A stretch of DNA of 64,000 nt from Gemmatimonadales bacterium (GTDB lineage Bacteria > Gemmatimonadota > Gemmatimonadetes > Longimicrobiales > Gaopeijiaceae). The notes under the pieces are model-generated. The model ran no database searches, had not been told where the DNA came from, and saw nothing but the letters and a program-made list of their open reading frames with translations. The stretch spans positions 1 through 64,000 of the forward strand of contig REED01000025.1 of NCBI GenBank assembly GCA_007695225.1. Reading direction: 5' to 3'. Position numbers and translations under genes: made by a program. Within the stretch, counting starts at the first letter, position 1. Each line of letters begins with the position of its first letter. Of this stretch, positions 1 to 64,000 are shown piece by piece.

Positions 1-80
1 GCCGCCGGGGCCGATTCCATTCAATCCCCGGCTCTTCTCGACCCTGCCGGTCCGACGCACCAGGAACACGAGGAAGATCC

Positions 81-1631
81 ATGCCCCCATCCACATCCCA
101 CGCACCCCGTCGAATGAGCGGCCCTCTCCACTGGGCTCTCTTCCTGGGAGTCGGGATCTGGTCAGCGGCCTGGGCAGTGGAAGGGGTCGCCCAGGAGACA
201 CCCACCCTGAACCTGAGCCTGGATCAGGCCATAGCCCAGGCCGCCCGGACCAGCCCCTCGGTTCGGATCCCCCAGGGCGAGGTGTCCGCCGCCCAGTGGG
301 CCGCCCGATCGGCCCGAGCCACCCTTCTCCCCACCTTCTCGGTGGGGAGCGGGCTCTCCTGGCAGGGGGCCGGAGAACAGCGACTGGGGGGCCTCACCGC
401 CGGTCAGCTGGGAATCGGCGAGCAGCCCTCCTGGCTCTTTTCCTCGTGGGATGCGGGATTCACACTGAACCTGTCGGCCGGCGCTCTTCTGGCGCCCCGG
501 GAAGCCGACGCGGGGCTGGAGGCGGCCCGGGCCCAGGTGGGCGCGGCGGAAGCGGCCCTGATCCTGGAGGTGACCCAGGGCTACCTGGCCGTCCTCCGGG
601 GTGAAGAGGGGATCCGGCTGGCCCAACGCGAGCTGGAGCAGGCGGAGCGAAACCTGGAGCTGGCACGGGGACGTGTGGCGGTGGGCTCGGCCACCCCTCT
701 GGACGCCCGTCAGGCGGAGCTCGCCGTGGGGCGTGCCCGGGTGGGTCTCATCCGGGCGGAGGGAGAGCATCGGAACGCCGGGATTGGCCTCCTTCTCCTA
801 CTGGGAGAGCCGGAGGCGGACCGGGAACTGCGACTTACCACCCGCTTTTCCGTCGCCGAGGCGGTGCAACTGGATGAGGAGATCCTGGTCTCCCGGGCCC
901 AGACGGCCAACCCGGAGCTCCACGCCCTCCAGGCCCAGCAGGAGCGCACCGGCGTGGCCCTCCGTTCCGCCCGGAGCACCTACCTTCCCAACCTGCAGCT
1001 CTCCGCGGGGTGGAGCGGATTCGCCCGGCGAGCGGTCCAGGGCTCCTTCCTGGTGGACCAGGCCCGGCGTCAGGCCGAGGCCCAGTTCCAGCAGTGTCTG
1101 ACCAACAATGACATCCTCTCCCGCCTGGTGGAACCCATTTCCCCCATCAACTGCGCGCCGTTTCAGTTCCGCGACGCGGACCGGGAGCGGATCCTTGAGG
1201 AGAACCGGGCCTTTCCCCTGGACTTCACGCGCCAGCCCCCCTCCGCCGCCCTCTCCATCAGCCTCCCGGTCTTCCAGGGGCTCCAACGCCAGCACCGGGT
1301 GGAGTCGGCCCGGGTGGAGCGGGAGTCCGCCCGCCTCCGGACCGAGGACCGGACCCGGCGCCTTCGGGGCGACGTGATCCGGCAAGTGACCGTGGTCCGA
1401 ACGGCGCTGGAGGCCGCCCGGATTGAGGAGGTGAACCGGGAGGTGGCGCAGTCGCAGTTGGAACTGGCCCGGGAGCAGTACGAGGTCGGGATGGTGGACT
1501 TCCTCCAGCTCGCCGACGCCGAGGCCATCCTTGCCCGGGCCGAGCGGGAGCGCCTGGACGCCATCTACGGATACCACGAGGCCCTGTCGGCGCTTGAAGC
1601 GCTGGTGGGCATGCCTCTTCGAAGCCGGTAA
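81..1631 (+). CDS. TolC-family outer membrane efflux protein
   Basis: 516 aa, the outer membrane channel of a tripartite efflux pump. A signal peptide covers about residues 1-38 (hydrophobic core after the second Met at residue 12, ending near Ala-Gln). The mature part shows the TolC pattern: an N-terminal LSLDQAI motif, long alpha-helical stretches rich in Glu, Arg and Ala, and a repeated helical half towards the C-terminus. AGGAAG lies just upstream of the ATG, supporting this start. It is followed after 11 bases by a membrane fusion protein and two permeases, so it is the first visible gene of an efflux operon. Family assignment is secure; the substrate cannot be told. Confidence 0.93.
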   Translation: MPPSTSHAPRRMSGPLHWALFLGVGIWSAAWAVEGVAQETPTLNLSLDQAIAQAARTSPSVRIPQGEVSAAQWAARSARATLLPTFSVGSGLSWQGAGEQRLGGLTAGQLGIGEQPSWLFSSWDAGFTLNLSAGALLAPREADAGLEAARAQVGAAEAALILEVTQGYLAVLRGEEGIRLAQRELEQAERNLELARGRVAVGSATPLDARQAELAVGRARVGLIRAEGEHRNAGIGLLLLLGEPEADRELRLTTRFSVAEAVQLDEEILVSRAQTANPELHALQAQQERTGVALRSARSTYLPNLQLSAGWSGFARRAVQGSFLVDQARRQAEAQFQQCLTNNDILSRLVEPISPINCAPFQFRDADRERILEENRAFPLDFTRQPPSAALSISLPVFQGLQRQHRVESARVERESARLRTEDRTRRLRGDVIRQVTVVRTALEAARIEEVNREVAQSQLELAREQYEVGMVDFLQLADAEAILARAERERLDAIYGYHEALSALEALVGMPLRSR

Positions 1632-1642
1632 GGGAGCGAACC

Positions 1643-2938
1643 ATGTCAGGTGGTGGAAAGGTGGGGATCGCGGTGGTGATCCTGGTGGTGGTGGGGGCCG
1701 GGGTGGCCTTCGCCGTGAACCGCTCCGGCGACCGGGGGGTGGAGGTGCGTACCGAGGAGGTCCGGGAGCGGGAGCTCATCTCCACCATCACCGCCACCGG
1801 GAGCATCCGGGCGCGTCGGCAGGTGAACATCTCCTCTGACGTCATGGGCCGGGTGATCCAGCTCAACGTGGAGGAGGGGGACGAAGTGCAACGGGGGGAT
1901 CTCCTGCTCCGCATCGACCCCTCCCAGCCCCAGGCCGCCCTCTCCCGGGCCCGGGCCGCCCTCTCCCAGGCGGAGGCCCAGGTCTCCCAGCAGCGGGCCA
2001 GCCTACTCCAGGCCCACCGGGAGACGGATCGGCTCCGGGACCTGAGGGCGCGAAATCCCGACCTGGTGAGCACCCAGGCCCTGGAGGAGGTGGAGACCCG
2101 GGTGGAGGTGGAGCGGTCCCTCCTCTCCTCGGCGCAGCACGCCGTGGAACAGGCCCGGGCCGGGGTGGACGAAGCCGCAGAGAACCTGTCCCGCACCACC
2201 ATCTCGGCGCCCATCGCCGGTCGGGTCATCCGCCTCAACATCGAGGAGGGGGAGACGGTGGTGGTGGGAACCATGAACAACCCCGGAAGCCTGCTCCTTA
2301 CCATCGGGGATCTCTCGGGGGTGGAGGCGGTCCTCCGGGTGGACGAGACCGATGTCCCCCAGATCTCCCTCGGCGACTCGGCCCTGGTGGAACTGGACGC
2401 CTTCCCGGGTCGACGGTTCGCCGCCCGGGTGGTTACCGTGGGGAACTCGGCAATCCAGGGCGCTTCGGGAGCGTCGGCCCCGGGGGGCGGAAGCCAGAGC
2501 ACGGTGGACTACGAGGTGGTCCTCACCCTCCTGGATCCCCCGCCGACACTCCGACCCGACCTCTCCGCCACCGCCGACATCATCGTGGACCAGCGGGAGC
2601 GGGCGGTGGCGGTCCCCATCATCTCCGTCACCACCCGGGAGGAGGGCGGAGAGGACAACGGCGCCACCCGTGCCGCCTCCGACACCGTGGAGGGTGCACG
2701 ACGGGGGCTCCTGGCCCGGGACGCCGGCCCCCGGCGGGTGGAGGGGGTCTTCCTGGTCCGGGAGGGTCGGGCGGTGTGGCAGCCCGTCCAGATCGGGATC
2801 ACGGGACAGGAGTTCTTCGAGATCCTCTCCGGGGTCAGCCCCGGAGACTCGTTGGTGAGCGGCCCCTTCCAGGAGATCCAGAACCTCCAGGACGGGGACG
2901 CGGTCCGGATCCAGGAACGGAACCCGAGCTCCCGGTGA
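1643..2938 (+). CDS. Efflux RND/ABC periplasmic adaptor (HlyD/MacA type)
   Basis: 431 aa membrane fusion protein linking an inner-membrane transporter to TolC. One N-terminal membrane anchor (about residues 8-26) is followed by a biotinyl-lipoyl-like half (VEEGDEVQRGDLLLRIDPSQ), a coiled-coil hairpin (about residues 90-175), the second lipoyl half (TISAPIAGRVIRLNIEEGE) and a beta-barrel/membrane-proximal region. GGGAG sits ahead of the ATG, 11 bases after tolC. Pairing with two MacB-like permeases downstream indicates an ABC-type MacA-like adaptor rather than an RND one. A Ser/Gly-rich insertion near residues 273-286 is seen in the barrel domain. Confidence 0.92.
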   Translation: MSGGGKVGIAVVILVVVGAGVAFAVNRSGDRGVEVRTEEVRERELISTITATGSIRARRQVNISSDVMGRVIQLNVEEGDEVQRGDLLLRIDPSQPQAALSRARAALSQAEAQVSQQRASLLQAHRETDRLRDLRARNPDLVSTQALEEVETRVEVERSLLSSAQHAVEQARAGVDEAAENLSRTTISAPIAGRVIRLNIEEGETVVVGTMNNPGSLLLTIGDLSGVEAVLRVDETDVPQISLGDSALVELDAFPGRRFAARVVTVGNSAIQGASGASAPGGGSQSTVDYEVVLTLLDPPPTLRPDLSATADIIVDQRERAVAVPIISVTTREEGGEDNGATRAASDTVEGARRGLLARDAGPRRVEGVFLVREGRAVWQPVQIGITGQEFFEILSGVSPGDSLVSGPFQEIQNLQDGDAVRIQERNPSSR

Positions 2939-3008
2939 CGACCCCCGGCCGCGACTTCCGTCGCACCCTCCGCCCCGCCTTCCTCCCCGCCTTCCGCCGC
3001 CGCCCCTG

Positions 3009-4250
3009 ATGCATTTCCGGGAAGGGATCCGACTGGCCCTCCTCCAGATCCGGCAGGAGAAGCTGAAGAGCTCCTTCAGCGTCCTGGGGGTGGTCATCGG
3101 CGTCATGTTCCTGGTGGTGGTGGTGAGCGTGGTGGAGGGGATGGACCGCTACATCACCGAGGACTTCTCCAGCCAGGTATACGGCGTCAACACCATCCAG
3201 GTCCGGCGCTTCCCCCAGGTCCAGATCAACCCCGGGGGGGCCCAGTGGCGGGAGTGGCTCCGGCGACCCCGCCCCACCGTGGCCGAGGCGGCGGAGCTCC
3301 GGGACCGTCTCACCGTCCCCGTGCGGGTGGGAGTGGAGTCCAACGCCACCGGGGAGATCCGCACCTCCCAGGGCCGTCGGGTGGAGAACGCCCAGATCCA
3401 GGCCGTCTCCCGGGAAGTCCTGGAGATCCGGGATCTCCGGGTGGCGGCGGGACGCCCTTTCTCCGAGCAGGAGGAAGCCCGGGGGATCCCCGTGGCCATC
3501 CTGGGGACCACGGTGGTCGAGGCCCTTTTCCGGAACGAGGACCCCCTGGGCCGCCAGATCCGGATCCGGGGCTTCCCCTACCGGGTGGTGGGGGTTCTGG
3601 AGGAACAGGGGTCCCTTCTGGGAATGTCCCTGGACAATCGGGTCATGATCCCCATCACCTCCCGCGTCGGGCGGATCCACCCGGAACGGGGTGGGGTGGG
3701 GCAGATCGTGATCCAGACCGTGGATCCGGCGGACCTCCGGGGGGCGCTGGCGGAGACGGAGGCCATCCTCCGGGTCTCCCGACGGCTCCGGCCGGATCAG
3801 GTGAACGATTTCCACCTGGATACCGCGGAGGACTCCCTGGCCTTCTGGGACCGGATCTCCACCATCCTCTTCGTCGCCCTTCCCGGGCTGGTGGGAATCT
3901 CCCTGGTGGTGGGAGGCATCGTCATCATGAACATCATGCTGGTCTCGGTGATGGAGCGCACTCGGGAGGTGGGGGTGCGGAAGGCGCTGGGGGCCCGCCG
4001 TCGGGACATCGTGGGACAGTTCCTGGTGGAGGCCGCCACCCTCTCCGGGGCCGGGGCCGTGGTGGGCGTGGGGATCGGGTTGGGGCTCACCGCCCTGGTG
4101 CGGACCTTCACGCCCCTTCCCGCCGCCGTGGCTCCCCACTGGGTGGTGCTGGGGGTAGCGCTGGGCATTTCCGTGGGGGTGGTGGCGGGGGTCTACCCTG
4201 CCCTCCGGGCCTCTCGACTCAACCCCGTGGACGCCCTCCGGTATGAGTAG
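3009..4250 (+). CDS. ABC transporter permease (MacB/FtsX type)
   Basis: 413 aa permease with the MacB fold: one N-terminal membrane helix (about 20-42), a large periplasmic domain with a MacB-PCD pattern (GRPFSEQEEARGIPVAILG and GFPYRVVGVLEEQGS), then three C-terminal membrane helices with the FtsX signature (MERTREVGVRKALGARRRDI). It ends in the usual NPVDALRYE tail. It has no nucleotide-binding domain, so it needs a separate ATPase. The stop overlaps the start of the next permease by 8 bases, implying coupled translation and probably a heterodimer. Confidence 0.93.
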   Translation: MHFREGIRLALLQIRQEKLKSSFSVLGVVIGVMFLVVVVSVVEGMDRYITEDFSSQVYGVNTIQVRRFPQVQINPGGAQWREWLRRPRPTVAEAAELRDRLTVPVRVGVESNATGEIRTSQGRRVENAQIQAVSREVLEIRDLRVAAGRPFSEQEEARGIPVAILGTTVVEALFRNEDPLGRQIRIRGFPYRVVGVLEEQGSLLGMSLDNRVMIPITSRVGRIHPERGGVGQIVIQTVDPADLRGALAETEAILRVSRRLRPDQVNDFHLDTAEDSLAFWDRISTILFVALPGLVGISLVVGGIVIMNIMLVSVMERTREVGVRKALGARRRDIVGQFLVEAATLSGAGAVVGVGIGLGLTALVRTFTPLPAAVAPHWVVLGVALGISVGVVAGVYPALRASRLNPVDALRYE

Positions 4251-5541
4251 CATGCGCCGCCTCCTCCGTTTCCTCCAGGGGATCCGGGAAGGCGTCCGGA
4301 TCGCCCTGGAATCCTTGCGGGCCAACCCCTTCCGCTCGGGGCTCACCATCCTGGGGATCGGGATCGGGGTCTGCGTGGTGGTGCTCATGGCGGCCCTGAT
4401 CACGGGGATCCGCGGGTCGGTACAGGCCAGCATCGACTCCGCCGGCCCCCGGAATTTCTTCGTGACCCGCTTCGACCTGAGCGAGGTCCGCCTGGTGGGG
4501 GACGGCACCCAGCCCGAGTGGCTCCGGCGTCCCCCGGTGACGGTGGAAGAGGCGCAGCGGCTGGCGGAGCTTCCAGGTGTAGAGAGCGCGGTCATCTCCT
4601 TCGGCCTCCAGGATCCGGGGGGCGCAGGAGGAATGACCCTGGCCTGGGAGGGGACCCAGGTGAGTGGGATCATCGGGGCAGCGGAGTCCTCCATCTGGCC
4701 CCGGTACCGGGGGGTCACCTTCACCCGGGGGCGCAACTTCATCCCCGTGGAGGTGGAGGAGGCCCGGTCGGTGGTGGTGATCTCGGACCGCCTGGCCTCG
4801 GATCTCTTCGGGACCCGGGACCCCCTGGGGCAGCGGGTCCGGACCTGGGGGACCGACGGCACCCCCGTTCCCCTCACCGTGGTGGGGACCTTCGAGCCGG
4901 CCGAGGACCTCTTCTCCGGCGCCGTTCCCCACATCGCCATCCTCCCCTACACCACCGCCCTCCGGCGGATGAAGATCGACAGCGAGTGGGGACAGATCGC
5001 GGTGGTTCCCCGGGACGATGTTCCCCAGGCCGTGGTGGAAGACCAGGTCACCGGTCTCATGCGGAGCCTCCGGGGGCTGGCGCCGGGGGTGGCCAACGAC
5101 TTCTCCATCCTCCGTTCCACCCAGCTGCTGGAGCTCTTCGACCAGTTCACCGGCGTCTTCTTCATTGTCATGCTGGCCCTGTCGTCGGTGGGGCTCCTGG
5201 TGGGGGGCGTCGGCGTGGTGGGAATCATGATGATCTCCGTCACTGAGCGGACCCGGGAGATCGGCATCCGGAAGGCGGTGGGGGCTACCGGAGGCGAGAT
5301 CCTCTGGCAGTTCCTGGTGGAGGCGGGCTTTCTCACCCTCCTGGGAGGAGGCGCTGGACTCCTGTTGGGGGCGGGACTGGCCTGGGGGGTGGCGGCGGCG
5401 ACGCCCATCCCCGCCGCGGTGCCCCTCTGGGCCGCCCTGGCGGGCCTCACCATGGCCGCGGTCACCGGGATGCTCTTCGGCCTCATCCCGGCGGTCCGGG
5501 CCGCCCGGATGGAGCCGGTGGACGCCCTCCGGTACGAGTAG
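4243..5541 (+). CDS. ABC transporter permease (MacB/FtsX type), second subunit
   Basis: 432 aa, same architecture as the preceding permease: N-terminal helix (about 33-55), MacB-like periplasmic domain, three C-terminal helices with TERTREIGIRKAVGATGGEI and the closing EPVDALRYE. The ATG lies inside the end of the upstream gene; an ATG at 4253 is an alternative. The two permeases are paralogous and likely assemble together. No ATP-binding gene follows; the next gene is a deacetylase after a 127-base gap, so the ATPase is either upstream of this window or encoded elsewhere. Confidence 0.92.
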   Translation: MSSMRRLLRFLQGIREGVRIALESLRANPFRSGLTILGIGIGVCVVVLMAALITGIRGSVQASIDSAGPRNFFVTRFDLSEVRLVGDGTQPEWLRRPPVTVEEAQRLAELPGVESAVISFGLQDPGGAGGMTLAWEGTQVSGIIGAAESSIWPRYRGVTFTRGRNFIPVEVEEARSVVVISDRLASDLFGTRDPLGQRVRTWGTDGTPVPLTVVGTFEPAEDLFSGAVPHIAILPYTTALRRMKIDSEWGQIAVVPRDDVPQAVVEDQVTGLMRSLRGLAPGVANDFSILRSTQLLELFDQFTGVFFIVMLALSSVGLLVGGVGVVGIMMISVTERTREIGIRKAVGATGGEILWQFLVEAGFLTLLGGGAGLLLGAGLAWGVAAATPIPAAVPLWAALAGLTMAAVTGMLFGLIPAVRAARMEPVDALRYE

Positions 5542-5668
5542 GCCACGGGCACGGCCGGGCCTCCCGTGATATCATGGGGGCGCAATCCAACGGGAAGCTT
5601 CTCCCGGATTCCGACGAATCCCGACGAACTCACCTCGAACGAACCCACCTCCACCCCGCGTCCCATCC

Positions 5669-6403
5669 ATGACTCCATCTCCCCCCCTGGACGTACTGGC
5701 GATCTTCGCCCACCCTGATGACGCCGAGCTCCTCTGCGGTGGTACGCTGGCCCGGAGCGTGGATCGGGGCGAGCGGGTGGGGATCCTGGACCTGACGAGG
5801 GGTGAACTGGGAAGCCGGGGCTCCCCGGAGATCCGGGCCCAGGAGGCGGAGTCCGCGTCCCGGATCCTCGGGATCCACGTGCGGAGGAACGTGGAACTCC
5901 CCGACGGGCGTGTCGACGATGGCCACCTGGCGCGCCGGGCAGTGGCGGCGGCCCTGCGGCAGCTCCGACCCCGGGTGGTGGTGACCCACTGGCTGGAGGG
6001 GCGCCACCCCGATCACCGAGCGGCCGCGCGGCTCGTCACCGCTGCCGCCTTCCTGGCAGGGCTCCGGAACCTGGATGCTCCGGGAGAGCCCTTCCGCCCG
6101 GTCCGCATTGTCCACGCCATCGCCTTCCGCGAGGACGCCCCTCCCCCCTCGTTCGTCGTGGATGTGACAGACACCCTGGACCGGAAGCTGGCGGCGCTGG
6201 CCTGCTTCGAGTCCCAGTTCACTGGGGCTCTGGGCGCCGGCGAGGTCTATCCCAGGGGAGAGCGGCCCCTGGAGGAACAGATTCGCGCCCACCTGGCCGT
6301 CTGGGGATCCCGCATCCGGCGTCCCTTCGGTGAGCCGTTCTGGGTCCGGGAACCCCTCCTCCTGGATACCCTCGGGGAAGCGGGCGACGTGACCACCTTC
6401 TGA
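5669..6403 (+). CDS. bshB1: PIG-L family deacetylase, BshB1-like (bacillithiol biosynthesis)
   Basis: 244 aa zinc-dependent deacetylase of the LmbE/PIG-L superfamily. The metal-site motif AHPDDAE is at residues 14-20 and the second motif HPDH at 113-116. The segment DLTRGELGSRGSPEIR (41-56) followed by LPDGRVDD is the pattern that separates BshB1 from other PIG-L enzymes. BshB1 removes the acetyl group from N-acetylglucosaminyl-malate in bacillithiol synthesis. No other bacillithiol gene (bshA, bshC) is nearby, so the pathway is inferred from family resemblance only. It converges with the next, minus-strand gene. Confidence 0.85.
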   Translation: MTPSPPLDVLAIFAHPDDAELLCGGTLARSVDRGERVGILDLTRGELGSRGSPEIRAQEAESASRILGIHVRRNVELPDGRVDDGHLARRAVAAALRQLRPRVVVTHWLEGRHPDHRAAARLVTAAAFLAGLRNLDAPGEPFRPVRIVHAIAFREDAPPPSFVVDVTDTLDRKLAALACFESQFTGALGAGEVYPRGERPLEEQIRAHLAVWGSRIRRPFGEPFWVREPLLLDTLGEAGDVTTF

Positions 6404-6445
6404 CCCGTAGGGCCTGCTTTCGTCTTCACCGGCCAGACGCACCGG

Positions 6446-6799
6446 TCAGACGCAACTCACCTCCAGAAGGAGACGGCGCCAACTCGGGGTTTCGGGGCCG
6501 GAGATCCGAAGGGCCCGGGCCTGGGCCGCGCCTCCCTCCAGTAGCCAGGGGGCGAGCCAACTGCCGATCTCGGAGGGAAGTCTCCCCACCGGCTCCCCAG
6601 AGGGGAGATGGACCCAGACTTCGGGGCTCTCCTGCATGGGTGGATCGGGGATGAGGGTGAGAGCATCTCCTTCCCGGATCCGGTCCAGAGCGGACTCCCG
6701 TTCCGCGAAGACGGTACCGTGGACCGTGGCGCGGAAGCGCCGGGGAGCTCGGGGTGGGAAGGGAGGCGAGGAGGCGGAAGGAGCCGAATCAGGGGGCAT
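6446..6799 (-). CDS. Small HIRAN-like domain protein
   Basis: 117 aa. After a Pro/Ser-rich N-terminus (about 20 residues) the rest resembles a stand-alone HIRAN domain: a beta-strand with VHGTVF, a central DALTLIPDPP segment, then EVWVHLPSGEPVGRLPSEIGSWLAPWL, matching the usual pattern of a small-residue-rich value strand followed by G-x-L-P and an inhibitory helix. HIRAN domains bind DNA 3' ends in Rad5/HLTF-type proteins, but stand-alone bacterial versions are functionally unknown. It is transcribed opposite to both neighbours and shares a 171-base divergent region with the cysteine desulfurase. Domain call is by pattern only. Confidence 0.6.
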   Translation of the reverse strand: MPPDSAPSASSPPFPPRAPRRFRATVHGTVFAERESALDRIREGDALTLIPDPPMQESPEVWVHLPSGEPVGRLPSEIGSWLAPWLLEGGAAQARALRISGPETPSWRRLLLEVSCV

Positions 6800-6970
6800 G
6801 GATACCGGTGGAGGGGTGTGGGCGTCGGTTCAGAAGACCGACCCTCCCCGCTAACTTAGGGGTTGGCGGGGCAGGAGCAAGCAGAACCCTCATCCTCGTC
6901 CGCCCCGCTCCCCTTCATCTCTCCCACTCTCCCCACCACCCACGACGCGGCGCGCCCGGGATCCCAGGCC

Positions 6971-8206
6971 ATGGAACTCATCTACCTGGACCACGCCTCC
7001 ACCACCCACCTCCACCCCCGGGTGGCGAGGGCCATGGAGGAGGTGCGCGCCCATCCCCGGGGGAACCCGGCCTCGCCCCATCGGCGGGGCCGGGAAGCCC
7101 GGGGGCTCCTGGAAGGAGCCAGGGAGCGTATAGCCGGGCTCCTGGGGAGAACGCCGGGAGAGGTCTTTTTCGTCCGGGGAGGCACTGAATCGGACAACCT
7201 GGCCATTCAGGGAAGGGTCCTGGCGGCGCTGGAGGAGAGGGCGGGAGGGAGTAGGTCCCGCGCCAGTCCGCCCGTGGTGGCCCATTCGGCACTGGAGCAC
7301 TCGGCGGTGCGGGAGTCGGCGGAGGCCGCCGCCCGCCGGTTCGGGGTCCAGGTGGAGATCCTGGACGTCCTGCCCTCGGGACAGGTGGACGGGGCACAGC
7401 TGGACCGCCTGCTGACCCGGACCCCGGAACAACCCCTGCCGGTGGTCTCCGTCCAGCTCGTGAATGGCGAGACGGGCCTTGTCCTGGGGGTGGCGGAGGT
7501 CATCCGCCGCTGCCGGGAACGGGGCGTGGTGGTCCATGTGGATGCGGTCCAGGGGGTGGGCCGAGTGCCCTTCCCCTGGGGGGAGGAAGGAGCCGGTCCC
7601 CCTCCCCATCTCCTCTCCTTCTCGGCCCACAAGCTTGGCGGCCCGGGAGGAGCGGGGATCCTGGTCCGGGAGGCGGGCGTGCCCCTCGCTCCTCTCCTGG
7701 TTGGGGGCGGACAGGAAGGCGGGGTTCGCCCCGGAACGGTGGATGTGGAGGCCGCCACGGGCACCGCCGAGGCGCTGGCGCTGGCCCTCGAGTCCATGGA
7801 AGGGGAGGCCCGCCGACTGGCGGCGCTTCGGGATGGGCTCCAAGCGCGGATCATGGAGAAGATGCCCGACCTCCGGGTGCACGGGGGAGAGGGTCCCCGG
7901 GCCCCCCACATTCTCAATCTGGGCGTCCCCGCGGTCCCGCGGGACCTTCTCCCGGGGGCGATGGACCTGGAAGGGGTGGCCGTCTCCGCTGGATCGGCCT
8001 GCCGCAGCGGCGCCACCAGCGTGAGTCCAGTCCTTCGGGCCCTCTACGGTGAAGCGGCCCAGAAGGTCGCTCCGCTGCGGATCTCCCTGGGGTGGAGTAC
8101 GACCGCCGGGGAGGTGGAAACGGCGGGCGCACGGATCCTTCAGGTCCTCTCTCGCGTACGGGGAGTCCAAGGAATGCCGTGGAGGAAGTTCGGAGGCAGA
8201 ACATGA
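6971..8206 (+). CDS. Cysteine desulfurase (IscS/NifS family)
   Basis: 411 aa PLP enzyme that takes sulfur from cysteine and passes it on as persulfide. The protein opens with YLDHASTT, typical of the family N-terminus, so the ATG at 6971 is preferred over an upstream in-frame ATG at 6863 that would add 36 unrelated residues. The PLP lysine is K221 in SAHKLGGPGG and the catalytic loop Cys is C344 in SAGSACRSG. The stop overlaps the start of mnmA as ATGA, so the enzyme probably feeds MnmA for tRNA 2-thiolation. No iscU or other Fe-S genes are adjacent. Confidence 0.93.
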   Translation: MELIYLDHASTTHLHPRVARAMEEVRAHPRGNPASPHRRGREARGLLEGARERIAGLLGRTPGEVFFVRGGTESDNLAIQGRVLAALEERAGGSRSRASPPVVAHSALEHSAVRESAEAAARRFGVQVEILDVLPSGQVDGAQLDRLLTRTPEQPLPVVSVQLVNGETGLVLGVAEVIRRCRERGVVVHVDAVQGVGRVPFPWGEEGAGPPPHLLSFSAHKLGGPGGAGILVREAGVPLAPLLVGGGQEGGVRPGTVDVEAATGTAEALALALESMEGEARRLAALRDGLQARIMEKMPDLRVHGGEGPRAPHILNLGVPAVPRDLLPGAMDLEGVAVSAGSACRSGATSVSPVLRALYGEAAQKVAPLRISLGWSTTAGEVETAGARILQVLSRVRGVQGMPWRKFGGRT

Positions 8207-9420
8207 GACAATCGAGCAGCAGAGCAAAGGCCGGGCAGGCTCCGGCCAAGGCTCCGTCGTCCACGGCTCCGGCCACCGCCACCGCCACGCCGCAAAGGAT
8301 CCTGGTGGCCATGTCGGGAGGGGTGGATTCGTCGGTGGCCGCCGCGCTCCTCCACCAGTCCGGGCACCAGGTGGTGGGGGTCACCATGAAGACCTTCTGC
8401 TACGACGAGAGTGCCGGCCCCTCCCGGACCTGTTGTGGACTGGACGGAATCCTGGACGCCAAGCAGGTGGCGAACCGCCTGGGGATCCCCCACTACGTCT
8501 TCGACGTGGAGGAGGAGTTCACCCGGGATGTCATCGACGACTTCGTGGGGGAATACGCCCGGGGACGGACCCCCAACCCCTGCGTCCGGTGCAACTCCAA
8601 CACCAAGTTCCGGGACCTCCTTCAGCGGGGGCGGGCCTTGGGCTGCGATGCCATCGCCACCGGACACTACGTCCGGATCGAACACCCTTCCTCCGGGGAA
8701 TCCCGGCTCCTGAGGGGCGCGGACCGGGACAAGGACCAGGCGTACTTCCTCTGGGGCCTTCCCCGGGAGATGCTCCCCCTCCTCCAGTTCCCCCTGGGAG
8801 ACCTCACCAAGGCGGAGGTGCGGGAACTCGCCCGGGAGCTGGGACTCGTGACGGCCGAGAAGCCCGAGTCCCAGGAGATCTGCTTCGTCCCCTCGGGAGA
8901 CTACCGTGAGTTCCTTTCCCAGCGGCTCCGCCCCCGGCACCCCGCCCTCGAGCCGGGGCCCATCGTATCCCTGGAGGGAGCGGTGCTGGGGGAGCACCAG
9001 GGATACGCCAGCTTCACGGTGGGGCAGCGACGCGGACTGGGGGGTGGATTCCCCGAACCCTTCTTCGTCCTGGAGATCCGCCCGGATTCCCGGGAGGTGG
9101 TGGTGGGACCCCGGGAGGCGCTGACCTCCGAGGAGATGACGGTGGAGGGGATCCACTGGCTCACCGGGGATCCGCCGGAAATGGGGTCCACGGTCCAGGT
9201 CCAGATCCGTCATCGGGCGGCGGCGGTCCCCGCCGTGCTGGCTCCGGAAGGCGCGCTGACCCCGGAGGAGACCTCGGAGGAGACCTCCCAGCTCCGGGTG
9301 CGGTTCCAGGAGCCCCAACCGGCGGTGACCCCAGGCCAATCCGCCGTGATCTTCCAGGGGGATCGGATGCTGGGCGGAGGGCGGATCGGCGCCGCTGTTC
9401 GGATGGCAAGCGCCGGGTAG
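8203..9420 (+). CDS. mnmA: tRNA-specific 2-thiouridylase MnmA
   Basis: 405 aa. MnmA adenylates and thiolates U34 of the Lys, Glu and Gln tRNAs. The PP-loop motif SGGVDSS is at about 38-44; the two catalytic cysteines are C127 (NPCVRCN) and C227 (SQEICFVPSGDY). The C-terminal beta-barrel carries a short Glu/Thr-rich insertion near residues 350-365. The start at 8203 overlaps the desulfurase stop; the first 32 residues are a Ser/Ala/Thr-rich extension before ILVAMSGG. A longer open frame from 8092 is unlikely because it would run 115 bases into the upstream gene. Confidence 0.95.
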   Translation: MRQSSSRAKAGQAPAKAPSSTAPATATATPQRILVAMSGGVDSSVAAALLHQSGHQVVGVTMKTFCYDESAGPSRTCCGLDGILDAKQVANRLGIPHYVFDVEEEFTRDVIDDFVGEYARGRTPNPCVRCNSNTKFRDLLQRGRALGCDAIATGHYVRIEHPSSGESRLLRGADRDKDQAYFLWGLPREMLPLLQFPLGDLTKAEVRELARELGLVTAEKPESQEICFVPSGDYREFLSQRLRPRHPALEPGPIVSLEGAVLGEHQGYASFTVGQRRGLGGGFPEPFFVLEIRPDSREVVVGPREALTSEEMTVEGIHWLTGDPPEMGSTVQVQIRHRAAAVPAVLAPEGALTPEETSEETSQLRVRFQEPQPAVTPGQSAVIFQGDRMLGGGRIGAAVRMASAG

Positions 9421-9431
9421 TGTATTGCGTA

Positions 9432-9460
9432 AGAGATTCGCCGACATTCGCCGAATCTCT
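9432..9460. terminator. Stem-loop between convergent genes
   Basis: A perfect 9-bp inverted repeat (AGAGATTCG at 9432-9440 and CGAATCTCT at 9452-9460) with an 11-base loop lies in the 69-base gap between the ends of mnmA and dnaJ. The site suits a bidirectional terminator, but there is no clear T run on either side, so function is inferred from position and pairing. Confidence 0.5.
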
Positions 9461-9489
9461 GATGCACCACACCAGGAGGACGCCGTGGC

Positions 9490-10614
9490 TCAGTACCGGA
9501 GGCCGGCGCTCTCTGCAAACGACTTCATGGCCTCCTCCCCTTCCGGGGTGAGGGTTTCGGGGACCTCCACCCGGACCTCGACGTACTGGTTCCCTGTCCG
9601 CTCCCCACGGGTCATCCCCTGCCCCCGGATGCGGAAGCGGGTACCGCTCTGGGTTCCCGGTGGAATCTTAAGCACCACGTGCTTCCCGCTCACCGTTCTC
9701 ACCTTGACCTTCGAGCCCAATGTCGCCTGGGCCAGGTTCACGGGTACGGTGACGTGGATGTCCAGCCCCTCCCGGCGGAAGAACCGGTGGGGCTTCACCT
9801 GGAAGACCAGGATCAGGTCGCCTGGCGGGCCACCCTGGGAGCCGGACTCCCCCTGCCCCGAAAGTCGGATCCGGCTTCCGGTCTCCACGCCGGCCGGCAC
9901 CGACACCTGGAGCTTCCGGGTCTGACGGACCTGACCCGATCCAGCACAGGAGGGACAGGGAACCTCGGGAATCCGGCCTCTTCCCATGCACGCCGGGCAG
10001 GGGCGCTTCACCGCGAACCCGCCCTGACCAAACGAGACCGTTCCGGCGCCACCGCATTCCCCACAGTTCCGGAGTCCCCTGCCCGGCGCCGCCCCCGAAC
10101 CTCCGCAGGTGGCGCACCCCTCGGTGATGGGCACCTGGATGGTGATGTTTCCACCCCGGACAGCGGTCTGGAAGGAGATCTCCGCCGAGACCTCCACGTC
10201 CTCCCCGCGTTGGGGACCGGCTCGCCGCGCCCCCTTTCGGCCCCGGTCGAAGATCCCGGAGAAGATATCCCCCAACCCTCCCAGCCCACCCAGGTCATCA
10301 AAGGAGAACGTCTCTCCCCCCGGAAAGCCGGCGCCCCCCGGATCAGGCGCGCCCGGCCGGGGACCTCGGCCGGCGCCGAACCCGAACGATCCCATCTTCC
10401 GCATCTGGTCGTACTGCTTTCGCTTCTCTGCATCGGAGAGGACGGCGTGGGCCTCGCCCACTTCCTTGAAGCGAGATTCCGCGGAAGGGTCTCCCTGATT
10501 GGCGTCAGGGTGATACTTCTTCGCCAGTTTCCGATAGGCCTTCCGGATCTCGTCGGCCTCCGCCTTCTCCGAGACCCCTAGGATCTGGTAGTAGTCCTTG
10601 GTCCCGGTAGTCAT
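9490..10614 (-). CDS. dnaJ: Chaperone protein DnaJ
   Basis: 374 aa co-chaperone that delivers substrates to DnaK and stimulates its ATPase. The J domain occupies about 7-70 with the HPD motif at 35-37, then a Gly/Phe-rich linker, a zinc-binding domain with four CxxCxGxG-type repeats ([32 protein letters not shown]), and the C-terminal substrate-binding beta domains. GGAGG precedes the ATG. It lies 49 bases downstream of grpE on the same strand. dnaK is not in the window. Confidence 0.96.
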
Positions 10615-10663
10615 CCCGTCCTCCGCCTCCTGGCCGAAGTCGATCGTGTGGCTGCCCCGGGAA

Positions 10664-11257
10664 TCACGCGTCCAACTTCCGAACCGTTACCCGGGCGGGG
10701 CGCACCAGATGCCCCTTGAACTCGACACCTCGCTGGAAGACCTGGTCGACCGTGTCGTCCTCTTCCTCCACCTCCGTTGGGACGCGCATCACCGCCTCCA
10801 TGCGCTCGGGATCGAAGGCCTCACCCCAGGGCTCTACCCATTCCACCCCCGCCTCGGAGAGGGAGCGTTGCAGTTTTCGCTCCACCAGCTGGATCCCTTC
10901 CAGCACCGATTCCAGAGACGCCTGGGCCTCGTCCAACTCGATGATCCGCTTGAAATCATCCAGGGCGTCAAGAAGGGTCGCCACCAGTGAGGCCTGGGCC
11001 CGGGTTCCGGAGGAGAGGAGTTCCTCGCGGGTTCGCTTCCGGTAGTTCTCGAACTCGGCTGCCAGGCGGAGGTGCCGGTCGCTGAGGTCGGCCAGCTCCC
11101 GCTCCAGGACGGTGAGCCCCCCAGCCTCATCTTCACTTCCTGCCGGTCCGATATCCACCATGGCCTCCACTCCGTCGGATTCGCTGGATGACGAAGCGCC
11201 GTGACCGGGCTCCGCCTCCTGGGTCTCTTGCTCCCGCTCCTTCTGGTCTCGCATCAT
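10664..11257 (-). CDS. grpE: Nucleotide exchange factor GrpE
   Basis: About 197 aa. GrpE releases ADP from DnaK. An acidic, Glu/Ser-rich N-terminus is followed by the long dimerisation helix ([25 protein letters not shown]) and the C-terminal beta domain with the family pattern around [17 protein letters not shown] and [16 protein letters not shown]. Two adjacent ATG codons at 11257 and 11254 are possible starts; AGGA lies 4 and 7 bases ahead of them. A longer frame to 11473 would overlap cinA and is rejected. It is followed by dnaJ. Confidence 0.93.
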
Positions 11258-11297
11258 TTCATCCTGTCGGTTCGATCGTTCGGGTGGAAGTAGGGAT

Positions 11298-12584
11298 CTA
11301 CCCTTCCCGGGGATCGGGGTTCGCCGCATCGGCCAACCGCTGGAGGGCATACTGGGCGGATCGCTCCCGGACCTCGTCCCGTCCCCCGGAAAAGCGTTCG
11401 CTCCAGCTCCACTCCCCCTCGGGGGAATGGAGCCCGAACCATACCAGTCCCACAGGCTTGGTCGGGGTTCCACCTCCCGGTCCGGCTACGCCGCTCACCG
11501 CCACGGCGACTTGGGCGCTCAATCGTTTGGCGGCGCCCCGGGCCATGGCCCGTACCACCTGGTCGGAGACGGCGCCATGGGTCCGAATCCATTCCTCGGG
11601 CACCCCGAGGAGGGATGACTTGACCTCATCATGATACGCCACGATTCCCCCGAGGAAGACCCTTGAGCTTCCCGGAACGGCCGTGAGACGTCCTGCCACG
11701 AGCCCGCCGGTGCAGCTCTCCGCCACCGCGACCTTCCACTGCCTGGCCGCCAGGCGATCCAGGACCAGTTCCGCCAGGTCCCCGGAGACGACATCGTATC
11801 GATAGGGCTCCAGCACCGGGGCCACCGCCAGAAGCGCTTGCGCCAGCGTCTCCTCTGCGTCGGGGCCCACGGCGGAAAGACGGAGCTCCACACCCCGGAG
11901 GGAGGGGCGGTAGGCCACGGTCACCCCCGCCGGAGCCCCCCCTTCCGCCAGGGCGAACTCGAGGCGCTCCGCCAGGACCGACTCTGCGATCCCTGTGGTC
12001 TGGATGAGGACGGTACGCAGCGATCTGGAACGCTGCGGAAACCATTGGTCCAGTCGGGAATCCACCTCGGACTCCATCAGCCCCTGCATCTCTCCCGGAA
12101 CCCCAGGGAGGAGGACGAGCCGACGGTTCCCGGCCTTGAGGGCGAGCCCGGGAGCGGCGCCTCTTCCGTTCACCAGGACCTCCGCGCCCTCAGGGAGCTG
12201 GGCCATGCGCCGGGCGCGGGGGGGGAGGGCGAGCAGACCCCGCTCCCGGTACCGGCGCTCCAGCCCTTCCCTCACGGCCTCGTCCTCACGGAGAGGTAGG
12301 ACCAGAAGTCGGGACACCGCTTCCCGGGTCCGATCGTCGGACGTGGGACCCAGTCCCCCGGTGGTTACCACCAGCCGGCACCGCACGAGTGCCCGGGCCA
12401 GTGCCTCCACTATGGCCTCTTCATCGTCTCCCACCGTCAGGATCTCCCGGACGGCGAAGCCCCGGGCCTGGAAGAAACGCGCCATCCATGGCCCATTGCT
12501 GTCCACCCGCTCCCCGCTCAGAAGCTCGTCGCCGATGGTGATGAGAACCACGGAGGGCGAACCCATCGGCACCGGAGACATCAT
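11298..12584 (-). CDS. cinA: CinA family protein (nicotinamide-nucleotide amidase)
   Basis: 428 aa with both classic parts: an N-terminal MoaB/MogA-like domain (ITIGDELLSGERVDSN, then VVTTGGLGPTSDDRTREA) and a C-terminal PncC amidase domain (VAVAESCTGGLVAGRLT, SVAGPGGGTPTKPVGLVW-like segment). The C-terminal domain hydrolyses NMN to nicotinate mononucleotide in pyridine nucleotide salvage; the N-terminal domain is linked to ADP-ribose pyrophosphatase activity. The ATG at 12584 overlaps the pgsA stop as ATGA, which fixes the start and implies coupled translation. Confidence 0.93.
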   Translation of the reverse strand: MMSPVPMGSPSVVLITIGDELLSGERVDSNGPWMARFFQARGFAVREILTVGDDEEAIVEALARALVRCRLVVTTGGLGPTSDDRTREAVSRLLVLPLREDEAVREGLERRYRERGLLALPPRARRMAQLPEGAEVLVNGRGAAPGLALKAGNRRLVLLPGVPGEMQGLMESEVDSRLDQWFPQRSRSLRTVLIQTTGIAESVLAERLEFALAEGGAPAGVTVAYRPSLRGVELRLSAVGPDAEETLAQALLAVAPVLEPYRYDVVSGDLAELVLDRLAARQWKVAVAESCTGGLVAGRLTAVPGSSRVFLGGIVAYHDEVKSSLLGVPEEWIRTHGAVSDQVVRAMARGAAKRLSAQVAVAVSGVAGPGGGTPTKPVGLVWFGLHSPEGEWSWSERFSGGRDEVRERSAQYALQRLADAANPDPREG

Positions 12585-13240
12585 GGGCCAGGAGGGTCCG
12601 AAGCCATCACCGTGTTCCGGTACTGCCAGGCGTAGACGCCCATGGAGTAGATGGTGAGGAAGAGGGCCAATGCCAGGGATAGGGCGACCACCGCCCCGTG
12701 AAAGACGGTCCATCCGAGCCAGATCCGGGAGTCCACCCACCACTCGGGGGGCACCATCCGGACCAGAGCATACCAGAGGAGAAGGCTCCCGGAGAAGATG
12801 TTCTGCACGAACGCCTTGATCTTCCCCGACTGGCCGGCGGCCAGTACCAAACCCTTTCGGGCCGCCCAGCTCCGGAAGAGGGTCACCGCCACTTCACGAC
12901 CGAAGACGACCACGAGGACCCAGAGGGGGAGCGCTCCCCACCAGGGCACGTCGGTGAGGGGGTCGGGCCGGTGGGAGACGATATAGAAGGGAATGAAGGT
13001 GGCCACCAGGAGGAGCTTGTCCGCCAGGGGGTCCAGGAGCTTCCCCATGTCGGTGACCAGCCCGTGCTTTCGAGCCAGGTACCCATCCCACAGATCGCTC
13101 AACGCCGCCGCCAGAAAGAGGACGAAGGCGGCCATCAGGCGTCCCGGCTGCGGCGACAGGGCCAGGAGGAAGATCACCGGGCACGCGGCGATGCGCGCCA
13201 GGGTGATGATATTCGGGAGGTTGAGCCGGGACGGCGCCAT
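12581..13240 (-). CDS. pgsA: CDP-diacylglycerol--glycerol-3-phosphate 3-phosphatidyltransferase
   Basis: 219 aa integral membrane enzyme that makes phosphatidylglycerol phosphate. The CDP-alcohol phosphotransferase motif D-G-x2-A-R-x8-G-x3-D-x3-D is visible as DGYLARKHGLVTDMGKLLD followed by PLADK (about residues 51-75). Several membrane helices flank it, and the N-terminal LNLPNIITLARI is typical of PgsA. It sits between mglA (10 bases) and cinA (4-base overlap) in the minus-strand operon. A related CDP-alcohol transferase cannot be excluded, but length and N-terminus favour PgsA. Confidence 0.9.
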   Translation of the reverse strand: MAPSRLNLPNIITLARIAACPVIFLLALSPQPGRLMAAFVLFLAAALSDLWDGYLARKHGLVTDMGKLLDPLADKLLLVATFIPFYIVSHRPDPLTDVPWWGALPLWVLVVVFGREVAVTLFRSWAARKGLVLAAGQSGKIKAFVQNIFSGSLLLWYALVRMVPPEWWVDSRIWLGWTVFHGAVVALSLALALFLTIYSMGVYAWQYRNTVMASDPPGP

Positions 13241-13250
13241 GATTCCGCGC

Positions 13251-13829
13251 TCAACCGAGCGTCTTCACCACCAGCTTGCTCACCGCCTTCAGGGTCTCGA
13301 AGACACCGGTCCCGTCAATGGCGACCCCCTCAAAATCCGGCACGCCTCCGGGGTTCAACTCCGCCCGCAATTCCTCCACGGACAGGATCCGATCCAGGTC
13401 CCGCTTGTTGTACTGGATCGCAAAGGGGACGGTGGACAGGTCGTACCCGTAGGATTCCAGGTTCTCGTAGAGGTTGTGCATGGCCTCGATGTTGGCCTCG
13501 GCACGGTCCACCTGGGAGTCGGCGACGAAGATGATGCCATCCACGCCCTTCAGGATGAGCTTCCTGGAGGCGTTGTAGTACACCTGACCCGGAACGGTGT
13601 AGAGATGGAACCGGGTCTTGAACCCCCGGATGTTCCCCAGGTCCACCGGGAGAAAGTCGAAGAATAGGGTCCGATCCGTCTCGGTCGCCAGGGATATCAT
13701 CTTGCCCCGGGTATCGGGATCAATCCGTGAGAAGACATACTCCAGATTCGAGGTCTTCCCTCCCAGCCCAGGCCCGTAGTAGACCACCTTGCAGTTGATC
13801 TCCCGGGAAGCGTAGTTGATCATGGACAT
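13251..13829 (-). CDS. mglA: MglA-like small Ras-type GTPase
   Basis: 192 aa. MglA-type GTPases control cell polarity and gliding or pilus reversals in Myxococcus and occur in many non-gliding phyla. The P-loop GPGLGGKT is at 19-26, the switch II region TVPGQ at 78-82 with the characteristic [14 protein letters not shown] after it, and the base-specificity motif NKRD at 141-144. The N-terminal [18 protein letters not shown] matches the family exactly. It starts 5 bases after the roadblock-domain gene, which probably encodes its GTPase-activating partner MglB. Confidence 0.94.
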
Positions 13830-13834
13830 GGCCG

Positions 13835-14347
13835 CTACCTCCCCTCCCGGAAGACCCGGTCGATGTGGCTCTCCGCCGCTTGCGCCCAGCTCAAACCCAC
13901 ACGTCCCCCCCGTGCGCCCCCGCCCTGGGAGCGGAGGTGGGCCAGGGCGTCATCCAGTTCAGTCACATCCGGTCCTTGCTGGGAGGCCTGGGGGCCCCGC
14001 TCAATGTCGTGGGAGGTCAGGAGAGCCAGGAGATGATCTCCGTCCAAAGCAGTCAGGACGATCCGACTCCGGAGGCCTTCCTGAACGAGGTGGGAAAACT
14101 CCGCCCCCGCGACCAGGGGGGCAAGGGCCTGGGCCGCCTGGGCATGGGCGGAGGCCAGGGTGGCGAAGGTTACGGGATCCACCATCCCGGGACTTCCGGC
14201 TGCTGCGGTCACCACGCCGGGGCCGGCCAGAAGGAGCCCCAATCCGCTCTCTTCCCGGCGCATGATGGCACGGACCGCGTTGCGGACCCGGGCGTGGGCC
14301 TGCCCCCTGGCCCACGCGTCACCACCTTCGCCGGAGGGGAGGGTCAT
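13835..14347 (-). CDS. Roadblock/LC7-domain protein, MglB-like
   Basis: 170 aa. A roadblock/LC7 pattern is visible: a strand [20 protein letters not shown], a helix with [18 protein letters not shown], then the turn [29 protein letters not shown]. MglB proteins with this fold are GTPase-activating partners of MglA, and this gene lies directly upstream of mglA with a 5-base gap. It diverges considerably, with an Arg/His-rich N-terminus and a Gly/Arg-rich C-terminal tail. The start overlaps the stop of the upstream small membrane protein gene as ATGA. Confidence 0.75.
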
Positions 14348-14670
14348 GTGGCCAGGGCCATCCCGGCCCCATTGGCCGCTGCCACCGTACGTTCCATCCG
14401 CTCCAGGATGGCCCGAGCCCGGTTCCGCAGGAGCTTACGGGGCTCCCAGGCAATGTAGTCCCGCAGCAGATTCAGGTGATCCACCGAGGCCTGCTGCCGG
14501 GAAACATGCTCCAGCGCCGCCACTCGGCGCAGGGCCTGCGGGTGAAAGAGATTCCTTCGCTGCCGCTGAATCTGGTCCTTGACCAAGAGGGTGGCGACGG
14601 CGCTCGCCGCCGCCACGGCCAGGGCCGTGGCCAGCGTGACCTTCATCCAGCGCTTCGTTTCCCATTCCAT
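14344..14670 (-). CDS. Small membrane-anchored protein in the mglBA operon
   Basis: 108 aa, function not recognised. An N-terminal membrane anchor (about residues 9-29, Ala/Val-rich) follows MEWETKRWMK, and the remainder is a basic, helical region with regularly spaced Arg and Leu that could form a coiled coil. The ATG at 14670 has an AAGGGG stretch upstream; an open frame to 14760 would overlap recR. It is coupled to the mglB-like gene by a 4-base overlap, so it may tether or report to the MglA/MglB switch. That role is inference from position alone. Confidence 0.7.
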   Translation of the reverse strand: MEWETKRWMKVTLATALAVAAASAVATLLVKDQIQRQRRNLFHPQALRRVAALEHVSRQQASVDHLNLLRDYIAWEPRKLLRNRARAILERMERTVAAANGAGMALAT

Positions 14671-14689
14671 GACGCCCCCCTTCCCTCCT

Positions 14690-15286
14690 TCAGCGTTCCC
14701 GACGGCCCGCCAGGGCCTCTGCCAGTGTGGACCCATCCACGTATTCCAGATCGCTTCCAACCGGAATACCCCGAGCCAGCCGGGTTACCCGCACCCCCAG
14801 CGGACGGAGTTCCGTCTCAAGGTAGACTGCGGTGGCCTCCCCCTCAACGGAGGGGTTGGTGGCGAGGATCACTTCATGGACTCCATCCTCCCCCTCTCCC
14901 CGGACCCGCTGGAGGAGGGTCGCCACGTTCAGGTCCTCCGGCCCCACCCCATCCAGGGGCGAGAGACGACCCCCCAAAACATGGAAAAGACCCCGGTATT
15001 GCCCCGTTCGGTCGATGGAGAGGACCTCGAAGGGAGTCTCCACCACGCAGAGGGTCCCCCGATCCCGGGAGGCATCAGCGCAGATCTCGCACACATCCAG
15101 TTCCGTGAAGTTGCCGCACCGACCACAGGGTCGAACCCGCTCCGCCATGGCGCGAATCGCTCCGGCCAGCCGAAACGCCTCCTCCCGGGGCACCCGGATG
15201 AGGTGAAAAGCCAGGCGCGTGGCCGTCCGGGGGCCGATGCCAGGGAGACGGGAGAGTTCCCGCGTCACCTCATCGATGACGGACAT
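14690..15286 (-). CDS. recR: Recombination mediator RecR
   Basis: 198 aa. RecR helps RecO load RecA at gaps. Visible parts: helix-hairpin-helix (LPGIGPRTATRLAFHL), a C4 zinc finger with Cys at 54, 57, 66 and 69, and a Toprim domain (LCVVETPFEVLSID, EVILATNPSVEGEATAVYL). The length matches the family. It follows ybaB by 66 bases in the common dnaX-ybaB-recR order. Confidence 0.96.
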   Translation of the reverse strand: MSVIDEVTRELSRLPGIGPRTATRLAFHLIRVPREEAFRLAGAIRAMAERVRPCGRCGNFTELDVCEICADASRDRGTLCVVETPFEVLSIDRTGQYRGLFHVLGGRLSPLDGVGPEDLNVATLLQRVRGEGEDGVHEVILATNPSVEGEATAVYLETELRPLGVRVTRLARGIPVGSDLEYVDGSTLAEALAGRRER

Positions 15287-15352
15287 GCTGACCCCATGGA
15301 AGCGACGCGAACGTCGAGGAAGGGGACGGTACTGCCGCCGAGGCCCACTGGG

Positions 15353-15679
15353 TCAGAAGATCCCCGGAAGCTTCATGGGAAAGGGAAGCCCTCCGGCCAC
15401 CTTCTTCATCTCCGCCTCGTAGCTCTCCCGGGCCTTCTTCTGGGACTCGCCAACGGCGGCCATGACCAGGTCCTCCAACATCTCCACATCCCCGGGATCC
15501 ACCACCGAGGGATCGATGGAGATCCGCTTCACCTGGCCCTTCCCGTCCACCGTTACCGTGACCATCCCGCCACCCGAGGAGGCGGTGACCTCCTGGCGGT
15601 CCAGGTTTTCCTGGATCTCGGTCATGCGGGACTGCATCTGCTGCCCCATCTGTAGAATCTGCTGCATGTTCATCTGCAC
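15353..15679 (-). CDS. YbaB/EbfC family nucleoid-associated protein
   Basis: 108 aa DNA-binding protein of the YbaB/EbfC family, which forms tweezer-like dimers. The N-terminal helix is Met/Gln-rich (MNMQQILQMGQQMQSRM), then a beta-sheet with VTVTVDGKGQVKRISIDPSVV and a C-terminal helix LEDLVMAAVGESQKKARE. It lies between dnaX and recR, as in many bacteria. Confidence 0.95.
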   Translation of the reverse strand: MQMNMQQILQMGQQMQSRMTEIQENLDRQEVTASSGGGMVTVTVDGKGQVKRISIDPSVVDPGDVEMLEDLVMAAVGESQKKARESYEAEMKKVAGGLPFPMKLPGIF

Positions 15680-15770
15680 ATCATCCTCGTCGTCGAGCCA
15701 TAGGGATGGGGCTCCAGAGCCTGGGAACCTCCACCGGACAGTCCCTTGCGGGACGATTGCCTTCCTGAAT

Positions 15771-17669
15771 TCAATCCATGATTTCCAGGTCGAGTTCTTC
15801 TACCGCCGCCCGGAGACCGGGTTCCTGCTCCAGGAGGTCCCGGAGGCGTCCCTGCTGAACTTCCCCTGTGGTGATCCGAACCTCCGGATCCTCCTTCCTC
15901 TCCTCCGCCTCCTCGAAGCGAAGGGCAACCGCCGCCTCCAGGTTCCGGGCCAGGGCCTTCTCCAACTGGGTAGCGGTGCTCCGGTCCTGGAGCCGCTCCA
16001 GGCCAGGACCCGGGGGGACCGCCACCACCAATGTCCCGGACTCCACTCTCGTTCCAGACGCCATGAGAAAGGGGGACAGCCCCTGGGGAATCCCGGCTCC
16101 GGACTTCAGGAGCGCTCGCCAGGCCACCTGGGGATCCCCAAACCGGCGGGACGACGGGGGCGGCACCTCCGGTGGGGCCTCCGGTGTAGGCGGGCCAGCC
16201 GTTGCCGTTGGTGCGGCAGGTCCGGCCGTTGGTACGGCAGGTCCGGCCGTTGGTACGGCAGGTCCGGCCGTTGGTGCAGCAGGTCCGGGGGCTCCAGTAG
16301 ACGGAGAACCGGAGGAAGGCGGCTGAGGCGAGCCGGAGGAGGACGGTTCCGGGGGTGATCCAGGGCCGGGCTGGGGACTGGGCCGGAAACCGGACTGGGG
16401 TGCGACCCGGGGCTCAGGATGGAAGCCGGGGTGGGGACCGGCCTGGGGATCAGGTCGCGGCGCCGACAGCCCCGCCCCCCCGCCTTCTCCTCCCCCTCTC
16501 CCCAACTCCGCAGGGAGCGGGCCCTCTCCACCCAGGGCATGGAGGAGTTCCTCCACGGCCAACGTCCGATCCAGATAGGAGAAGCGGAGAAGGAGGAGTT
16601 CCAGGAGGACCCGGGGCTGGTTCGTCCGGCGGAGGCTTCCCGTCGTCTCCAGCTCCGCCGCCATGCCCAACATGCGGATGAGGTCGGCGGGCTCGAAGCG
16701 GTCGGCCCGAGTCGCCCAGTCGGCCCGCCGTTCCTCGGGGAGATCTGCCCCCTCACCCCCCACCCGGAGGCGGAGGAGGGTCCGGAGGGCCTCCAGGAGG
16801 CCATGATAGAACTCCACCAGGTCGTATCCCTGGTCCAGGAGCGCCTCCACCAGGCCAAAAATCCCGGCCCGCTCCCCTCCTGCCAGAAGGTCGAAGAGTT
16901 CCAGGTAGCGCTCTTCTTCCACCACACCAAGGACCCGGCGTACCGCTTCGGCATCCACCCGCCCGTCGGAGAGAGCCAGCACCTGGTCCGTGATGGAGAG
17001 GGCATCCCTCATCCCACCGTCGGCCTTTCGTGCGATGATCCGGAGCGCCTCCTCGGAGGCCTCCGAGTCCTCCCATCCCAGCACCTCCCGGAGGCGTTCC
17101 ACGATATCCCCCACCCCCACCCGCCGGAAATCGAACCGTTGGCAGCGGGAAAGGATGGGCGCGGCCGTCTGCTCGATCTTCTGGGGCTCGGTGGTGGCGA
17201 AGATGAAGATCACCCGGGGAGGAGGCTCTTCCAGGATCTTCAGGAGGGCGTTCCACGCCTCCCGGGTGAGCATGTGGGCCTCATCCACGATGTAGATCTT
17301 GTAGCGGGCCTCTTCGGAGGGGGCGTACATGGCCCGCTCCCGAAGCTGACGGGCATCGTCCACTCCCCGGTTGGTGGCGGCGTCGATCTCCACCACATCC
17401 AGGGAGGTGGTGCCACTCCAGATCCGGGTGCAGTCGTCACACTGCCCACAGGGCTCCCCGGAGTCCTGCCGGTCCGGACAGTTGAGGGCCATGGCCAGGA
17501 CCCGGGCCAGCGTGGTCTTGCCCACTCCGCGGGGACCGCAGAAGAGGTAGGCGTGGCCCACCCGGTCGGTGGACACGGCCCGACGCAACGTCTCGGAGAC
17601 GTGCTCCTGGGTCGCCACCTCGGAGAACCGCCGGGGGCGGTACTTGCGGGCTAGAGCGGTGTGGGACAA
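15771..17669 (-). CDS. dnaX: DNA polymerase III subunit gamma/tau
   Basis: 632 aa clamp-loader ATPase, counted from a TTG start at 17669. The family-typical opening ALARKYRPRRF begins at residue 5. Walker A GPRGVGKT is at 45-52, zinc-binding Cys near 64, 74, 77 and 80, and Walker B VDEAH near 128-132; then the collar domain, a Pro/Ala/Gly-rich linker (about 390-515) and a basic/acidic C-terminal tau-like domain. The only upstream in-frame ATG (17783) lies inside the SRP RNA, so TTG is preferred although no strong ribosome binding site precedes it. A 21-base tandem repeat encodes part of the linker. Confidence 0.93.
   Translation of the reverse strand: MSHTALARKYRPRRFSEVATQEHVSETLRRAVSTDRVGHAYLFCGPRGVGKTTLARVLAMALNCPDRQDSGEPCGQCDDCTRIWSGTTSLDVVEIDAATNRGVDDARQLRERAMYAPSEEARYKIYIVDEAHMLTREAWNALLKILEEPPPRVIFIFATTEPQKIEQTAAPILSRCQRFDFRRVGVGDIVERLREVLGWEDSEASEEALRIIARKADGGMRDALSITDQVLALSDGRVDAEAVRRVLGVVEEERYLELFDLLAGGERAGIFGLVEALLDQGYDLVEFYHGLLEALRTLLRLRVGGEGADLPEERRADWATRADRFEPADLIRMLGMAAELETTGSLRRTNQPRVLLELLLLRFSYLDRTLAVEELLHALGGEGPLPAELGRGGGEGGGAGLSAPRPDPQAGPHPGFHPEPRVAPQSGFRPSPQPGPGSPPEPSSSGSPQPPSSGSPSTGAPGPAAPTAGPAVPTAGPAVPTAGPAAPTATAGPPTPEAPPEVPPPSSRRFGDPQVAWRALLKSGAGIPQGLSPFLMASGTRVESGTLVVAVPPGPGLERLQDRSTATQLEKALARNLEAAVALRFEEAEERKEDPEVRITTGEVQQGRLRDLLEQEPGLRAAVEELDLEIMD
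16201..16281 (-). repeat. 21-bp tandem repeat inside dnaX
   Basis: About 3.9 copies of a 21-base unit (on the plus strand starting GGTCCGGCCGTTGG) at 16201-16281; the two middle copies, 16219-16239 and 16240-16260, are identical. The unit encodes seven residues of the type G-P-A-V-P-T-A in the DnaX linker, so copy-number change would keep the frame. It is not CRISPR-like, since there are no spacers. Confidence 0.85.
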
Positions 17670-17749
17670 GTCGGCGGCGGGAAGGAGTCGAGTGCTCCGG
17701 CCGGAACCCGGACAGGCCCCCTTCGGAACGGACGGGACGCGGCCGGGGG

Positions 17750-17769
17750 AAAAAAATGCGCCCCAGGTG
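17750..17769 (-). terminator. U-tract end of the SRP RNA
   Basis: The 3' arm of the SRP RNA terminal stem is followed on the minus strand by seven T residues (17756-17750). Together they look like a rho-independent terminator for the RNA, 80 bases before the proposed dnaX start. Confidence 0.65.
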
Positions 17770-17856
17770 GACCGCAGCAACATTCACCACACTTACCGCT
17801 GCTACCGGCGAGGTCCTGACGGAGTTCGTGGGATCCTGTCCTGCGCACCTGGGGCA
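17757..17856 (-). ncRNA. ffs: Signal recognition particle RNA (4.5S-like)
   Basis: About 100 nt upstream of dnaX. The conserved SRP core is visible on the minus strand: GAACTCCGTCAGG, then a short hairpin, then AGCAGCGGTAAG, matching the helix 8 region that binds Ffh. The ends pair perfectly over 10 bp (GCCCCAGGTG at 17855-17846 with CACCTGGGGC at 17769-17760), and further internal pairing (CGCAG with CTGCG) is seen. The gene ends in a seven-T run. The apical hairpin reads ACC-TCGCC-GGT in place of the common GGAA tetraloop, which is unusual. Adjacency to dnaX is common for this RNA. Confidence 0.85.
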
Positions 17857-17922
17857 CAGTTGGAAGCTACCGGGCCGGGGGCTCACCGTCAACCTGATTG
17901 GAAGGCCGTTCATGGAGCGGGC

Positions 17923-18309
17923 TCATTCCCCCGTCCACCAGGCGTCCTCCAGGTGGTGCACTTCCGCCTCCCCTTCGTGGGGATGGGGAGGAAGGCGCAC
18001 CGCGACGGCATCGAACCGGATCGCGTTCAGGTAGGGCAGGTCGCTGCCCCGGTCCCTGATCCAGGCCGCCGCAGCGCGCTCCACCTCTCGCCGCTTCCGC
18101 CATGTGATGCCCTCGAGGGGGAGTCCACACCGGTTTCCCCTGCGCGTCTTTACCTCCACGAAGGCCAGGACTCCCTCGCGGTAGACCACCAGGTCCAACT
18201 CACGGGGTCCGTCCCGCCAGTTTCTGGCCAGGACGGACCATCCTGCGGCAGCCAGGTGGTCGGCAGCCATCCCCTCACCCTGTCTCCCTCGCTCGTGTGG
18301 TAGCGCCAT
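17923..18309 (-). CDS. YraN family endonuclease-like protein (UPF0102)
   Basis: 128 aa. The PD-(D/E)xK-like core of the YraN family is present: GEGMAADHLAAAGW, RNWRDGPRELDLV and LAFVEVKTRRG. The biochemical role is unknown in the family, though a Holliday-junction-resolvase-like fold is known. The ATG at 18309 matches the family N-terminus; a frame to 18501 would overlap the DAHP synthase gene. Confidence 0.92.
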   Translation of the reverse strand: MALPHERGRQGEGMAADHLAAAGWSVLARNWRDGPRELDLVVYREGVLAFVEVKTRRGNRCGLPLEGITWRKRREVERAAAAWIRDRGSDLPYLNAIRFDAVAVRLPPHPHEGEAEVHHLEDAWWTGE

Positions 18310-18367
18310 GCCCGTAGGATAGGAATCCGCCCGGGGCGCAGGGAGGGTGGGATGGGCCTCCTGGAGC

Positions 18368-19417
18368 TCAGGGGACCTGTGCCGGCTCCGGCAGGGTGGG
18401 GACGAACTCCCGGCCCAGGGCCTGGGCGATGACCCGGATCTGCTCCATGAGCCCCTCGAACTGATCCGGGAAGAGCGACTGGGCGCCGTCGGAAAGAGCA
18501 CGGTCCGGGTCAGGATGGACCTCGATCATGAGCCCGTCGGCCCCCGCCGCCACCGCAGCCCGGGCCATGGGGGTTACCTTCGCCCGGATCCCCGTGCCGT
18601 GGCTGGGATCGGCGATGATGGGGAGATGGGAGAGGGCCTTCACCACCGGGATGGCCGTGAGATCCAGAAGATTCCGGGTGTGGCTGTCGAAGCTCCGGAC
18701 CCCGCGTTCACAAAGGATGACCTGGCCATTCCCCTCGGCCAGGAGGTACTCCGCCGCAAGGAGAAGCTCCTTGATGGTGGCGGACATCCCCCGCTTCAGG
18801 AGGACCGGCTTCCCCGACTGCCCTGCGCGACGGAGGAGGGGATAGTTCTGCATGTTCCGGGCGCCGATCTGGATGATGTCGGCATACTCCGCCACCAGGT
18901 CCAGCCCGTCCGGGTCCACGGCCTCGGTAACCACCGCCATCCCCGTGGCCTCCCGGGCACGGGCCAGGAGGATCAGCCCCTCCTCCCCCAGTCCCTGGAA
19001 GGAGTAGGGAGAGGTACGGGGCTTGAACGCCCCTCCCCGGAGGATCGTAGCGCCCATTCCCCGGAGGACCCGGGCGATGCCCACGATCTGCTCCTCGTTC
19101 TCCACGGCGCAGGGCCCGGCCATCACCACCACGTCCGAACCCCCGATCACGGTCCCGTTGTGGAGGGTGACCAGGGTATCCTCCTCCCTCCATTCCCGGG
19201 ACACCTGCTTGTAGGGCTGGGAGACCTCGATGACCTCCAGCACCCCGGAGAGGCCCTGCAGCCGGGCGGAATCCACCCGTCCGTCATTCCCGATGAGCCC
19301 CACCGCCGTGCGCTGCTTGCCCGGCATGGGTCGGGCATCGTAGCCCATGTCCTGGATCGTCTCCACCACCCGCCCGATCTCTTCCTCGGAGGCGCTCTGC
19401 TTCATCACCACCAACAT
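18368..19417 (-). CDS. aroF: 3-deoxy-7-phosphoheptulonate synthase (DAHP synthase, type I beta)
   Basis: 349 aa, first enzyme of the shikimate pathway, joining phosphoenolpyruvate and erythrose 4-phosphate. An N-terminal ferredoxin/ACT-like regulatory domain (about 1-70, opening [18 protein letters not shown]) is followed by the barrel with [41 protein letters not shown] and the C-terminal PSHGTG and [13 protein letters not shown] motifs. The N-terminal domain is typical of the beta subclass, often feedback regulated. Gene symbols for this subclass vary (aroF or aroG). Confidence 0.94.
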
Positions 19418-19459
19418 GGCATCATCTCTCGTCGTCCGTCCGGGAAGCCCGGCGGCTGT

Positions 19460-20308
19460 TCAGTTCTGGTTCGGAGTGGACGCATCGCCGGGAGGAACTT
19501 CGACCCTCCCGGGTCCCACCGTCAGGGTGAGGCCGTCCCGTCCCGTGAGGACGCGACCTGTATACCCTTCCCGAGCCAGAAGGTCCGGGAGGCGGTCAGG
19601 ATCCAGCTCGGGATAGAGGTGCGTCAACACCAGGAGAGCTGGTTCGGCTACCTGGGCCAGGGCCGCGGCGCTCCTGGGCGAAAGGTGGATCTCCAGCTCG
19701 GTGGGATCTGCCACGGCGCACTCTGCCACCAGGAGTCCTACTCCCTGGAAGAACGCCCCCAGGTCAAGATCGGGGCCCGTATCACCGGTATATCCGATGC
19801 TCAAGCCGTCATGGGGGCGGACCCCCTCGACCTCCAATCGCAGAGCCACGGCCTCGGGGGTGTGGCGGGCGGGGTGGGTCCGGAGGGCGAATCGGCCCCT
19901 GGGATCGTCCCACCTCCCATTCCGCTCCAACTCCACGATCTCCAAGGGGAAGCCCGGCGCCAGGACGAAGTCTCCATGGGCCGCGGCCAGGGCGCCGAGG
20001 ATCCGGTTGAAACCCGGCGGTCCCAGAAGAACCAGGGGTTCATCCCTCCCACCCGGAATCCCATGGTGAAGCGCCCAGAGGAGGGGCGCCAGATCTCCGA
20101 AGTGGTCGGTATGGAAGTGGGTGATGGCCAGATGCGTGAGCCCCCGCCAGGGCTTCTGAAAACGGTCCATCCCGTGGAGCGCGCCGGAGCCGCAGTCCAT
20201 GAGGAGGCTGAAGTCCGCCCCCTCCACCAGGTGGGCGGCGGACCGTCGGGTATCGTCGGGGAGGAGGACCCCGGAGCCCAGGATGGTGACACGAACCGGT
20301 ACGCTCAT
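19460..20308 (-). CDS. Metallo-beta-lactamase fold hydrolase (RNase Z-like)
   Basis: 282 aa. The metal motif THFHTDHFGDL gives HxHxDH, followed by further ligands in TGDTGPD and a late His in LVLTHLYPE. The order resembles ribonuclease Z or the related phosphonate/arylsulfatase group. The ATG overlaps the smc stop as ATGA. A tRNA 3'-processing role is possible, but the substrate cannot be settled from sequence. Confidence 0.85.
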   Translation of the reverse strand: MSVPVRVTILGSGVLLPDDTRRSAAHLVEGADFSLLMDCGSGALHGMDRFQKPWRGLTHLAITHFHTDHFGDLAPLLWALHHGIPGGRDEPLVLLGPPGFNRILGALAAAHGDFVLAPGFPLEIVELERNGRWDDPRGRFALRTHPARHTPEAVALRLEVEGVRPHDGLSIGYTGDTGPDLDLGAFFQGVGLLVAECAVADPTELEIHLSPRSAAALAQVAEPALLVLTHLYPELDPDRLPDLLAREGYTGRVLTGRDGLTLTVGPGRVEVPPGDASTPNQN

Positions 20309-23300
20309 CCGCCCACCCCGCCCGCCGCCGCGGTGACCAGCGCCTCCTCCAGGCGGACACCCACGATAGAGCTCACCCCCGGCTCCTCCATGGTGACCCC
20401 ATAGATCCAGTCCGCCGCCTCGATGGTCCGGGGATTGTGGGTGATGACCACGAACTGCGTGTCCCCCTTGAACTCCTCCAGGAGACGGATGAAGCGCCCG
20501 ATATTGGACTCGTCCAGGGGTGCGTCGACCTCGTCCAGGACGCAGAAGGGGGAGGGCTTGGCCAGGTAGATGCCGAAGAGGAGGGAGAGGGCGGTGAGGG
20601 CCCGCTCCCCGCCGGAAAGAAGATCGATGCGCTGGGTCCGCTTTCCCCGGGGCGATGCCTGGATCTCCACGGAAGACTCCAGCGGGTCCTCCGGGTCCTC
20701 GAGCCAGATGTCGCACTCCCCCCCCTGAAACAGCCGGACGAAGGTGTTCCGGAAGTTCTCCCGGATCTCCTGGAAGGTCTCCAGGAAGAGGCGGGTGGCG
20801 GTCTGGTTGATCTCCCGGATGGCGGAGCCCAGGTCATCCCGGGCCTCCACCAGGTCATCCCGCTGCTCCCGGAGGAAACGAAGGCGGGCGCTCTCCTCGT
20901 CGTGCTCCTCCATGGCCAGCATGTTCACCGGCCCCAGTCGATCCAGGGCCTGCACCAGTTCCTTGAGTTCCCCCCGGAGTTCCTCTTCCGTCCCCTCCAC
21001 CGGGGGAGCCGTGTCGAGGAGCTCGGCAAGGGGACGCCCCCATTCTCCTTCCAGTCGCTCCTCGATCCTTCCCACCCGACCGGTGAGTTCCCCGGCCTCC
21101 AGCTCCAGGCGATGGCGGTACTCCGAAGCCTCACGCTCCATGGTACGGGCTTCCCGGGCACGCTTCTCCCGGACGGCCAACTCCTCCTCCACCGCCGCCA
21201 TCCGCTGGTCCCGCTGGCGAAGGGCGTCCTCGGCCTCCTCCCGACGCTGGAAGAGGCCCTGCATGGCATCCTCTCCCTGGCGGCGGAGGGTGCCGGTGGA
21301 TTCCACCTCGGCCCGGGACTGGATCTCCTCCTCGTCCAGCTGGGCCAGGCGTCGATCCGCGCCCGCCGCTGCCTGTTCCAGCTCCCGTCCCCGATCCTGG
21401 ATCCGCTGGAGTTCCCCTTCCAGACGGGTCAGCTCCACCGTGAGCCGGGACTCCTCTCCCCGGGCTCGCTCCCAACTCTCATGGACCCGGGCCGTCCGGT
21501 TCCGGGCTTCCTCCCGGGCCGCCATGAGTCCATCCTCCTCGCCCTGCAGCCCCTCCAGTTCGGCCCGGGCCTCTCGAGCCCGCTCCCGGGTGCGGACGGC
21601 GGAGGTCCGGGTGGCCTCCAGGTGCCGAAGGAGGTTCTCCTGCTCCCGGACCAGGCGGGAGCGACGCTCCGATCGGTCCGACTCCTCGGTCCGTGCCTCC
21701 CGGTGGGCATCCTCAGCTTCCCGGAGCGTCTTCCGGAACTCCTCCAGGGATTCCTCCGCCTCGTGGAGCGCCTGTTGGGCAACCTGCCGGCCCTCCTGGC
21801 CCTCGGCCACTGCGGCCTCGGCGTCCCGGGACCGGGTCTCGAGCTTTCGGAGCTGTTCCTTCCGCTCCAGGAGGCCGGTGGCCCCCAGGGGGTTCCCGAT
21901 GCGCATCACCCCCCTGCGATCCACGGCGCTTCCATCCTCCGCCACCCGATCACCGATCCCCTCTCCCAGGGCGTCTCCCTCGCCCGTCAGCCATACTCCC
22001 TCCAGGAGGACCCGGACCCAGGGGGCGCCCCCTCCGGAGGCATGGATCCGGTCCAGGAGGAGAACTCCCCTGGCATCGCCCGCATCGCTGGCTCCGCCGG
22101 CATTACCGGCATCGCCGACCGAACCCTTTCCGGCACCCTCGTCCGGGACGGCGTCCAGGGGAAGGAGAATGAGTCCTCCCCCCTTCCCCCATCCCTCCCG
22201 GAACCAGCCGTGGACCCGGCGGGCCACCTCCCGGTCGCGGACCACCACCCCCCGTGCCTGGACCCCCAGGAAGGCCTCGGCCGCCGCCGCCGCCTCGGGT
22301 TCGGCGGAGATGAAGTCTGCCAGGAGCCCCAGGACCCCCTCCACCTCTGCGTCCAGGAGCGCCCGGATCACCGGGTCCACTCCTTCCCTGTCTTCTTCCA
22401 GGCGTTGGAGGGCCGCGAGACGGCCCCTCAAGCTGGAGGCCCTGTCCTGGGCCGCCATCTCCCGCTTCCGGGCCTCTTCCACCTGACCCCTTCGGAGAAC
22501 CACGGCCTCTCGGGCCGCCACGACCGCCTCCCTGGCCGCCTCCACGGCGGCCGCCAGGGTCTCCACCCGATCCCCGAAGAGGTCTCCCTGGGTGTCCAGG
22601 TCCCGGAGTTCCTCGGAGGAGGTTGCTACCTCCTCTTCCAGATGGGCGGCCCGCCGGTCCAGCTCCAGGGCCTGGGCCTCAGCCGCGTCTCCGTCCCCTC
22701 GGAGCTGGGCCGCTCGACGGGCCACCTCCCGCTCCCGGGCCTCGACCCGGTCCAACTCCTCCCGGGTAGCCGTGAGCTGCTCCTGGACGCGGGAGCTCTC
22801 CTCCCGGGCCGCCTCCACTCCGGAACGGAGCCGGGAGAGTTCCTCCGCTCCCTCCCTCTCTCGTCCCACCAGCTCCTCCCGCTCCTTCCGGGCCCGCCCC
22901 CCCCGCTCCCGGGCGTCCTCCCGCTCCTGGCCGATTCGGGCCAGCCGTCGCTCGGCGTGGCCGCCTCGCTCCGCCGCCACCGCCAGCTCCCGTTCCCACC
23001 GGGTCAGTTCCCCTCGGATCTCGTCCAGACGCCCCGCGGCCACCGAGCGCTCCTTCTCCAGAACGAGGCGGTCGGCCCGGAGGCGCTCCACCCGGACTTC
23101 CGCGGTCCGGATCTCGGCCTGCAGGCTCTCATCGGACTGCAGTCCGCCGTCCAGGGCCTCTCGGATCTCCTTGAGGCGTCCCTGCAGCCCATCGAGTTGC
23201 CGGCGGGCCAGGGAGACGTCCACGGCGAGTCGACGGTCCCGGATTTCCCCGTACCGTTCGGCGCGGCCCTTCTGCCGAGCCAGGGAGCGGACCTTGCTCT

Positions 23301-23895
23301 CCACTTCCCCGATGAGATCCTCGAGGCGCTGGAGATCCGCCTCGGCCCGCTCCAACCGACGGGACGCCGACTTCCTCCGGTCCTTGTATTTCCCGATCCC
23401 CGCCGCTTCCTCGAAGAGTCCCCGTCGCTCGTCCGCCCGATCCGAGAGGATGGCGTCGATCATCCGGTTTTCGATGATGGAGTAGGCGTTGGACCCGAGC
23501 CCCGTGTCGCGGCAGAGGTCCTGTATGTCCCGGAGACGGCAGGAGGAGCGGTTCAGGGCATAATCGCTCCCCCCGTCCCGGTAGACGGTCCGGGAGATCT
23601 CCACCTCCTCGAAGGGAACCGGGAGGGCGCCGTCTTCATTGGAGAGCTCCATGGAGACCTGGGCCCGATTCACCGGACGCCGGTTCACCGTCCCCTGGAA
23701 GATGGCCTCATCCATCCGGGCGCCCCGGATGGCGCTGGCCCGTTGTTCACCCAGGACCCAGCGGATGGCGTCGGAGATGTTGGACTTCCCGCAACCATTG
23801 GGGCCCACGATGGCTGTGATGCCGTCGTGGAAGACCACCTCGGTGCGATCCGCGAAGGACTTGAAGCCATGGAGGCGGAGCGCGTGGAGCCTCAT
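20305..23895 (-). CDS. smc: Chromosome segregation protein SMC
   Basis: 1196 aa condensin ATPase. The N-terminal head has Walker A GPNGCGKSN at 31-39; two long coiled-coil arms rich in Glu and Arg flank a hinge around residues 500-700; the C-terminal head has the signature LLSGGERALTALSLLFGIYL and Walker B FCVLDEVDAPLD. The start at 23895 gives the family opening LHALRLHGFKSF; a longer frame to 24150 would run into the upstream gene. The hinge carries a Gly/Ala/Asp-rich insertion (GDAGNAGGASDAGDARG). It is 13 bases downstream of a ParA-like gene and overlaps the hydrolase gene. Confidence 0.96.
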   Translation of the reverse strand: MRLHALRLHGFKSFADRTEVVFHDGITAIVGPNGCGKSNISDAIRWVLGEQRASAIRGARMDEAIFQGTVNRRPVNRAQVSMELSNEDGALPVPFEEVEISRTVYRDGGSDYALNRSSCRLRDIQDLCRDTGLGSNAYSIIENRMIDAILSDRADERRGLFEEAAGIGKYKDRRKSASRRLERAEADLQRLEDLIGEVESKVRSLARQKGRAERYGEIRDRRLAVDVSLARRQLDGLQGRLKEIREALDGGLQSDESLQAEIRTAEVRVERLRADRLVLEKERSVAAGRLDEIRGELTRWERELAVAAERGGHAERRLARIGQEREDARERGGRARKEREELVGREREGAEELSRLRSGVEAAREESSRVQEQLTATREELDRVEAREREVARRAAQLRGDGDAAEAQALELDRRAAHLEEEVATSSEELRDLDTQGDLFGDRVETLAAAVEAAREAVVAAREAVVLRRGQVEEARKREMAAQDRASSLRGRLAALQRLEEDREGVDPVIRALLDAEVEGVLGLLADFISAEPEAAAAAEAFLGVQARGVVVRDREVARRVHGWFREGWGKGGGLILLPLDAVPDEGAGKGSVGDAGNAGGASDAGDARGVLLLDRIHASGGGAPWVRVLLEGVWLTGEGDALGEGIGDRVAEDGSAVDRRGVMRIGNPLGATGLLERKEQLRKLETRSRDAEAAVAEGQEGRQVAQQALHEAEESLEEFRKTLREAEDAHREARTEESDRSERRSRLVREQENLLRHLEATRTSAVRTRERAREARAELEGLQGEEDGLMAAREEARNRTARVHESWERARGEESRLTVELTRLEGELQRIQDRGRELEQAAAGADRRLAQLDEEEIQSRAEVESTGTLRRQGEDAMQGLFQRREEAEDALRQRDQRMAAVEEELAVREKRAREARTMEREASEYRHRLELEAGELTGRVGRIEERLEGEWGRPLAELLDTAPPVEGTEEELRGELKELVQALDRLGPVNMLAMEEHDEESARLRFLREQRDDLVEARDDLGSAIREINQTATRLFLETFQEIRENFRNTFVRLFQGGECDIWLEDPEDPLESSVEIQASPRGKRTQRIDLLSGGERALTALSLLFGIYLAKPSPFCVLDEVDAPLDESNIGRFIRLLEEFKGDTQFVVITHNPRTIEAADWIYGVTMEEPGVSSIVGVRLEEALVTAAAGGVGG

Positions 23896-23908
23896 TCCGG
23901 TCCGGTTC

Positions 23909-24826
23909 TCAGGAGGCGGCGGGGAGGCCGGGGATCTCCACGAGTCCGAACCAGGCCGCCAGCACGACGAGAACCACGAGGACGAGGAGGACGATGAGGA
24001 GCGTCTTCTGCCTCCCCCCTCCGGAACGGGGGCGCGGGCCGGGTCGGGACGAGGCCGGTGGCCGGACCGGCCCGGATGGGCGCTCCGATGGCGAGTCGAA
24101 ACCCGAACCCGCCGTCGGAGCTGCTCCGGCACTGGAAGGGGCAGGTCCACGCAATCCCTCAGCGGAGCGATCCGGGGGAGACTGGGCGGGGAAAGGCTCC
24201 GCGGTGGCGGTGCCGGTGGCCCGCACGTCGGCCTGGGAATGGGCCGGTGCCCCCTCCGGGTGCAGGAGAAGGGCCGGAGGCAGGCCCTCGGGAGGAGGAG
24301 TGCCGGGACGGGCCATACGGAGGATGCGGTCCCCCCGAGCGGCCAGGAGGGAGGAGCCCGAGCCGCGGGTGGGAAGGAAGAGAAGACCCACCTCTCCCCG
24401 CTCCCGGAGCTGATCCAGCAAGGTCTCCCACCGATGGCTTCCCCGGAAGGCAGCCGGATCGGCCACTACCGTGCCCGAGGGCACGAAGCGGAAGGATTCG
24501 CCCGGGGGAGTGGTCTCAACCCGCTCCAGGGATGCCCCGTACAGGACAGCGTCGGAAAGCCCCTCCAGATTCGGAACCCGCAGGACTTCGTGGAGGGAGG
24601 GCGTCTCCACGTCCCCATCGATGAGCAGCACCTTCCGGCCACGGGCCGCCCATTCCCGGGCCAGCGCCACAGCGGCTCGTTCCCCCCAGAGATCCCCCCG
24701 GACACTGGCATCGACCAGGAGGGCGACGATCTCGCCCCCGTCCCGGGGAGGGAGTAGGACCCCATCGGGCCCGGATCCGGTATCGGGGTCAAAAGGAACC
24801 GACCGGTCCTTGGCTTCAGGGCTCAT
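23909..24826 (-). CDS. Degenerate ParA/BY-kinase-like protein with C-terminal membrane anchor
   Basis: 305 aa. Residues about 31-160 follow the ParA/CpsD plan (GEIVALLVDAS, then ARGRKVLLIDGDVETPSLHEVL and GLSDAVLYG), but where a Walker A GKS/GKT should be the sequence reads RGDLWGERAAVALA, without the Lys-Ser/Thr pair. A Pro/Ser/Ala-rich linker (about 190-270) leads to one strongly hydrophobic helix (about 272-293) close to the C-terminus, so the protein is tail-anchored. It directly precedes smc (13 bases). A non-hydrolysing scaffold is a reasonable guess; function is unknown. Confidence 0.72.
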   Translation of the reverse strand: MSPEAKDRSVPFDPDTGSGPDGVLLPPRDGGEIVALLVDASVRGDLWGERAAVALAREWAARGRKVLLIDGDVETPSLHEVLRVPNLEGLSDAVLYGASLERVETTPPGESFRFVPSGTVVADPAAFRGSHRWETLLDQLRERGEVGLLFLPTRGSGSSLLAARGDRILRMARPGTPPPEGLPPALLLHPEGAPAHSQADVRATGTATAEPFPAQSPPDRSAEGLRGPAPSSAGAAPTAGSGFDSPSERPSGPVRPPASSRPGPRPRSGGGRQKTLLIVLLVLVVLVVLAAWFGLVEIPGLPAAS

Positions 24827-24922
24827 GGTCTCTCCGGGGGGAGGGGGAAAGAGGATGGGCCAACAACCCTCTGGAGCGAAGGTAACCGTCGCCGGCGAAG
24901 CCGTGCAATCGGCGAGGGAGGG

Positions 24923-25294
24923 CTACTCGAACTCCTGCGTGGGAGCGTCGCCCCAGAGATGTTCCAACTGGTAGAAATCCCGGGCCTCGGGGTGGAAGAC
25001 ATGCACCACCCAGTCGACATAGTCGACGAGAACCCACCGGCCGCCCTGAAGCCCTTCCACATGGTTGGGGCGGACCCCCTCCTTCTTCAGCTCGTCGATG
25101 ATGCGGTCGGCGATGGCCTTCACCTGGATGTCCGAATTCCCGGTGGCCAGAAGGAAGAAATCGGTGGCCGAGGAGATCCCCCTCAGGTCCAGGGCCAGGA
25201 CCCCCTCGGCTTTCCGATCCAATGCCAGCTCCGCGGCACGCCCCACCTCCCTCGGAAGGTCGGAGATGCCGGTGGCTGGAGTCTCTTCCGTCAT
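24923..25294 (-). CDS. rsfS: Ribosomal silencing factor RsfS
   Basis: 123 aa Iojap-family protein that binds L14 and blocks 30S-50S joining in starved cells. Visible motifs are AEGVLALDLRGISSATDFFLLATGNSDIQ (given here in part), the conserved EGLQGGRWVLVDYVDWVVHVF block and FYQLEHLWGDAP. It lies 6 bases after rplI in a ribosomal gene group. Confidence 0.96.
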   Translation of the reverse strand: MTEETPATGISDLPREVGRAAELALDRKAEGVLALDLRGISSATDFFLLATGNSDIQVKAIADRIIDELKKEGVRPNHVEGLQGGRWVLVDYVDWVVHVFHPEARDFYQLEHLWGDAPTQEFE

Positions 25295-25300
25295 GCGGGC

Positions 25301-25756
25301 TTAATCCTCTTCCCTTTCGATCTTGACCTCTACCTCCAACGTCACGTCGGGATGGAGGCGAAGGGGCACCTGGTAGGCGCCCAGCGCCTTCAGCGGCTCC
25401 TCCAGGAGGAGCTGTCGACGGTCGACCTCGAAGTCCAGTTCCCGCTGGTTCAGCTGGTCCACCACGTCACCCGAGGTGACGGATCCGAAGAGCTTTCCTT
25501 CCTCCGACGCCCGGGCGTGGAAGGTGAGGGATACGTCCTCGAGCTGCGAGGCACGCCGGCGGGCCTCCAGATAGTCCCGACGGGATCGCTCCTCTTCCCG
25601 GGCCTGCTCCTCCTCGATGCGTGCCAGGTTCCCGGCGGAAGCCTCGTACGCCAGCCCCTGGGGGAGGAGGTAGTTCCGGGCATAGCCCGGCTTCACCGTG
25701 ACCACCTGCCCCGGCTCTCCGAGGTTCGCCACCGGCTGCTTCAGAATGACCTTCAT
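25301..25756 (-). CDS. rplI: 50S ribosomal protein L9
   Basis: 151 aa. The N-terminal L9 signature is complete: MKVILKQPVANLG, GQVVTVKPGYARNYLLPQG. A long connecting helix with Glu/Arg-rich sequence follows, then the C-terminal domain (GKLFGSVTSGDVVDQLN) and an acidic end. AAGGAG lies 6 bases ahead of the ATG. Confidence 0.97.
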   Translation of the reverse strand: MKVILKQPVANLGEPGQVVTVKPGYARNYLLPQGLAYEASAGNLARIEEEQAREEERSRRDYLEARRRASQLEDVSLTFHARASEEGKLFGSVTSGDVVDQLNQRELDFEVDRRQLLLEEPLKALGAYQVPLRLHPDVTLEVEVKIEREED

Positions 25757-25771
25757 GGCTTTCTCCTTCGC

Positions 25772-26713
25772 TTAGTCCGAACCGGCATCGCCGCCGCCGG
25801 CCCGAAGGGCCCGGGCCCGGAGATCCACCCAGGAATCTCCCACGCCCACAACCATGGCGCCCGCCAGAAGGACGGGTGCCGCCAGAACGAAACCGATGGC
25901 CAGGAGCAAGGCTCCCAGAATCCCGATCCCGCCCGAAAGAAAGAGGAGGACCGCCGCGCCCCTCAGGACGAAGAGGGCCCCCATGAACACTGTCAGATTC
26001 GCGCCCACCCTTCCCCATCCGGAACCCCACCCGGCCACCATGACCAGGACAACCCCCGCAATGAGGACCCAGATCATGGCGTCGGGGAACCGAAAGTTCC
26101 TCAGGGGGCCGAGTCCCTCACCCGACACCGAGGCCAGCCTGAGGTAGAACCACCAGGCCACCCCCAGCCCTGCCAGCGAGGCGAGTGCCAGGAGCGCGGG
26201 GAACACCCCGGCCTGCAACTCCGCCGTCCGCTGCACCGCTTCGCGCATCGCCCCGGCATCTCCCCCGGAGAGGAGCCGGAGCACCTCGATGGTGGCGGCC
26301 GCACCGGACTGGATGCGTTCCTCCACCAGCCAGTCCACTCGCGCCCATCCGTCCAAGGCCAGCAGGAGGGCCGCGGTCCACACCACCGCTCCGCCCAACG
26401 CCACGAGCGCTCTGGGGAAGAAGGTACGGGACGGCCACGCCATGGTGGCCGCCGCAAACCATCCCCCCACCAGGATCGCCCATCCCCGTTCCAGATACCA
26501 CAACCCGGTCGCCCCCTGCCCCAGGAAGACCACAAGACCCGCCAGGAGTCCCAGGAGCACCGGCCTGACCCCCTCACCGGGAAGGGTCAGGGCGAGAATC
26601 GCGAAAGGAACGAGGACGAGGAGAAGGGGCTGGCCCACCGAAAGCGCCAGCGTGAGCCCGAGGAGCCCCGCCGGCCGGAGCCAGCTACCCCTCCGCCCCC
26701 CCTGGTCCGTCAT
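25772..26713 (-). CDS. DUF2232/YybS-like membrane protein
   Basis: 313 aa with about eight hydrophobic segments. Position between rpsF-rpsR and rplI and the overall layout match the YybS/DUF2232 family, which often sits in this ribosomal operon. The function of the family is unknown; it may be a transporter-like component. It starts 9 bases after the fused rpsF-rpsR gene, so it is probably co-transcribed. Confidence 0.78.
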   Translation of the reverse strand: MTDQGGRRGSWLRPAGLLGLTLALSVGQPLLLVLVPFAILALTLPGEGVRPVLLGLLAGLVVFLGQGATGLWYLERGWAILVGGWFAAATMAWPSRTFFPRALVALGGAVVWTAALLLALDGWARVDWLVEERIQSGAAATIEVLRLLSGGDAGAMREAVQRTAELQAGVFPALLALASLAGLGVAWWFYLRLASVSGEGLGPLRNFRFPDAMIWVLIAGVVLVMVAGWGSGWGRVGANLTVFMGALFVLRGAAVLLFLSGGIGILGALLLAIGFVLAAPVLLAGAMVVGVGDSWVDLRARALRAGGGDAGSD

Positions 26714-26722
26714 CCTCCGGAC

Positions 26723-27364
26723 TCAGCCCTCGTGGTTCTGCACGTAGGGAAGAAGCGCCAGGAACCGGGCCCGCTTCACCGCCGATCCGAGCTGCCGCTG
26801 GAAGGGAGCCGTGACCTTCGTGGTGCGCCGGGGAAGGAGCTTCCCCTGCTCCGTTACGAACCGGGAGAGGGTCGAGACATCCTTGTAGTTCAGGAGTTCG
26901 ATCCGGGGACCGTCCACCCGACGACGCTTACCCCGTCCTCCGGAAAACTCGGGAGGCGACCCCTCCGCCTGGGCGAACTCATCGTCGTCGTCGTCCTCGT
27001 CCTCGTCCTCGTCCTCATCCTCGTCATCGTCGTCCCGCTCGAAGAGGGGCGACTCGGCGAGGATGGACATCCCGGAGGTGGGCTCGCCCTCACTCAGGAC
27101 AATGAGGTACCGAAGGAGCTCCTCGTCCAGCTTGAGGATGCGCTCGAATTCAGTGAGGGAGGCGGCAGGCGAGGTGAGCTGGGCCACCGCATAGTAGCCC
27201 TGTCCCTGGTCCTCGATCTTGTAGGCGAGCTGGCGTACGCCCCAATGATCGATCTCGGCCACCTCAGCGTCGTTGAGTCGGGCGTGGAAACGCTCCAGCT
27301 TCTCGCCCACCCGCTCTTCGTCCAGAGCCGGGTGGAAGATGTAGACGACTTCGTACTCTCTCAT
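26723..27364 (-). CDS. Fused 30S ribosomal proteins S6 and S18
   Basis: 213 aa, one uninterrupted frame. Residues 1-95 are S6 ([51 protein letters not shown]). Residues 111-129 are a run of Asp/Glu only. Residues about 143-213 are S18 ([42 protein letters not shown]). In most bacteria rpsF and rpsR are separate neighbours and the proteins form a heterodimer on the 30S platform. The ATG at 27364 gives the usual S6 start; one at 27379 would add five residues. A GTG before DGPRIE could start S18 alone, but GGAGG is 17 bases away, too far for ordinary initiation. Confidence 0.93.
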
Positions 27365-27438
27365 GGTTTCGATCCCCATGGTCCGTCGTGGAAACGGGCC
27401 CCGTCACGTGAGACGGAGCGGGTGTAGCCAGTGATGAT

Positions 27439-27481
27439 AGTACAGTGGGGCGGCAGGTTCAACCGGCCCGCCCAGTGTACT
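27439..27481 (-). promoter_or_regulatory. Leader hairpin upstream of the S6-S18 gene
   Basis: On the minus strand AGTACA (27481-27476) pairs with TGTACT (27444-27439), and inside it GGGCGG pairs with CCGCCC around a loop containing CCGGTTGAACC. It lies 27 bases after the ychF stop and about 75 bases before the S6-S18 ATG. No T run follows, so it does not look like a simple terminator. Leader hairpins with a CCG element that bind the S6:S18 complex are known in other bacteria; a similar role here is inference. Confidence 0.5.
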
Positions 27482-27507
27482 CTCGACCGCGGACCTCCGC
27501 CCCCCCC

Positions 27508-28611
27508 TCAGACGTTGAAGCGGAAGAGCATGATATCCCCGTCCCGGACCGTGTACTCCTTCCCCTCGGAGCGCATCACGCCCTGCTCCTTCGCAGCCTT
27601 GAGAGAGCCGACGCGCTGGAACTCCTCGTACCCGATGGTCTCCGCCCGGATGAACCCCCGTTCGAAGTCGGAGTGGATCACCCCGGCCGCCTCGGGAGCC
27701 CGGGCGCCCTCTCGCACGGTCCAGGCCCGGGCCTCCTTTTCGCCGGCCGTGAAGAAGGTGACGAGCCCCAGGAGGCGATAGGTGGCCCGGATCAGACGGT
27801 GGAGGCCCGGCTCGGTGAGCCCCAGGTCAGCCAGGAACTCGATCCGTTCCGCATCGGGGAGCTCCGATAACTCGGCCTCGATGGCGGAGCAGACCGGAAC
27901 CACCTCGGAGCCCGGCTCCTCCCGGGCCAGGACCTCGCGGAGACGGGCCAGGTGGGGGTTGGCCTCGCCGTCGGGGAGGTCTCCCTCCGCCACGTTGGCC
28001 AGATAGAGCACCGGCTTGGCCGTGAGGAGCTGGAACGAGCGGAGGAGGGGCCGTTCCTCGGGGCTCACCTCCACCTCCCGGGCGGGCCGTCCCTCGGCCA
28101 GGAGGGCGTGGACCCGCTCCAGGACGGCCATCTCCCGTTTGGCCTCCGGTTCTCCCGACTTGGCCTTCTTCGCCGTCCGCTCCAGTCGACGCTCCACCGA
28201 AGCCAGATCCGCCAGCGCGAGCTCGGTGTTCACGATCTCCCGGTCCTGCACCGGATCCACCTTGCCCAGGACGTGGGTGATGTCCGGGTCCTCAAAACAT
28301 CGGAGGACGTGGACCACTGCATCCACCTCTCGGATGTTGGCCAGAAACTGGTTTCCCAGCCCCTCCCCCTCGGATGCCCCTTCCACCAGACCGGCGATAT
28401 CCACGAACTGGACAACGGTGGGTAGGCGGGCACGGGCAGCCACCAGTTCGAAGATCCGATCCAGGCGGGCGTCGGGCACCTCCACCATGCCCACATTCGG
28501 TTCCACGGTACAGAAGGGGTAGTTCTCGGAGGGCGCGCCCTGGGCAGTCAGGGCGTTGAAAAGGGAGGACTTGCCCACGTTGGGGAGTCCCACGATCCCG
28601 GCTTTCAGCAT
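27508..28611 (-). CDS. ychF: Ribosome-binding ATPase YchF
   Basis: 367 aa Obg-family protein. The G1 motif GLPNVGKSS is at residues 7-15, the NYPFCTVEPN element follows, then the coiled-coil insertion (KKAKSGEPEAKREM) and the C-terminal TGS domain (VTFFTAGEKEARAWTVREG, HSDFERGFIRAE). The motif NVAE in place of NKxD is consistent with ATP preference, as in YchF. The ATG at 28611 gives the standard MLKAGIVGLP start; a longer frame to 28734 is rejected. Confidence 0.96.
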   Translation of the reverse strand: MLKAGIVGLPNVGKSSLFNALTAQGAPSENYPFCTVEPNVGMVEVPDARLDRIFELVAARARLPTVVQFVDIAGLVEGASEGEGLGNQFLANIREVDAVVHVLRCFEDPDITHVLGKVDPVQDREIVNTELALADLASVERRLERTAKKAKSGEPEAKREMAVLERVHALLAEGRPAREVEVSPEERPLLRSFQLLTAKPVLYLANVAEGDLPDGEANPHLARLREVLAREEPGSEVVPVCSAIEAELSELPDAERIEFLADLGLTEPGLHRLIRATYRLLGLVTFFTAGEKEARAWTVREGARAPEAAGVIHSDFERGFIRAETIGYEEFQRVGSLKAAKEQGVMRSEGKEYTVRDGDIMLFRFNV

Positions 28612-28841
28612 GGTGGAGGACAGGGGAGGGGAAATGAAAAAGGGCGCACCGCGTCGCGGCCACGCCAGCCGTGGAAAGCTAGGATTTCCGCCTTCCCCGG
28701 TCAAACCTCCCTGGCTGCCAAGGAGGTTACGCACCTTGCGGGAGTGACGCGGAGAATCGACCTTTTCCGATTGATCTGGCGGTTTTCCCTTCGGCGGGCT
28801 CCTGCCGTTTCGGACTCCCTTACCTTCGCAGGACAGGCGGA

Positions 28842-29936
28842 ATGGATTTTTCCCTGGCAGGCCAGCACAGCGACGAGCGCTTCCAATGGTTCACGGAGGG
28901 GCTGCGGGCGGTCATGGAAGCCCAGGGGCACACCTTCGTGGAGGATCCGTCGGAGGCGTCCCTCGTGGTGAACGTCTTCCCTCCGGAGGAGCCCCGTTCC
29001 TTCCGGCGACGGGCACAGGCGGTGTTCGTGGTGTCGGTGACGGAGTTGGAAGGGGGTGGGGAGCAGACGGTGCGAGAGGCGATGCCCCGAGGCTACCCCT
29101 TCCTCGTTCGTTCCCTCTCCAACCTGCTCATTGGGCTGACAGGACCGGAGGACTCCAATCCCGACGCCCATTTCATCACCCCGGAACAGGGACACTACCG
29201 GGTGCGGGGGCGGGAGGATCGGACGGAGTTCTTCCGGCGGGTCTACGCCCGGATCGAGCCCCTGGCCACCTCTCGGCTCATCATCGACAACGTCTTCGAC
29301 TCCGACCTTCCGGAGGCGCTATGGAAGGGGGACGAGACCACCGACTCCATCCGCCGGGCCGGCGAGCGGCTGGGCGCCCTGGATCTCCTCCCTGCCCCCT
29401 TCCCCATCGATGAGATCCTCTCGGAGCGGGAGCGGCGGCACCTCAAGCGCCTCTACGGCATCGGAGGCCTTTCCTACGGGAACATCTCGGCCCGGCTGGA
29501 TTCCACGCGCTTCTGGATGAGCGCCTCAGGGGTGGACAAGTCCCGCCTCGCCGAGGTGGGACGGGACATCCTGCTGGTGAAGGATTACGACCAGCAGACC
29601 GGGGCCATGGTCCTCTCCGTTCCGCCCAATGTGGAACCGCGTCGCGTCTCCGTGGACGCCATCGAGCACTGGATGATCTACCAGGCCCACCCCGACGTGG
29701 GGGCCATCCTCCATGTCCACGCCTGGATGGACGGTGTTCCCTCCACAGAGTTCAACTATCCCTGCGGAACCTATGAGCTGGGTGCGGCGGTTGCGGACAT
29801 CGTGAAGACCCACCCCGACCCCTCGCAGGCCGTGGTGGGCCTCAAGAACCATGGACTCACCATCACCGGCCACTCCCTGGACGAGATCTTCGACCGCATC
29901 GAAGGGCGACTCCTCCAGTATGTCCCCATGAGCTGA
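28842..29936 (+). CDS. Class II aldolase/adducin domain protein with N-terminal extension
   Basis: 364 aa. The C-terminal part (about 200-360) is a class II aldolase domain: GNIS at 213-216, zinc ligands H291 and H293 in LHVHAW, and H337 in KNHGL. The first 200 residues form another domain, with a Rossmann-like pattern (SLVVNVFPP, AVFVVSVTELE) that I do not recognise. Class II aldolase domains cleave or epimerise sugar phosphates or dehydrate thio-sugars. The gene is monocistronic, with AGGACAGGCGG ahead of the ATG. Substrate unknown. Confidence 0.85.
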   Translation: MDFSLAGQHSDERFQWFTEGLRAVMEAQGHTFVEDPSEASLVVNVFPPEEPRSFRRRAQAVFVVSVTELEGGGEQTVREAMPRGYPFLVRSLSNLLIGLTGPEDSNPDAHFITPEQGHYRVRGREDRTEFFRRVYARIEPLATSRLIIDNVFDSDLPEALWKGDETTDSIRRAGERLGALDLLPAPFPIDEILSERERRHLKRLYGIGGLSYGNISARLDSTRFWMSASGVDKSRLAEVGRDILLVKDYDQQTGAMVLSVPPNVEPRRVSVDAIEHWMIYQAHPDVGAILHVHAWMDGVPSTEFNYPCGTYELGAAVADIVKTHPDPSQAVVGLKNHGLTITGHSLDEIFDRIEGRLLQYVPMS

Positions 29937-29991
29937 CACCGCTCCGGAGCCCCCCCGGGAGCGAGGACCGGCCCCCGAGCCACCGTGGGGA

Positions 29992-31164
29992 TCAACCCGG
30001 GCCCCCCCGGAAACGGTGGACCACCACACGCTGGATGCCCCAGACGTCCTCCGAGATCCCCAGGATCCGGTCACCTTCAATCCAGAGGGGACGGACACCG
30101 TCGGGAATCCTGGCCTCCCCCAGGGCCCGGCCGCGGGGGTCCAAGACGCGCCAGACGCCCCCCGGCCCCGGTAACATCACCTCCCTCTGCAGCCACAGCG
30201 CGTCCTGCCGGGGATCGTAGATCTTGACCCAGATCCGGTCCCGATCGTCCACGAGGATCCCTCCCAGGGTTGGGAACCGCCCCCCCTGGGGGACTCGGCC
30301 CTCCCTCAGGATCTCGAGCCGGAGCGTCTCTCCCCGGGCCTCGAGTTCCGCCTCCAGAGCGCGCCAAGCCGGTTCGGAAGCAGGGTTGGGCCCCACCGGC
30401 AACCGGATCCGGGTCGCCTCGGCTCCCTTCTGATCCCACACCGCAATCTCGGCTCCGTAGTCGTCTGCGACAAGGAGGGAACGCCGCTGGACCGCCACCC
30501 GAGGGAGCGGGGAGAAAGGCACAGGCTGCCGGTCGAATCGCCACATCCCCCGGACGTCGCCCAGGCCGGCCTTGATCGTTCCCTGCGGATCGACACGGAA
30601 GAGCCCCCAGAGGTCCGGAACTATCCCACGCTCCCGAGGCCCCAGCCTGAGGGACCCCAGAAGCACACTCCCATCGGGGAAGGCACCAAAGAAGACCTCG
30701 AGGTTCCCTCCATCGCCGCCGGCCACCATCCGGGACTCCCCGAGACTCCCGTCGGCGTTGAAGGTGGTGACCCGCCGGTTCGCCGGGTCCCAAACCCCCA
30801 CACCTCCGTCCGGCGTGATCCACAGTCCCCGAATATCCGAGAACTCCCCTGGACCCTGCCCTCGCCGCCCCATTGTCTCTCGGAACGTTCCGTCCCTTCC
30901 GTAAAGTCGGATCTCCACCGCCCCCCCGTCCGCCACCACGACCCCACCCTGGGGGAGGAAGCGTGCGAACCGGACCGACTGGAACAGTTCCACCTGAGGG
31001 CCGGCGGCCTGCCCGATGGAGAGTTCAGGAGTCGGGTCGACCCACCAGGAAGCCTGCGCCAAGGAAACGGCAGGAGTCGTGGGGACGGAAGCGAGGCTGA
31101 GGATGAGCCACATGGGAGGGCAACGCGGACCTCCACGGGCGACTTGGTGCCGGTGAGCGGACAT
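29992..31164 (-). CDS. Exported 6-bladed beta-propeller protein
   Basis: 390 aa from the ATG at 31164; 31113 is another possible start. A hydrophobic export segment (MWLILSLASVPTTPAVSLAQ) begins at internal residue 18. The mature part repeats blades such as PQGGVVVADGGAVEIRLYG, GRRGQGPGEFSDIRGLWI and VDDRDRIWVKIYD, typical of Gemmatimonadota/Bacteroidota 6-bladed propellers of the NHL kind. The start is 22 bases after the end of the cysteine-rich peptide frame, suggesting one operon. Function unknown; a surface sensor or binding role is possible. Confidence 0.8.
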   Translation of the reverse strand: MSAHRHQVARGGPRCPPMWLILSLASVPTTPAVSLAQASWWVDPTPELSIGQAAGPQVELFQSVRFARFLPQGGVVVADGGAVEIRLYGRDGTFRETMGRRGQGPGEFSDIRGLWITPDGGVGVWDPANRRVTTFNADGSLGESRMVAGGDGGNLEVFFGAFPDGSVLLGSLRLGPRERGIVPDLWGLFRVDPQGTIKAGLGDVRGMWRFDRQPVPFSPLPRVAVQRRSLLVADDYGAEIAVWDQKGAEATRIRLPVGPNPASEPAWRALEAELEARGETLRLEILREGRVPQGGRFPTLGGILVDDRDRIWVKIYDPRQDALWLQREVMLPGPGGVWRVLDPRGRALGEARIPDGVRPLWIEGDRILGISEDVWGIQRVVVHRFRGGPG

Positions 31165-31186
31165 CGACCGCGGAAAAGCTGGTCCC

Positions 31187-31419
31187 TCAGACACTGTCCT
31201 TGCAGTTCGTGAAGTCCACCGTAGCTTCGCAGCCCATTTTTCCACACTTTTCATTGAGTTTGCATTCCGAGCCAGTGGTGCATCCTTCCTCGCAGGCTGC
31301 CCCCACGCAGATCGCAGCCTCCTCGAAACCAGGAACGCCGTCATTCATGTCCGGGGGCGCTGCCCCAAGGTGAACCCCAGAGCGGCCATGGCGGCGATGG
31401 GCAGGATGCGGCTTAGCAT
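31187..31419 (-). pseudogene. Cysteine-rich secreted peptide, broken by a one-base frameshift
   Basis: An ATG at 31419, with CGGAGGACACC just upstream, opens a good signal peptide ([19 protein letters not shown]). The same frame then stops at 31345. In another frame the sequence continues as AAPPDMNDGVPGFEEA with seven Cys (spaced like ICVGAAC, GCTTGSEC, KCGKMGC, NC) to a TGA at 31187. One extra base in the GGGG run at 31366-31363 would join them into a 77-residue secreted peptide. It may be a sequencing error, a real mutation or slippage. The gene lies directly upstream of the propeller gene; in Bacteroidota small NVEALA-type peptides pair with such propellers. Confidence 0.65.
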
Positions 31420-31604
31420 GGTGTCCTCCGTAGTTCGAAGTGCGGCGCCTGCCACGGTTGGACCCATTGGATGCGGCAAGGGAGCCACCTGCAGGCGCCT
31501 CGTTGCAGGCGCGAATCTCCCCCCCCCCGGGGCTGTAATCAAAATTTTTCCATGACCGCTTCGGTAGGGACTCGCCGCGCTACCCCGCGTCACGCCTGTC
31601 CCAC

Positions 31605-31639
31605 CACAAAAACGGCCCACCCTCCTTGGAGGGTGGGCC
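31605..31639 (-). terminator. Rho-independent terminator of hppA
   Basis: A perfect 12-bp inverted repeat (GGCCCACCCTCC at 31614-31625 and GGAGGGTGGGCC at 31628-31639) with minimal loop, followed on the minus strand by G and five T. It lies 50 bases downstream of the hppA stop and fits an intrinsic terminator very well. Confidence 0.9.
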
Positions 31640-31688
31640 GCCGCACACGACCTGGATCACTGGGCCGATCGGCCCAGGCGGTGCGCCC

Positions 31689-33815
<2,127 letters not shown>

Positions 33816-33923
33816 GCGTCGCGCTTGTCCCTTCTGATGGGTTCTCGCACTGGCCAGTCGACCCCCGAGGGGGCCGAGCGTCGGGGCGGTTCAGCTACCG
33901 CCGCCGGTCCAGATCCTGGCCGC

Positions 33924-34487
33924 TCACCGGTTGATCCGATTCATGGCGGGCTCGATCCCCTCCGCGATCCAGACCCGGATCGCCTCGGTCAACTCCGGAA
34001 GGAGTTCGAGTACCCGCTCCTCGTCCTCGTCCTGCATGGCGGACAGTACCCAGTCCACCAGATCCGCGCCCTGTGGTGGGCGGCCCACCCCGATGCGGAG
34101 GCGGGAATAATCCGCGTGGCCCAGGACGCTCTGCACCGACTTCAGTCCGTTGTGCCCGCCCGCGCTCCCCCGGGGGCGGAGACGTACCCGCCCCGCATCC
34201 AGCGTGGCGTCGTCCACCAGGACCATGAGGTCGCTGGACACGTGGAAGCCCTCCCGCCCGAGAAACGGACGGAGGGCCATCCCACTTCTGTTCATGTAGG
34301 TGGTGGGCTTCAGGAGGACGACCTCCTCCCCCTCCACCACTCCACCCGAGACCAGGGCCGGGCCCTCCTGTCGGAAGGCCCCGAAACCCCAGTCGTAGGC
34401 CAGGCGATCCGCCGCCCACCATCCCACGTTGTGCCGGGTCGCGTCGTACCGGGGCCCGGGATTTCCCAGTCCCAGAATCACCTTCAT
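33924..34487 (-). CDS. pth: Peptidyl-tRNA hydrolase
   Basis: 187 aa. It frees peptides from stalled peptidyl-tRNA. Motifs: LGLGNPGPRYDATRHNVGW with catalytic H19, KPTTYMNRSG, VLVDDATLDAGRVRLR and GSAGGHNGLKS. The ATG at 34487 matches the family start and lies 40 bases after the L25 gene, a common pairing (rplY-pth). Confidence 0.96.
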   Translation of the reverse strand: MKVILGLGNPGPRYDATRHNVGWWAADRLAYDWGFGAFRQEGPALVSGGVVEGEEVVLLKPTTYMNRSGMALRPFLGREGFHVSSDLMVLVDDATLDAGRVRLRPRGSAGGHNGLKSVQSVLGHADYSRLRIGVGRPPQGADLVDWVLSAMQDEDEERVLELLPELTEAIRVWIAEGIEPAMNRINR

Positions 34488-34527
34488 GATCCTGCGGAAC
34501 TCCGGTCTCCGGGTCCAGGAAGCGGGC

Positions 34528-35190
34528 TCACGCCTCCTCGGTGTCCTCGCCCTCGTCCGCAGCCTCACCGATCACCTCGGGCTCCTCGGCGTCCTCGTCC
34601 TCATCCTCGTCCTGCGAGGCCAGGGCCGACGGCGCCTGCACCGAGCAGACGGTGAGGTCCAGATCGCGGAGGATCGTCACGCCCTCGGGCACGGCGATGT
34701 CCCCCACGCTGAGGGAGTCCCCGATGGAGAGCCCGGAAACATCCACCAGCAGCTCTGTGGGGATGGCCGAGGGAATGCAGCGGATGGGGAGTTCATGAAT
34801 CCCCTGCTCAAGCACGCCCTGCTGGTCCTTCACGCCTGTCGGAGTCCCTTCCAGATGCAGGGGGACTTCCAATTCCACCTCCACGCCGGTCTGCACACGG
34901 AGGAAGTCCACGTGGAGGATGTCGGGACGGTAGGGATGGGTCTGCACCTCCCGGACCAGGGTGGGCACGGGGACGGATTCCCCCTCCACCTGCAGGTTCA
35001 CGATGGTGTTTTCCACCGAGATGGAGTTGAAGAGGATGGTCGCGTCATGCGCGTCCAGGACGAGGGAGAGGGCCTCTTCACCTGCTCCATACACCACGGC
35101 GGGGAGCTTCCCGGCCGCACGGAGCTTCCGGGCCACGCCCTTGCCCGTATCCTGGCGGCGATCCGCCTTTAGCTTCACCTGACTTCCCAT
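34528..35190 (-). CDS. rplY: 50S ribosomal protein L25/general stress protein Ctc
   Basis: 220 aa, the long CTC form. The 5S rRNA-binding L25 domain is at about 1-95 (QVKLKADRRQDTGKGVARKLR, then HVDFLRVQ), followed by the TL5/CTC C-terminal domain (IPTELLVDVSGLSIGDSLSV) and an acidic Asp/Glu tail. It is followed by pth and preceded by prs, a frequent order (prs-rplY-pth). Confidence 0.95.
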   Translation of the reverse strand: MGSQVKLKADRRQDTGKGVARKLRAAGKLPAVVYGAGEEALSLVLDAHDATILFNSISVENTIVNLQVEGESVPVPTLVREVQTHPYRPDILHVDFLRVQTGVEVELEVPLHLEGTPTGVKDQQGVLEQGIHELPIRCIPSAIPTELLVDVSGLSIGDSLSVGDIAVPEGVTILRDLDLTVCSVQAPSALASQDEDEDEDAEEPEVIGEAADEGEDTEEA

Positions 35191-35263
35191 GTCGATCCTT
35201 CCTTACAGAGGCCCCGTGGGCCGGTTACGCCTCCCGACCGCCGGACTGGCGGGGGCGGTTGGG

Positions 35264-36235
35264 TCAATCGTCGTCTTCGGTCCGGATGTCGAAGAGCTGG
35301 CTTACCGAGTCGTTGGAATGGACGTACTCGATGGCCCTGGCCAGGAGTCCGGCCACCGACAGCACGGTGAGTCGGTCGAACCGCCGTTCCTCCGGAACGT
35401 GGATGGTGTTGGTTACCACCAACTCCTCCAGGGGGGACGCTTCCAGGCGTTCCCGGGCCTTTCCGGAAAGGAGGGCGTGGGTCGCGCTGGCGAAGACCGT
35501 CCGGGCCCCCCGATCCTTCAGGGCATGAACGGCGGACGCCATGGTCCCGGCCGTATCCACCATGTCGTCGGTGATGATGCAGTTCTTCCCACTCACATCC
35601 CCCACGACCGACAGGACCTCCGCCTGATTGGTTGCCGGCCGACGCTTGTCGATGATGGCAAAGGTGGCCCCCAGACGCTTCGCGAACCCCCGTGCCATCT
35701 TCGCCGAGCCCACATCCGGCGCCACAACCACCAGGTCCTCCAGTCCCTTGTCCAGGAAGTAGCGGATCAGGACCGGCGCTGCGTAGAGGTGATCCACGGG
35801 GATGTCGAAGAACCCCTGGATCTGGTGCTGGTGGAAATCCATCCCCAGGACCCGGTCCGCACCGGCGGTGACCACGAGGTTCGCGGCCAGCTTGGCGCCA
35901 ATGGCCACCCGGGGCTGATCCTTTCGGTCCTGGCGACCGTAGCCGAAATAGGGAATCACAGCCGTGATCCTCGCCGCCGAGGCACGCTTCGCCGCGTCGA
36001 TGAGGAGAAGGAGCTCCATGATGTTGTCGGCAGGCGCCACGGTGGGCTGGATGATGATGACATCCCTGCCCCGGGCGTTCCGGTCGATCCGAACGAAGAT
36101 CTCGCCGTCGGCGAAGTTCCGGATGTGCCCCGCGTCCACCGATTTCCCCAGAATCTCCCCGATCTCCCGGGCCAGGGGCTCATTCGCCCGCCCGGAGAGG
36201 AGGAGGAGGGGACCCCGCCCCACCGTCTCTTCCAT
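35264..36235 (-). CDS. prs: Ribose-phosphate pyrophosphokinase
   Basis: 323 aa. It makes PRPP from ribose 5-phosphate and ATP. Visible motifs: FADGEIFVRI, the flexible loop YGRQDRKDQPR, DFHQHQIQGFFDIPVDHLYA with the family's FFDIPVD, the KMARGFAKRL region and the PRPP loop DDMVDTAGT. The segment after the loop reads MDFHQHQ where many orthologues have MDLHAGQ. Confidence 0.96.
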   Translation of the reverse strand: MEETVGRGPLLLLSGRANEPLAREIGEILGKSVDAGHIRNFADGEIFVRIDRNARGRDVIIIQPTVAPADNIMELLLLIDAAKRASAARITAVIPYFGYGRQDRKDQPRVAIGAKLAANLVVTAGADRVLGMDFHQHQIQGFFDIPVDHLYAAPVLIRYFLDKGLEDLVVVAPDVGSAKMARGFAKRLGATFAIIDKRRPATNQAEVLSVVGDVSGKNCIITDDMVDTAGTMASAVHALKDRGARTVFASATHALLSGKARERLEASPLEELVVTNTIHVPEERRFDRLTVLSVAGLLARAIEYVHSNDSVSQLFDIRTEDDD

Positions 36236-36333
36236 GCGTATTATCGCCTGGGATCGCGTGACCAGGTTCTGCGAGAACAGTAACAGCCCAGAAACCTAGC
36301 AACTCCCCCGTCGAGGACAAGGGGGCCTCTCGG

Positions 36334-36362
36334 CCGGACCCCGGCAGACCCGGGGAGTCCGG
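36334..36362 (-). terminator. GC hairpin downstream of uppP
   Basis: CCGGAC and GTCCGG flank an inner CCCGG/CCGGG pairing, forming a tight hairpin about 20 bases after the uppP stop. It lacks a T run, so terminator function is uncertain. A second pairing, CCCCC with GGGGG, lies at about 36305-36325. Confidence 0.4.
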
Positions 36363-36381
36363 TCGGTACCCACCCCCTTCG

Positions 36382-37170
36382 TCAGTCCAGGGCCAGCCAT
36401 CCCAGGAAGAGTAGGCCCACGCCCCAGCAATAGAAAGCGAATGCGGGAAACGCTCGACTCCGGAGCATACGGATGAAGAGATGGATGGCCAGGATGCCGG
36501 TCAGGCCGGCCATGCCGAACCCCAGGACCAGGGGCCCCGCGCCCACGTCACCCAAGGCGCCGGCGAGCACGGGCGCCTGGAGAACCGCCGCTCCGGCAAT
36601 GGCGGGGATGGAAAGGAGAAACGAGAAAGCGGCGGCTTCCAGAGGAGAGACGCCCAGCCAGAGGGCCGCCGTCACCGTGGCTCCGGAACGGGAGATCCCA
36701 GGCACCAGGGCAGCGCACTGGGCCAACCCGATCAGGACGGCGGTGACGAATCCGAAGCGCGGCTCTCCAGCGCGCAGGAGTGCCCACCTCGTGGTGAAGA
36801 GGAAGCCGCCCGTCACCAGGAGGGCTACCCCCACCGCCCACGGGGTGTCGAAAAGGGCCTCCACCCGGTCTCCCAGTGTGAGGCCCACCACGGCCACTGG
36901 AAGGGTGGCCACGGCGAGAAGCCCGACGTAGCGCCAGCTCTCCCGGTCCCGCTCCACCAGGGTCCCCCGGGCCAACTCCAGGAGACGACCGCGATAGACC
37001 AGCATCACGGAGAGGAGGGTGGCCACGTGGACCGCCACCTCGAAGCTGACGCCGGGAAGAGACACCCCCAGGAGCTCCTGCCCCATGACGAGGTGTCCGG
37101 AGGAGGAAACGGGGAGGAATTCGGTGGCCCCCTGGAGAAACCCCAGGAGAATGGCTTCGAATTCAGACAT
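36382..37170 (-). CDS. uppP: Undecaprenyl-diphosphatase UppP (BacA)
   Basis: 262 aa, about eight membrane helices. It recycles undecaprenyl diphosphate for cell-wall synthesis and gives bacitracin resistance when overproduced. The two active-site motifs are present: EFLPVSSSGHL at 17-27 and PGISRSGAT near residue 155. The ATG at 37170 begins the usual MSEFEAILLGFLQG. The 260 bases upstream, to the end of the phosphatase gene, contain nothing I can assign. Confidence 0.96.
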   Translation of the reverse strand: MSEFEAILLGFLQGATEFLPVSSSGHLVMGQELLGVSLPGVSFEVAVHVATLLSVMLVYRGRLLELARGTLVERDRESWRYVGLLAVATLPVAVVGLTLGDRVEALFDTPWAVGVALLVTGGFLFTTRWALLRAGEPRFGFVTAVLIGLAQCAALVPGISRSGATVTAALWLGVSPLEAAAFSFLLSIPAIAGAAVLQAPVLAGALGDVGAGPLVLGFGMAGLTGILAIHLFIRMLRSRAFPAFAFYCWGVGLLFLGWLALD

Positions 37171-37430
37171 CGGTCTCCCGTGGCGGCCGGCGGTTCCTCT
37201 CCTGTCCCCCCCTCCCCATCCGCTGGACGGTCCGGAAAAGGCCGTTGACGTGGACGGCCAGCAGGCCGCAAGGCTCGCGTCGAGAGATGCCCAGTGGCAT
37301 GCAGGGTGGAGTCCCACGGGGGATCCGGCAACCCCGGCAGGAACCGAAGTCCGGCGGGGTCAGGGCCGGGGTCCTCGGGAGGAGGTCTGCCGGCTGCTCC
37401 CGTGACTCCCGGTGACGTCCCCCCGTCGCC

Positions 37431-38870
37431 TCAGCGCCCTCCGCTTCCACCCGGCCGCACGAAGTCCGTCCCCTCCCAACAGCGGTCCGCCCGGTACCCC
37501 GGGATGTCCGGACGGCCACAGAAGCGCTCGGCATCCTCCGGGCGGAGATCGACGAGCCGGTTGGGTCCCTCCGGGTCCTTGTGGAGTTCGAAGGCGTCGT
37601 AAAGGCGGCCGGTGGTGGTGCGGGACTCGAAGACGATCCGGTCCCACTCCACCTGGACGGTCTGGTAGAGCTGGGTGTCCTCGCCGACGCGATCGAAGGT
37701 CTCCAGCGCCTCTTCGGAGGCGAAGTACATCTTCGGCCCTGCCACGGAAACCACGTACATCGTCCCCACCCGACCGTCCCAGGCCGTGGTCCCCTCGGCC
37801 AGGTTGCCTCCCCGGCCATAGCTGTGATCGTGCCCCTGGAGGACCAGGTCCACCCCGTACTCCTCGAAGAGGGGCTGCCAGTGCTCCTGGAGGGAGGGGT
37901 TGTCCCGACCCCGGGCCACCGACACCACCGGATGATGGAAGACCGCCACCGTCCAGCGGTTCGGGTTGTCCCGGAGGAGCGCCTCCAACCAGCGGGCCTG
38001 GTCCTCTACCCGGTCCGGGGCGTCGTCGTAGACCGCCTCCACCGAGTTGAGGACGATGAAGCGCACGCCCTGGAAGTCCACATGGTAGACGGTCTCTTCC
38101 ATCCCGTCGGGTCCGTTTCCGGGAAAGGCGAACTGTACCGGCCAGTGGGGGGAGAGGGTGCGCCACTCCCGCCCGGCCTGGTCCACCTCATCCACGTATT
38201 CGTGATTTCCCGGAGCGGGGATACTGGGGATCATCCCGTGGAGCCACCCCCCGGCGTCGAACCATTCGCCCCATTCGTCGTCGTGGTTACCGGCTCTGAG
38301 ATTCACCAGATCCCCGGCGTGCACCATCACCCGGGCGTCGGATCGGTCCAGCGCCGCCTGCCGCACCGTCCGGGAGTAGTGGGATTTCACGGCGTTCTGG
38401 GCGTCGCCGAAATAAAGGAAGGAAAAGGGCTCGAAGGTCCCCTTCGCCGTCCGGAACTGGAACCACTCGCTCCAGGTCCCCTCCCCCCCCACCCGGTAGG
38501 CGTAAAGGGTGTTGGGACGCAGGTCGGTGAAGGTGACGGTGTGATGATGGGCGAGACCATTGCCGGCCTCCAGGGGAGTGGTCCGACCCTCCACCATCCG
38601 GGCCGTAAGATGGAGTCCCGGGGAATCGCCGGCCACCGAGATCTCAGCCACCGCCCGGGTGACGGAGGGACCGGTCCGCCAGGTCACCGCCTGGGTGGCG
38701 GCAGGATCCCCGGTGAACGTAAGGACGATCCGATCCGGGAATCCGGTGGGCTCGTACCGGGGCATTCCTTCCGGCACCAGAGTGTTCTGTGCTTCGGCAA
38801 GGCCAGGGGCCAGCGCGACGAGTAGGACTCCCACCAGGGAGAAGAGAACGGCGCGGGAAGGACGACGCAT
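37431..38870 (-). CDS. Exported purple acid phosphatase-like metallophosphoesterase
   Basis: 479 aa. A signal peptide (about 1-27, ending AEAQ) is followed by a fibronectin-III-like N-terminal domain (about 45-140) and a calcineurin-type phosphoesterase: FGDAQ, HAGDLVNLRAG, APGNHEY, VAVFHHPVV and QGHDHSYGRGG supply the dinuclear metal ligands. This is the purple acid phosphatase arrangement, so it probably hydrolyses phosphate esters outside the cytoplasm. The ATG at 38870 gives the proper signal peptide; an earlier one at 38936 adds 22 residues. Confidence 0.88.
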   Translation of the reverse strand: MRRPSRAVLFSLVGVLLVALAPGLAEAQNTLVPEGMPRYEPTGFPDRIVLTFTGDPAATQAVTWRTGPSVTRAVAEISVAGDSPGLHLTARMVEGRTTPLEAGNGLAHHHTVTFTDLRPNTLYAYRVGGEGTWSEWFQFRTAKGTFEPFSFLYFGDAQNAVKSHYSRTVRQAALDRSDARVMVHAGDLVNLRAGNHDDEWGEWFDAGGWLHGMIPSIPAPGNHEYVDEVDQAGREWRTLSPHWPVQFAFPGNGPDGMEETVYHVDFQGVRFIVLNSVEAVYDDAPDRVEDQARWLEALLRDNPNRWTVAVFHHPVVSVARGRDNPSLQEHWQPLFEEYGVDLVLQGHDHSYGRGGNLAEGTTAWDGRVGTMYVVSVAGPKMYFASEEALETFDRVGEDTQLYQTVQVEWDRIVFESRTTTGRLYDAFELHKDPEGPNRLVDLRPEDAERFCGRPDIPGYRADRCWEGTDFVRPGGSGGR

Positions 38871-38987
38871 GGGTCTCGTTTCGGCGAGGAGGATGAGGAG
38901 GGGGAACCGGAACCGGCTTCCCAAAGCTGGTGCCACGCGTGGTCCGTAGCATCACGGCTGCGTCACCAGCTCGTAACGGCCCCTTCC

Positions 38988-40934
38988 CTACCCCCCGATC
39001 TCCAGGGTTCGACCCGACACCGTTTCCGTCCGCCCCGGCAGGGACAGGGAGAGGTTCAATCGATATCGGCCAGACTCCAGCCCGGAGAGGTCCAGGTGGA
39101 CCCTTCGGAAGAGGGGTGTCTCTGCCGACGCCGATCGGTCCCGGGCCGGCGCGGGCCGTCCCTCCTCCCAGCGGACTTCCACCGGGGCCGGAGGGGAGAG
39201 GAAGCGAAGCGCCTCGCCCGCCCGTCGGAGGAGTCCCCGATCGTCAGGCTCCACCGTGACACGGAACCGGAGGCGATCCACCTCCGGGGGGAGGTTGTAG
39301 ACCTCCCACGCCACCTCAACACCTCCCGGGGGAACACCGGAGCCCGGGAAGGCCCGAGGGAGGTGGTCCTCCAGGACCTCGTCGACGGTCTCGTTGCGGT
39401 CCCCGGGGTCGCCCTCGGGTGACGAAGGTGCACCTGAGGCGGGTTCCGGTTCCAGGAGAAGAAGGTCCGAGAGGCCCACCACGTCCCGATGAAGGGGTTC
39501 CTGCGCCGTCCCCTGGCGGTGGCGCCAGGCCCGGTGGCCCTCCCGGTCCAGGACCTCTACGGAAAGGAGGTGTGCCTCGGCGGGGCCCTGGACCGTGGCG
39601 ACGCCCCGGGCACCCTCTCCCCGGGATCCATCCCACTGCGTGCTCTCCCCCTGCCGAAGGACCTCCACCGAAGACGCATCGACGGGGAGGAGGAAGACCC
39701 CCGACGCCAGCGTCTCCGCTCCCACCTCCGCGGCAGCGGAATCAGGACCGACCGGAAGGGGATGGGGAAGCTCCCACGCCGCCACGACGAGGAGGGCGTC
39801 TCCCCGGCGGAACCGGGCCACCTGCGAGGCCAAAGCATGGATGGTGGGCGCGGCGGGAAGCGCGTGGCGGGATCGGGCTCGGCGCTCCACCGTGGAGAAG
39901 GCGTCAGGGTCTGCGGCCACCGGGTCCCGGAGGGCGGCCGCCGTCGGGACGATCCCACGGGAGAAGGGATCGTAGCGCCCCACCACGGGGACGGGCCCCG
40001 GCACGTAGCTCCGGTCCCGCACCCGCTCATAGGCGACTTCCGGCCCATATCGGACCAGCATCTGCTCCATGTCCCGCCCCCAGGAGAGGCCGTGGGGATT
40101 TCGGGCCTCCGCCTGTAGCTCCGCCTCCACCCTCCGGGAGAAATGGAGGGTGCGGAAGGCATTCCCCTTCAGGAGGAAGAGGGGGTTCGAGTAGAGCCAG
40201 ATCCGGACCTCGAGGGCCTCGCGCTCCGGACCTTCCGCCCTGCGAAGGTCCCCCCAGCTGTCCTCGTCCACCACCCATTCCAGGGAAAGCCATCGCTCCC
40301 GGTCCTCGGGGTCCAGGACATCGAGGGCCGCCTGGAAGGCGGATTCCGCCTCGGGGACGCGACCCAGGTGGTGGAGCGCGAGCCCCTCCAGACCGGCACA
40401 CCATCCGGGGCGTGGAACCTGGCAATCCCGGGCCACCTCCAGCGCGTCCGCCCAACGTCCCGCCTCGCCCAGGTAGCGGACCCGCTGCCCCACCACCCAG
40501 TCGTTTCCGGGGTGCTCCCGGGCCACCCGGGCCAAGGCCATGAGGAGTTCCTCCCGGGCCACCACCACCTCCCGCGCTTCCGGAGGTGGTCGCCAGGAGG
40601 GGTCCTCCGTCCAACCTCCCCGGGGTTCGGGTGGGAATCGGAGGCAGAATCGTCCCACGACCTCATCGCAGGGTCCCCCCGACGGCCAGTTGGACCAGGG
40701 GGCGTGCTGGACCCGGATCCGCTCGAAGCGGGCCTGGGCGTTGCGAGCATCCCGGTGGAGCTGGGTGGAATCGGAGGCGAGGAGCTGGTCCGCCGGGGAC
40801 GACACCGCAACGGGTGCGCTCGAGCCGGCCGGAAGCGGGGTGGGATGATCGGTGTCGGTCCAGTCCCCGACCGGGCCCGCCACCGGAAGGAGGAGGGCGA
40901 GAAGAAGCGTCGGACTGGATCCTGAAATCCCCAC
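38988..40934 (-). CDS. Exported protein with GWxTD-like domain
   Basis: About 648 aa from a GTG at 40934, which gives a good signal peptide (SSPTLLLALLLPVAGPVG). The only upstream ATG (41021) lies inside tRNA-Gln and is rejected. A helical, TPR-like stretch (about 130-230) precedes a segment with Trp-Gly-x-Asp (LSWGRDMEQMLVRYGPE) that resembles the GWxTD domain found in Gemmatimonadota and Acidobacteriota; C-terminal beta-rich regions follow. The function of this family is unknown. Domain call is from pattern only. Confidence 0.65.
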   Translation of the reverse strand: MGISGSSPTLLLALLLPVAGPVGDWTDTDHPTPLPAGSSAPVAVSSPADQLLASDSTQLHRDARNAQARFERIRVQHAPWSNWPSGGPCDEVVGRFCLRFPPEPRGGWTEDPSWRPPPEAREVVVAREELLMALARVAREHPGNDWVVGQRVRYLGEAGRWADALEVARDCQVPRPGWCAGLEGLALHHLGRVPEAESAFQAALDVLDPEDRERWLSLEWVVDEDSWGDLRRAEGPEREALEVRIWLYSNPLFLLKGNAFRTLHFSRRVEAELQAEARNPHGLSWGRDMEQMLVRYGPEVAYERVRDRSYVPGPVPVVGRYDPFSRGIVPTAAALRDPVAADPDAFSTVERRARSRHALPAAPTIHALASQVARFRRGDALLVVAAWELPHPLPVGPDSAAAEVGAETLASGVFLLPVDASSVEVLRQGESTQWDGSRGEGARGVATVQGPAEAHLLSVEVLDREGHRAWRHRQGTAQEPLHRDVVGLSDLLLLEPEPASGAPSSPEGDPGDRNETVDEVLEDHLPRAFPGSGVPPGGVEVAWEVYNLPPEVDRLRFRVTVEPDDRGLLRRAGEALRFLSPPAPVEVRWEEGRPAPARDRSASAETPLFRRVHLDLSGLESGRYRLNLSLSLPGRTETVSGRTLEIGG

Positions 40935-40964
40935 GGGACTGCAACCTGAGAGAGGGGAACGGCA

Positions 40965-41035
40965 TTGGCCCGGGTGGATTCGAACCACCACCGCCGGTTC
41001 CAAAGACCGGTGTCCTGCCATTAGACGACGGGCCA
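40965..41035 (-). tRNA. tRNA-Gln (anticodon UUG)
   Basis: A full cloverleaf is seen on the minus strand: acceptor TGGCCCG with CGGGCCA, D stem GTCT with GGAC, anticodon stem CCGGT with ACCGG around loop CTTTGGA (anticodon TTG), T stem GGTGG with CCACC around TTCGAAT, and discriminator A. It is 71 nt and the CCA end is not encoded. MnmA in the same window would thiolate this tRNA at U34. Confidence 0.95.
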
Positions 41036-41325
41036 GAAAGGCAGCTTATGAAAGGTGGGCGTACACCATCGCGGTAGCAAGATCCTGGCGGGACATCCGC
41101 ACGGGACATTCGCACAGGCGCTCTTTCCCGGAGGGATATCATCATGGGGGACCGGGCGGACCCGATACCCCCGGAGTCTCCGTGCGTGCTATGCCGGCCC
41201 CACGCCAGCGATCCCCAGGCCAGCGATCCCATCCCCCGCCCTGACACCCGCTCCGGCACCCGCTCTGGCGTGGAACCGCCGGGAAGTCCGCGTCGTCCCC
41301 CCGTTGGAAGCCACTTCTCTCCGTG

Positions 41326-42603
41326 TCAGAGCCCGAGTCGAGCGCGGAAGACCCTGGCCTCGAAGCCGGGGCGGTCCAGGGAAAGGCGACCCGTGACCCG
41401 GATCTCCACCGAGGCCGACTCTCCGGGAGCCAGGACCCTGCCCGGGATCCGGGGGAAACCGGTCCCAGGGACGACCTCGATCAGGTGGAGCCTGCGATCC
41501 CGCTGCGGATCCCCGTCGACGGCCTCCAGGGGGTCCAGCCCAAAGGCGGCCTGGACCGAGGGATGTGTGGCATAGCGGTAGCCCAAAAGGGTCAGGTCCC
41601 CCTCGGGGGTGCGCAGGACCACGTGGAGAGGGCTCAGGACGGGCTCCCGGGAGACGTTCCGGATGGAGAGGGTCTGGATGTGGGCGAATCCCTCCTCCGG
41701 GGGACGGGTGGGTCCCGCCTCGATCTCGAAGTGACCGGTCACGTCCACCGGTGGAGCGGGAGGCGATCGGGCGGCCTCCACCACCCACGCCCCGATCCAC
41801 GTTCGCCCCCCCCGGTTCCGCACCGTGATCACCGCACCGCCGGGGCGGCCAGGGTGGAGTGTCCAGACTCCGGAATCGTCCAGGGCGGGGCGAACCACCT
41901 CGGGGTCGCTGGAGAGGAGTTCGGTTCCCCTGGAGGTGTTGGAGAAGTCTCCCCGGATCCCTGGAAGGACTTCCCCGGAGACGCCCACCTCAAGGGGCAT
42001 CCGTCCGCGAGGGTCTGCCAGGTTGAAGGTCACGGCGAGCCGACTCGGGGAAAGGTTGCGGGGGCCACCGGTGAGGGTCAGAGCCCAGGACGACTCCACG
42101 GGGCGCTCCAGCGCCTGCCTCAGAGGCTCTCTCCCTTCCACCTGGTCCAGCAGGGGGAGATGAACCAGGAACCCCACGGTTCCTGCAACGAAGCCGATGA
42201 AGAGGAGGAGGCCGGCGCGTCGCCCTCCCCCTGGCCGGACCCCCTCCTCGCTCCTCCGATAGAGGGCCGAGAGGAGGAGGGCGGGCCAGGCCCATCCTCC
42301 GAAGGCCACGGTGAGCCGGAGGGGTAGGTCAGCCAGGATCAAGCCTGGAACTCCCAGGAAGGCTCGGGTCCAGAAGAGGGTGGTGAGGAGGATCCCCCCG
42401 GCCATCAGGAAAAGTACTTCTGCCCGGGAGACGGGAACCGCGGGACCTCCTCTCGCCATCCACCATCCCAGCGCGGCCAGCGCCACCGTGCCGATGGCCA
42501 GGACCGGGGCCCACCCGTGGTGGCTGTAGAGGTGGGCGTGGGGGAGTCCCACCGGGACCAGGCAGAAGATCAGCGCCACGGCCCCCTTCCAGCGTTTGCC
42601 CAT
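41326..42603 (-). CDS. Membrane protein with extracytoplasmic beta-rich domain, function unknown
   Basis: 425 aa. The first half has about five membrane helices; from about residue 165 a long soluble region of beta character follows (LSIRNVSREPVLSPLHVVLR, ESASVEIRVTGRLSL). The ATG at 42603 has AGGGTG six bases ahead, whereas the ATG at 42660 has no ribosome binding site. I do not recognise the family. It lies downstream of the SusCD genes on the same strand. The 290 bases between it and the tRNA hold a short direct repeat (GCCAGCGATCCC twice at about 41204-41231) but no gene. Confidence 0.75.
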   Translation of the reverse strand: MGKRWKGAVALIFCLVPVGLPHAHLYSHHGWAPVLAIGTVALAALGWWMARGGPAVPVSRAEVLFLMAGGILLTTLFWTRAFLGVPGLILADLPLRLTVAFGGWAWPALLLSALYRRSEEGVRPGGGRRAGLLLFIGFVAGTVGFLVHLPLLDQVEGREPLRQALERPVESSWALTLTGGPRNLSPSRLAVTFNLADPRGRMPLEVGVSGEVLPGIRGDFSNTSRGTELLSSDPEVVRPALDDSGVWTLHPGRPGGAVITVRNRGGRTWIGAWVVEAARSPPAPPVDVTGHFEIEAGPTRPPEEGFAHIQTLSIRNVSREPVLSPLHVVLRTPEGDLTLLGYRYATHPSVQAAFGLDPLEAVDGDPQRDRRLHLIEVVPGTGFPRIPGRVLAPGESASVEIRVTGRLSLDRPGFEARVFRARLGL

Positions 42604-42735
42604 CGTCACCCTACCGTTCGGAGAAGCCTGAGGTCGCATTCCCGGGGATGCCATGGCCACCCCCCCTCGGGGACCGAGAACACCCGACCGCCGGCCGGGT
42701 GCCTCGGTCCTCCAGGCGAGGGGACGCTCGGGCTT

Positions 42736-44034
42736 CTACCCGAGGTTGGGGTTGTTGTCGGTTTCCGCTCGCATGAGCGGGAGGCAGGTGTTGCTGCCGA
42801 AGGGCTCCAGCTTGTTGTTCAGACCCATCTCCCAGTTCAGATCGGCGGCATCCAACACCTCCGAGCTGAACCGTAGCATGTCGCCCATCCGGGTTCCCTG
42901 GAGCCAGAGCTCTCTCCGCCGCTCGTCCATGACCTGAACCATGATCTCCAGAGGGTCGGAGCTGCTGAAGGTGGGCAGGTCGTGCGTCGCCCGAAGCTGG
43001 TTGATGATGTCCACGGCAATCTGACCACCCTCCGCCTCGGCGATGATGAGGAGGGCCTCCCGGCCGGTGGCGATGGGCTTGTCGTCCGCCTCGGAGGCGT
43101 ACTTCTGCTGGAGGAAGAGGCCCGAAAACCCGTCGGTTCCCACTCCTGCATCCACATAGGACACCCGGGGGTCAGGGGCGCCCCCGACCTCCAACCCACG
43201 GAATCGGGCGTTCACACTGAGGTTCCGGTTCACGTTGGAGATCCGGTGGACCCGGTTCCGGCGTCGATCCGAGGTGGTGGAGTGGGTGGAGTACCGCACG
43301 AAGTCCAGCGGCACCTGGGCCGCATCCATCACGGCTCCCCCGGTGTCGCCCAGGTTCAGGCGGGCCCGGGCTCGGCCCACCAGGGCCATGTTCCGAAGGC
43401 TCTCGGCCTCCTGGGTATTGATGCCCTCCAATGACTGGATGGCCTGCGTGAAGCGATTCTCGGCCCGCTGGAAGCCCTGGGCCCGGGTCTCCTCCGGACC
43501 GATGTCGAAGGTCACGGAGCAGAAGGCCTCGCTCAGCAGGACGATGGAATAGCCGGCGTAGGCGTGGGACCACCCGACGAGGAGGTCCTTGTTCATGTCG
43601 ATCTGGTCCTGCGGAAACTCCATGATCCTGCGAATCGTTTCATCCGCCTGGAAGCGAGCGGTCTGCAGGGGCCTCCAGACCGCCACGCTCCCCAGGGCCT
43701 CGCACCCATCGGCTCCGAAATTCCGCTGCTCGTCGTTTCGCGAGCCCCAGATGTTGAAGTTCCGGAGGGTGGACACACTGTCCAGCTCGTCGGCGTGGAG
43801 TCCGGTCCCGAACACGTAATGGGAAAAGCCGCACTCGAAATCGGCCTGGACCCCCAGGACCAGGGTTTCGGCAAGCCTGGGATCGTTCAACTCCCGGGCC
43901 TCGACCTGCCCCGGGAGGTCCACATCCAACAGGCCGTCACAGCCTGCCAGCAGAAGGAAGGCACCGGCGAGGGCGACCCCCAGGCCGCCTCGACCGCGGC
44001 GCCAGCCCTGTCCGTTTGATTGGTGTCTGGACAT
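42736..44034 (-). CDS. RagB/SusD family lipoprotein
   Basis: 432 aa surface lipoprotein that captures nutrients for its SusC partner. The lipobox is LLLAGC near residue 31. The helical SusD plan is visible in the middle (ADETIRRIMEFPQDQ, NRFTQAIQSLEG, MALVGRARARLNLGD) and the C-terminus has ERRRELWLQGTRMGDMLRF. The ATG at 44034 lies 6 bases after AAAGGAG; ATGs at 44040 and 44070 are less well placed. It follows the susC gene by 59 bases. Ligand unknown. Confidence 0.92.
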   Translation of the reverse strand: MSRHQSNGQGWRRGRGGLGVALAGAFLLLAGCDGLLDVDLPGQVEARELNDPRLAETLVLGVQADFECGFSHYVFGTGLHADELDSVSTLRNFNIWGSRNDEQRNFGADGCEALGSVAVWRPLQTARFQADETIRRIMEFPQDQIDMNKDLLVGWSHAYAGYSIVLLSEAFCSVTFDIGPEETRAQGFQRAENRFTQAIQSLEGINTQEAESLRNMALVGRARARLNLGDTGGAVMDAAQVPLDFVRYSTHSTTSDRRRNRVHRISNVNRNLSVNARFRGLEVGGAPDPRVSYVDAGVGTDGFSGLFLQQKYASEADDKPIATGREALLIIAEAEGGQIAVDIINQLRATHDLPTFSSSDPLEIMVQVMDERRRELWLQGTRMGDMLRFSSEVLDAADLNWEMGLNNKLEPFGSNTCLPLMRAETDNNPNLG

Positions 44035-44093
44035 ATCCATCTCCTTTGAGTTCCGGTTGATCAGGTCCATTGTGCCTCCGTGCGCCCGGGCCC

Positions 44094-47000
44094 TCAGAAT
44101 GCGAACCTCAGGGTGACCAGGAAGGTCTTGTTCGGTGGCGGGGTGGCCTGGGCCTCCCCCTGGAAGCTCTGGCCCGGCCGGGTGATCTCCGGATCCATGA
44201 CGCGAACGCCACTCAGGAAGTGGAATTCGTCCTTCTGCCAGATGGTGGCAAGATTGCGGGCGGAGACGTTGAGCGAGGCCGCCCGGACCCCGAAGCCGCC
44301 GACCCACTCGTCGGGGATACGGTAGCGGAGAGCCACTTCCCGGAGCTTGAGGAAATCTCCCCGGTGGAAGCCGATGGGGGATCGGCCGATCTGCCTGTAG
44401 GCCATGAAGATGGGGTCGGTCTGTTCGTTGGCCTTGAGGGTGGTGCTGAAGCTGGTGCTGCTGGCGTTGATTCCATTGTCCATGGCCAGGTGTCCGCCGC
44501 GACCATCGGCGCTGGCGAAGAGCTGGAAGTCGCCCACATCGACGCTGGTGTTCAGGTTCACGATCCAGGTGGGCTCGGACCGGCCCCAGAAGAGGCGAGG
44601 GGCCTCGCTACAGGGCACCGCCTCACCGCCGAAGAAGAGATTCCCCTCTCCGGTTCCCCCGTCGCACATGAGGTTGGTGACGGCTCCCGAGCTCCCGCTC
44701 ACAAAGTCTGCGGAGAGGATCCGCTGGTGGAACCAGTCGGCCAAGGCGAAGTCCACACGATGCTGTCGATCTCCGGCTCCCACCACCCCGGACACGGCGA
44801 TCACGTCGGTGTCCGGTCCCAGGTCCTTGATCTCATTTCGCTGGAGGGCGAGCCCGCCCCCCAGATTCCAGCGGAGGCGCTCTCGCTGGATGACCGTTGT
44901 GTTCACCTGGAGCTCGGTCCCCCAGTTGTCCACCTGGCCCAGGTTCACGAGCTGGGAGCCCGGGAATCCGCCCGAGGGCGGAAGGCCCCGCTGCACGATG
45001 GCGTCGGTGGTGCTTCGGAAGAACTGGGTGAACTCCAGGCTGATCCGGTCATCCAGGAAGCCGGCATCGAACCCCAGTTCGACCTCGGAGCCGATCTCCG
45101 GTTGCAGGTCCGGGTTGCCGAAGGCCTGCGGGGTCAGAACCGGAGCGTCGCCGGGACCGGTCTCGGCCCGAAAGAGGCGGGCTGCATCAAAGGCATCCGG
45201 CTGCATCCCGGCCCGACCCCATGCGGCGCGGAGGCGGAGCTGGCTGACACCGCGAATGTGGAAGAAGTCCTCCTCGTGGAGGACCCAGGCTCCGCTCAGC
45301 TTGGGAAAGACGACGGCGCTGGACTCCTCACCGAAGGCGCTGTTCTCGTCGATCCGCACGGCGCCGGTCACGAAGAGCCGCTGCTGCCAATCGAGCTCCT
45401 GCTGGACGAACCCACCCACCGTGACGTTCTGCACAAAGGTCTCGTTCCCCCGGGTCTCCGCTGCCCCACCCACGGTAGTGACGGGTCGGGCCGGAAGCTG
45501 ATCGCCCCGGGCGAAGGTGACCCAGTCGGTGCGATCGAAGACCTGGAAGCCACCGGAGGTGGCGGAGCCCAAGCTCTCGTTTAGCTGGAACCGGGCCGTG
45601 GTGGAATGGTCGAAGCTGATTACCTCGTTCTGGATCCGTTGGACATCCCTACGACCCCGGCTGTCCGCGCCGAAGAATCCGCCGGCCCCCAGTGGGTCCG
45701 CGGTCCAGAGGGTGGTGTTGCTCGTTTCGGTGATGTCCACACCGAAGGTGGTCCGCGAACTGAGCCAGGATAGGGGGGTGAAGTTGGCCGTGCCGCTCAT
45801 GTTCATCCGGTTCACGTTGGACCGGACGAAGAGGTCGTCCCGCAGCGCTTCCGGGGGGGCGTTGTCGAAGCCCCGGAGCCGGTTCTCCCTCCCCCCGGCG
45901 AAGACGTTGGTGGCCGGTGTGGACCAGAAGACCCGCCGGAACCACTCCCCGGTCTGCCGTGTCTGGCCCGTGGAGTAGGAGCTGTTGATGGAGATGTCCA
46001 GGTTCTCCCTGGCCAGGAAGTCGATGTTGGCTCGAACCGCGGTATTCCGGGTCCAGTTCCAGTCCACCACTCCGTCGGCCCGATTCTGTCGCACGGACGC
46101 GAAGTAGCGCAGACGGTCGGTTCCGCCTCGGGCGCTCAGGTTGTACTCCTGGGAGAGACCGGTCTGGAAGATGTCACCGTTGCCGGTTTCCCTCTCCTGC
46201 CGGACGATGTTGAAGCCGATGATCTCCCGGGTGTCCGGATTGGTCCAGAAGGCATCGGGTATGGTTCCTTCCGGATCGTGGAACCAGGTACCGCCCAGGC
46301 TGCTGGAAAAATTGAACTGGTTCTCCCCGGACTGCCCCCGCTTCGTGATGATCTGGATCACGCCGTTGGACGCCTCCGTGCCATAGAGGGTGGCCGCCGC
46401 GGGTCCCTTGATGACCTCGATGCTGGCGATGTCCTCTGGGTTGACATCGTTGAGGCGGCTTGCCCGGCCGTCTCGACCCCCGGTCGCGTTTCCGGAGACC
46501 GGATCCGAGTTCATGCGGACCCCGTCGATGTAGATGATGGGATCATTGTTCAGGGCGGCGCTGCTGGATCCTCGGATTCGGATGGGGGCGCCGCCGGCTC
46601 CGACCTGGCCTCCTCCCGGATCCACGATCAGTCCGGGCACCCTTCCGGCCAGGAGTTCCTGCACATTCTGGGCGGGGCTGACCTCCCGGACCGAGGCGAT
46701 ATCCACCCGGTCCACCACGTTTCCGATGGAGCGGCGCTGCGCTCCCCCGGCTGTACCGGTCACGATCACCTCGTCCAACGCCAGGGCCTGACGACGCAGG
46801 ATGATTTCCAGGTTCACCGACTGGCCGGATACGATCGTCACCGACTCGGTTCGAGGGGCGTAGCCGAGCATCTGAACCCGGACCTCCACCTGACCCACAG
46901 GGACGTTGGCGATGGAGAAGCTTCCGTTCGACCCGCTGAGGGAGCCCAGGCCGGTGCCAACGACCTCCACCTGGGCACCGGGAAGCATGCGTCCGGATCC

Positions 47001-47222
47001 CTCCTCCGTCACCCGACCCGTGAGGGTCCCCTGGAGAGCGAGGATCCGGTCATCCATGCCCCCGAGCGTCGGGTTCATGGGAGTAGGGATAGTTGCCGTC
47101 GAATGAAGCCGGTCCGGCTCCAGGGGTTCCGCAGCCTGCAGGGGAAGGGCGGATAGGCTGACGAGCAGTCCGGGGAGTGCAGCAACCATGAGTGCAGCAA
47201 GCAGACAAGATCGTACGTGCAC
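44094..47222 (-). CDS. SusC/RagA family TonB-linked outer membrane protein
   Basis: About 1042 aa. A signal peptide (to about 32) is followed by a carboxypeptidase-like regulatory domain (GTLTGRVTEEGSGRMLPGAQ), a short conserved ALDEVIVTGTAGG, the plug (PIIYIDGVRMNSDPVSG, IEVIKGPAAATLYGTEASNG, IITKRG) and the barrel ending in LVTLRFAF. The GTG at 47222 has a strong AAGGAGG five bases ahead; the ATGs at 47249/47246 have no ribosome binding site. It works with the downstream SusD. No carbohydrate-active enzyme is nearby, so the substrate is not obvious. Confidence 0.93.
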   Translation of the reverse strand: MHVRSCLLAALMVAALPGLLVSLSALPLQAAEPLEPDRLHSTATIPTPMNPTLGGMDDRILALQGTLTGRVTEEGSGRMLPGAQVEVVGTGLGSLSGSNGSFSIANVPVGQVEVRVQMLGYAPRTESVTIVSGQSVNLEIILRRQALALDEVIVTGTAGGAQRRSIGNVVDRVDIASVREVSPAQNVQELLAGRVPGLIVDPGGGQVGAGGAPIRIRGSSSAALNNDPIIYIDGVRMNSDPVSGNATGGRDGRASRLNDVNPEDIASIEVIKGPAAATLYGTEASNGVIQIITKRGQSGENQFNFSSSLGGTWFHDPEGTIPDAFWTNPDTREIIGFNIVRQERETGNGDIFQTGLSQEYNLSARGGTDRLRYFASVRQNRADGVVDWNWTRNTAVRANIDFLARENLDISINSSYSTGQTRQTGEWFRRVFWSTPATNVFAGGRENRLRGFDNAPPEALRDDLFVRSNVNRMNMSGTANFTPLSWLSSRTTFGVDITETSNTTLWTADPLGAGGFFGADSRGRRDVQRIQNEVISFDHSTTARFQLNESLGSATSGGFQVFDRTDWVTFARGDQLPARPVTTVGGAAETRGNETFVQNVTVGGFVQQELDWQQRLFVTGAVRIDENSAFGEESSAVVFPKLSGAWVLHEEDFFHIRGVSQLRLRAAWGRAGMQPDAFDAARLFRAETGPGDAPVLTPQAFGNPDLQPEIGSEVELGFDAGFLDDRISLEFTQFFRSTTDAIVQRGLPPSGGFPGSQLVNLGQVDNWGTELQVNTTVIQRERLRWNLGGGLALQRNEIKDLGPDTDVIAVSGVVGAGDRQHRVDFALADWFHQRILSADFVSGSSGAVTNLMCDGGTGEGNLFFGGEAVPCSEAPRLFWGRSEPTWIVNLNTSVDVGDFQLFASADGRGGHLAMDNGINASSTSFSTTLKANEQTDPIFMAYRQIGRSPIGFHRGDFLKLREVALRYRIPDEWVGGFGVRAASLNVSARNLATIWQKDEFHFLSGVRVMDPEITRPGQSFQGEAQATPPPNKTFLVTLRFAF

Positions 47223-47610
47223 GGGGACCTCCTTGGGATTGTGCATCATTCGGGAGGAGGTCGGCGAAGTCTCCGGCGCCTCCCGGCGAGATTTCCGCGA
47301 ACAGCGGAGTACGAACGGACACCCGGGCCAAGACGACCGACCCGACGCCGGGGTTGTGGGAAGGCATTCTCCTGGTGGGTGGCGCCGCCTGGGGGTGATG
47401 GGCCCGGACGGATGGGTCCGGGTCGCAGCTTGGCCCAGGATTCAAGAACCTCGGTGATCCGACGTTCTGGCCGTACCAGCGCAATCGCTACCCACGCCGG
47501 AGAGTTCCCACGCTCCCCCCACCCTGTGTTGCGGCAGTGGAAGTCAGGAACCAGAGCCAGGGGAGGTGAGTTCTCAGGGGAGTGGAACCCGGAAACCTCA
47601 AGGAGCGTGG
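47223..47610. other. Divergent intergenic region between susC and a lipoprotein gene
   Basis: 388 bases without a supported gene. It must carry promoters for both directions. An inverted repeat, CCCGGAC (47403-47409) and GTCCGGG (47416-47422), with a 6-base loop, is the only clear structure; its role is unknown. Confidence 0.5.
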
Positions 47611-48189
47611 ATGAACCCGCCGTCGATGAACGAGCAGAAGTCCGCCCCGAAGCAACCCCAGTTTCACCCTGGATCCAGGGCGGGCCGGAGCGCCCTGCTC
47701 GGAAGGGCGAGTCGCAAGGAATCGAGGCCCCTTCGGTCGGTGGCCGGGATCCTCGCTCTCCTCATGAGCGCTTGGGTGGGGGGGTGCGCCACCTTCCAGC
47801 CCGTTCAACCACGGGAGGCGGCCGCCGGAGCTCAGGTCCGGGTCCACCTCACCACCGAGGGACGGATCTTCCTGGAAGAGCAGGGGGGGCGCCCGCAGTC
47901 CAGCGTCGAGGGCCTCATCGAAGAGGTCCGGGATGAGCGTATCCTCCTGAGGATTCCCTGGGCACGGCGGCAGGATGGACTGCGGGGCGAGGCCCTTCAG
48001 CAGCAGTTCTGGTTCGAGCCCCGATACATCCAGGGGATCGAGCTTCGGCAGCCGGATCGTCGCCGGGCGGGACTTGCGATGGCGGGGGCGGGGGTGGCGG
48101 TGGCGATCGCTGTGGGCGTGGTCTTCGGCCGGCTGGTGGACAGGGTGGGTTGCCCGGGCATCACCGATGGTCCGTTGCAAGGGTGCTGA
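47611..48189 (+). CDS. Putative lipoprotein of unknown function
   Basis: 192 aa. A basic, Pro/Gly-rich N-terminus of about 40 residues precedes a hydrophobic stretch and a lipobox-like VGGC near residue 59. The middle has a beta-rich segment (AQVRVHLTTEGRIFL, LIEEVRDERILLRI) and a C-terminal hydrophobic helix (about 160-177). AAGGAG lies five bases ahead of the ATG at 47611, so this start is preferred to 47566. Family not recognised. Confidence 0.65.
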   Translation: MNPPSMNEQKSAPKQPQFHPGSRAGRSALLGRASRKESRPLRSVAGILALLMSAWVGGCATFQPVQPREAAAGAQVRVHLTTEGRIFLEEQGGRPQSSVEGLIEEVRDERILLRIPWARRQDGLRGEALQQQFWFEPRYIQGIELRQPDRRRAGLAMAGAGVAVAIAVGVVFGRLVDRVGCPGITDGPLQGC

Positions 48190-48422
48190 TCCCGGAGTCC
48201 CGGTCCCGTCAGGCTTCGGGGTCATGTATGGGCTCGGTCTCCCCCTATCACCACGGAAGGGGTGGATCGGGACACGAACGGAGCCTTTCTCGACGGAACG
48301 CCCCGACCCAGGGCTGGGCGACGGCGGGAGCAACCCTCCTCGGGGGAGGGTCATCGGAGAAGTGGAAGTCGGGTCTCGGGGGGTGAGGGGAGTGACTCCC
48401 CGGGAACCGAAGGCGTTTCCCG

Positions 48423-49598
48423 ATGCCAGGAGGCCGGTGCCCATGGAAGGTTTGCGAGGGGTATCGGGTGGGTGCCGTGGATGGAGAGCCCTGGGAGATG
48501 TTCACATCCATCTCCTCGCTGGCCTTCGATGAAGGGGGACGCCTCCACATCTTCGACCGCCTGAACCAGTCCCTGGTGAGGTTCGGGCCCGACGGGCGCT
48601 TCCAGCGGGAGTTCATCCGGAGGGGAGGGGGCCCCGGAGAGATCTCCATGCCGTCGGTCACGCGCGTGGAGCGCGACGGTACGGTGGCCGTGATGGACGT
48701 GGCCCGCCAAGCGCTCTACTGGTTTTACCCTGAGGGCGAGCTCATGGAAAGCGCCGTGGTGGACCCCATGCGGGGAGACCCGATGCCTGCCGCTCCCCTC
48801 CACTCCCATCCTGACGGAGGGTTCGTCTCTGCCGGGACCTCCCTGGCCTTCTCCGGAGGTCGGGCTCCGCTGGGTGGGACTTCCATGAACTCCGTGCCGA
48901 TCCACCGTTTCCGACTTGGGGAGCCGACCCGGACGCTCTTCGAAGCCTGGCGGCCCACCCTCTCGGAGGACGACCTCCCCACTCCGCCCTCCGGCCTTGG
49001 GGGAACGGGTGGTCGCGGAGGAATGATGGTGACCCATGGAGCCGGCGTACGAGCCTTCGATCCGACGACCTCGGTGGGCGTCCTTCCCGACGGCCGCATC
49101 ATCGTCTCCGACTCCACCGCCTGGACCCTGAAGGTGGTGGGACTGGACGGGAGGCTCGAGAGGAAACTGGTCCGGCCCTTCCAGCCTCGGGGGGTCACCG
49201 CCCAGGATCGGGCGGCGGAGCGGGACCGCCGACGAGCTCAGCTGGACGGGGGGTCGGGGACCCGGGTCCAGGGGGGAGGGGGTGCACCGATGATGGGACT
49301 GGATGAGGCCAGCCTCCGCCGGCGGGCCGAGGCCCGGATCGAGGAGCTCCGCTTTGCGGAGGAGATCCCCGTGGTGCAGGAGATCCGGACGGACTGGGAG
49401 GGCCGCACCTGGGTCCTGCGGACCGGTCCCCGACCCGGAGTCATCTCAGCGACCGGCGTGTACCTGGGCACCCTTCCGCCCGACGCCACGGGACTTCCCC
49501 TGGCCTTCGGCCCAGGGGGTCTGGCGGCCTTCGTCGAGGTGGACGAGCTGGACGTGCCCTCCGTGGTAGTCCGGCGCATCTCGCTCGATCCCCGGTGA
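48423..49598 (+). CDS. 6-bladed beta-propeller protein lacking a signal peptide
   Basis: 391 aa. Blades such as DEGGRLHIFDRLNQSLVRFG, RRGGGPGEISMP, LPDGRIIVSDSTAWTLKVVG and DWEGRTWVLRTG show the same propeller type as the gene at 29992. Unlike that protein it begins straight in the first blade (WKVCEGYRVGAVDG) without a signal peptide, and none is visible in any frame in the 233 bases before it. It may be a truncated copy or a cytoplasmic form. A Gly/Arg-rich insertion (about 280-300) interrupts the propeller. Confidence 0.7.
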   Translation: MPGGRCPWKVCEGYRVGAVDGEPWEMFTSISSLAFDEGGRLHIFDRLNQSLVRFGPDGRFQREFIRRGGGPGEISMPSVTRVERDGTVAVMDVARQALYWFYPEGELMESAVVDPMRGDPMPAAPLHSHPDGGFVSAGTSLAFSGGRAPLGGTSMNSVPIHRFRLGEPTRTLFEAWRPTLSEDDLPTPPSGLGGTGGRGGMMVTHGAGVRAFDPTTSVGVLPDGRIIVSDSTAWTLKVVGLDGRLERKLVRPFQPRGVTAQDRAAERDRRRAQLDGGSGTRVQGGGGAPMMGLDEASLRRRAEARIEELRFAEEIPVVQEIRTDWEGRTWVLRTGPRPGVISATGVYLGTLPPDATGLPLAFGPGGLAAFVEVDELDVPSVVVRRISLDPR

Positions 49599-49638
49599 GG
49601 AAAGGGGGGAGTCCCGGGCTCGCTCGGAGCCGCGGGGG

Positions 49639-50319
49639 TCAGGGGCTTCGACCGAAGTCGCCCTTCTCCGGTCTGCGCCGCCCGGGGTCCCCTTCCCCGA
49701 AGGATCTCGCCTCACCCGCCCACTCCCGGACCTGCACCCGCAGGGCGTCCACCAGCTGTCCGGTGAGTCCGGGCACTCCGGAGCGTGCGGCCACGTTGAG
49801 CGCCAGGATCATCCCCAGGAGAAGATCCACCCGGGGTTCCACCTCCCCTTCAGGAAGCTCCCCCCGCCGCATCGCACGGGTGAGCGCGGAAGAGGCGGCG
49901 GCACGGAAGCGATCCGTATAGTGGCACGCCTCGCGGACGATCTCCTCCTTGCTGCCTCCGAACTCCACCATGGAGTTGACCATCAGGCAACCCGCGTTGG
50001 AGGCGGGGGAGGAAAACCAGGCCGCCACGGCCTCGATGAAGGCGTGGATGTCCTCCATCCCCTTCTCCCCTTCTTCGAGGGGAACGAGAAGTCGGCCGGC
50101 CACCTCGCGGAGATACCGGTCCAGCGCCAGGGAGAAGAGCGCTTCCTTGGAACCAAAGCTGTTGTAGAGGCTCGATCGGTTCAGCCCGGTCCGGTCCTCC
50201 AGGTCCTTGAGGGATACACCTTCGTACCCCTTTTCCCAGAAAAGACGCACCATCTCCTCCAGGACCACGTCCCTGGCGAAGGTGAGTGGACGACCCGGGC
50301 CCGGCGTATTTTGTACCAT
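49639..50319 (-). CDS. TetR/AcrR family transcriptional regulator
   Basis: 226 aa. The helix-turn-helix is clear: FWEKGYEGVSLKDLEDRTGL followed by NRSSLYNSFGSKEALF. The C-terminal ligand domain contains ASNAGCLMVNSMVEFGG, typical of the TetR subgroup with a CxxxN motif. The only suitable ATG is at 50319, with no clear ribosome binding site, so translation may be leaderless. It is divergent from a membrane/hydrolase operon, and a promoter and inverted repeat between them suggest that it represses that operon. Confidence 0.92.
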   Translation of the reverse strand: MVQNTPGPGRPLTFARDVVLEEMVRLFWEKGYEGVSLKDLEDRTGLNRSSLYNSFGSKEALFSLALDRYLREVAGRLLVPLEEGEKGMEDIHAFIEAVAAWFSSPASNAGCLMVNSMVEFGGSKEEIVREACHYTDRFRAAASSALTRAMRRGELPEGEVEPRVDLLLGMILALNVAARSGVPGLTGQLVDALRVQVREWAGEARSFGEGDPGRRRPEKGDFGRSP

Positions 50320-50322
50320 GTG

Positions 50323-50369
50323 TTGTAATATCGGTCCTGGCCGAATACATTGCAACGGAAGAATTGTAT
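50323..50369 (+). promoter_or_regulatory. Promoter and probable TetR operator for the membrane/hydrolase operon
   Basis: TTGTAA (50323-50328) and TACATT (50346-50351) are separated by 17 bases, a good sigma70-type promoter that drives the gene at 50394. An inverted pair, ATACA (50345-50349) and TGTAT (50365-50369), covers the -10 and start region, as expected of a repressor site. The AT-rich stretch is conspicuous in this GC-rich sequence. Operator function is inference. Confidence 0.55.
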
Positions 50370-50393
50370 CGAACGGTTTAAAAAGGAGGCCAC

Positions 50394-51284
50394 GTGAGCC
50401 CCTCGGGCCCCGCCATGCACGCTCCGGCGCTCGTGCGCCGTACCCTGCTCGCCAACGCCATCTTCTCCGCCGTCTCCGGGGTGATACTGGTGGCCCTCGG
50501 AGCGGTCCTCGCCCCACTCTTCGGCCTGGAATCCGCGATGCTTCTCGTCGGGATCGGAGTCGGGCTTCTTCCCTTCGCGGCCCTGGTCGGCGCTTCGGCC
50601 CGAAGTCCCCTCCTGGAGCGGCGACGCGTGCAGGCGTTCGCCGCGGCCGACTGGATCTGGGTCGGGGGGAGCGCCCTGGTCCTTACCGTGGCCTGGGATG
50701 TGTTGTCACCCCTCGGGCGCGCCCTCATCGGCGGCGTGGCCCTGGTCGTGGGCGCCTTCGGGTTCCTGCAACTGTACGGGGCTCGAGACGCGGCGTCGCT
50801 CCGGCCATCCAGGGAAGGCGTCCCCCTGGGCCGGCAGATCTGGCTCTCCTGGCTGTCCATGAAGCCCTGGGTCAAGATCTGGCTCTTCTTCTTGAATGGG
50901 GTCTTCCTGGCCGCCCTGTTCTTTCCGGCCCAGCCTCTCACCATGTGGGTCCTCGCAGCCTACCTGGCGTCGGGTCCCCTGTTGGCGGGGATGATGGCCT
51001 GGCAGGGCGGTCTCACTCGCCTTCTGGGTCTGGCCCATCTGATTCCCTGGACGCCGCTCGTGGTCTATCTGGTCCTCCACCTTACCGGAGACGCCGTGGG
51101 TCCGCAGGTCGGCCCGGCCACCCATGGAAACCTGTATCCATGGGTCCTGATTCTCCTGATTGCGGTCACGACCTGCCTGGCCTTCGACGTCTACGACGTG
51201 GTACGGTGGATCCGGGGCGAGCGCTTCGTGCTGGGGACCCCCGAGGCGGCCCGCCGGGGTGCTTCGAGGCATACCCTCTCGTGA
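50394..51284 (+). CDS. Two-module membrane protein, TetR-linked
   Basis: 296 aa from GTG, with AAAGGAGG four bases ahead. About eight membrane helices in two halves. The first half (about 8-125) is a four-helix unit opening RRTLLANAIFSAVSG. The second (about 150-285) matches the small protein at 54731: both share a Pro-Trp start, Asn in helix 1, AS plus Gly/Met in helix 2, LGL.H, a Pro-Leu pair and a DVYDV/DIVDV end. It is first in an operon with a hydrolase and two membrane proteins. Function unknown. Confidence 0.8.
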   Translation: MSPSGPAMHAPALVRRTLLANAIFSAVSGVILVALGAVLAPLFGLESAMLLVGIGVGLLPFAALVGASARSPLLERRRVQAFAAADWIWVGGSALVLTVAWDVLSPLGRALIGGVALVVGAFGFLQLYGARDAASLRPSREGVPLGRQIWLSWLSMKPWVKIWLFFLNGVFLAALFFPAQPLTMWVLAAYLASGPLLAGMMAWQGGLTRLLGLAHLIPWTPLVVYLVLHLTGDAVGPQVGPATHGNLYPWVLILLIAVTTCLAFDVYDVVRWIRGERFVLGTPEAARRGASRHTLS

Positions 51285-51318
51285 ACGCCGGTCCGTCAGC
51301 CGCCATCGGGGTCAGATC

Positions 51319-52314
51319 ATGAGGACGAAGCGCCCTTATTCACCGGCCGTGCAGGTGATCTCTGCCTGGGTCGTGTCGTTCGGCCTGCTCGGCTGCTCCG
51401 CAGCGGACGGGGCGGAGTCATTCGACGGCGAGGATCGGGACGTCCGACCGGGTCAGGTCCTTCACGCTGAGACCTCGCCGGTTCTCCGCCCCGACGGCAG
51501 CGTGATCACGTACCACGTCGAAACGCCGGACGACGCTACACCTCCCTACGGACTCGTCCTGGTGGCCCAGGGTTCGGGATGCCGACCCGCCGGCGTGGTA
51601 GACAGCTTCCCATTCTCCGAGCGGATCGCCCCCGGGTTCGCCCGACTCATCGTCGAGAAATACGGAGTGGACCCCGCCGCCCCTCCCCCCGGCGAGGATG
51701 CATGCTCTTCAAAGTTCTACGAGCGAGACACCCTGGACCAGCGAGTCCTGGACGCGGCCCGGGTCATTGGGTCCCTCCGAAGCCAGGAGTGGTGGAACGG
51801 GGAGCTGATCCTCTTCGGGGGATCGGAGGGCGGAGCCGTGGTGGCCATGCTCGCGGGCCTCGTTCCGGAGACCGACGGAGTGGTGATCCTGGCTTCCGGG
51901 CTCGGCTTCACGGTGGAGGAGACGGTGCTCGCCGCGGTCCCTCCGCTGGCCCGGGACGGGGTGGCGGTAGAACTCGCGGCGGCCCGCCGGACCCGCTCGA
52001 CCAGCGAGCGCTTCGGGGGCCACAGTCACCACTGGTGGGCCACCGCCGAGGACAAGCGCCCGGTCACCACGCTCCTTCCTCTGGACCTTCCGGTGCTCGT
52101 GGTGCAGGGAGGACGGGATACGAGCGCTGTACCGGAGTCGGCGCGGGCAGGGGTGGCGCTCCTGGAGGCCGCCGGACGACCCGTCACCTACCGCGAGCAC
52201 CCCGGCCTGGACCATTCCATGAGGGACGAAGCCAGTGAGGACCGCCGCCCCGAGGTCTACGCCGACATTGGGGCCTGGGTCACAGCCGTCCTGGCCGGTG
52301 GGGGAATGCGTTGA
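51319..52314 (+). CDS. Alpha/beta hydrolase lipoprotein
   Basis: 331 aa. A signal peptide with lipobox FGLLGC (Cys near residue 27). The nucleophile elbow GGSEGG (about 173-178), the acid region GGRDTS and the late His in HPGLDHSM form a plausible catalytic triad. The oxyanion region VAQGSG is present. It lies 34 bases after the membrane protein gene. It is probably an esterase or dipeptidase-like hydrolase at the outer surface; substrate unknown. Confidence 0.85.
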   Translation: MRTKRPYSPAVQVISAWVVSFGLLGCSAADGAESFDGEDRDVRPGQVLHAETSPVLRPDGSVITYHVETPDDATPPYGLVLVAQGSGCRPAGVVDSFPFSERIAPGFARLIVEKYGVDPAAPPPGEDACSSKFYERDTLDQRVLDAARVIGSLRSQEWWNGELILFGGSEGGAVVAMLAGLVPETDGVVILASGLGFTVEETVLAAVPPLARDGVAVELAAARRTRSTSERFGGHSHHWWATAEDKRPVTTLLPLDLPVLVVQGGRDTSAVPESARAGVALLEAAGRPVTYREHPGLDHSMRDEASEDRRPEVYADIGAWVTAVLAGGGMR

Positions 52315-52349
52315 GGGACAAAAAACCGAAACCAGAAACGGAGCTGGAT

Positions 52350-52753
52350 ATGGCCGATGGCTTGGCACCACGAATCGGAGCCTGGGTGAGCGTCCTGGCG
52401 GTACTCTATCTGGTGATCCCCCACATCCTCTTCTGGAGCACCGGAACCCTCGCTGATGGGAACCATGTGGCTCAGGACTTCCATGCGACGGGGATGTCCC
52501 TATCGGCGATGGAGAGAGTCATGGGAATGGTGATCGCCGGGCTTCCGGTGCTCTTTGTCTCCCTTTCCCTCCTTTATCTGATCCGGTTCTTCCAGGGACT
52601 CGACGGCACGTGGGGGCTCCCCGAAGGATCGAGTCGCTCCTCCTGGGATGCCTTCTCTTCTTCCTGGGTGCACACGCCGTCCGGAAGCCCGGCACCGACG
52701 GACCCGCGGCCGGGGCGATGGAACCCGAGGCGGGTGCTATGGAACGAGGCTGA
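52350..52753 (+). pseudogene. Small membrane protein, likely one-base frameshift
   Basis: The ATG at 52350 has GGAG six bases ahead. Two membrane segments (about 8-28 and 55-75) follow in the same frame. After FFQGLDGTW the frame turns into low-complexity Ser/Pro sequence ending at 52772, while in another frame it reads PRRIESLLLGCLLFFLGAHAV, a proper third helix, ending at 52753. Adding one G in the GGGGG run at 52612-52616 would rejoin them. A TTG at 52311 could give a longer start. Function unknown. Confidence 0.6.
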
Positions 52754-52775
52754 TCCGATCATGGGTGTGTGAATC

Positions 52776-53219
52776 ATGAAGAATGGACATCTCCTGCCGC
52801 GCGTGCTCAGCCTCTTCCTGGTGCTCCTGCTGATCGGTGTTCTCCTGAGATCTTGGAGGCTGGTGCCGGGATTGGTTCGCAATCTGACGGACCCCTTGAG
52901 CTCGTCCTGGAGCGTCGCGTCGCTGACCTACACGGTGGTAGTCGGTGGATTCCTCGCCTTGCTGAGTGGGGCCATGGTCGGCCTCCTCCGGCATCGGATG
53001 TGGGGAGTCTACTGTGCCTATGCTCTTGTCCCGGTCAGCACGGTCCTGCTCGGTATTCCACTGGTCCCATTCGTTTCCGATCTGCTTCCTGGGGTTCAGT
53101 GGCGAACGGTAGCTGTGATCGTGCTGAACCTGACCTTTTTGGCGGCCACGGTGCTCCTGCACGTGGAGTACCGGAGGAGCATGAGCGGAGGTACTCGACG
53201 GGTCGAGGGTGCGAGGTAG
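52776..53219 (+). CDS. Small membrane protein of unknown function
   Basis: 147 aa with four hydrophobic segments (about 6-26, 46-70, 76-98 and 106-128) and a basic tail. It starts shortly after the frameshifted gene and is the last member of the TetR-linked operon. No family was recognised, and no catalytic motif is visible. Confidence 0.72.
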   Translation: MKNGHLLPRVLSLFLVLLLIGVLLRSWRLVPGLVRNLTDPLSSSWSVASLTYTVVVGGFLALLSGAMVGLLRHRMWGVYCAYALVPVSTVLLGIPLVPFVSDLLPGVQWRTVAVIVLNLTFLAATVLLHVEYRRSMSGGTRRVEGAR

Positions 53220-53576
53220 AATGTGAGATCAATGAAGGACCACCCGGCATGGGACGGTCTTGCCTGTCTTGCATGGTGCGGCCAGCAATCAGGTTGATGG
53301 CGGGAGGTGGAACGAGGCCATGAAGCTGCAATAGGAATGTCGTCCCGACAGGCAGGGTCATGATGATCGCAATGCTGTCAGAAGGCCGTTGCCACGTTTG
53401 CGGCGCTTTCGCTCTGGGAATGACCCTGGGCTCCATCCCAGAGGAACCTCACCGGCTCCCGGAGACTTCATTCTCATGGAAACCTATGAGATTCTCGGGG
53501 AAGCCTCCCAGGGAATCCTCCGGCCGGGCTCGAGTTTCGAAACGGCATCCCTACTCCCTCTGACACGTCCGCACCC
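53220..53576. other. Intergenic region upstream of arsM
   Basis: 357 bases without a supported gene. An imperfect palindrome, TCTCAT (53472-53477) and ATGAGA (53486-53491), lies about 86 bases before the arsM ATG, and a smaller hairpin CTGGG/CCCAG lies near 53426-53441. Either could be regulatory. No ArsR gene is adjacent. Confidence 0.45.
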
Positions 53577-54668
53577 ATGTCCTCAACCCTCACCTCCCTC
53601 CCCAGCCCTTCCGCCCCGAGCCCCAGCTCCACCCTAGGCCACGTCCGGGAATACTACGGCCGGGTGCTCTCCTCCTCCGCCGACCTGAAGACCGGGGCCT
53701 GCTGCACCAGCGACAGCCTCCCGCCGTATCTCCGGGCCCTGGTGGAGGACATCCACCCCGAGATCCGGGACCGCTTCTACGGGTGCGGATCTCCCATCCC
53801 CCCGGCGCTGCAGGGAGCCACCGTGCTGGACCTGGGGTGCGGAACCGGCCGGGACTGCTACCTCCTCTCCCGCCTGGTGGGGGAGGAGGGTCGGGTCCTG
53901 GGGGTGGACATGACCCGGGAGCAGCTGGAGGTGGCCCAGGAACACCGGGACTGGCACGCCGCCCGCTACGGCCACCGCCGCTCCAACGTGGAGTTCCTGG
54001 AGGGGATCATCGAGGATCTGGCCGGGCTGGGGATCGCCGACGACTCGGTGGACCTGGTGGTCTCGAACTGCGTCATCAACCTCTCCCCGGAGAAGGAGCG
54101 GGTCTTCTCGGAGATCTTCCGGGTCCTGAAGCCGGGAGGGGAGCTCTTCTTCTCCGACGTCTTCGCCGACCGGAGGATCCCGAGTCACCTGAGGGAGGAT
54201 CCGGTCCTCCTGGGGGAGTGCCTGGCCGGTGCCCTCTATACCGAGGACTTCCGCCGCCTCCTGGCTCGGGCCGGTTGCCCGGACTTCCGGGAGGTGGCCC
54301 GGGCCCCTGTCCCCCTCCTGGACCCGGCGCTGGAGGAGAAGATCGGAATGGTCACCTTCACCTCCCGGACGATCCGGGCCTTCAAGCTGGAGCTGGAGGA
54401 TCGGTGCGAGGACTACGGGGAGGTAGCCACCTACCGGGGGACCATCCCCCACCACCCCCACGCCTTCCAGCTGGACGACCATCACCGTTTCGAGAGCGGC
54501 CGCCCCCTCAGGGTCTGCGGGAACACCGCCGACATGCTCGGTCTTACCCGGTACGCCCCCCACTTCCAACTCCAGGGGGACCGCTCCACCCACTTCGGCC
54601 TCTTCGACTGCGCCCCTGGACCGGGCCAGGGAGAGGGCGGCGGGGACCAGCCAGCCGCCTGCTGCTGA
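53577..54668 (+). CDS. arsM: Arsenite S-adenosylmethionine methyltransferase
   Basis: 363 aa. It methylates arsenite to volatile or less reactive forms. The SAM motif DLGCGTGRD is at 85-93. Cysteines in the ArsM pattern are present: C42/C43 (GACCTSD), C70 (YGCGSPIP), C165 (VSNCVINL) and C215 (LLGECLAGALY), the last two being the arsenic-binding pair in known enzymes. The C-terminal domain and the terminal AACC are as in many ArsM. No ribosome binding site is obvious. No arsR, acr3 or arsC is in the window; the next gene is a small membrane protein. Confidence 0.93.
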   Translation: MSSTLTSLPSPSAPSPSSTLGHVREYYGRVLSSSADLKTGACCTSDSLPPYLRALVEDIHPEIRDRFYGCGSPIPPALQGATVLDLGCGTGRDCYLLSRLVGEEGRVLGVDMTREQLEVAQEHRDWHAARYGHRRSNVEFLEGIIEDLAGLGIADDSVDLVVSNCVINLSPEKERVFSEIFRVLKPGGELFFSDVFADRRIPSHLREDPVLLGECLAGALYTEDFRRLLARAGCPDFREVARAPVPLLDPALEEKIGMVTFTSRTIRAFKLELEDRCEDYGEVATYRGTIPHHPHAFQLDDHHRFESGRPLRVCGNTADMLGLTRYAPHFQLQGDRSTHFGLFDCAPGPGQGEGGGDQPAACC

Positions 54669-54730
54669 GTCGGCAGGACGGAGATCATCATCACCGAGAA
54701 GATCATCGTCACTTAAAGGGATCGACCCGA

Positions 54731-55114
54731 ATGCGAAATCCCATGGGCTTCTTCAAGGAGCTTCTTCGGCAGCCGGCCTGGATCCCGCTCTGGGTCGGGC
54801 TGCTCATGATGATCAACATGGGGAGCATCGGGTTCTGGGATGAACCCCTGGCCCGGTGGATCCTGGGTGTGTTCATGGCCTCGGCCATGCTCATGATGGG
54901 CCTCTACGCCCGTTTCGGCTTCGAGAAGATCCTGGGTCTCGGGCACTTCCTGTGGATTCCCCTCCTCCCCGTGGTGGTGCTGGCCATCCCCGCGGCCGAC
55001 GGGGGGTTCCGGACGTTTCTGGTGGTGTGGGCGGTAGCGACCTCGATCTCGCTGCTCCTCGACATCGTGGATGTCTGGAAGCACTTCTCCGGGGCGAGGC
55101 AGGCGACCTCGTGA
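54731..55114 (+). CDS. Small membrane protein related to the second half of the gene at 50394
   Basis: 127 aa with four membrane segments. AAAGGG lies 9 bases ahead of the ATG. It is 62 bases after arsM and probably co-transcribed. Shared features with the protein encoded at 50394 are W-x-P-L-W in helix 1, an Asn in helix 1, a W-I-L-G helix with AS pairs, ILGLGHF and a closing DIVDVWKHFSG. Function unknown; proximity to arsM suggests a link to metalloid handling, which is inference. Confidence 0.78.
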   Translation: MRNPMGFFKELLRQPAWIPLWVGLLMMINMGSIGFWDEPLARWILGVFMASAMLMMGLYARFGFEKILGLGHFLWIPLLPVVVLAIPAADGGFRTFLVVWAVATSISLLLDIVDVWKHFSGARQATS

Positions 55115-55542
55115 CCCGGATGGGGCTTGGCTCCCGGTGGAGGCCCTCACCTGAGCAGCCCTTCGATCCTCCCCAGCACCCGACCCGCCTGTTCCGCCAG
55201 GATCCGGTACCACCCAGCGACGTCCCGTCGACGGTTCCAACTCATTCGAGAACCCGACGGAGCCTCGTCACCGATCCCGAGCTCCTGCCCCTCGAGCTCC
55301 TGCCCCACGATGAAGTCGGGATCCCGGATCTGAGCCAGGGCGACGGAGGGAGCTGTTCGAAAGCGGACACCCGGTCCCTGAAACGGGCATTGCCCCCTCT
55401 GGATTGACGGCCACTGATCCCGGAAAGTCCTTGAATGGCGCGGAATCCGTGTGTGGGAGATCGTGGCACGGCGGTTGCCCTTATTGCATGTGAACCGGAG
55501 GAGATCGAGCGACATGCCACGGGCGGAGCGATCAGCGATCAC
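55115..55542. other. Intergenic region with possible gene remnant
   Basis: 428 bases with no supported complete gene. On the minus strand the end of an open frame (stop at 55147) reads SRMSWNRRRDVAGWYRILAE and further helical sequence, which looks coding-like but has no start or recognisable domain. It may be a decayed gene tail. The promoter of the efflux adaptor should lie towards the right end. Confidence 0.4.
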
Positions 55543-56901
55543 ATGGATGAAGCAACGAAGAAGAGGGCACCCGGAGCCGAGAACCCAGACCTGAAGAAGG
55601 GTCGAGACCCCGATCCGGATCGGCCCCTGGGATTTGACCGGGCGGGCCCGTCTCTCATGGACGTGGCCCGGGAGCCTCAGAGGCGATGGAAGGGAAAGGC
55701 GGCCCTCGGGATCACGGTCCTGGGTGCGCTCATCCTCACCGTCTGGCTGGCCCGCTTGGAGCCCGCGGTTCCAACCGTGGACCGCAACGTCCTCCTCGTG
55801 GGGACGGTGGAGAGGGGAACCTTCGCCCGGGAGGTCCGGGGACCCGGTACCCTCGCCCCGGAGGAGGTGGTCCACCTTTCCGCCGTGGCGGGCGGCCGAG
55901 TGGAGCAGGTCCACGTTCGTCCCGGAGCCCAGGTGATCCAGGGGGCCGTCCTCCTGGAGATGACGAATCCCGACGTGGAGCTCGAGCACCTCCAGGCCCA
56001 GCAGCAACTCACCCAGGCACGGGCAGGGCTCCTGGACCTGAGGAGGAGTCTCGGATCCCAGCTCGCCTCCCAGGAGGCCGCCATGGAGAACGCCCTGGCC
56101 GAGTACGAGGAGGCCAGGCGGCGGGCACAGACGGACTCGGCCCTGGCCGAGCGGGAGCTGATCCCGGCGAACGGAGCGCAACGGAGCCGGGAGGTGGCAG
56201 GAGCGAGGCAGGCCCAACTCCAGGCCGAGCGTCGGGGCCTGGAGCTCCTGAACGGCTCCCTGGACGAGCAGCTCGCCATCCAGGAGGAACAGGTGCAGCA
56301 GTTGACCCGGATCCTGGATTCCCGTCGCCGACGGCTGGAGGCCCTACGGGTCACGGCGCCGTCGGGGGGGGTGCTCCAGGACCTGAACCTGCAGGTGGGG
56401 CAGTGGGTCCAGTCGGGCACCACCCTGGCCCGGGTCGCCCACCCCGACCGCCTCATGGCCGAACTCCGGATTCCCGAAGTCCAGGCCCGGGATGTCCAGA
56501 TCGGGCAGCCCGCCTTGATCGACACCCGCTCCGACCAGATCTCCGGGGTGGTCCGCCGGGTGGACCCCAACGTCCAGAACGCGGCGGTGGTGGTGGAGGT
56601 GAGTCTGGAGGGAGATCTCCCCCCCGGGGCCCGCCCGGACCTGAACGTGGACGGGGTCATCGAGGTGGAGCGGCTCGAGGACGTGCTTCACCTGGGTCGG
56701 CCCGCACAGGGCCAGAGCCACACCACCGTGGCCGTCTTCCGGATGGTGCCGGGACGAAACGAAGCGGTCCGGGTCCCCGTACGGCTGGGAAGGAGCTCGG
56801 TGAACCGGATCGAGATCGTGGAGGGACTCGAGGAGGGCGACGTCATCATTCTTTCCGACATGTCCCGATGGGACGAACACGACCGGGTGCGGGTGCGATG
56901 A
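55543..56901 (+). CDS. Efflux periplasmic adaptor (HlyD type)
   Basis: 452 aa. About 55 residues of charged cytoplasmic sequence precede one membrane helix (RRWKGKAALGITVLGALILT). The lipoyl halves, coiled-coil hairpin and barrel follow: AGGRVEQVHVRPGAQV, a long helical section with EEQVQQLTRILDSRRRRLEA, then VTAPSGGVLQDLNLQVGQWV. The ATG at 55543 is chosen because the frame to 55435 adds unrelated residues, but no strong ribosome binding site decides it. The stop overlaps the next permease as ATGA. Confidence 0.9.
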   Translation: MDEATKKRAPGAENPDLKKGRDPDPDRPLGFDRAGPSLMDVAREPQRRWKGKAALGITVLGALILTVWLARLEPAVPTVDRNVLLVGTVERGTFAREVRGPGTLAPEEVVHLSAVAGGRVEQVHVRPGAQVIQGAVLLEMTNPDVELEHLQAQQQLTQARAGLLDLRRSLGSQLASQEAAMENALAEYEEARRRAQTDSALAERELIPANGAQRSREVAGARQAQLQAERRGLELLNGSLDEQLAIQEEQVQQLTRILDSRRRRLEALRVTAPSGGVLQDLNLQVGQWVQSGTTLARVAHPDRLMAELRIPEVQARDVQIGQPALIDTRSDQISGVVRRVDPNVQNAAVVVEVSLEGDLPPGARPDLNVDGVIEVERLEDVLHLGRPAQGQSHTTVAVFRMVPGRNEAVRVPVRLGRSSVNRIEIVEGLEEGDVIILSDMSRWDEHDRVRVR

Positions 56902-59429
56902 GCGGATGGATGCAAGACCTCCGCTACGCCCTCCGCCAGCTCCGGCGGAGCCCGGGGTTCACGGCCGTCGCCGTGCTCTCGCTCGCCCTGGGCATCGGGG
57001 GCACGGCCGCCATCTTCTCCGCCATGGAGGAGGTACTCCTCCGTCCCCTGCCGGTCCCCGCAGCCGATGGGCTGGTCAACCTCTCGGCGCCGGGACCCAA
57101 GCCGGGATGGACGTCGTGCAACATGGCGGGCGGGTGCGAGGAGGTCTTCAGCTATCCCATGTTCCGGGACCTGCAGGAGGGCACCGGCGACCTCTTCACC
57201 GGGATCGGTGCCCACTTCGCCTTCTGGCCGAACGTGGGATTGAGGGATGGAGCCGTCCCGGCGAAGGGCCTCTACGTCTCCGGTTCCTACTTCCCCACCC
57301 TGGAGATCCAGCCGGCGCTGGGTCGACTCCTCCGGCCAGAAGACGACCGGGTGATCGGAGGGCATCCGGTGGCTGTCCTGGGGCACCGGTTCTGGGAGAA
57401 CCGCCTCGGAGGTGATCCGGAGGTGGTGGGCTCCACCATCCGTGTGAATGGAGAGGCCTTCCAGGTGGTGGGGGTGACCCCGCCCGGGTTCGAAGGGACG
57501 ACCAGGGAGCACAGGACCGACATCTATGTCCCCCTGACCATGCGCGGGGTCCTGGCCCCCTCCTACGACGGCTTCGAGCACCGGACCACCTACTCCCTCT
57601 ACCTCTTCGCCCGACTGGCTCCCGGTGTCTCGCCGGATCGGGCCCTGGATGACTTGAACCGGGTATACCGCCCGATTCTGCAGGAGGTGGAGGCTCCCCT
57701 CCAGGACGGCATGACCGACGGGGAGATGGAGCGGTTCCTGGCAAGGGGGGTGGGGGTCTCCCCCGGAGCACGGGGCCAGAGCAACCTGCATCGGGATGCT
57801 CCCGTATACATCCTTCTCCTCCTCGCCATCACCGGGACCGTCCTCCTCATCGCCTGCGCCAATGTTGCGAACCTCCTGCTGGCCAGGGGCACGGTCCGCC
57901 GCAGAGAGCTGGTCATCCGGAGTTCCCTGGGAGCCGGGCGGGGGAAGCTGCTCCGCCAGCTCCTGACCGAGTCCGTCGTCCTCGCGCTGGCGGGAGGGCT
58001 GGCCGGACTCCTGGTCGCCCGCTGGACCTCGGCGGCCATCCGCGCCTTCCTCCCCGAGGAGATGGGCGCCGTCCTCGAGCTGGGGCTGAGTCCCGTGGTT
58101 CTCGGCTTCACCGCCGTGGTCGCCCTCGGCGCCGGGGTGGCCGCGGGCCTCTATCCCGCTCTCCACCTGACCCGGGACTCGTCCGCCTCCCTGCTGAAGG
58201 GGAGTTCCAGCGTCTCCCGGGGTGGACGGGGCGAAGGGGTTGTCCGGACCACGCTGGCCACGGCGCAGATCGCCCTGGCCATGGCTCTCCTCATCTCGGC
58301 GGGGCTCTTCACCCGGAGCCTCATGAACCTGGGCCAGGCGGAGGTGGGACTGGAGACGGAGGGACTGGTTTCGTTCAGCGTCTACCCTGCCCAGAGCGGG
58401 TATTCGCCGGAAGGGACAGAGGCCCTCCTCCTCCGGATGCAGGAGGCGCTGGAGGCCCTTCCAGATGTGGAGGCCGCGTCCGCCGGGGTGGTGGCGGTCC
58501 TCCGGCAGAACTCCTGGGGCGCCAACATTTCCCTGGAGGGGATCGAATCCGGTCCGGGCACGGACACGAACGTGAGGACGAACTGGGTGGCGCCCGGGTA
58601 CTTCCAGACCATGGGGACCCCTCTCCTGGCAGGGCGGGAATTCACCGGATCCGACGACGCATCCTCCGCTCCCGTGGCGGTGGTGAACCAGGCCTTCGCC
58701 CGGAAGTTCGGTCTGGATCCCCAGGAGATGGTGGGGCGTCGGATGGCCATCGGGGGTGGGAATCCGGAGCTGGGCATCCAGATCGTGGGCCTGGTGGGCG
58801 ACGCCAGCTATGCCACCGTGAAGGATCCGCCGCCGCCCCTCTTCGTGATTCCCTGGCAGCAAAGCGAGTCGGTGAATGGCCTCCCCGTGACCGGCCTCAC
58901 CTTCTATGCTCGCGCCGGTTCGGACCCGGCAGCGGTGCAGCGTGCGATTCCCGACCTCGTCCGGAGCGTGGCTCCGGACGTCCCCGTGGAGGACCTGGGA
59001 TCGGTCGTCGAACATTCCCGCGAGACCCTCTTCGCGGACCGGATGATGGGCTCCCTGGCCTCGGCCTTCGCCGGACTGGCCACGCTCCTGGCCGCCATGG
59101 GCCTCTTCGGGGTCCTGGCTTTCTCGGTGGCCCAGCGCACCCGGGAGATCGGATTGCGGATCGCCGTGGGCGCCAGCTCCCGGGACGTGGAGTGGATGGT
59201 GATTCGGCAGGTCGCCTGGATGACCCTCATCGGAGGCGCCGTGGGCGTCGCGGCGGCACTGGGCGTGGGACAGGCCGCCCAGTCCCTTCTCTTCGAGGTC
59301 CAGGGTCACGACCCCTGGGCCATCCTGGCCGGAGTGGTGCTGGTCGCGACCGTGGCCCTGGCCGCGGGACTCGTCCCCGCACGCCGCGCGGCCCGAGTCG
59401 ACCCCATGGAGGCGCTGCGCGATGGGTGA
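56898..59429 (+). CDS. ABC transporter permease (ADOP/FtsX double type)
   Basis: 843 aa with a repeated FtsX-MacB layout, the large form common in Acidobacteriota and Gemmatimonadota: opening MSGWMQDLRYALRQLRRSPG, an N-terminal helix, periplasmic MacB-PCD, three helices near 330-440 (IACANVANLLLARGTVRRREL), a second periplasmic domain, and C-terminal helices with QRTREIGLRIAVGASSRDV and a PMEALRDG end. No ATP-binding domain is included; the ATPase gene at 60309 is the obvious partner. Confidence 0.93.
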   Translation: MSGWMQDLRYALRQLRRSPGFTAVAVLSLALGIGGTAAIFSAMEEVLLRPLPVPAADGLVNLSAPGPKPGWTSCNMAGGCEEVFSYPMFRDLQEGTGDLFTGIGAHFAFWPNVGLRDGAVPAKGLYVSGSYFPTLEIQPALGRLLRPEDDRVIGGHPVAVLGHRFWENRLGGDPEVVGSTIRVNGEAFQVVGVTPPGFEGTTREHRTDIYVPLTMRGVLAPSYDGFEHRTTYSLYLFARLAPGVSPDRALDDLNRVYRPILQEVEAPLQDGMTDGEMERFLARGVGVSPGARGQSNLHRDAPVYILLLLAITGTVLLIACANVANLLLARGTVRRRELVIRSSLGAGRGKLLRQLLTESVVLALAGGLAGLLVARWTSAAIRAFLPEEMGAVLELGLSPVVLGFTAVVALGAGVAAGLYPALHLTRDSSASLLKGSSSVSRGGRGEGVVRTTLATAQIALAMALLISAGLFTRSLMNLGQAEVGLETEGLVSFSVYPAQSGYSPEGTEALLLRMQEALEALPDVEAASAGVVAVLRQNSWGANISLEGIESGPGTDTNVRTNWVAPGYFQTMGTPLLAGREFTGSDDASSAPVAVVNQAFARKFGLDPQEMVGRRMAIGGGNPELGIQIVGLVGDASYATVKDPPPPLFVIPWQQSESVNGLPVTGLTFYARAGSDPAAVQRAIPDLVRSVAPDVPVEDLGSVVEHSRETLFADRMMGSLASAFAGLATLLAAMGLFGVLAFSVAQRTREIGLRIAVGASSRDVEWMVIRQVAWMTLIGGAVGVAAALGVGQAAQSLLFEVQGHDPWAILAGVVLVATVALAAGLVPARRAARVDPMEALRDG

Positions 59430-59505
59430 TCGGTGGGGTGCGCCGGGTAGGCGGTCGGAGACCTGCGAGTCCCGAGGCGCGACGTCCGAGAATGGGGGCG
59501 AGGGG

Positions 59506-60066
59506 TCAGGGAAGAATGTCGGCCACCGGGACCCCCATCCCGGGGAGGGCCGACGGTCGCAGTACATCCCCCCGTCGGTACGAGCGGACGTCACGGTATC
59601 CGTCCGGGGTCGGCGTTCGGAATACCTGGATCTCGTCATGGGGGAGATCCACCAGCCAGTACTCCCCGATTCCGGCAGCGGCGTAGAGCGGGGCCTTCGT
59701 GCCGCGATCGACCTCGACGGTGGCATCTGCGACTTCCACGACCAGCAGCACATCGTCCGGTCCGGGGTGCGCGGTCGTGTAGTCGTCCGTGCGCGGACGG
59801 AGCACCGCGAGGTCGGGCTGGGGTTCCGAGAGATCGCTGAGCCGAACCGGGTCCTGAACCTGAACGATGGCGCGATCTCCTACGCCCCTCACGAAGAGTC
59901 GCAGGAGCCGCTTCACGCATCCCGCGTGCCTGCTTCCGATGGCCGCCATCTGGACGATCTCCCCGTCGATCAACTCCACCCGCTCCCCAACGCCCAGGAT
60001 GCCGGCCTCGGCCATCCGGTAGTACTCGTCGACGGTGAAGCGCCGGGTGGTCAGGGTGGGGGGCAT
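59506..60066 (-). CDS. Uma2 family nuclease-like protein (DUF820)
   Basis: 186 aa of the restriction-endonuclease-like Uma2 fold: FTVDEYYRMAEAGIL, VELIDGEIVQM, PQPDLAVLRPR, LLVVEVADATVEVDRGTK and YLVDL-type GEYWLVDLPHDEIQVF provide the PD-(D/E)xK core. GGAGG lies seven bases ahead of the ATG at 60066; an ATG at 60156 would need a long Pro/Ser-rich extension. It lies on the opposite strand inside an efflux gene group. The role of the family is unproven. Confidence 0.88.
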   Translation of the reverse strand: MPPTLTTRRFTVDEYYRMAEAGILGVGERVELIDGEIVQMAAIGSRHAGCVKRLLRLFVRGVGDRAIVQVQDPVRLSDLSEPQPDLAVLRPRTDDYTTAHPGPDDVLLVVEVADATVEVDRGTKAPLYAAAGIGEYWLVDLPHDEIQVFRTPTPDGYRDVRSYRRGDVLRPSALPGMGVPVADILP

Positions 60067-60082
60067 GCTCGCACCTCCGGTT

Positions 60083-60096
60083 GCCGGACGTCCGGC
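60083..60096. promoter_or_regulatory. 14-bp perfect palindrome upstream of uma2
   Basis: GCCGGACGTCCGGC sits 17 bases before the uma2 start in the divergent region with the ABC ATPase gene. A GATAAT at 60165-60170 could be a -10 for the plus strand. An operator role is inferred from position and symmetry. Confidence 0.4.
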
Positions 60097-60308
60097 GTCC
60101 CTGTTGGGAGCCGGATCGGAAGGATGATCGCGGGAACTGGGCGGTTCCATGGCCATGTGGGAAAGATAATGGGGGTCGGCGCTCCGGCGAGGGCGAACCG
60201 GTTCCTGAACGTCCTATGAACGTCACGCCGAACGATCCACCGGGGGTCCTGGACCGTTCCGACCTGGATCCAGCCCCAGCCCCAACCGTCCCAGAGGAGC
60301 ATAGAGAT

Positions 60309-61112
60309 ATGAGCGAGAATGAAAACACCGCATCGTCGGCAGCGTTGGTGACGGCCCAAACGCGAGCACTGTCGAACGGAGCGGTGATCCGTCTGGAGGG
60401 CCTCGGGAAGGTCTTCCATACCGACGAGGTGGAAACCCACGCCCTGGCGGACATCCACCTGGCCATCGCCCGTGGGGAGTTCGTCTCCATCGCCGGCCCC
60501 TCGGGATGCGGGAAGTCCACCCTCCTCTCGATCCTGGGGCTCCTGGACAGCCCGACGACGGGCCGGTTCGACCTGGACGGCCAGCCGGTGGCCGAGCTCA
60601 CGGCCGGGCAGCGGGCTCGGATCCGCAACCGATACGTGGGCTTCATCTTCCAGGCCTTCAACCTGATCGGGGATCTAACCGTCTTCGAGAACGTGGAGCT
60701 TCCCCTCACCTACCGGGACGGGATGCCGGCGTCGGAGCGTCGGGACCGGGCCATGCGGGCGCTGGAACGGGTCGAGATGGCCCACCGGAAGAACCACTAC
60801 CCCTCCCAGCTCTCCGGTGGGCAGCAGCAGAGGGTCGCCGTGGCCCGGGCGGTGGCGGGAGACCCTGCCATCCTCCTGGCCGACGAGCCCACAGGGAACC
60901 TGGACTCGAGAAACGGCGAGGCAGTGATGGACCTCCTCCGGGAGCTCCATGCCGAGGGCGCCACCATCTGCATGGTGACCCACGACCCACGCTACGCCGA
61001 GTACGCCGAGCGGAACGTCTACCTCTTCGACGGCCGGATCGTGGAGGACCACGACCGCACCAGTCGAGCGGTGGAGGAGCTCCGCGAAGCCGGCTACGAG
61101 GTGACGGGATGA
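60309..61112 (+). CDS. ABC transporter ATP-binding protein (LolD/MacB type)
   Basis: 267 aa. Walker A GPSGCGKST at 63-71, Q-loop FIFQAFNLI, signature LSGGQQQR, Walker B ILLADEPTGNLD and the switch His in MVTHDPRYA. This is the class that pairs with MacB/FtsX permeases. The ATG at 60309 has GAGGAG upstream; an N-terminal stretch of about 25 residues precedes the fold. The stop overlaps the next permease (ATGA). It can serve both permeases of this locus. Confidence 0.94.
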   Translation: MSENENTASSAALVTAQTRALSNGAVIRLEGLGKVFHTDEVETHALADIHLAIARGEFVSIAGPSGCGKSTLLSILGLLDSPTTGRFDLDGQPVAELTAGQRARIRNRYVGFIFQAFNLIGDLTVFENVELPLTYRDGMPASERRDRAMRALERVEMAHRKNHYPSQLSGGQQQRVAVARAVAGDPAILLADEPTGNLDSRNGEAVMDLLRELHAEGATICMVTHDPRYAEYAERNVYLFDGRIVEDHDRTSRAVEELREAGYEVTG

Positions 61113-63583
61113 TGGGGGGTGACCTGATCCGGGAGTTCCGGATCGCGGCACGGGGGCTCGCGAAGAGCCCGACCTTCACCCTGGGGGCTGGGCTCACCCT
61201 GGCCCTGGCCCTGGGGGCGGGCGCCGCCGTCTTCTCCCTTGTGGACCGGGTGGTGCTTCAACCCCTTCCCTTTGAGGAACCGGGCCACCTCGTCGCCGTG
61301 GACCACCCCATCCCAGAGATGCGACCCGGGGTTCCCCTGGACCTCTCGGTGGCCGGCTTCTTCCACCTGCAGCAGGAGGCGGGAAGCCTTGAGTCCCTGG
61401 GGGTCTACGTCCCCACCTCCCTGGCCCTGTCCGGGGAGGGGCCGGCGTTCCGACTTCCGGGAGCGGTGGTGAGCGCAAGCCTACTTCGGGTCCTCCGGGC
61501 GCCGGTCCTCCATGGGCGGGCCCTCCTGGACGAGGACAACCTCCCGGGAGCGGCCTCGGTGGTGATCCTGGGTTACGGAGCCTGGACCCGCCTCTTCGGG
61601 GGTGATCCGAACGTGGTGGGCCGAACCGTGACCCTGGACGGAACGCCTACCGAGGTGGTGGGGATCCTGGCACCGGGATTCCATCTTCCCACGAAGGAGG
61701 TGGACGTCTGGCTCCCCCTCACCCTGAACTCCGACGCGCCGGCAGTGAACTCCCACTTCCTCGTGGGGTTGGGCCGGATGGCCGGGGGGAGCACCCTGGA
61801 GGGCGTCCGCTCCGAACTCGACCTCCTGACGGAGCGCTTCCCCGACGTCATGCCGAACGCATACGGGGGCGGGTTCATGGAGGCCTCCGGCTTCCGCACG
61901 CAGGTGAGGCCCCTCTCCGAAACGGTGGTGGGGGACTCGGCCCGAATCCTTGGACTCCTCCTGGCGGCGGCATTTCTCGTGCTGGTCGTGGCCATGGGGA
62001 ATGTGACGAACCTCTTCCTCGTCCGGGCCGAGACCCGAAGGAAGGACACCGCCATCCAGGCGGCGCTGGGTGCCGGCCGCCGGAAGCTCATGCGCCGGGA
62101 CCTCCAGGAAAGCCTCCTCCTCACCCTGCCGGCAGCAGGGGCGGGGCTCCTTCTCGGCTGGGGTTCCCTGAGGGTGCTCCTGGCGGTTCGCCCCGACGCG
62201 GTGCCCCGGATCTCGGAGGCCCAGCTCACTCCCACCACCGTTCTCGTGGTTGTCGCCCTGGCCATGGTGGTCGGGGGGTTCCTTGGGGCTCTCCCCCACC
62301 TCCGGGCGCGGAAGGACTGGACCTCGCTCCGGGAGGGACATGGGGGGCCGACATCCACCTCCCGCGCGGGACGGCGGGTGCGAGGAGTCCTGGTGGTGGC
62401 CCAGGTGGCCCTGGCGGTCCTCCTGGTCGCGTCGTCCGGGCTCCTCCTCCGTACCGTTCAGAACTTCCGCACGGTGGATCCGGGATTCACCGCCGAGGGG
62501 ATCCTGGTGGCCGAGCTGGCTCTTCCCGCCCAGCGATACCCCGGCTACGACGAGGTGCTGGCCTTCCACCGGGAGGTGGTGACCCGTGCCGAGTCGCTTC
62601 CCGGGGTCGTGGGCGCCACCGGGTCCACGGGGATTCCCACCGTCACCTACCAGGGGAATCACAACGCGGTGATCCCGGAAGGGTTCACCGGCGAGATGAC
62701 GCTTCGAGACATCCCCATCGTGGGCACCCAGGTGGCGCTCCCCGGCCACTTCGATGCCCTCGGGATTCAAATCATCCAGGGGCGAGCTCCTGATTGGTCG
62801 GACGTGGACGCCGGGACGGGGGCCGTGGTGGTCACCGAGGCCCTTGCCCGGCGACTCTGGCCCGGGGAGGATCCTGTCGGGAAGGGGATCCAGGCGGCCG
62901 TTGGTGACGTTGGTGACGTCTACTACCGGGTAGTGGGCGTGGTGGGCGAGTTCCGGGCGCAGGCCCTGGACGGCCCCCTCCAGGAAGTGGCCTGGTTCCC
63001 CCCTCGACCCATCCAAGGGGCCCCACTGTGGAGTCCTCCCCGGGGGCTTGCCCTCTTCCTGAAGGTGGAGGGGATCCGTCCGGAAGCCCTGGCCGGCGAC
63101 CTGACCCGTCTCATCGGAGAGATCGATCCGGAGCTTCCCATGGGCCAGGTACGGAGCCTCGACGACATCGTGAGCGCCTCCACCTCCGAAACCACCTTCG
63201 CATCCCTTCTCCTGGCCTTCTCGGCCGGTCTGGCCCTCGTCCTGAGTCTCGTGGGCCTCTACGCCGTGGTGGCGTACACCGTGTCCCAGCGCCGGGGGGA
63301 GATCGGGATCCGGATGGCGCTGGGCGCCTCCTCTTCCCTGGTCGGCCGCCAGGTCGTGCTCCAGGCGGGGACCCTCGGTGTGGCGGGCGTCCTGATCGGC
63401 CTGGGGGCATCGCTCTGGACCGGACGCCTTCTCGAATCACAGCTCTTCGGGATCAGCGCCACCGATCCCCTTTCCCTGGCCGGAGCAGGACTCCTCCTCC
63501 TGGTTCTGACCTTTGTGGCCAGCCTGGGGCCCGCACTCCGGGCCGCTTCGGTGGATCCTGCCGTCACGTTGAGGGCGGAGTGA
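61109..63583 (+). CDS. ABC transporter permease (ADOP/FtsX double type), second
   Basis: 824 aa with the same double FtsX-MacB plan as the permease at 56898: GGDLIREFRIAARGLAKSPT start, N-terminal helix, MacB-PCD, mid helices (VVAMGNVTNLFLVRAETRRKD), second periplasmic domain, C-terminal helices with VSQRRGEIGIRMALGASSSL and a DPAVTLRAE end. The gene is coupled to the ATPase by a 4-base overlap, and to the following tolC by GTGA. Confidence 0.93.
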   Translation: MMGGDLIREFRIAARGLAKSPTFTLGAGLTLALALGAGAAVFSLVDRVVLQPLPFEEPGHLVAVDHPIPEMRPGVPLDLSVAGFFHLQQEAGSLESLGVYVPTSLALSGEGPAFRLPGAVVSASLLRVLRAPVLHGRALLDEDNLPGAASVVILGYGAWTRLFGGDPNVVGRTVTLDGTPTEVVGILAPGFHLPTKEVDVWLPLTLNSDAPAVNSHFLVGLGRMAGGSTLEGVRSELDLLTERFPDVMPNAYGGGFMEASGFRTQVRPLSETVVGDSARILGLLLAAAFLVLVVAMGNVTNLFLVRAETRRKDTAIQAALGAGRRKLMRRDLQESLLLTLPAAGAGLLLGWGSLRVLLAVRPDAVPRISEAQLTPTTVLVVVALAMVVGGFLGALPHLRARKDWTSLREGHGGPTSTSRAGRRVRGVLVVAQVALAVLLVASSGLLLRTVQNFRTVDPGFTAEGILVAELALPAQRYPGYDEVLAFHREVVTRAESLPGVVGATGSTGIPTVTYQGNHNAVIPEGFTGEMTLRDIPIVGTQVALPGHFDALGIQIIQGRAPDWSDVDAGTGAVVVTEALARRLWPGEDPVGKGIQAAVGDVGDVYYRVVGVVGEFRAQALDGPLQEVAWFPPRPIQGAPLWSPPRGLALFLKVEGIRPEALAGDLTRLIGEIDPELPMGQVRSLDDIVSASTSETTFASLLLAFSAGLALVLSLVGLYAVVAYTVSQRRGEIGIRMALGASSSLVGRQVVLQAGTLGVAGVLIGLGASLWTGRLLESQLFGISATDPLSLAGAGLLLLVLTFVASLGPALRAASVDPAVTLRAE

Positions 63584-64000
63584 GAACCGGCGTGATCGGC
63601 GTGATGTCCTGGATCCCCGGCCGCAACGGGTGGTCGTTCCTTCTGGGGGCGGCCCTCCTCACCTGGAGCCCTGCCCTGCCCGCCCAGGCCCCGGGGGCCT
63701 CCCCCACCCGACTCACACTGGACGAGGCGGTGACGCTGGCCCTGCGCCAGAGCCCCACCCTGGCCCGGGTCACGGGGGAGTTCGACCAGGCGCGGGCGGC
63801 TCGTCTCGGGGCCCGGGGGGCGCTCCTCCCCAATGTGAACCTGGGCTACGGCTTCGCCGAATCCAGCACCGGCCGACTGGACCCCACGGGGCAGGCCATC
63901 ACCAACACCAGCTGGTGGAGTCAGGCGAGCGCATCGTTCGACATCCTGGGAATCCCCCGCCGGACCGCCGATGCCCGGAGCGCTGGAAGTGGGGCGGCCG
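63580..64000 (+). CDS. TolC-family outer membrane protein, cut by the window end
   Basis: At least 140 residues, incomplete at the 3' end. The GTG at 63580 overlaps the permease stop (GTGA); an ATG at 63604 is the alternative. A signal peptide ends near ALPAQA, followed by LTLDEAVTLALRQSPTLA, the usual TolC opening, and LLPNVNLGYGFAES. It completes a second tripartite efflux system with the adaptor at 55543. Confidence 0.88.
   Translation, partial: MRTGVIGVMSWIPGRNGWSFLLGAALLTWSPALPAQAPGASPTRLTLDEAVTLALRQSPTLARVTGEFDQARAARLGARGALLPNVNLGYGFAESSTGRLDPTGQAITNTSWWSQASASFDILGIPRRTADARSAGSGAA

Follow-up and report, generated by a model that had tools for sequence, protein, structure and literature searches.

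A lineage-wide five-base tip on the small SRP RNA of Gemmatimonadota

The window analysed here (the whole stretch of 64,000 nucleotides of contig REED01000025.1 from a Gemmatimonadales bacterium) contains on its minus strand the gene for a small bacterial SRP RNA (ffs) with the five-base apical loop UCGCC. A GNRA apical tetraloop is the usual tip of SRP RNAs, and the GGAA tetraloop is regarded as a near-universal and functionally critical element of them. The window RNA is a lineage-wide and apparently new variant of a known RNA. As read from a loop census and a protein tree, Gemmatimonadota have switched repeatedly between four- and five-base SRP RNA tips with the receptor contact site kept. 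An earlier note on this DNA had described an SRP RNA whose apical loop is unusual, with an intact conserved core and a hairpin ACC-TCGCC-GGT between the core strands, leaving the gene strand open; all three descriptions are borne out. The match to the family is full-length, GUCAGG and AGCAGC are read exactly, and the tip ACC-UCGCC-GGU spans 17804–17814, with the five-base UCGCC standing where a four-base GNRA loop (GGAA) would be. The coordinates of the features are collected in Table 1.

Table 1. Features of the ffs locus and its surroundings in the window
Feature	Position	Strand	Basis
Small bacterial SRP RNA gene (ffs)	17758..17857	minus	RF00169 match, fold z, relatives' alignment
GUCAGG, 5' strand of symmetric loop (Ffh M-domain site)	17815..17820	minus	sequence; invariant alignment columns
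AGCAGC, 3' strand of symmetric loop	17798..17803	minus	sequence; invariant alignment columns
Apical pentaloop UCGCC, closed by ACC/GGU	17807..17811	minus	sequence; same loop in 38 contigs
Closing stem ACC/GGU	17812-17814/17804-17806	minus	sequence
Run of 7 U directly after hairpin, probable 3' end	17750..17756	minus	read by eye
Likely promoter (TTGACG, 17 nt, TAGCTT)	17864..17892	minus	read by eye
dnaX, first gene downstream of ffs; probable TTG start at 17669	15771..17669	minus	Pfam DNA_pol3_delta2, DNA_pol3_gamma3
ybaB and recR, after dnaX	14690..15679	minus	Pfam YbaB_DNA_bd, RecR domains

In the covariance search that the earlier note had proposed as a check, the RF00169 match at 17758–17854 (minus strand) covers model positions 1–97 of 97 with an E value of 2.5e-5; its 35.4 bits fall under the 40 bits of the Rfam gathering score, which is a threshold of curation and no biological trait. 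The loop is not the cause of the low score, because a relative with the identical UCGCC loop (L005) reaches 42.9 bits and passes; the missed cut-off is thus no bar to membership of the class, being a curation threshold passed by orthologs. The strand from 17857 to 17758 folds as one hairpin at -52.9 kcal/mol (z = -3.7), a folding energy reached by one of 200 shuffles, and the fold together with the RF00169 alignment defines a single hairpin of about 100 nt without an Alu domain. Compensatory changes were found at 15 of 31 pairs in an alignment of 36 RNAs of relatives, among which both core strands are invariant. No second RF00169 match was present anywhere in the genome (4.18 Mb, 98% complete, 229 contigs), so that a canonical SRP RNA elsewhere, which had been named as one finding that would overturn the case, did not appear. 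FtsY (327.8 bits) and Ffh are encoded in the same genome. The RNA was filed as a small bacterial SRP RNA because the core motif, the architecture, the single copy and the partners are all present. It is genuine and the only SRP RNA detected in this bacterium, and it is probably functional.

The gene lies directly upstream of dnaX-ybaB-recR. The candidate promoter ends 6 nt ahead of the first paired base of the hairpin, and its T-rich block is weakly conserved among relatives; at least three T in a row follow the stem in 50 of 85 relatives. A promoter and terminator scan, with a stricter rule than the reading by eye, listed nothing at the locus. Downstream of recR, a 192-aa open frame (13251–13829, minus strand) resembles by motif a small Ras/MglA-type GTPase; it gave no Pfam match at 1e-5.

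The exact loop in its SRP context was scanned for in a public genome collection (one genome per species, 84,980 species). The pattern GTCAGGNCC-TCGCC-GGNAGCAGC was present in 38 further contigs, each of which has Gemmatimonadota, Gemmatimonadetes, Gemmatimonadales or Longimicrobiales in its title, and because of this recurrence the loop is neither chance nor error. RF00169 detected an SRP RNA in 39 of 58 relatives, 17 of these above the cut-off, and a lineage covariance model built from 36 SRP RNAs, the window's included, detected one in 262 of 297 Gemmatimonadota genomes, with one copy in nearly all; the Rfam small-SRP model under-calls this phylum. Comparison of the same locus in relatives, as the earlier note had advised, extended the observation beyond one genome: the unusual loop is common to most of the class. 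The outgroup class (f11) and two deep families (f8 and f10) have GGAA. Only pentaloops were found among the loops read in the window's own order (f1, f2 and f3) and in f6 and f7, and both sizes occur within f4 and within f5. The lineage model and the loop patterns revealed no SRP RNA in G014, G161 (g15), G042 and G069 or in family f9 (G193, G195, G200, G217, G367 and G368); the large SRP RNA model RF01854 gave a single weak match (E = 0.93) in genomes without a match. These genomes possibly contain divergent or miniature RNAs, or have assembly gaps at the site. A UCGC tetraloop match in f9 (G200) and a match in G017 were rejected as their flanks are not SRP-like (L206 and L225).

The loop census comprised 133 distinct SRP RNA sequences with the extended core, a restriction made because raw pattern tallies hold chance matches, as judged from reversed-pattern controls. 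Pentaloops accounted for 106 of the 133 and tetraloops for 27; these counts are not independent events, the loci being related by descent, and UCGCC is over-represented, most of its 36 sequences having come from the search for that loop. Every pentaloop (106/106) fits [CUG][CU]G[CAU][AC]. Position 3 is G in all 106, position 4 is C or A in 105, the first base is never A, and the first and last bases are C-A in 51, U-C in 41, G-A in 12 and U-A in two. The tetraloops were GGAA (10), GAAA (8), UAAC (3), UAGC (2), GAGA (2), GGCA (1) and GCAC (1). Two side observations concern the rest of the hairpin. In five f5 loci (L117, L119, L122, L123 and L222) and one of f1 (L024) the core reads GCCAGG/AGCAAC, a C-A replacing the U-G pair next to the symmetric loop, and this variant occurs in RNAs with a GAAA tetraloop and in RNAs with a pentaloop. 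In L209 (genome G198) the 5' arm contains GGTAGCAGCG, a second 3'-strand core motif shortly before the true core, possibly the result of a local duplication or of a slip in the assembly.

Loop size was mapped onto a maximum-likelihood tree built from the FtsY and Ffh proteins of 58 genomes (755 columns). Parsimony gave 11 size changes, at least nine of them on well supported branches. Within genus g59 of f4, UCGCC and UUGCC pentaloops stand beside UAAC and UAGC tetraloops, and in a neighbouring f4 clade a GUGAA pentaloop stands beside GGAA and GGCA tetraloops; the end bases therefore outlast the change of size, an inner base being gained or lost. Covariation of U first with C last is suggestive only: the coupling showed two switches the same way, none opposite and one undecided (p = 0.5), these being few independent events.

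In f3, a sister family within the window's own order (genomes of 3–7.5 Mb), no convincing SRP RNA was found by RF00169, RF01854 or the lineage model; FtsY and Ffh are present in these genomes. The sequence GGGUCAGG[G/U]CC-CCGCA-GG[C/A]AGCAGCCC occurs in 11 f3 genomes between tRNA-Glu or tRNA-Met and tRNA-Val (L185–L195; candidate core at position 1501 of the sense strand in every locus). The candidate is about 80 nt long and consists of a 48-nt domain-IV hairpin, with an A-rich asymmetric loop and a CCGCA pentaloop, followed by a second GC-rich hairpin. Compensatory changes are seen in both hairpins: seven of 26 pairs are changed on both sides, which none of 500 shuffles reached, and 98.7% of cells are paired. 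Rfam searches at the site with E up to 1 returned nothing beyond tRNA-related and chance matches. The candidate is likely to be a miniature SRP RNA that is released by processing of a tRNA transcript and whose function we infer from the motif only.

The protein partners offer a comparison for the loop. In the early complex of Escherichia coli the G domain of FtsY rests on the tetraloop (PMC4737761), the contacting basic patch consists of K399, R402, K405 and K406, and a UUCG loop serves as a non-binding control for FtsY (PMC11404819); the role in receiving FtsY that the earlier note had ascribed to GGAA agrees with both sources. The K399 number was placed on E. coli FtsY by counting from the DTAGR motif and verified against the alignment. 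The four positions read K, R, R and R in the FtsY of this genome; the K399 position is lysine in 59 of 59 FtsY sequences from tetraloop and pentaloop genomes, and 57 of the 59 have a basic residue at position 402. The Ffh M-domain RNA motif is intact in this genome (SRRSRIARGSGRSVAEVNRL) and kept among relatives, 20 sequences missed by the strict pattern being small variants such as GAG or GCG for GSG. At the FtsY patch and in the Ffh motif, the parts compared here, the suggested compensating change in ftsY or ffh was therefore not found; this speaks for an equivalent loop surface rather than a rewired contact.

U-turn tetranucleotides have G, U or protonated C as their first base, and it is by a sugar/Hoogsteen pair of U and C that UNAC loops mimic GNRA loops (PMC5311481); the GNRA fold is also known from pentaloops in which one base is looped out (PMC12550061). 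On this basis the UCGCC tip is best explained as a GNRA/UNAC-like U-turn plus one extra, probably looped-out base, which would serve FtsY as the tetraloop does; we consider this reading probable. U1 and C5, replacing G and A, would form a UNAC-type sugar-edge/Hoogsteen pair, C2 and G3 would occupy the N and R places of the GNRA-type turn, and C4 would be the extra base. Such a loop would present an unchanged backbone surface to FtsY when the early targeting complex forms; the GTPases would then shift, as they do in E. coli, to the distal hairpin end. The observed loop rule is what the U-turn first-base rule plus a tolerated fifth base would predict; at the level of sequence only, the U-turn criteria (G, U or C first, a purine third and a suitable last base) fit all 106 pentaloops. 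C-A, the commonest combination of end bases, could mimic G-A only with its C protonated or in a different geometry. The fold of the loop in three dimensions, the identity of the looped-out base and normal receptor kinetics are what we infer from these sequences.

The loop might instead matter little here, docking proceeding through the distal RNA site, Ffh–FtsY or membrane contacts while the tip drifts. Its size and sequence do vary often across the class, but the G at position 3 in every pentaloop, the pyrimidine at position 2, the avoidance of A at the first position and the A or C at the last are not what drift would leave, and the lysine at the K399 position is invariant, although it may be kept for reasons other than loop contact; free drift seems quite unlikely. 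We give a similarly low probability to the idea that the extra base touches FtsY or Ffh in a new and specific way, RNA and receptor having co-evolved. Looped-out bases of known GNRA-like pentaloops often touch protein (PMC12550061), and the near-restriction of position 4 to C or A would suit such a contact; against it, no position of the known FtsY RNA patch divides tetraloop from pentaloop genomes by eye, and loop size flips inside one genus. A decayed or misassembled copy, with the true one in a gap, would accord with the score under the RF00169 threshold and the 229 contigs of the assembly, but it is barely credible, given that dozens of independent assemblies share its loop, stem and core and that nearly all genomes have a single copy.

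The window RNA, with its probable U-turn tip, shares with E. coli 4.5S RNA (RF00169) the single hairpin of about 100 nt, the GUCAGG/AGCAGC loop, a CC/GG closing stem and the partners Ffh and FtsY; it differs in having UCGCC for GGAA and in scoring under the family cut-off. Like UNAC (UMAC) tetraloops, which are GNRA mimics (PMC5311481, PMC12550061), its loop has U first and C last, and UAAC and UAGC are found in sister species of those with UCGCC; it is one base longer with a pyrimidine at position 2, the likeness being one of sequence. GNRA-like pentaloops such as phage boxB and Cas6-bound crRNA (PMC12550061) also have five bases, a purine third, a variable extra base and a protein-binding tip, but their first and last bases are G-A rather than U-C, and the looped-out position proposed here is a guess. 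Physcomitrella chloroplast SRP RNA is another natural SRP RNA with a non-tetraloop tip; its loop of 10 nt lowers cpSRP54 affinity (PMC5115805), whereas the loop described here is longer by a single base and its motif is conserved class-wide. Loop variants of archaeal SRP RNA helix 8 are likewise lineage-specific but remain GRRA tetraloops (PMC2905702). A literature search returned no description of a pentaloop or of Gemmatimonadota SRP RNA; comprehensive SRP RNA surveys lay outside it, and an earlier mention is possible.

A bolder claim, which we hold to be doubtful, is that the tetraloop checkpoint has been rebuilt class-wide as a pentaloop whose extra base alters the reception of FtsY, with GNRA, UNAC, GNR(N)A-like and UNR(N)C-like tips forming a series on one receptor. 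The repeated exchange of the GGAA tetraloop for pentaloops, with the FtsY lysine kept, amounts to a natural mutagenesis series for the question of whether FtsY recognises the bases of the tip or the backbone of a U-turn.
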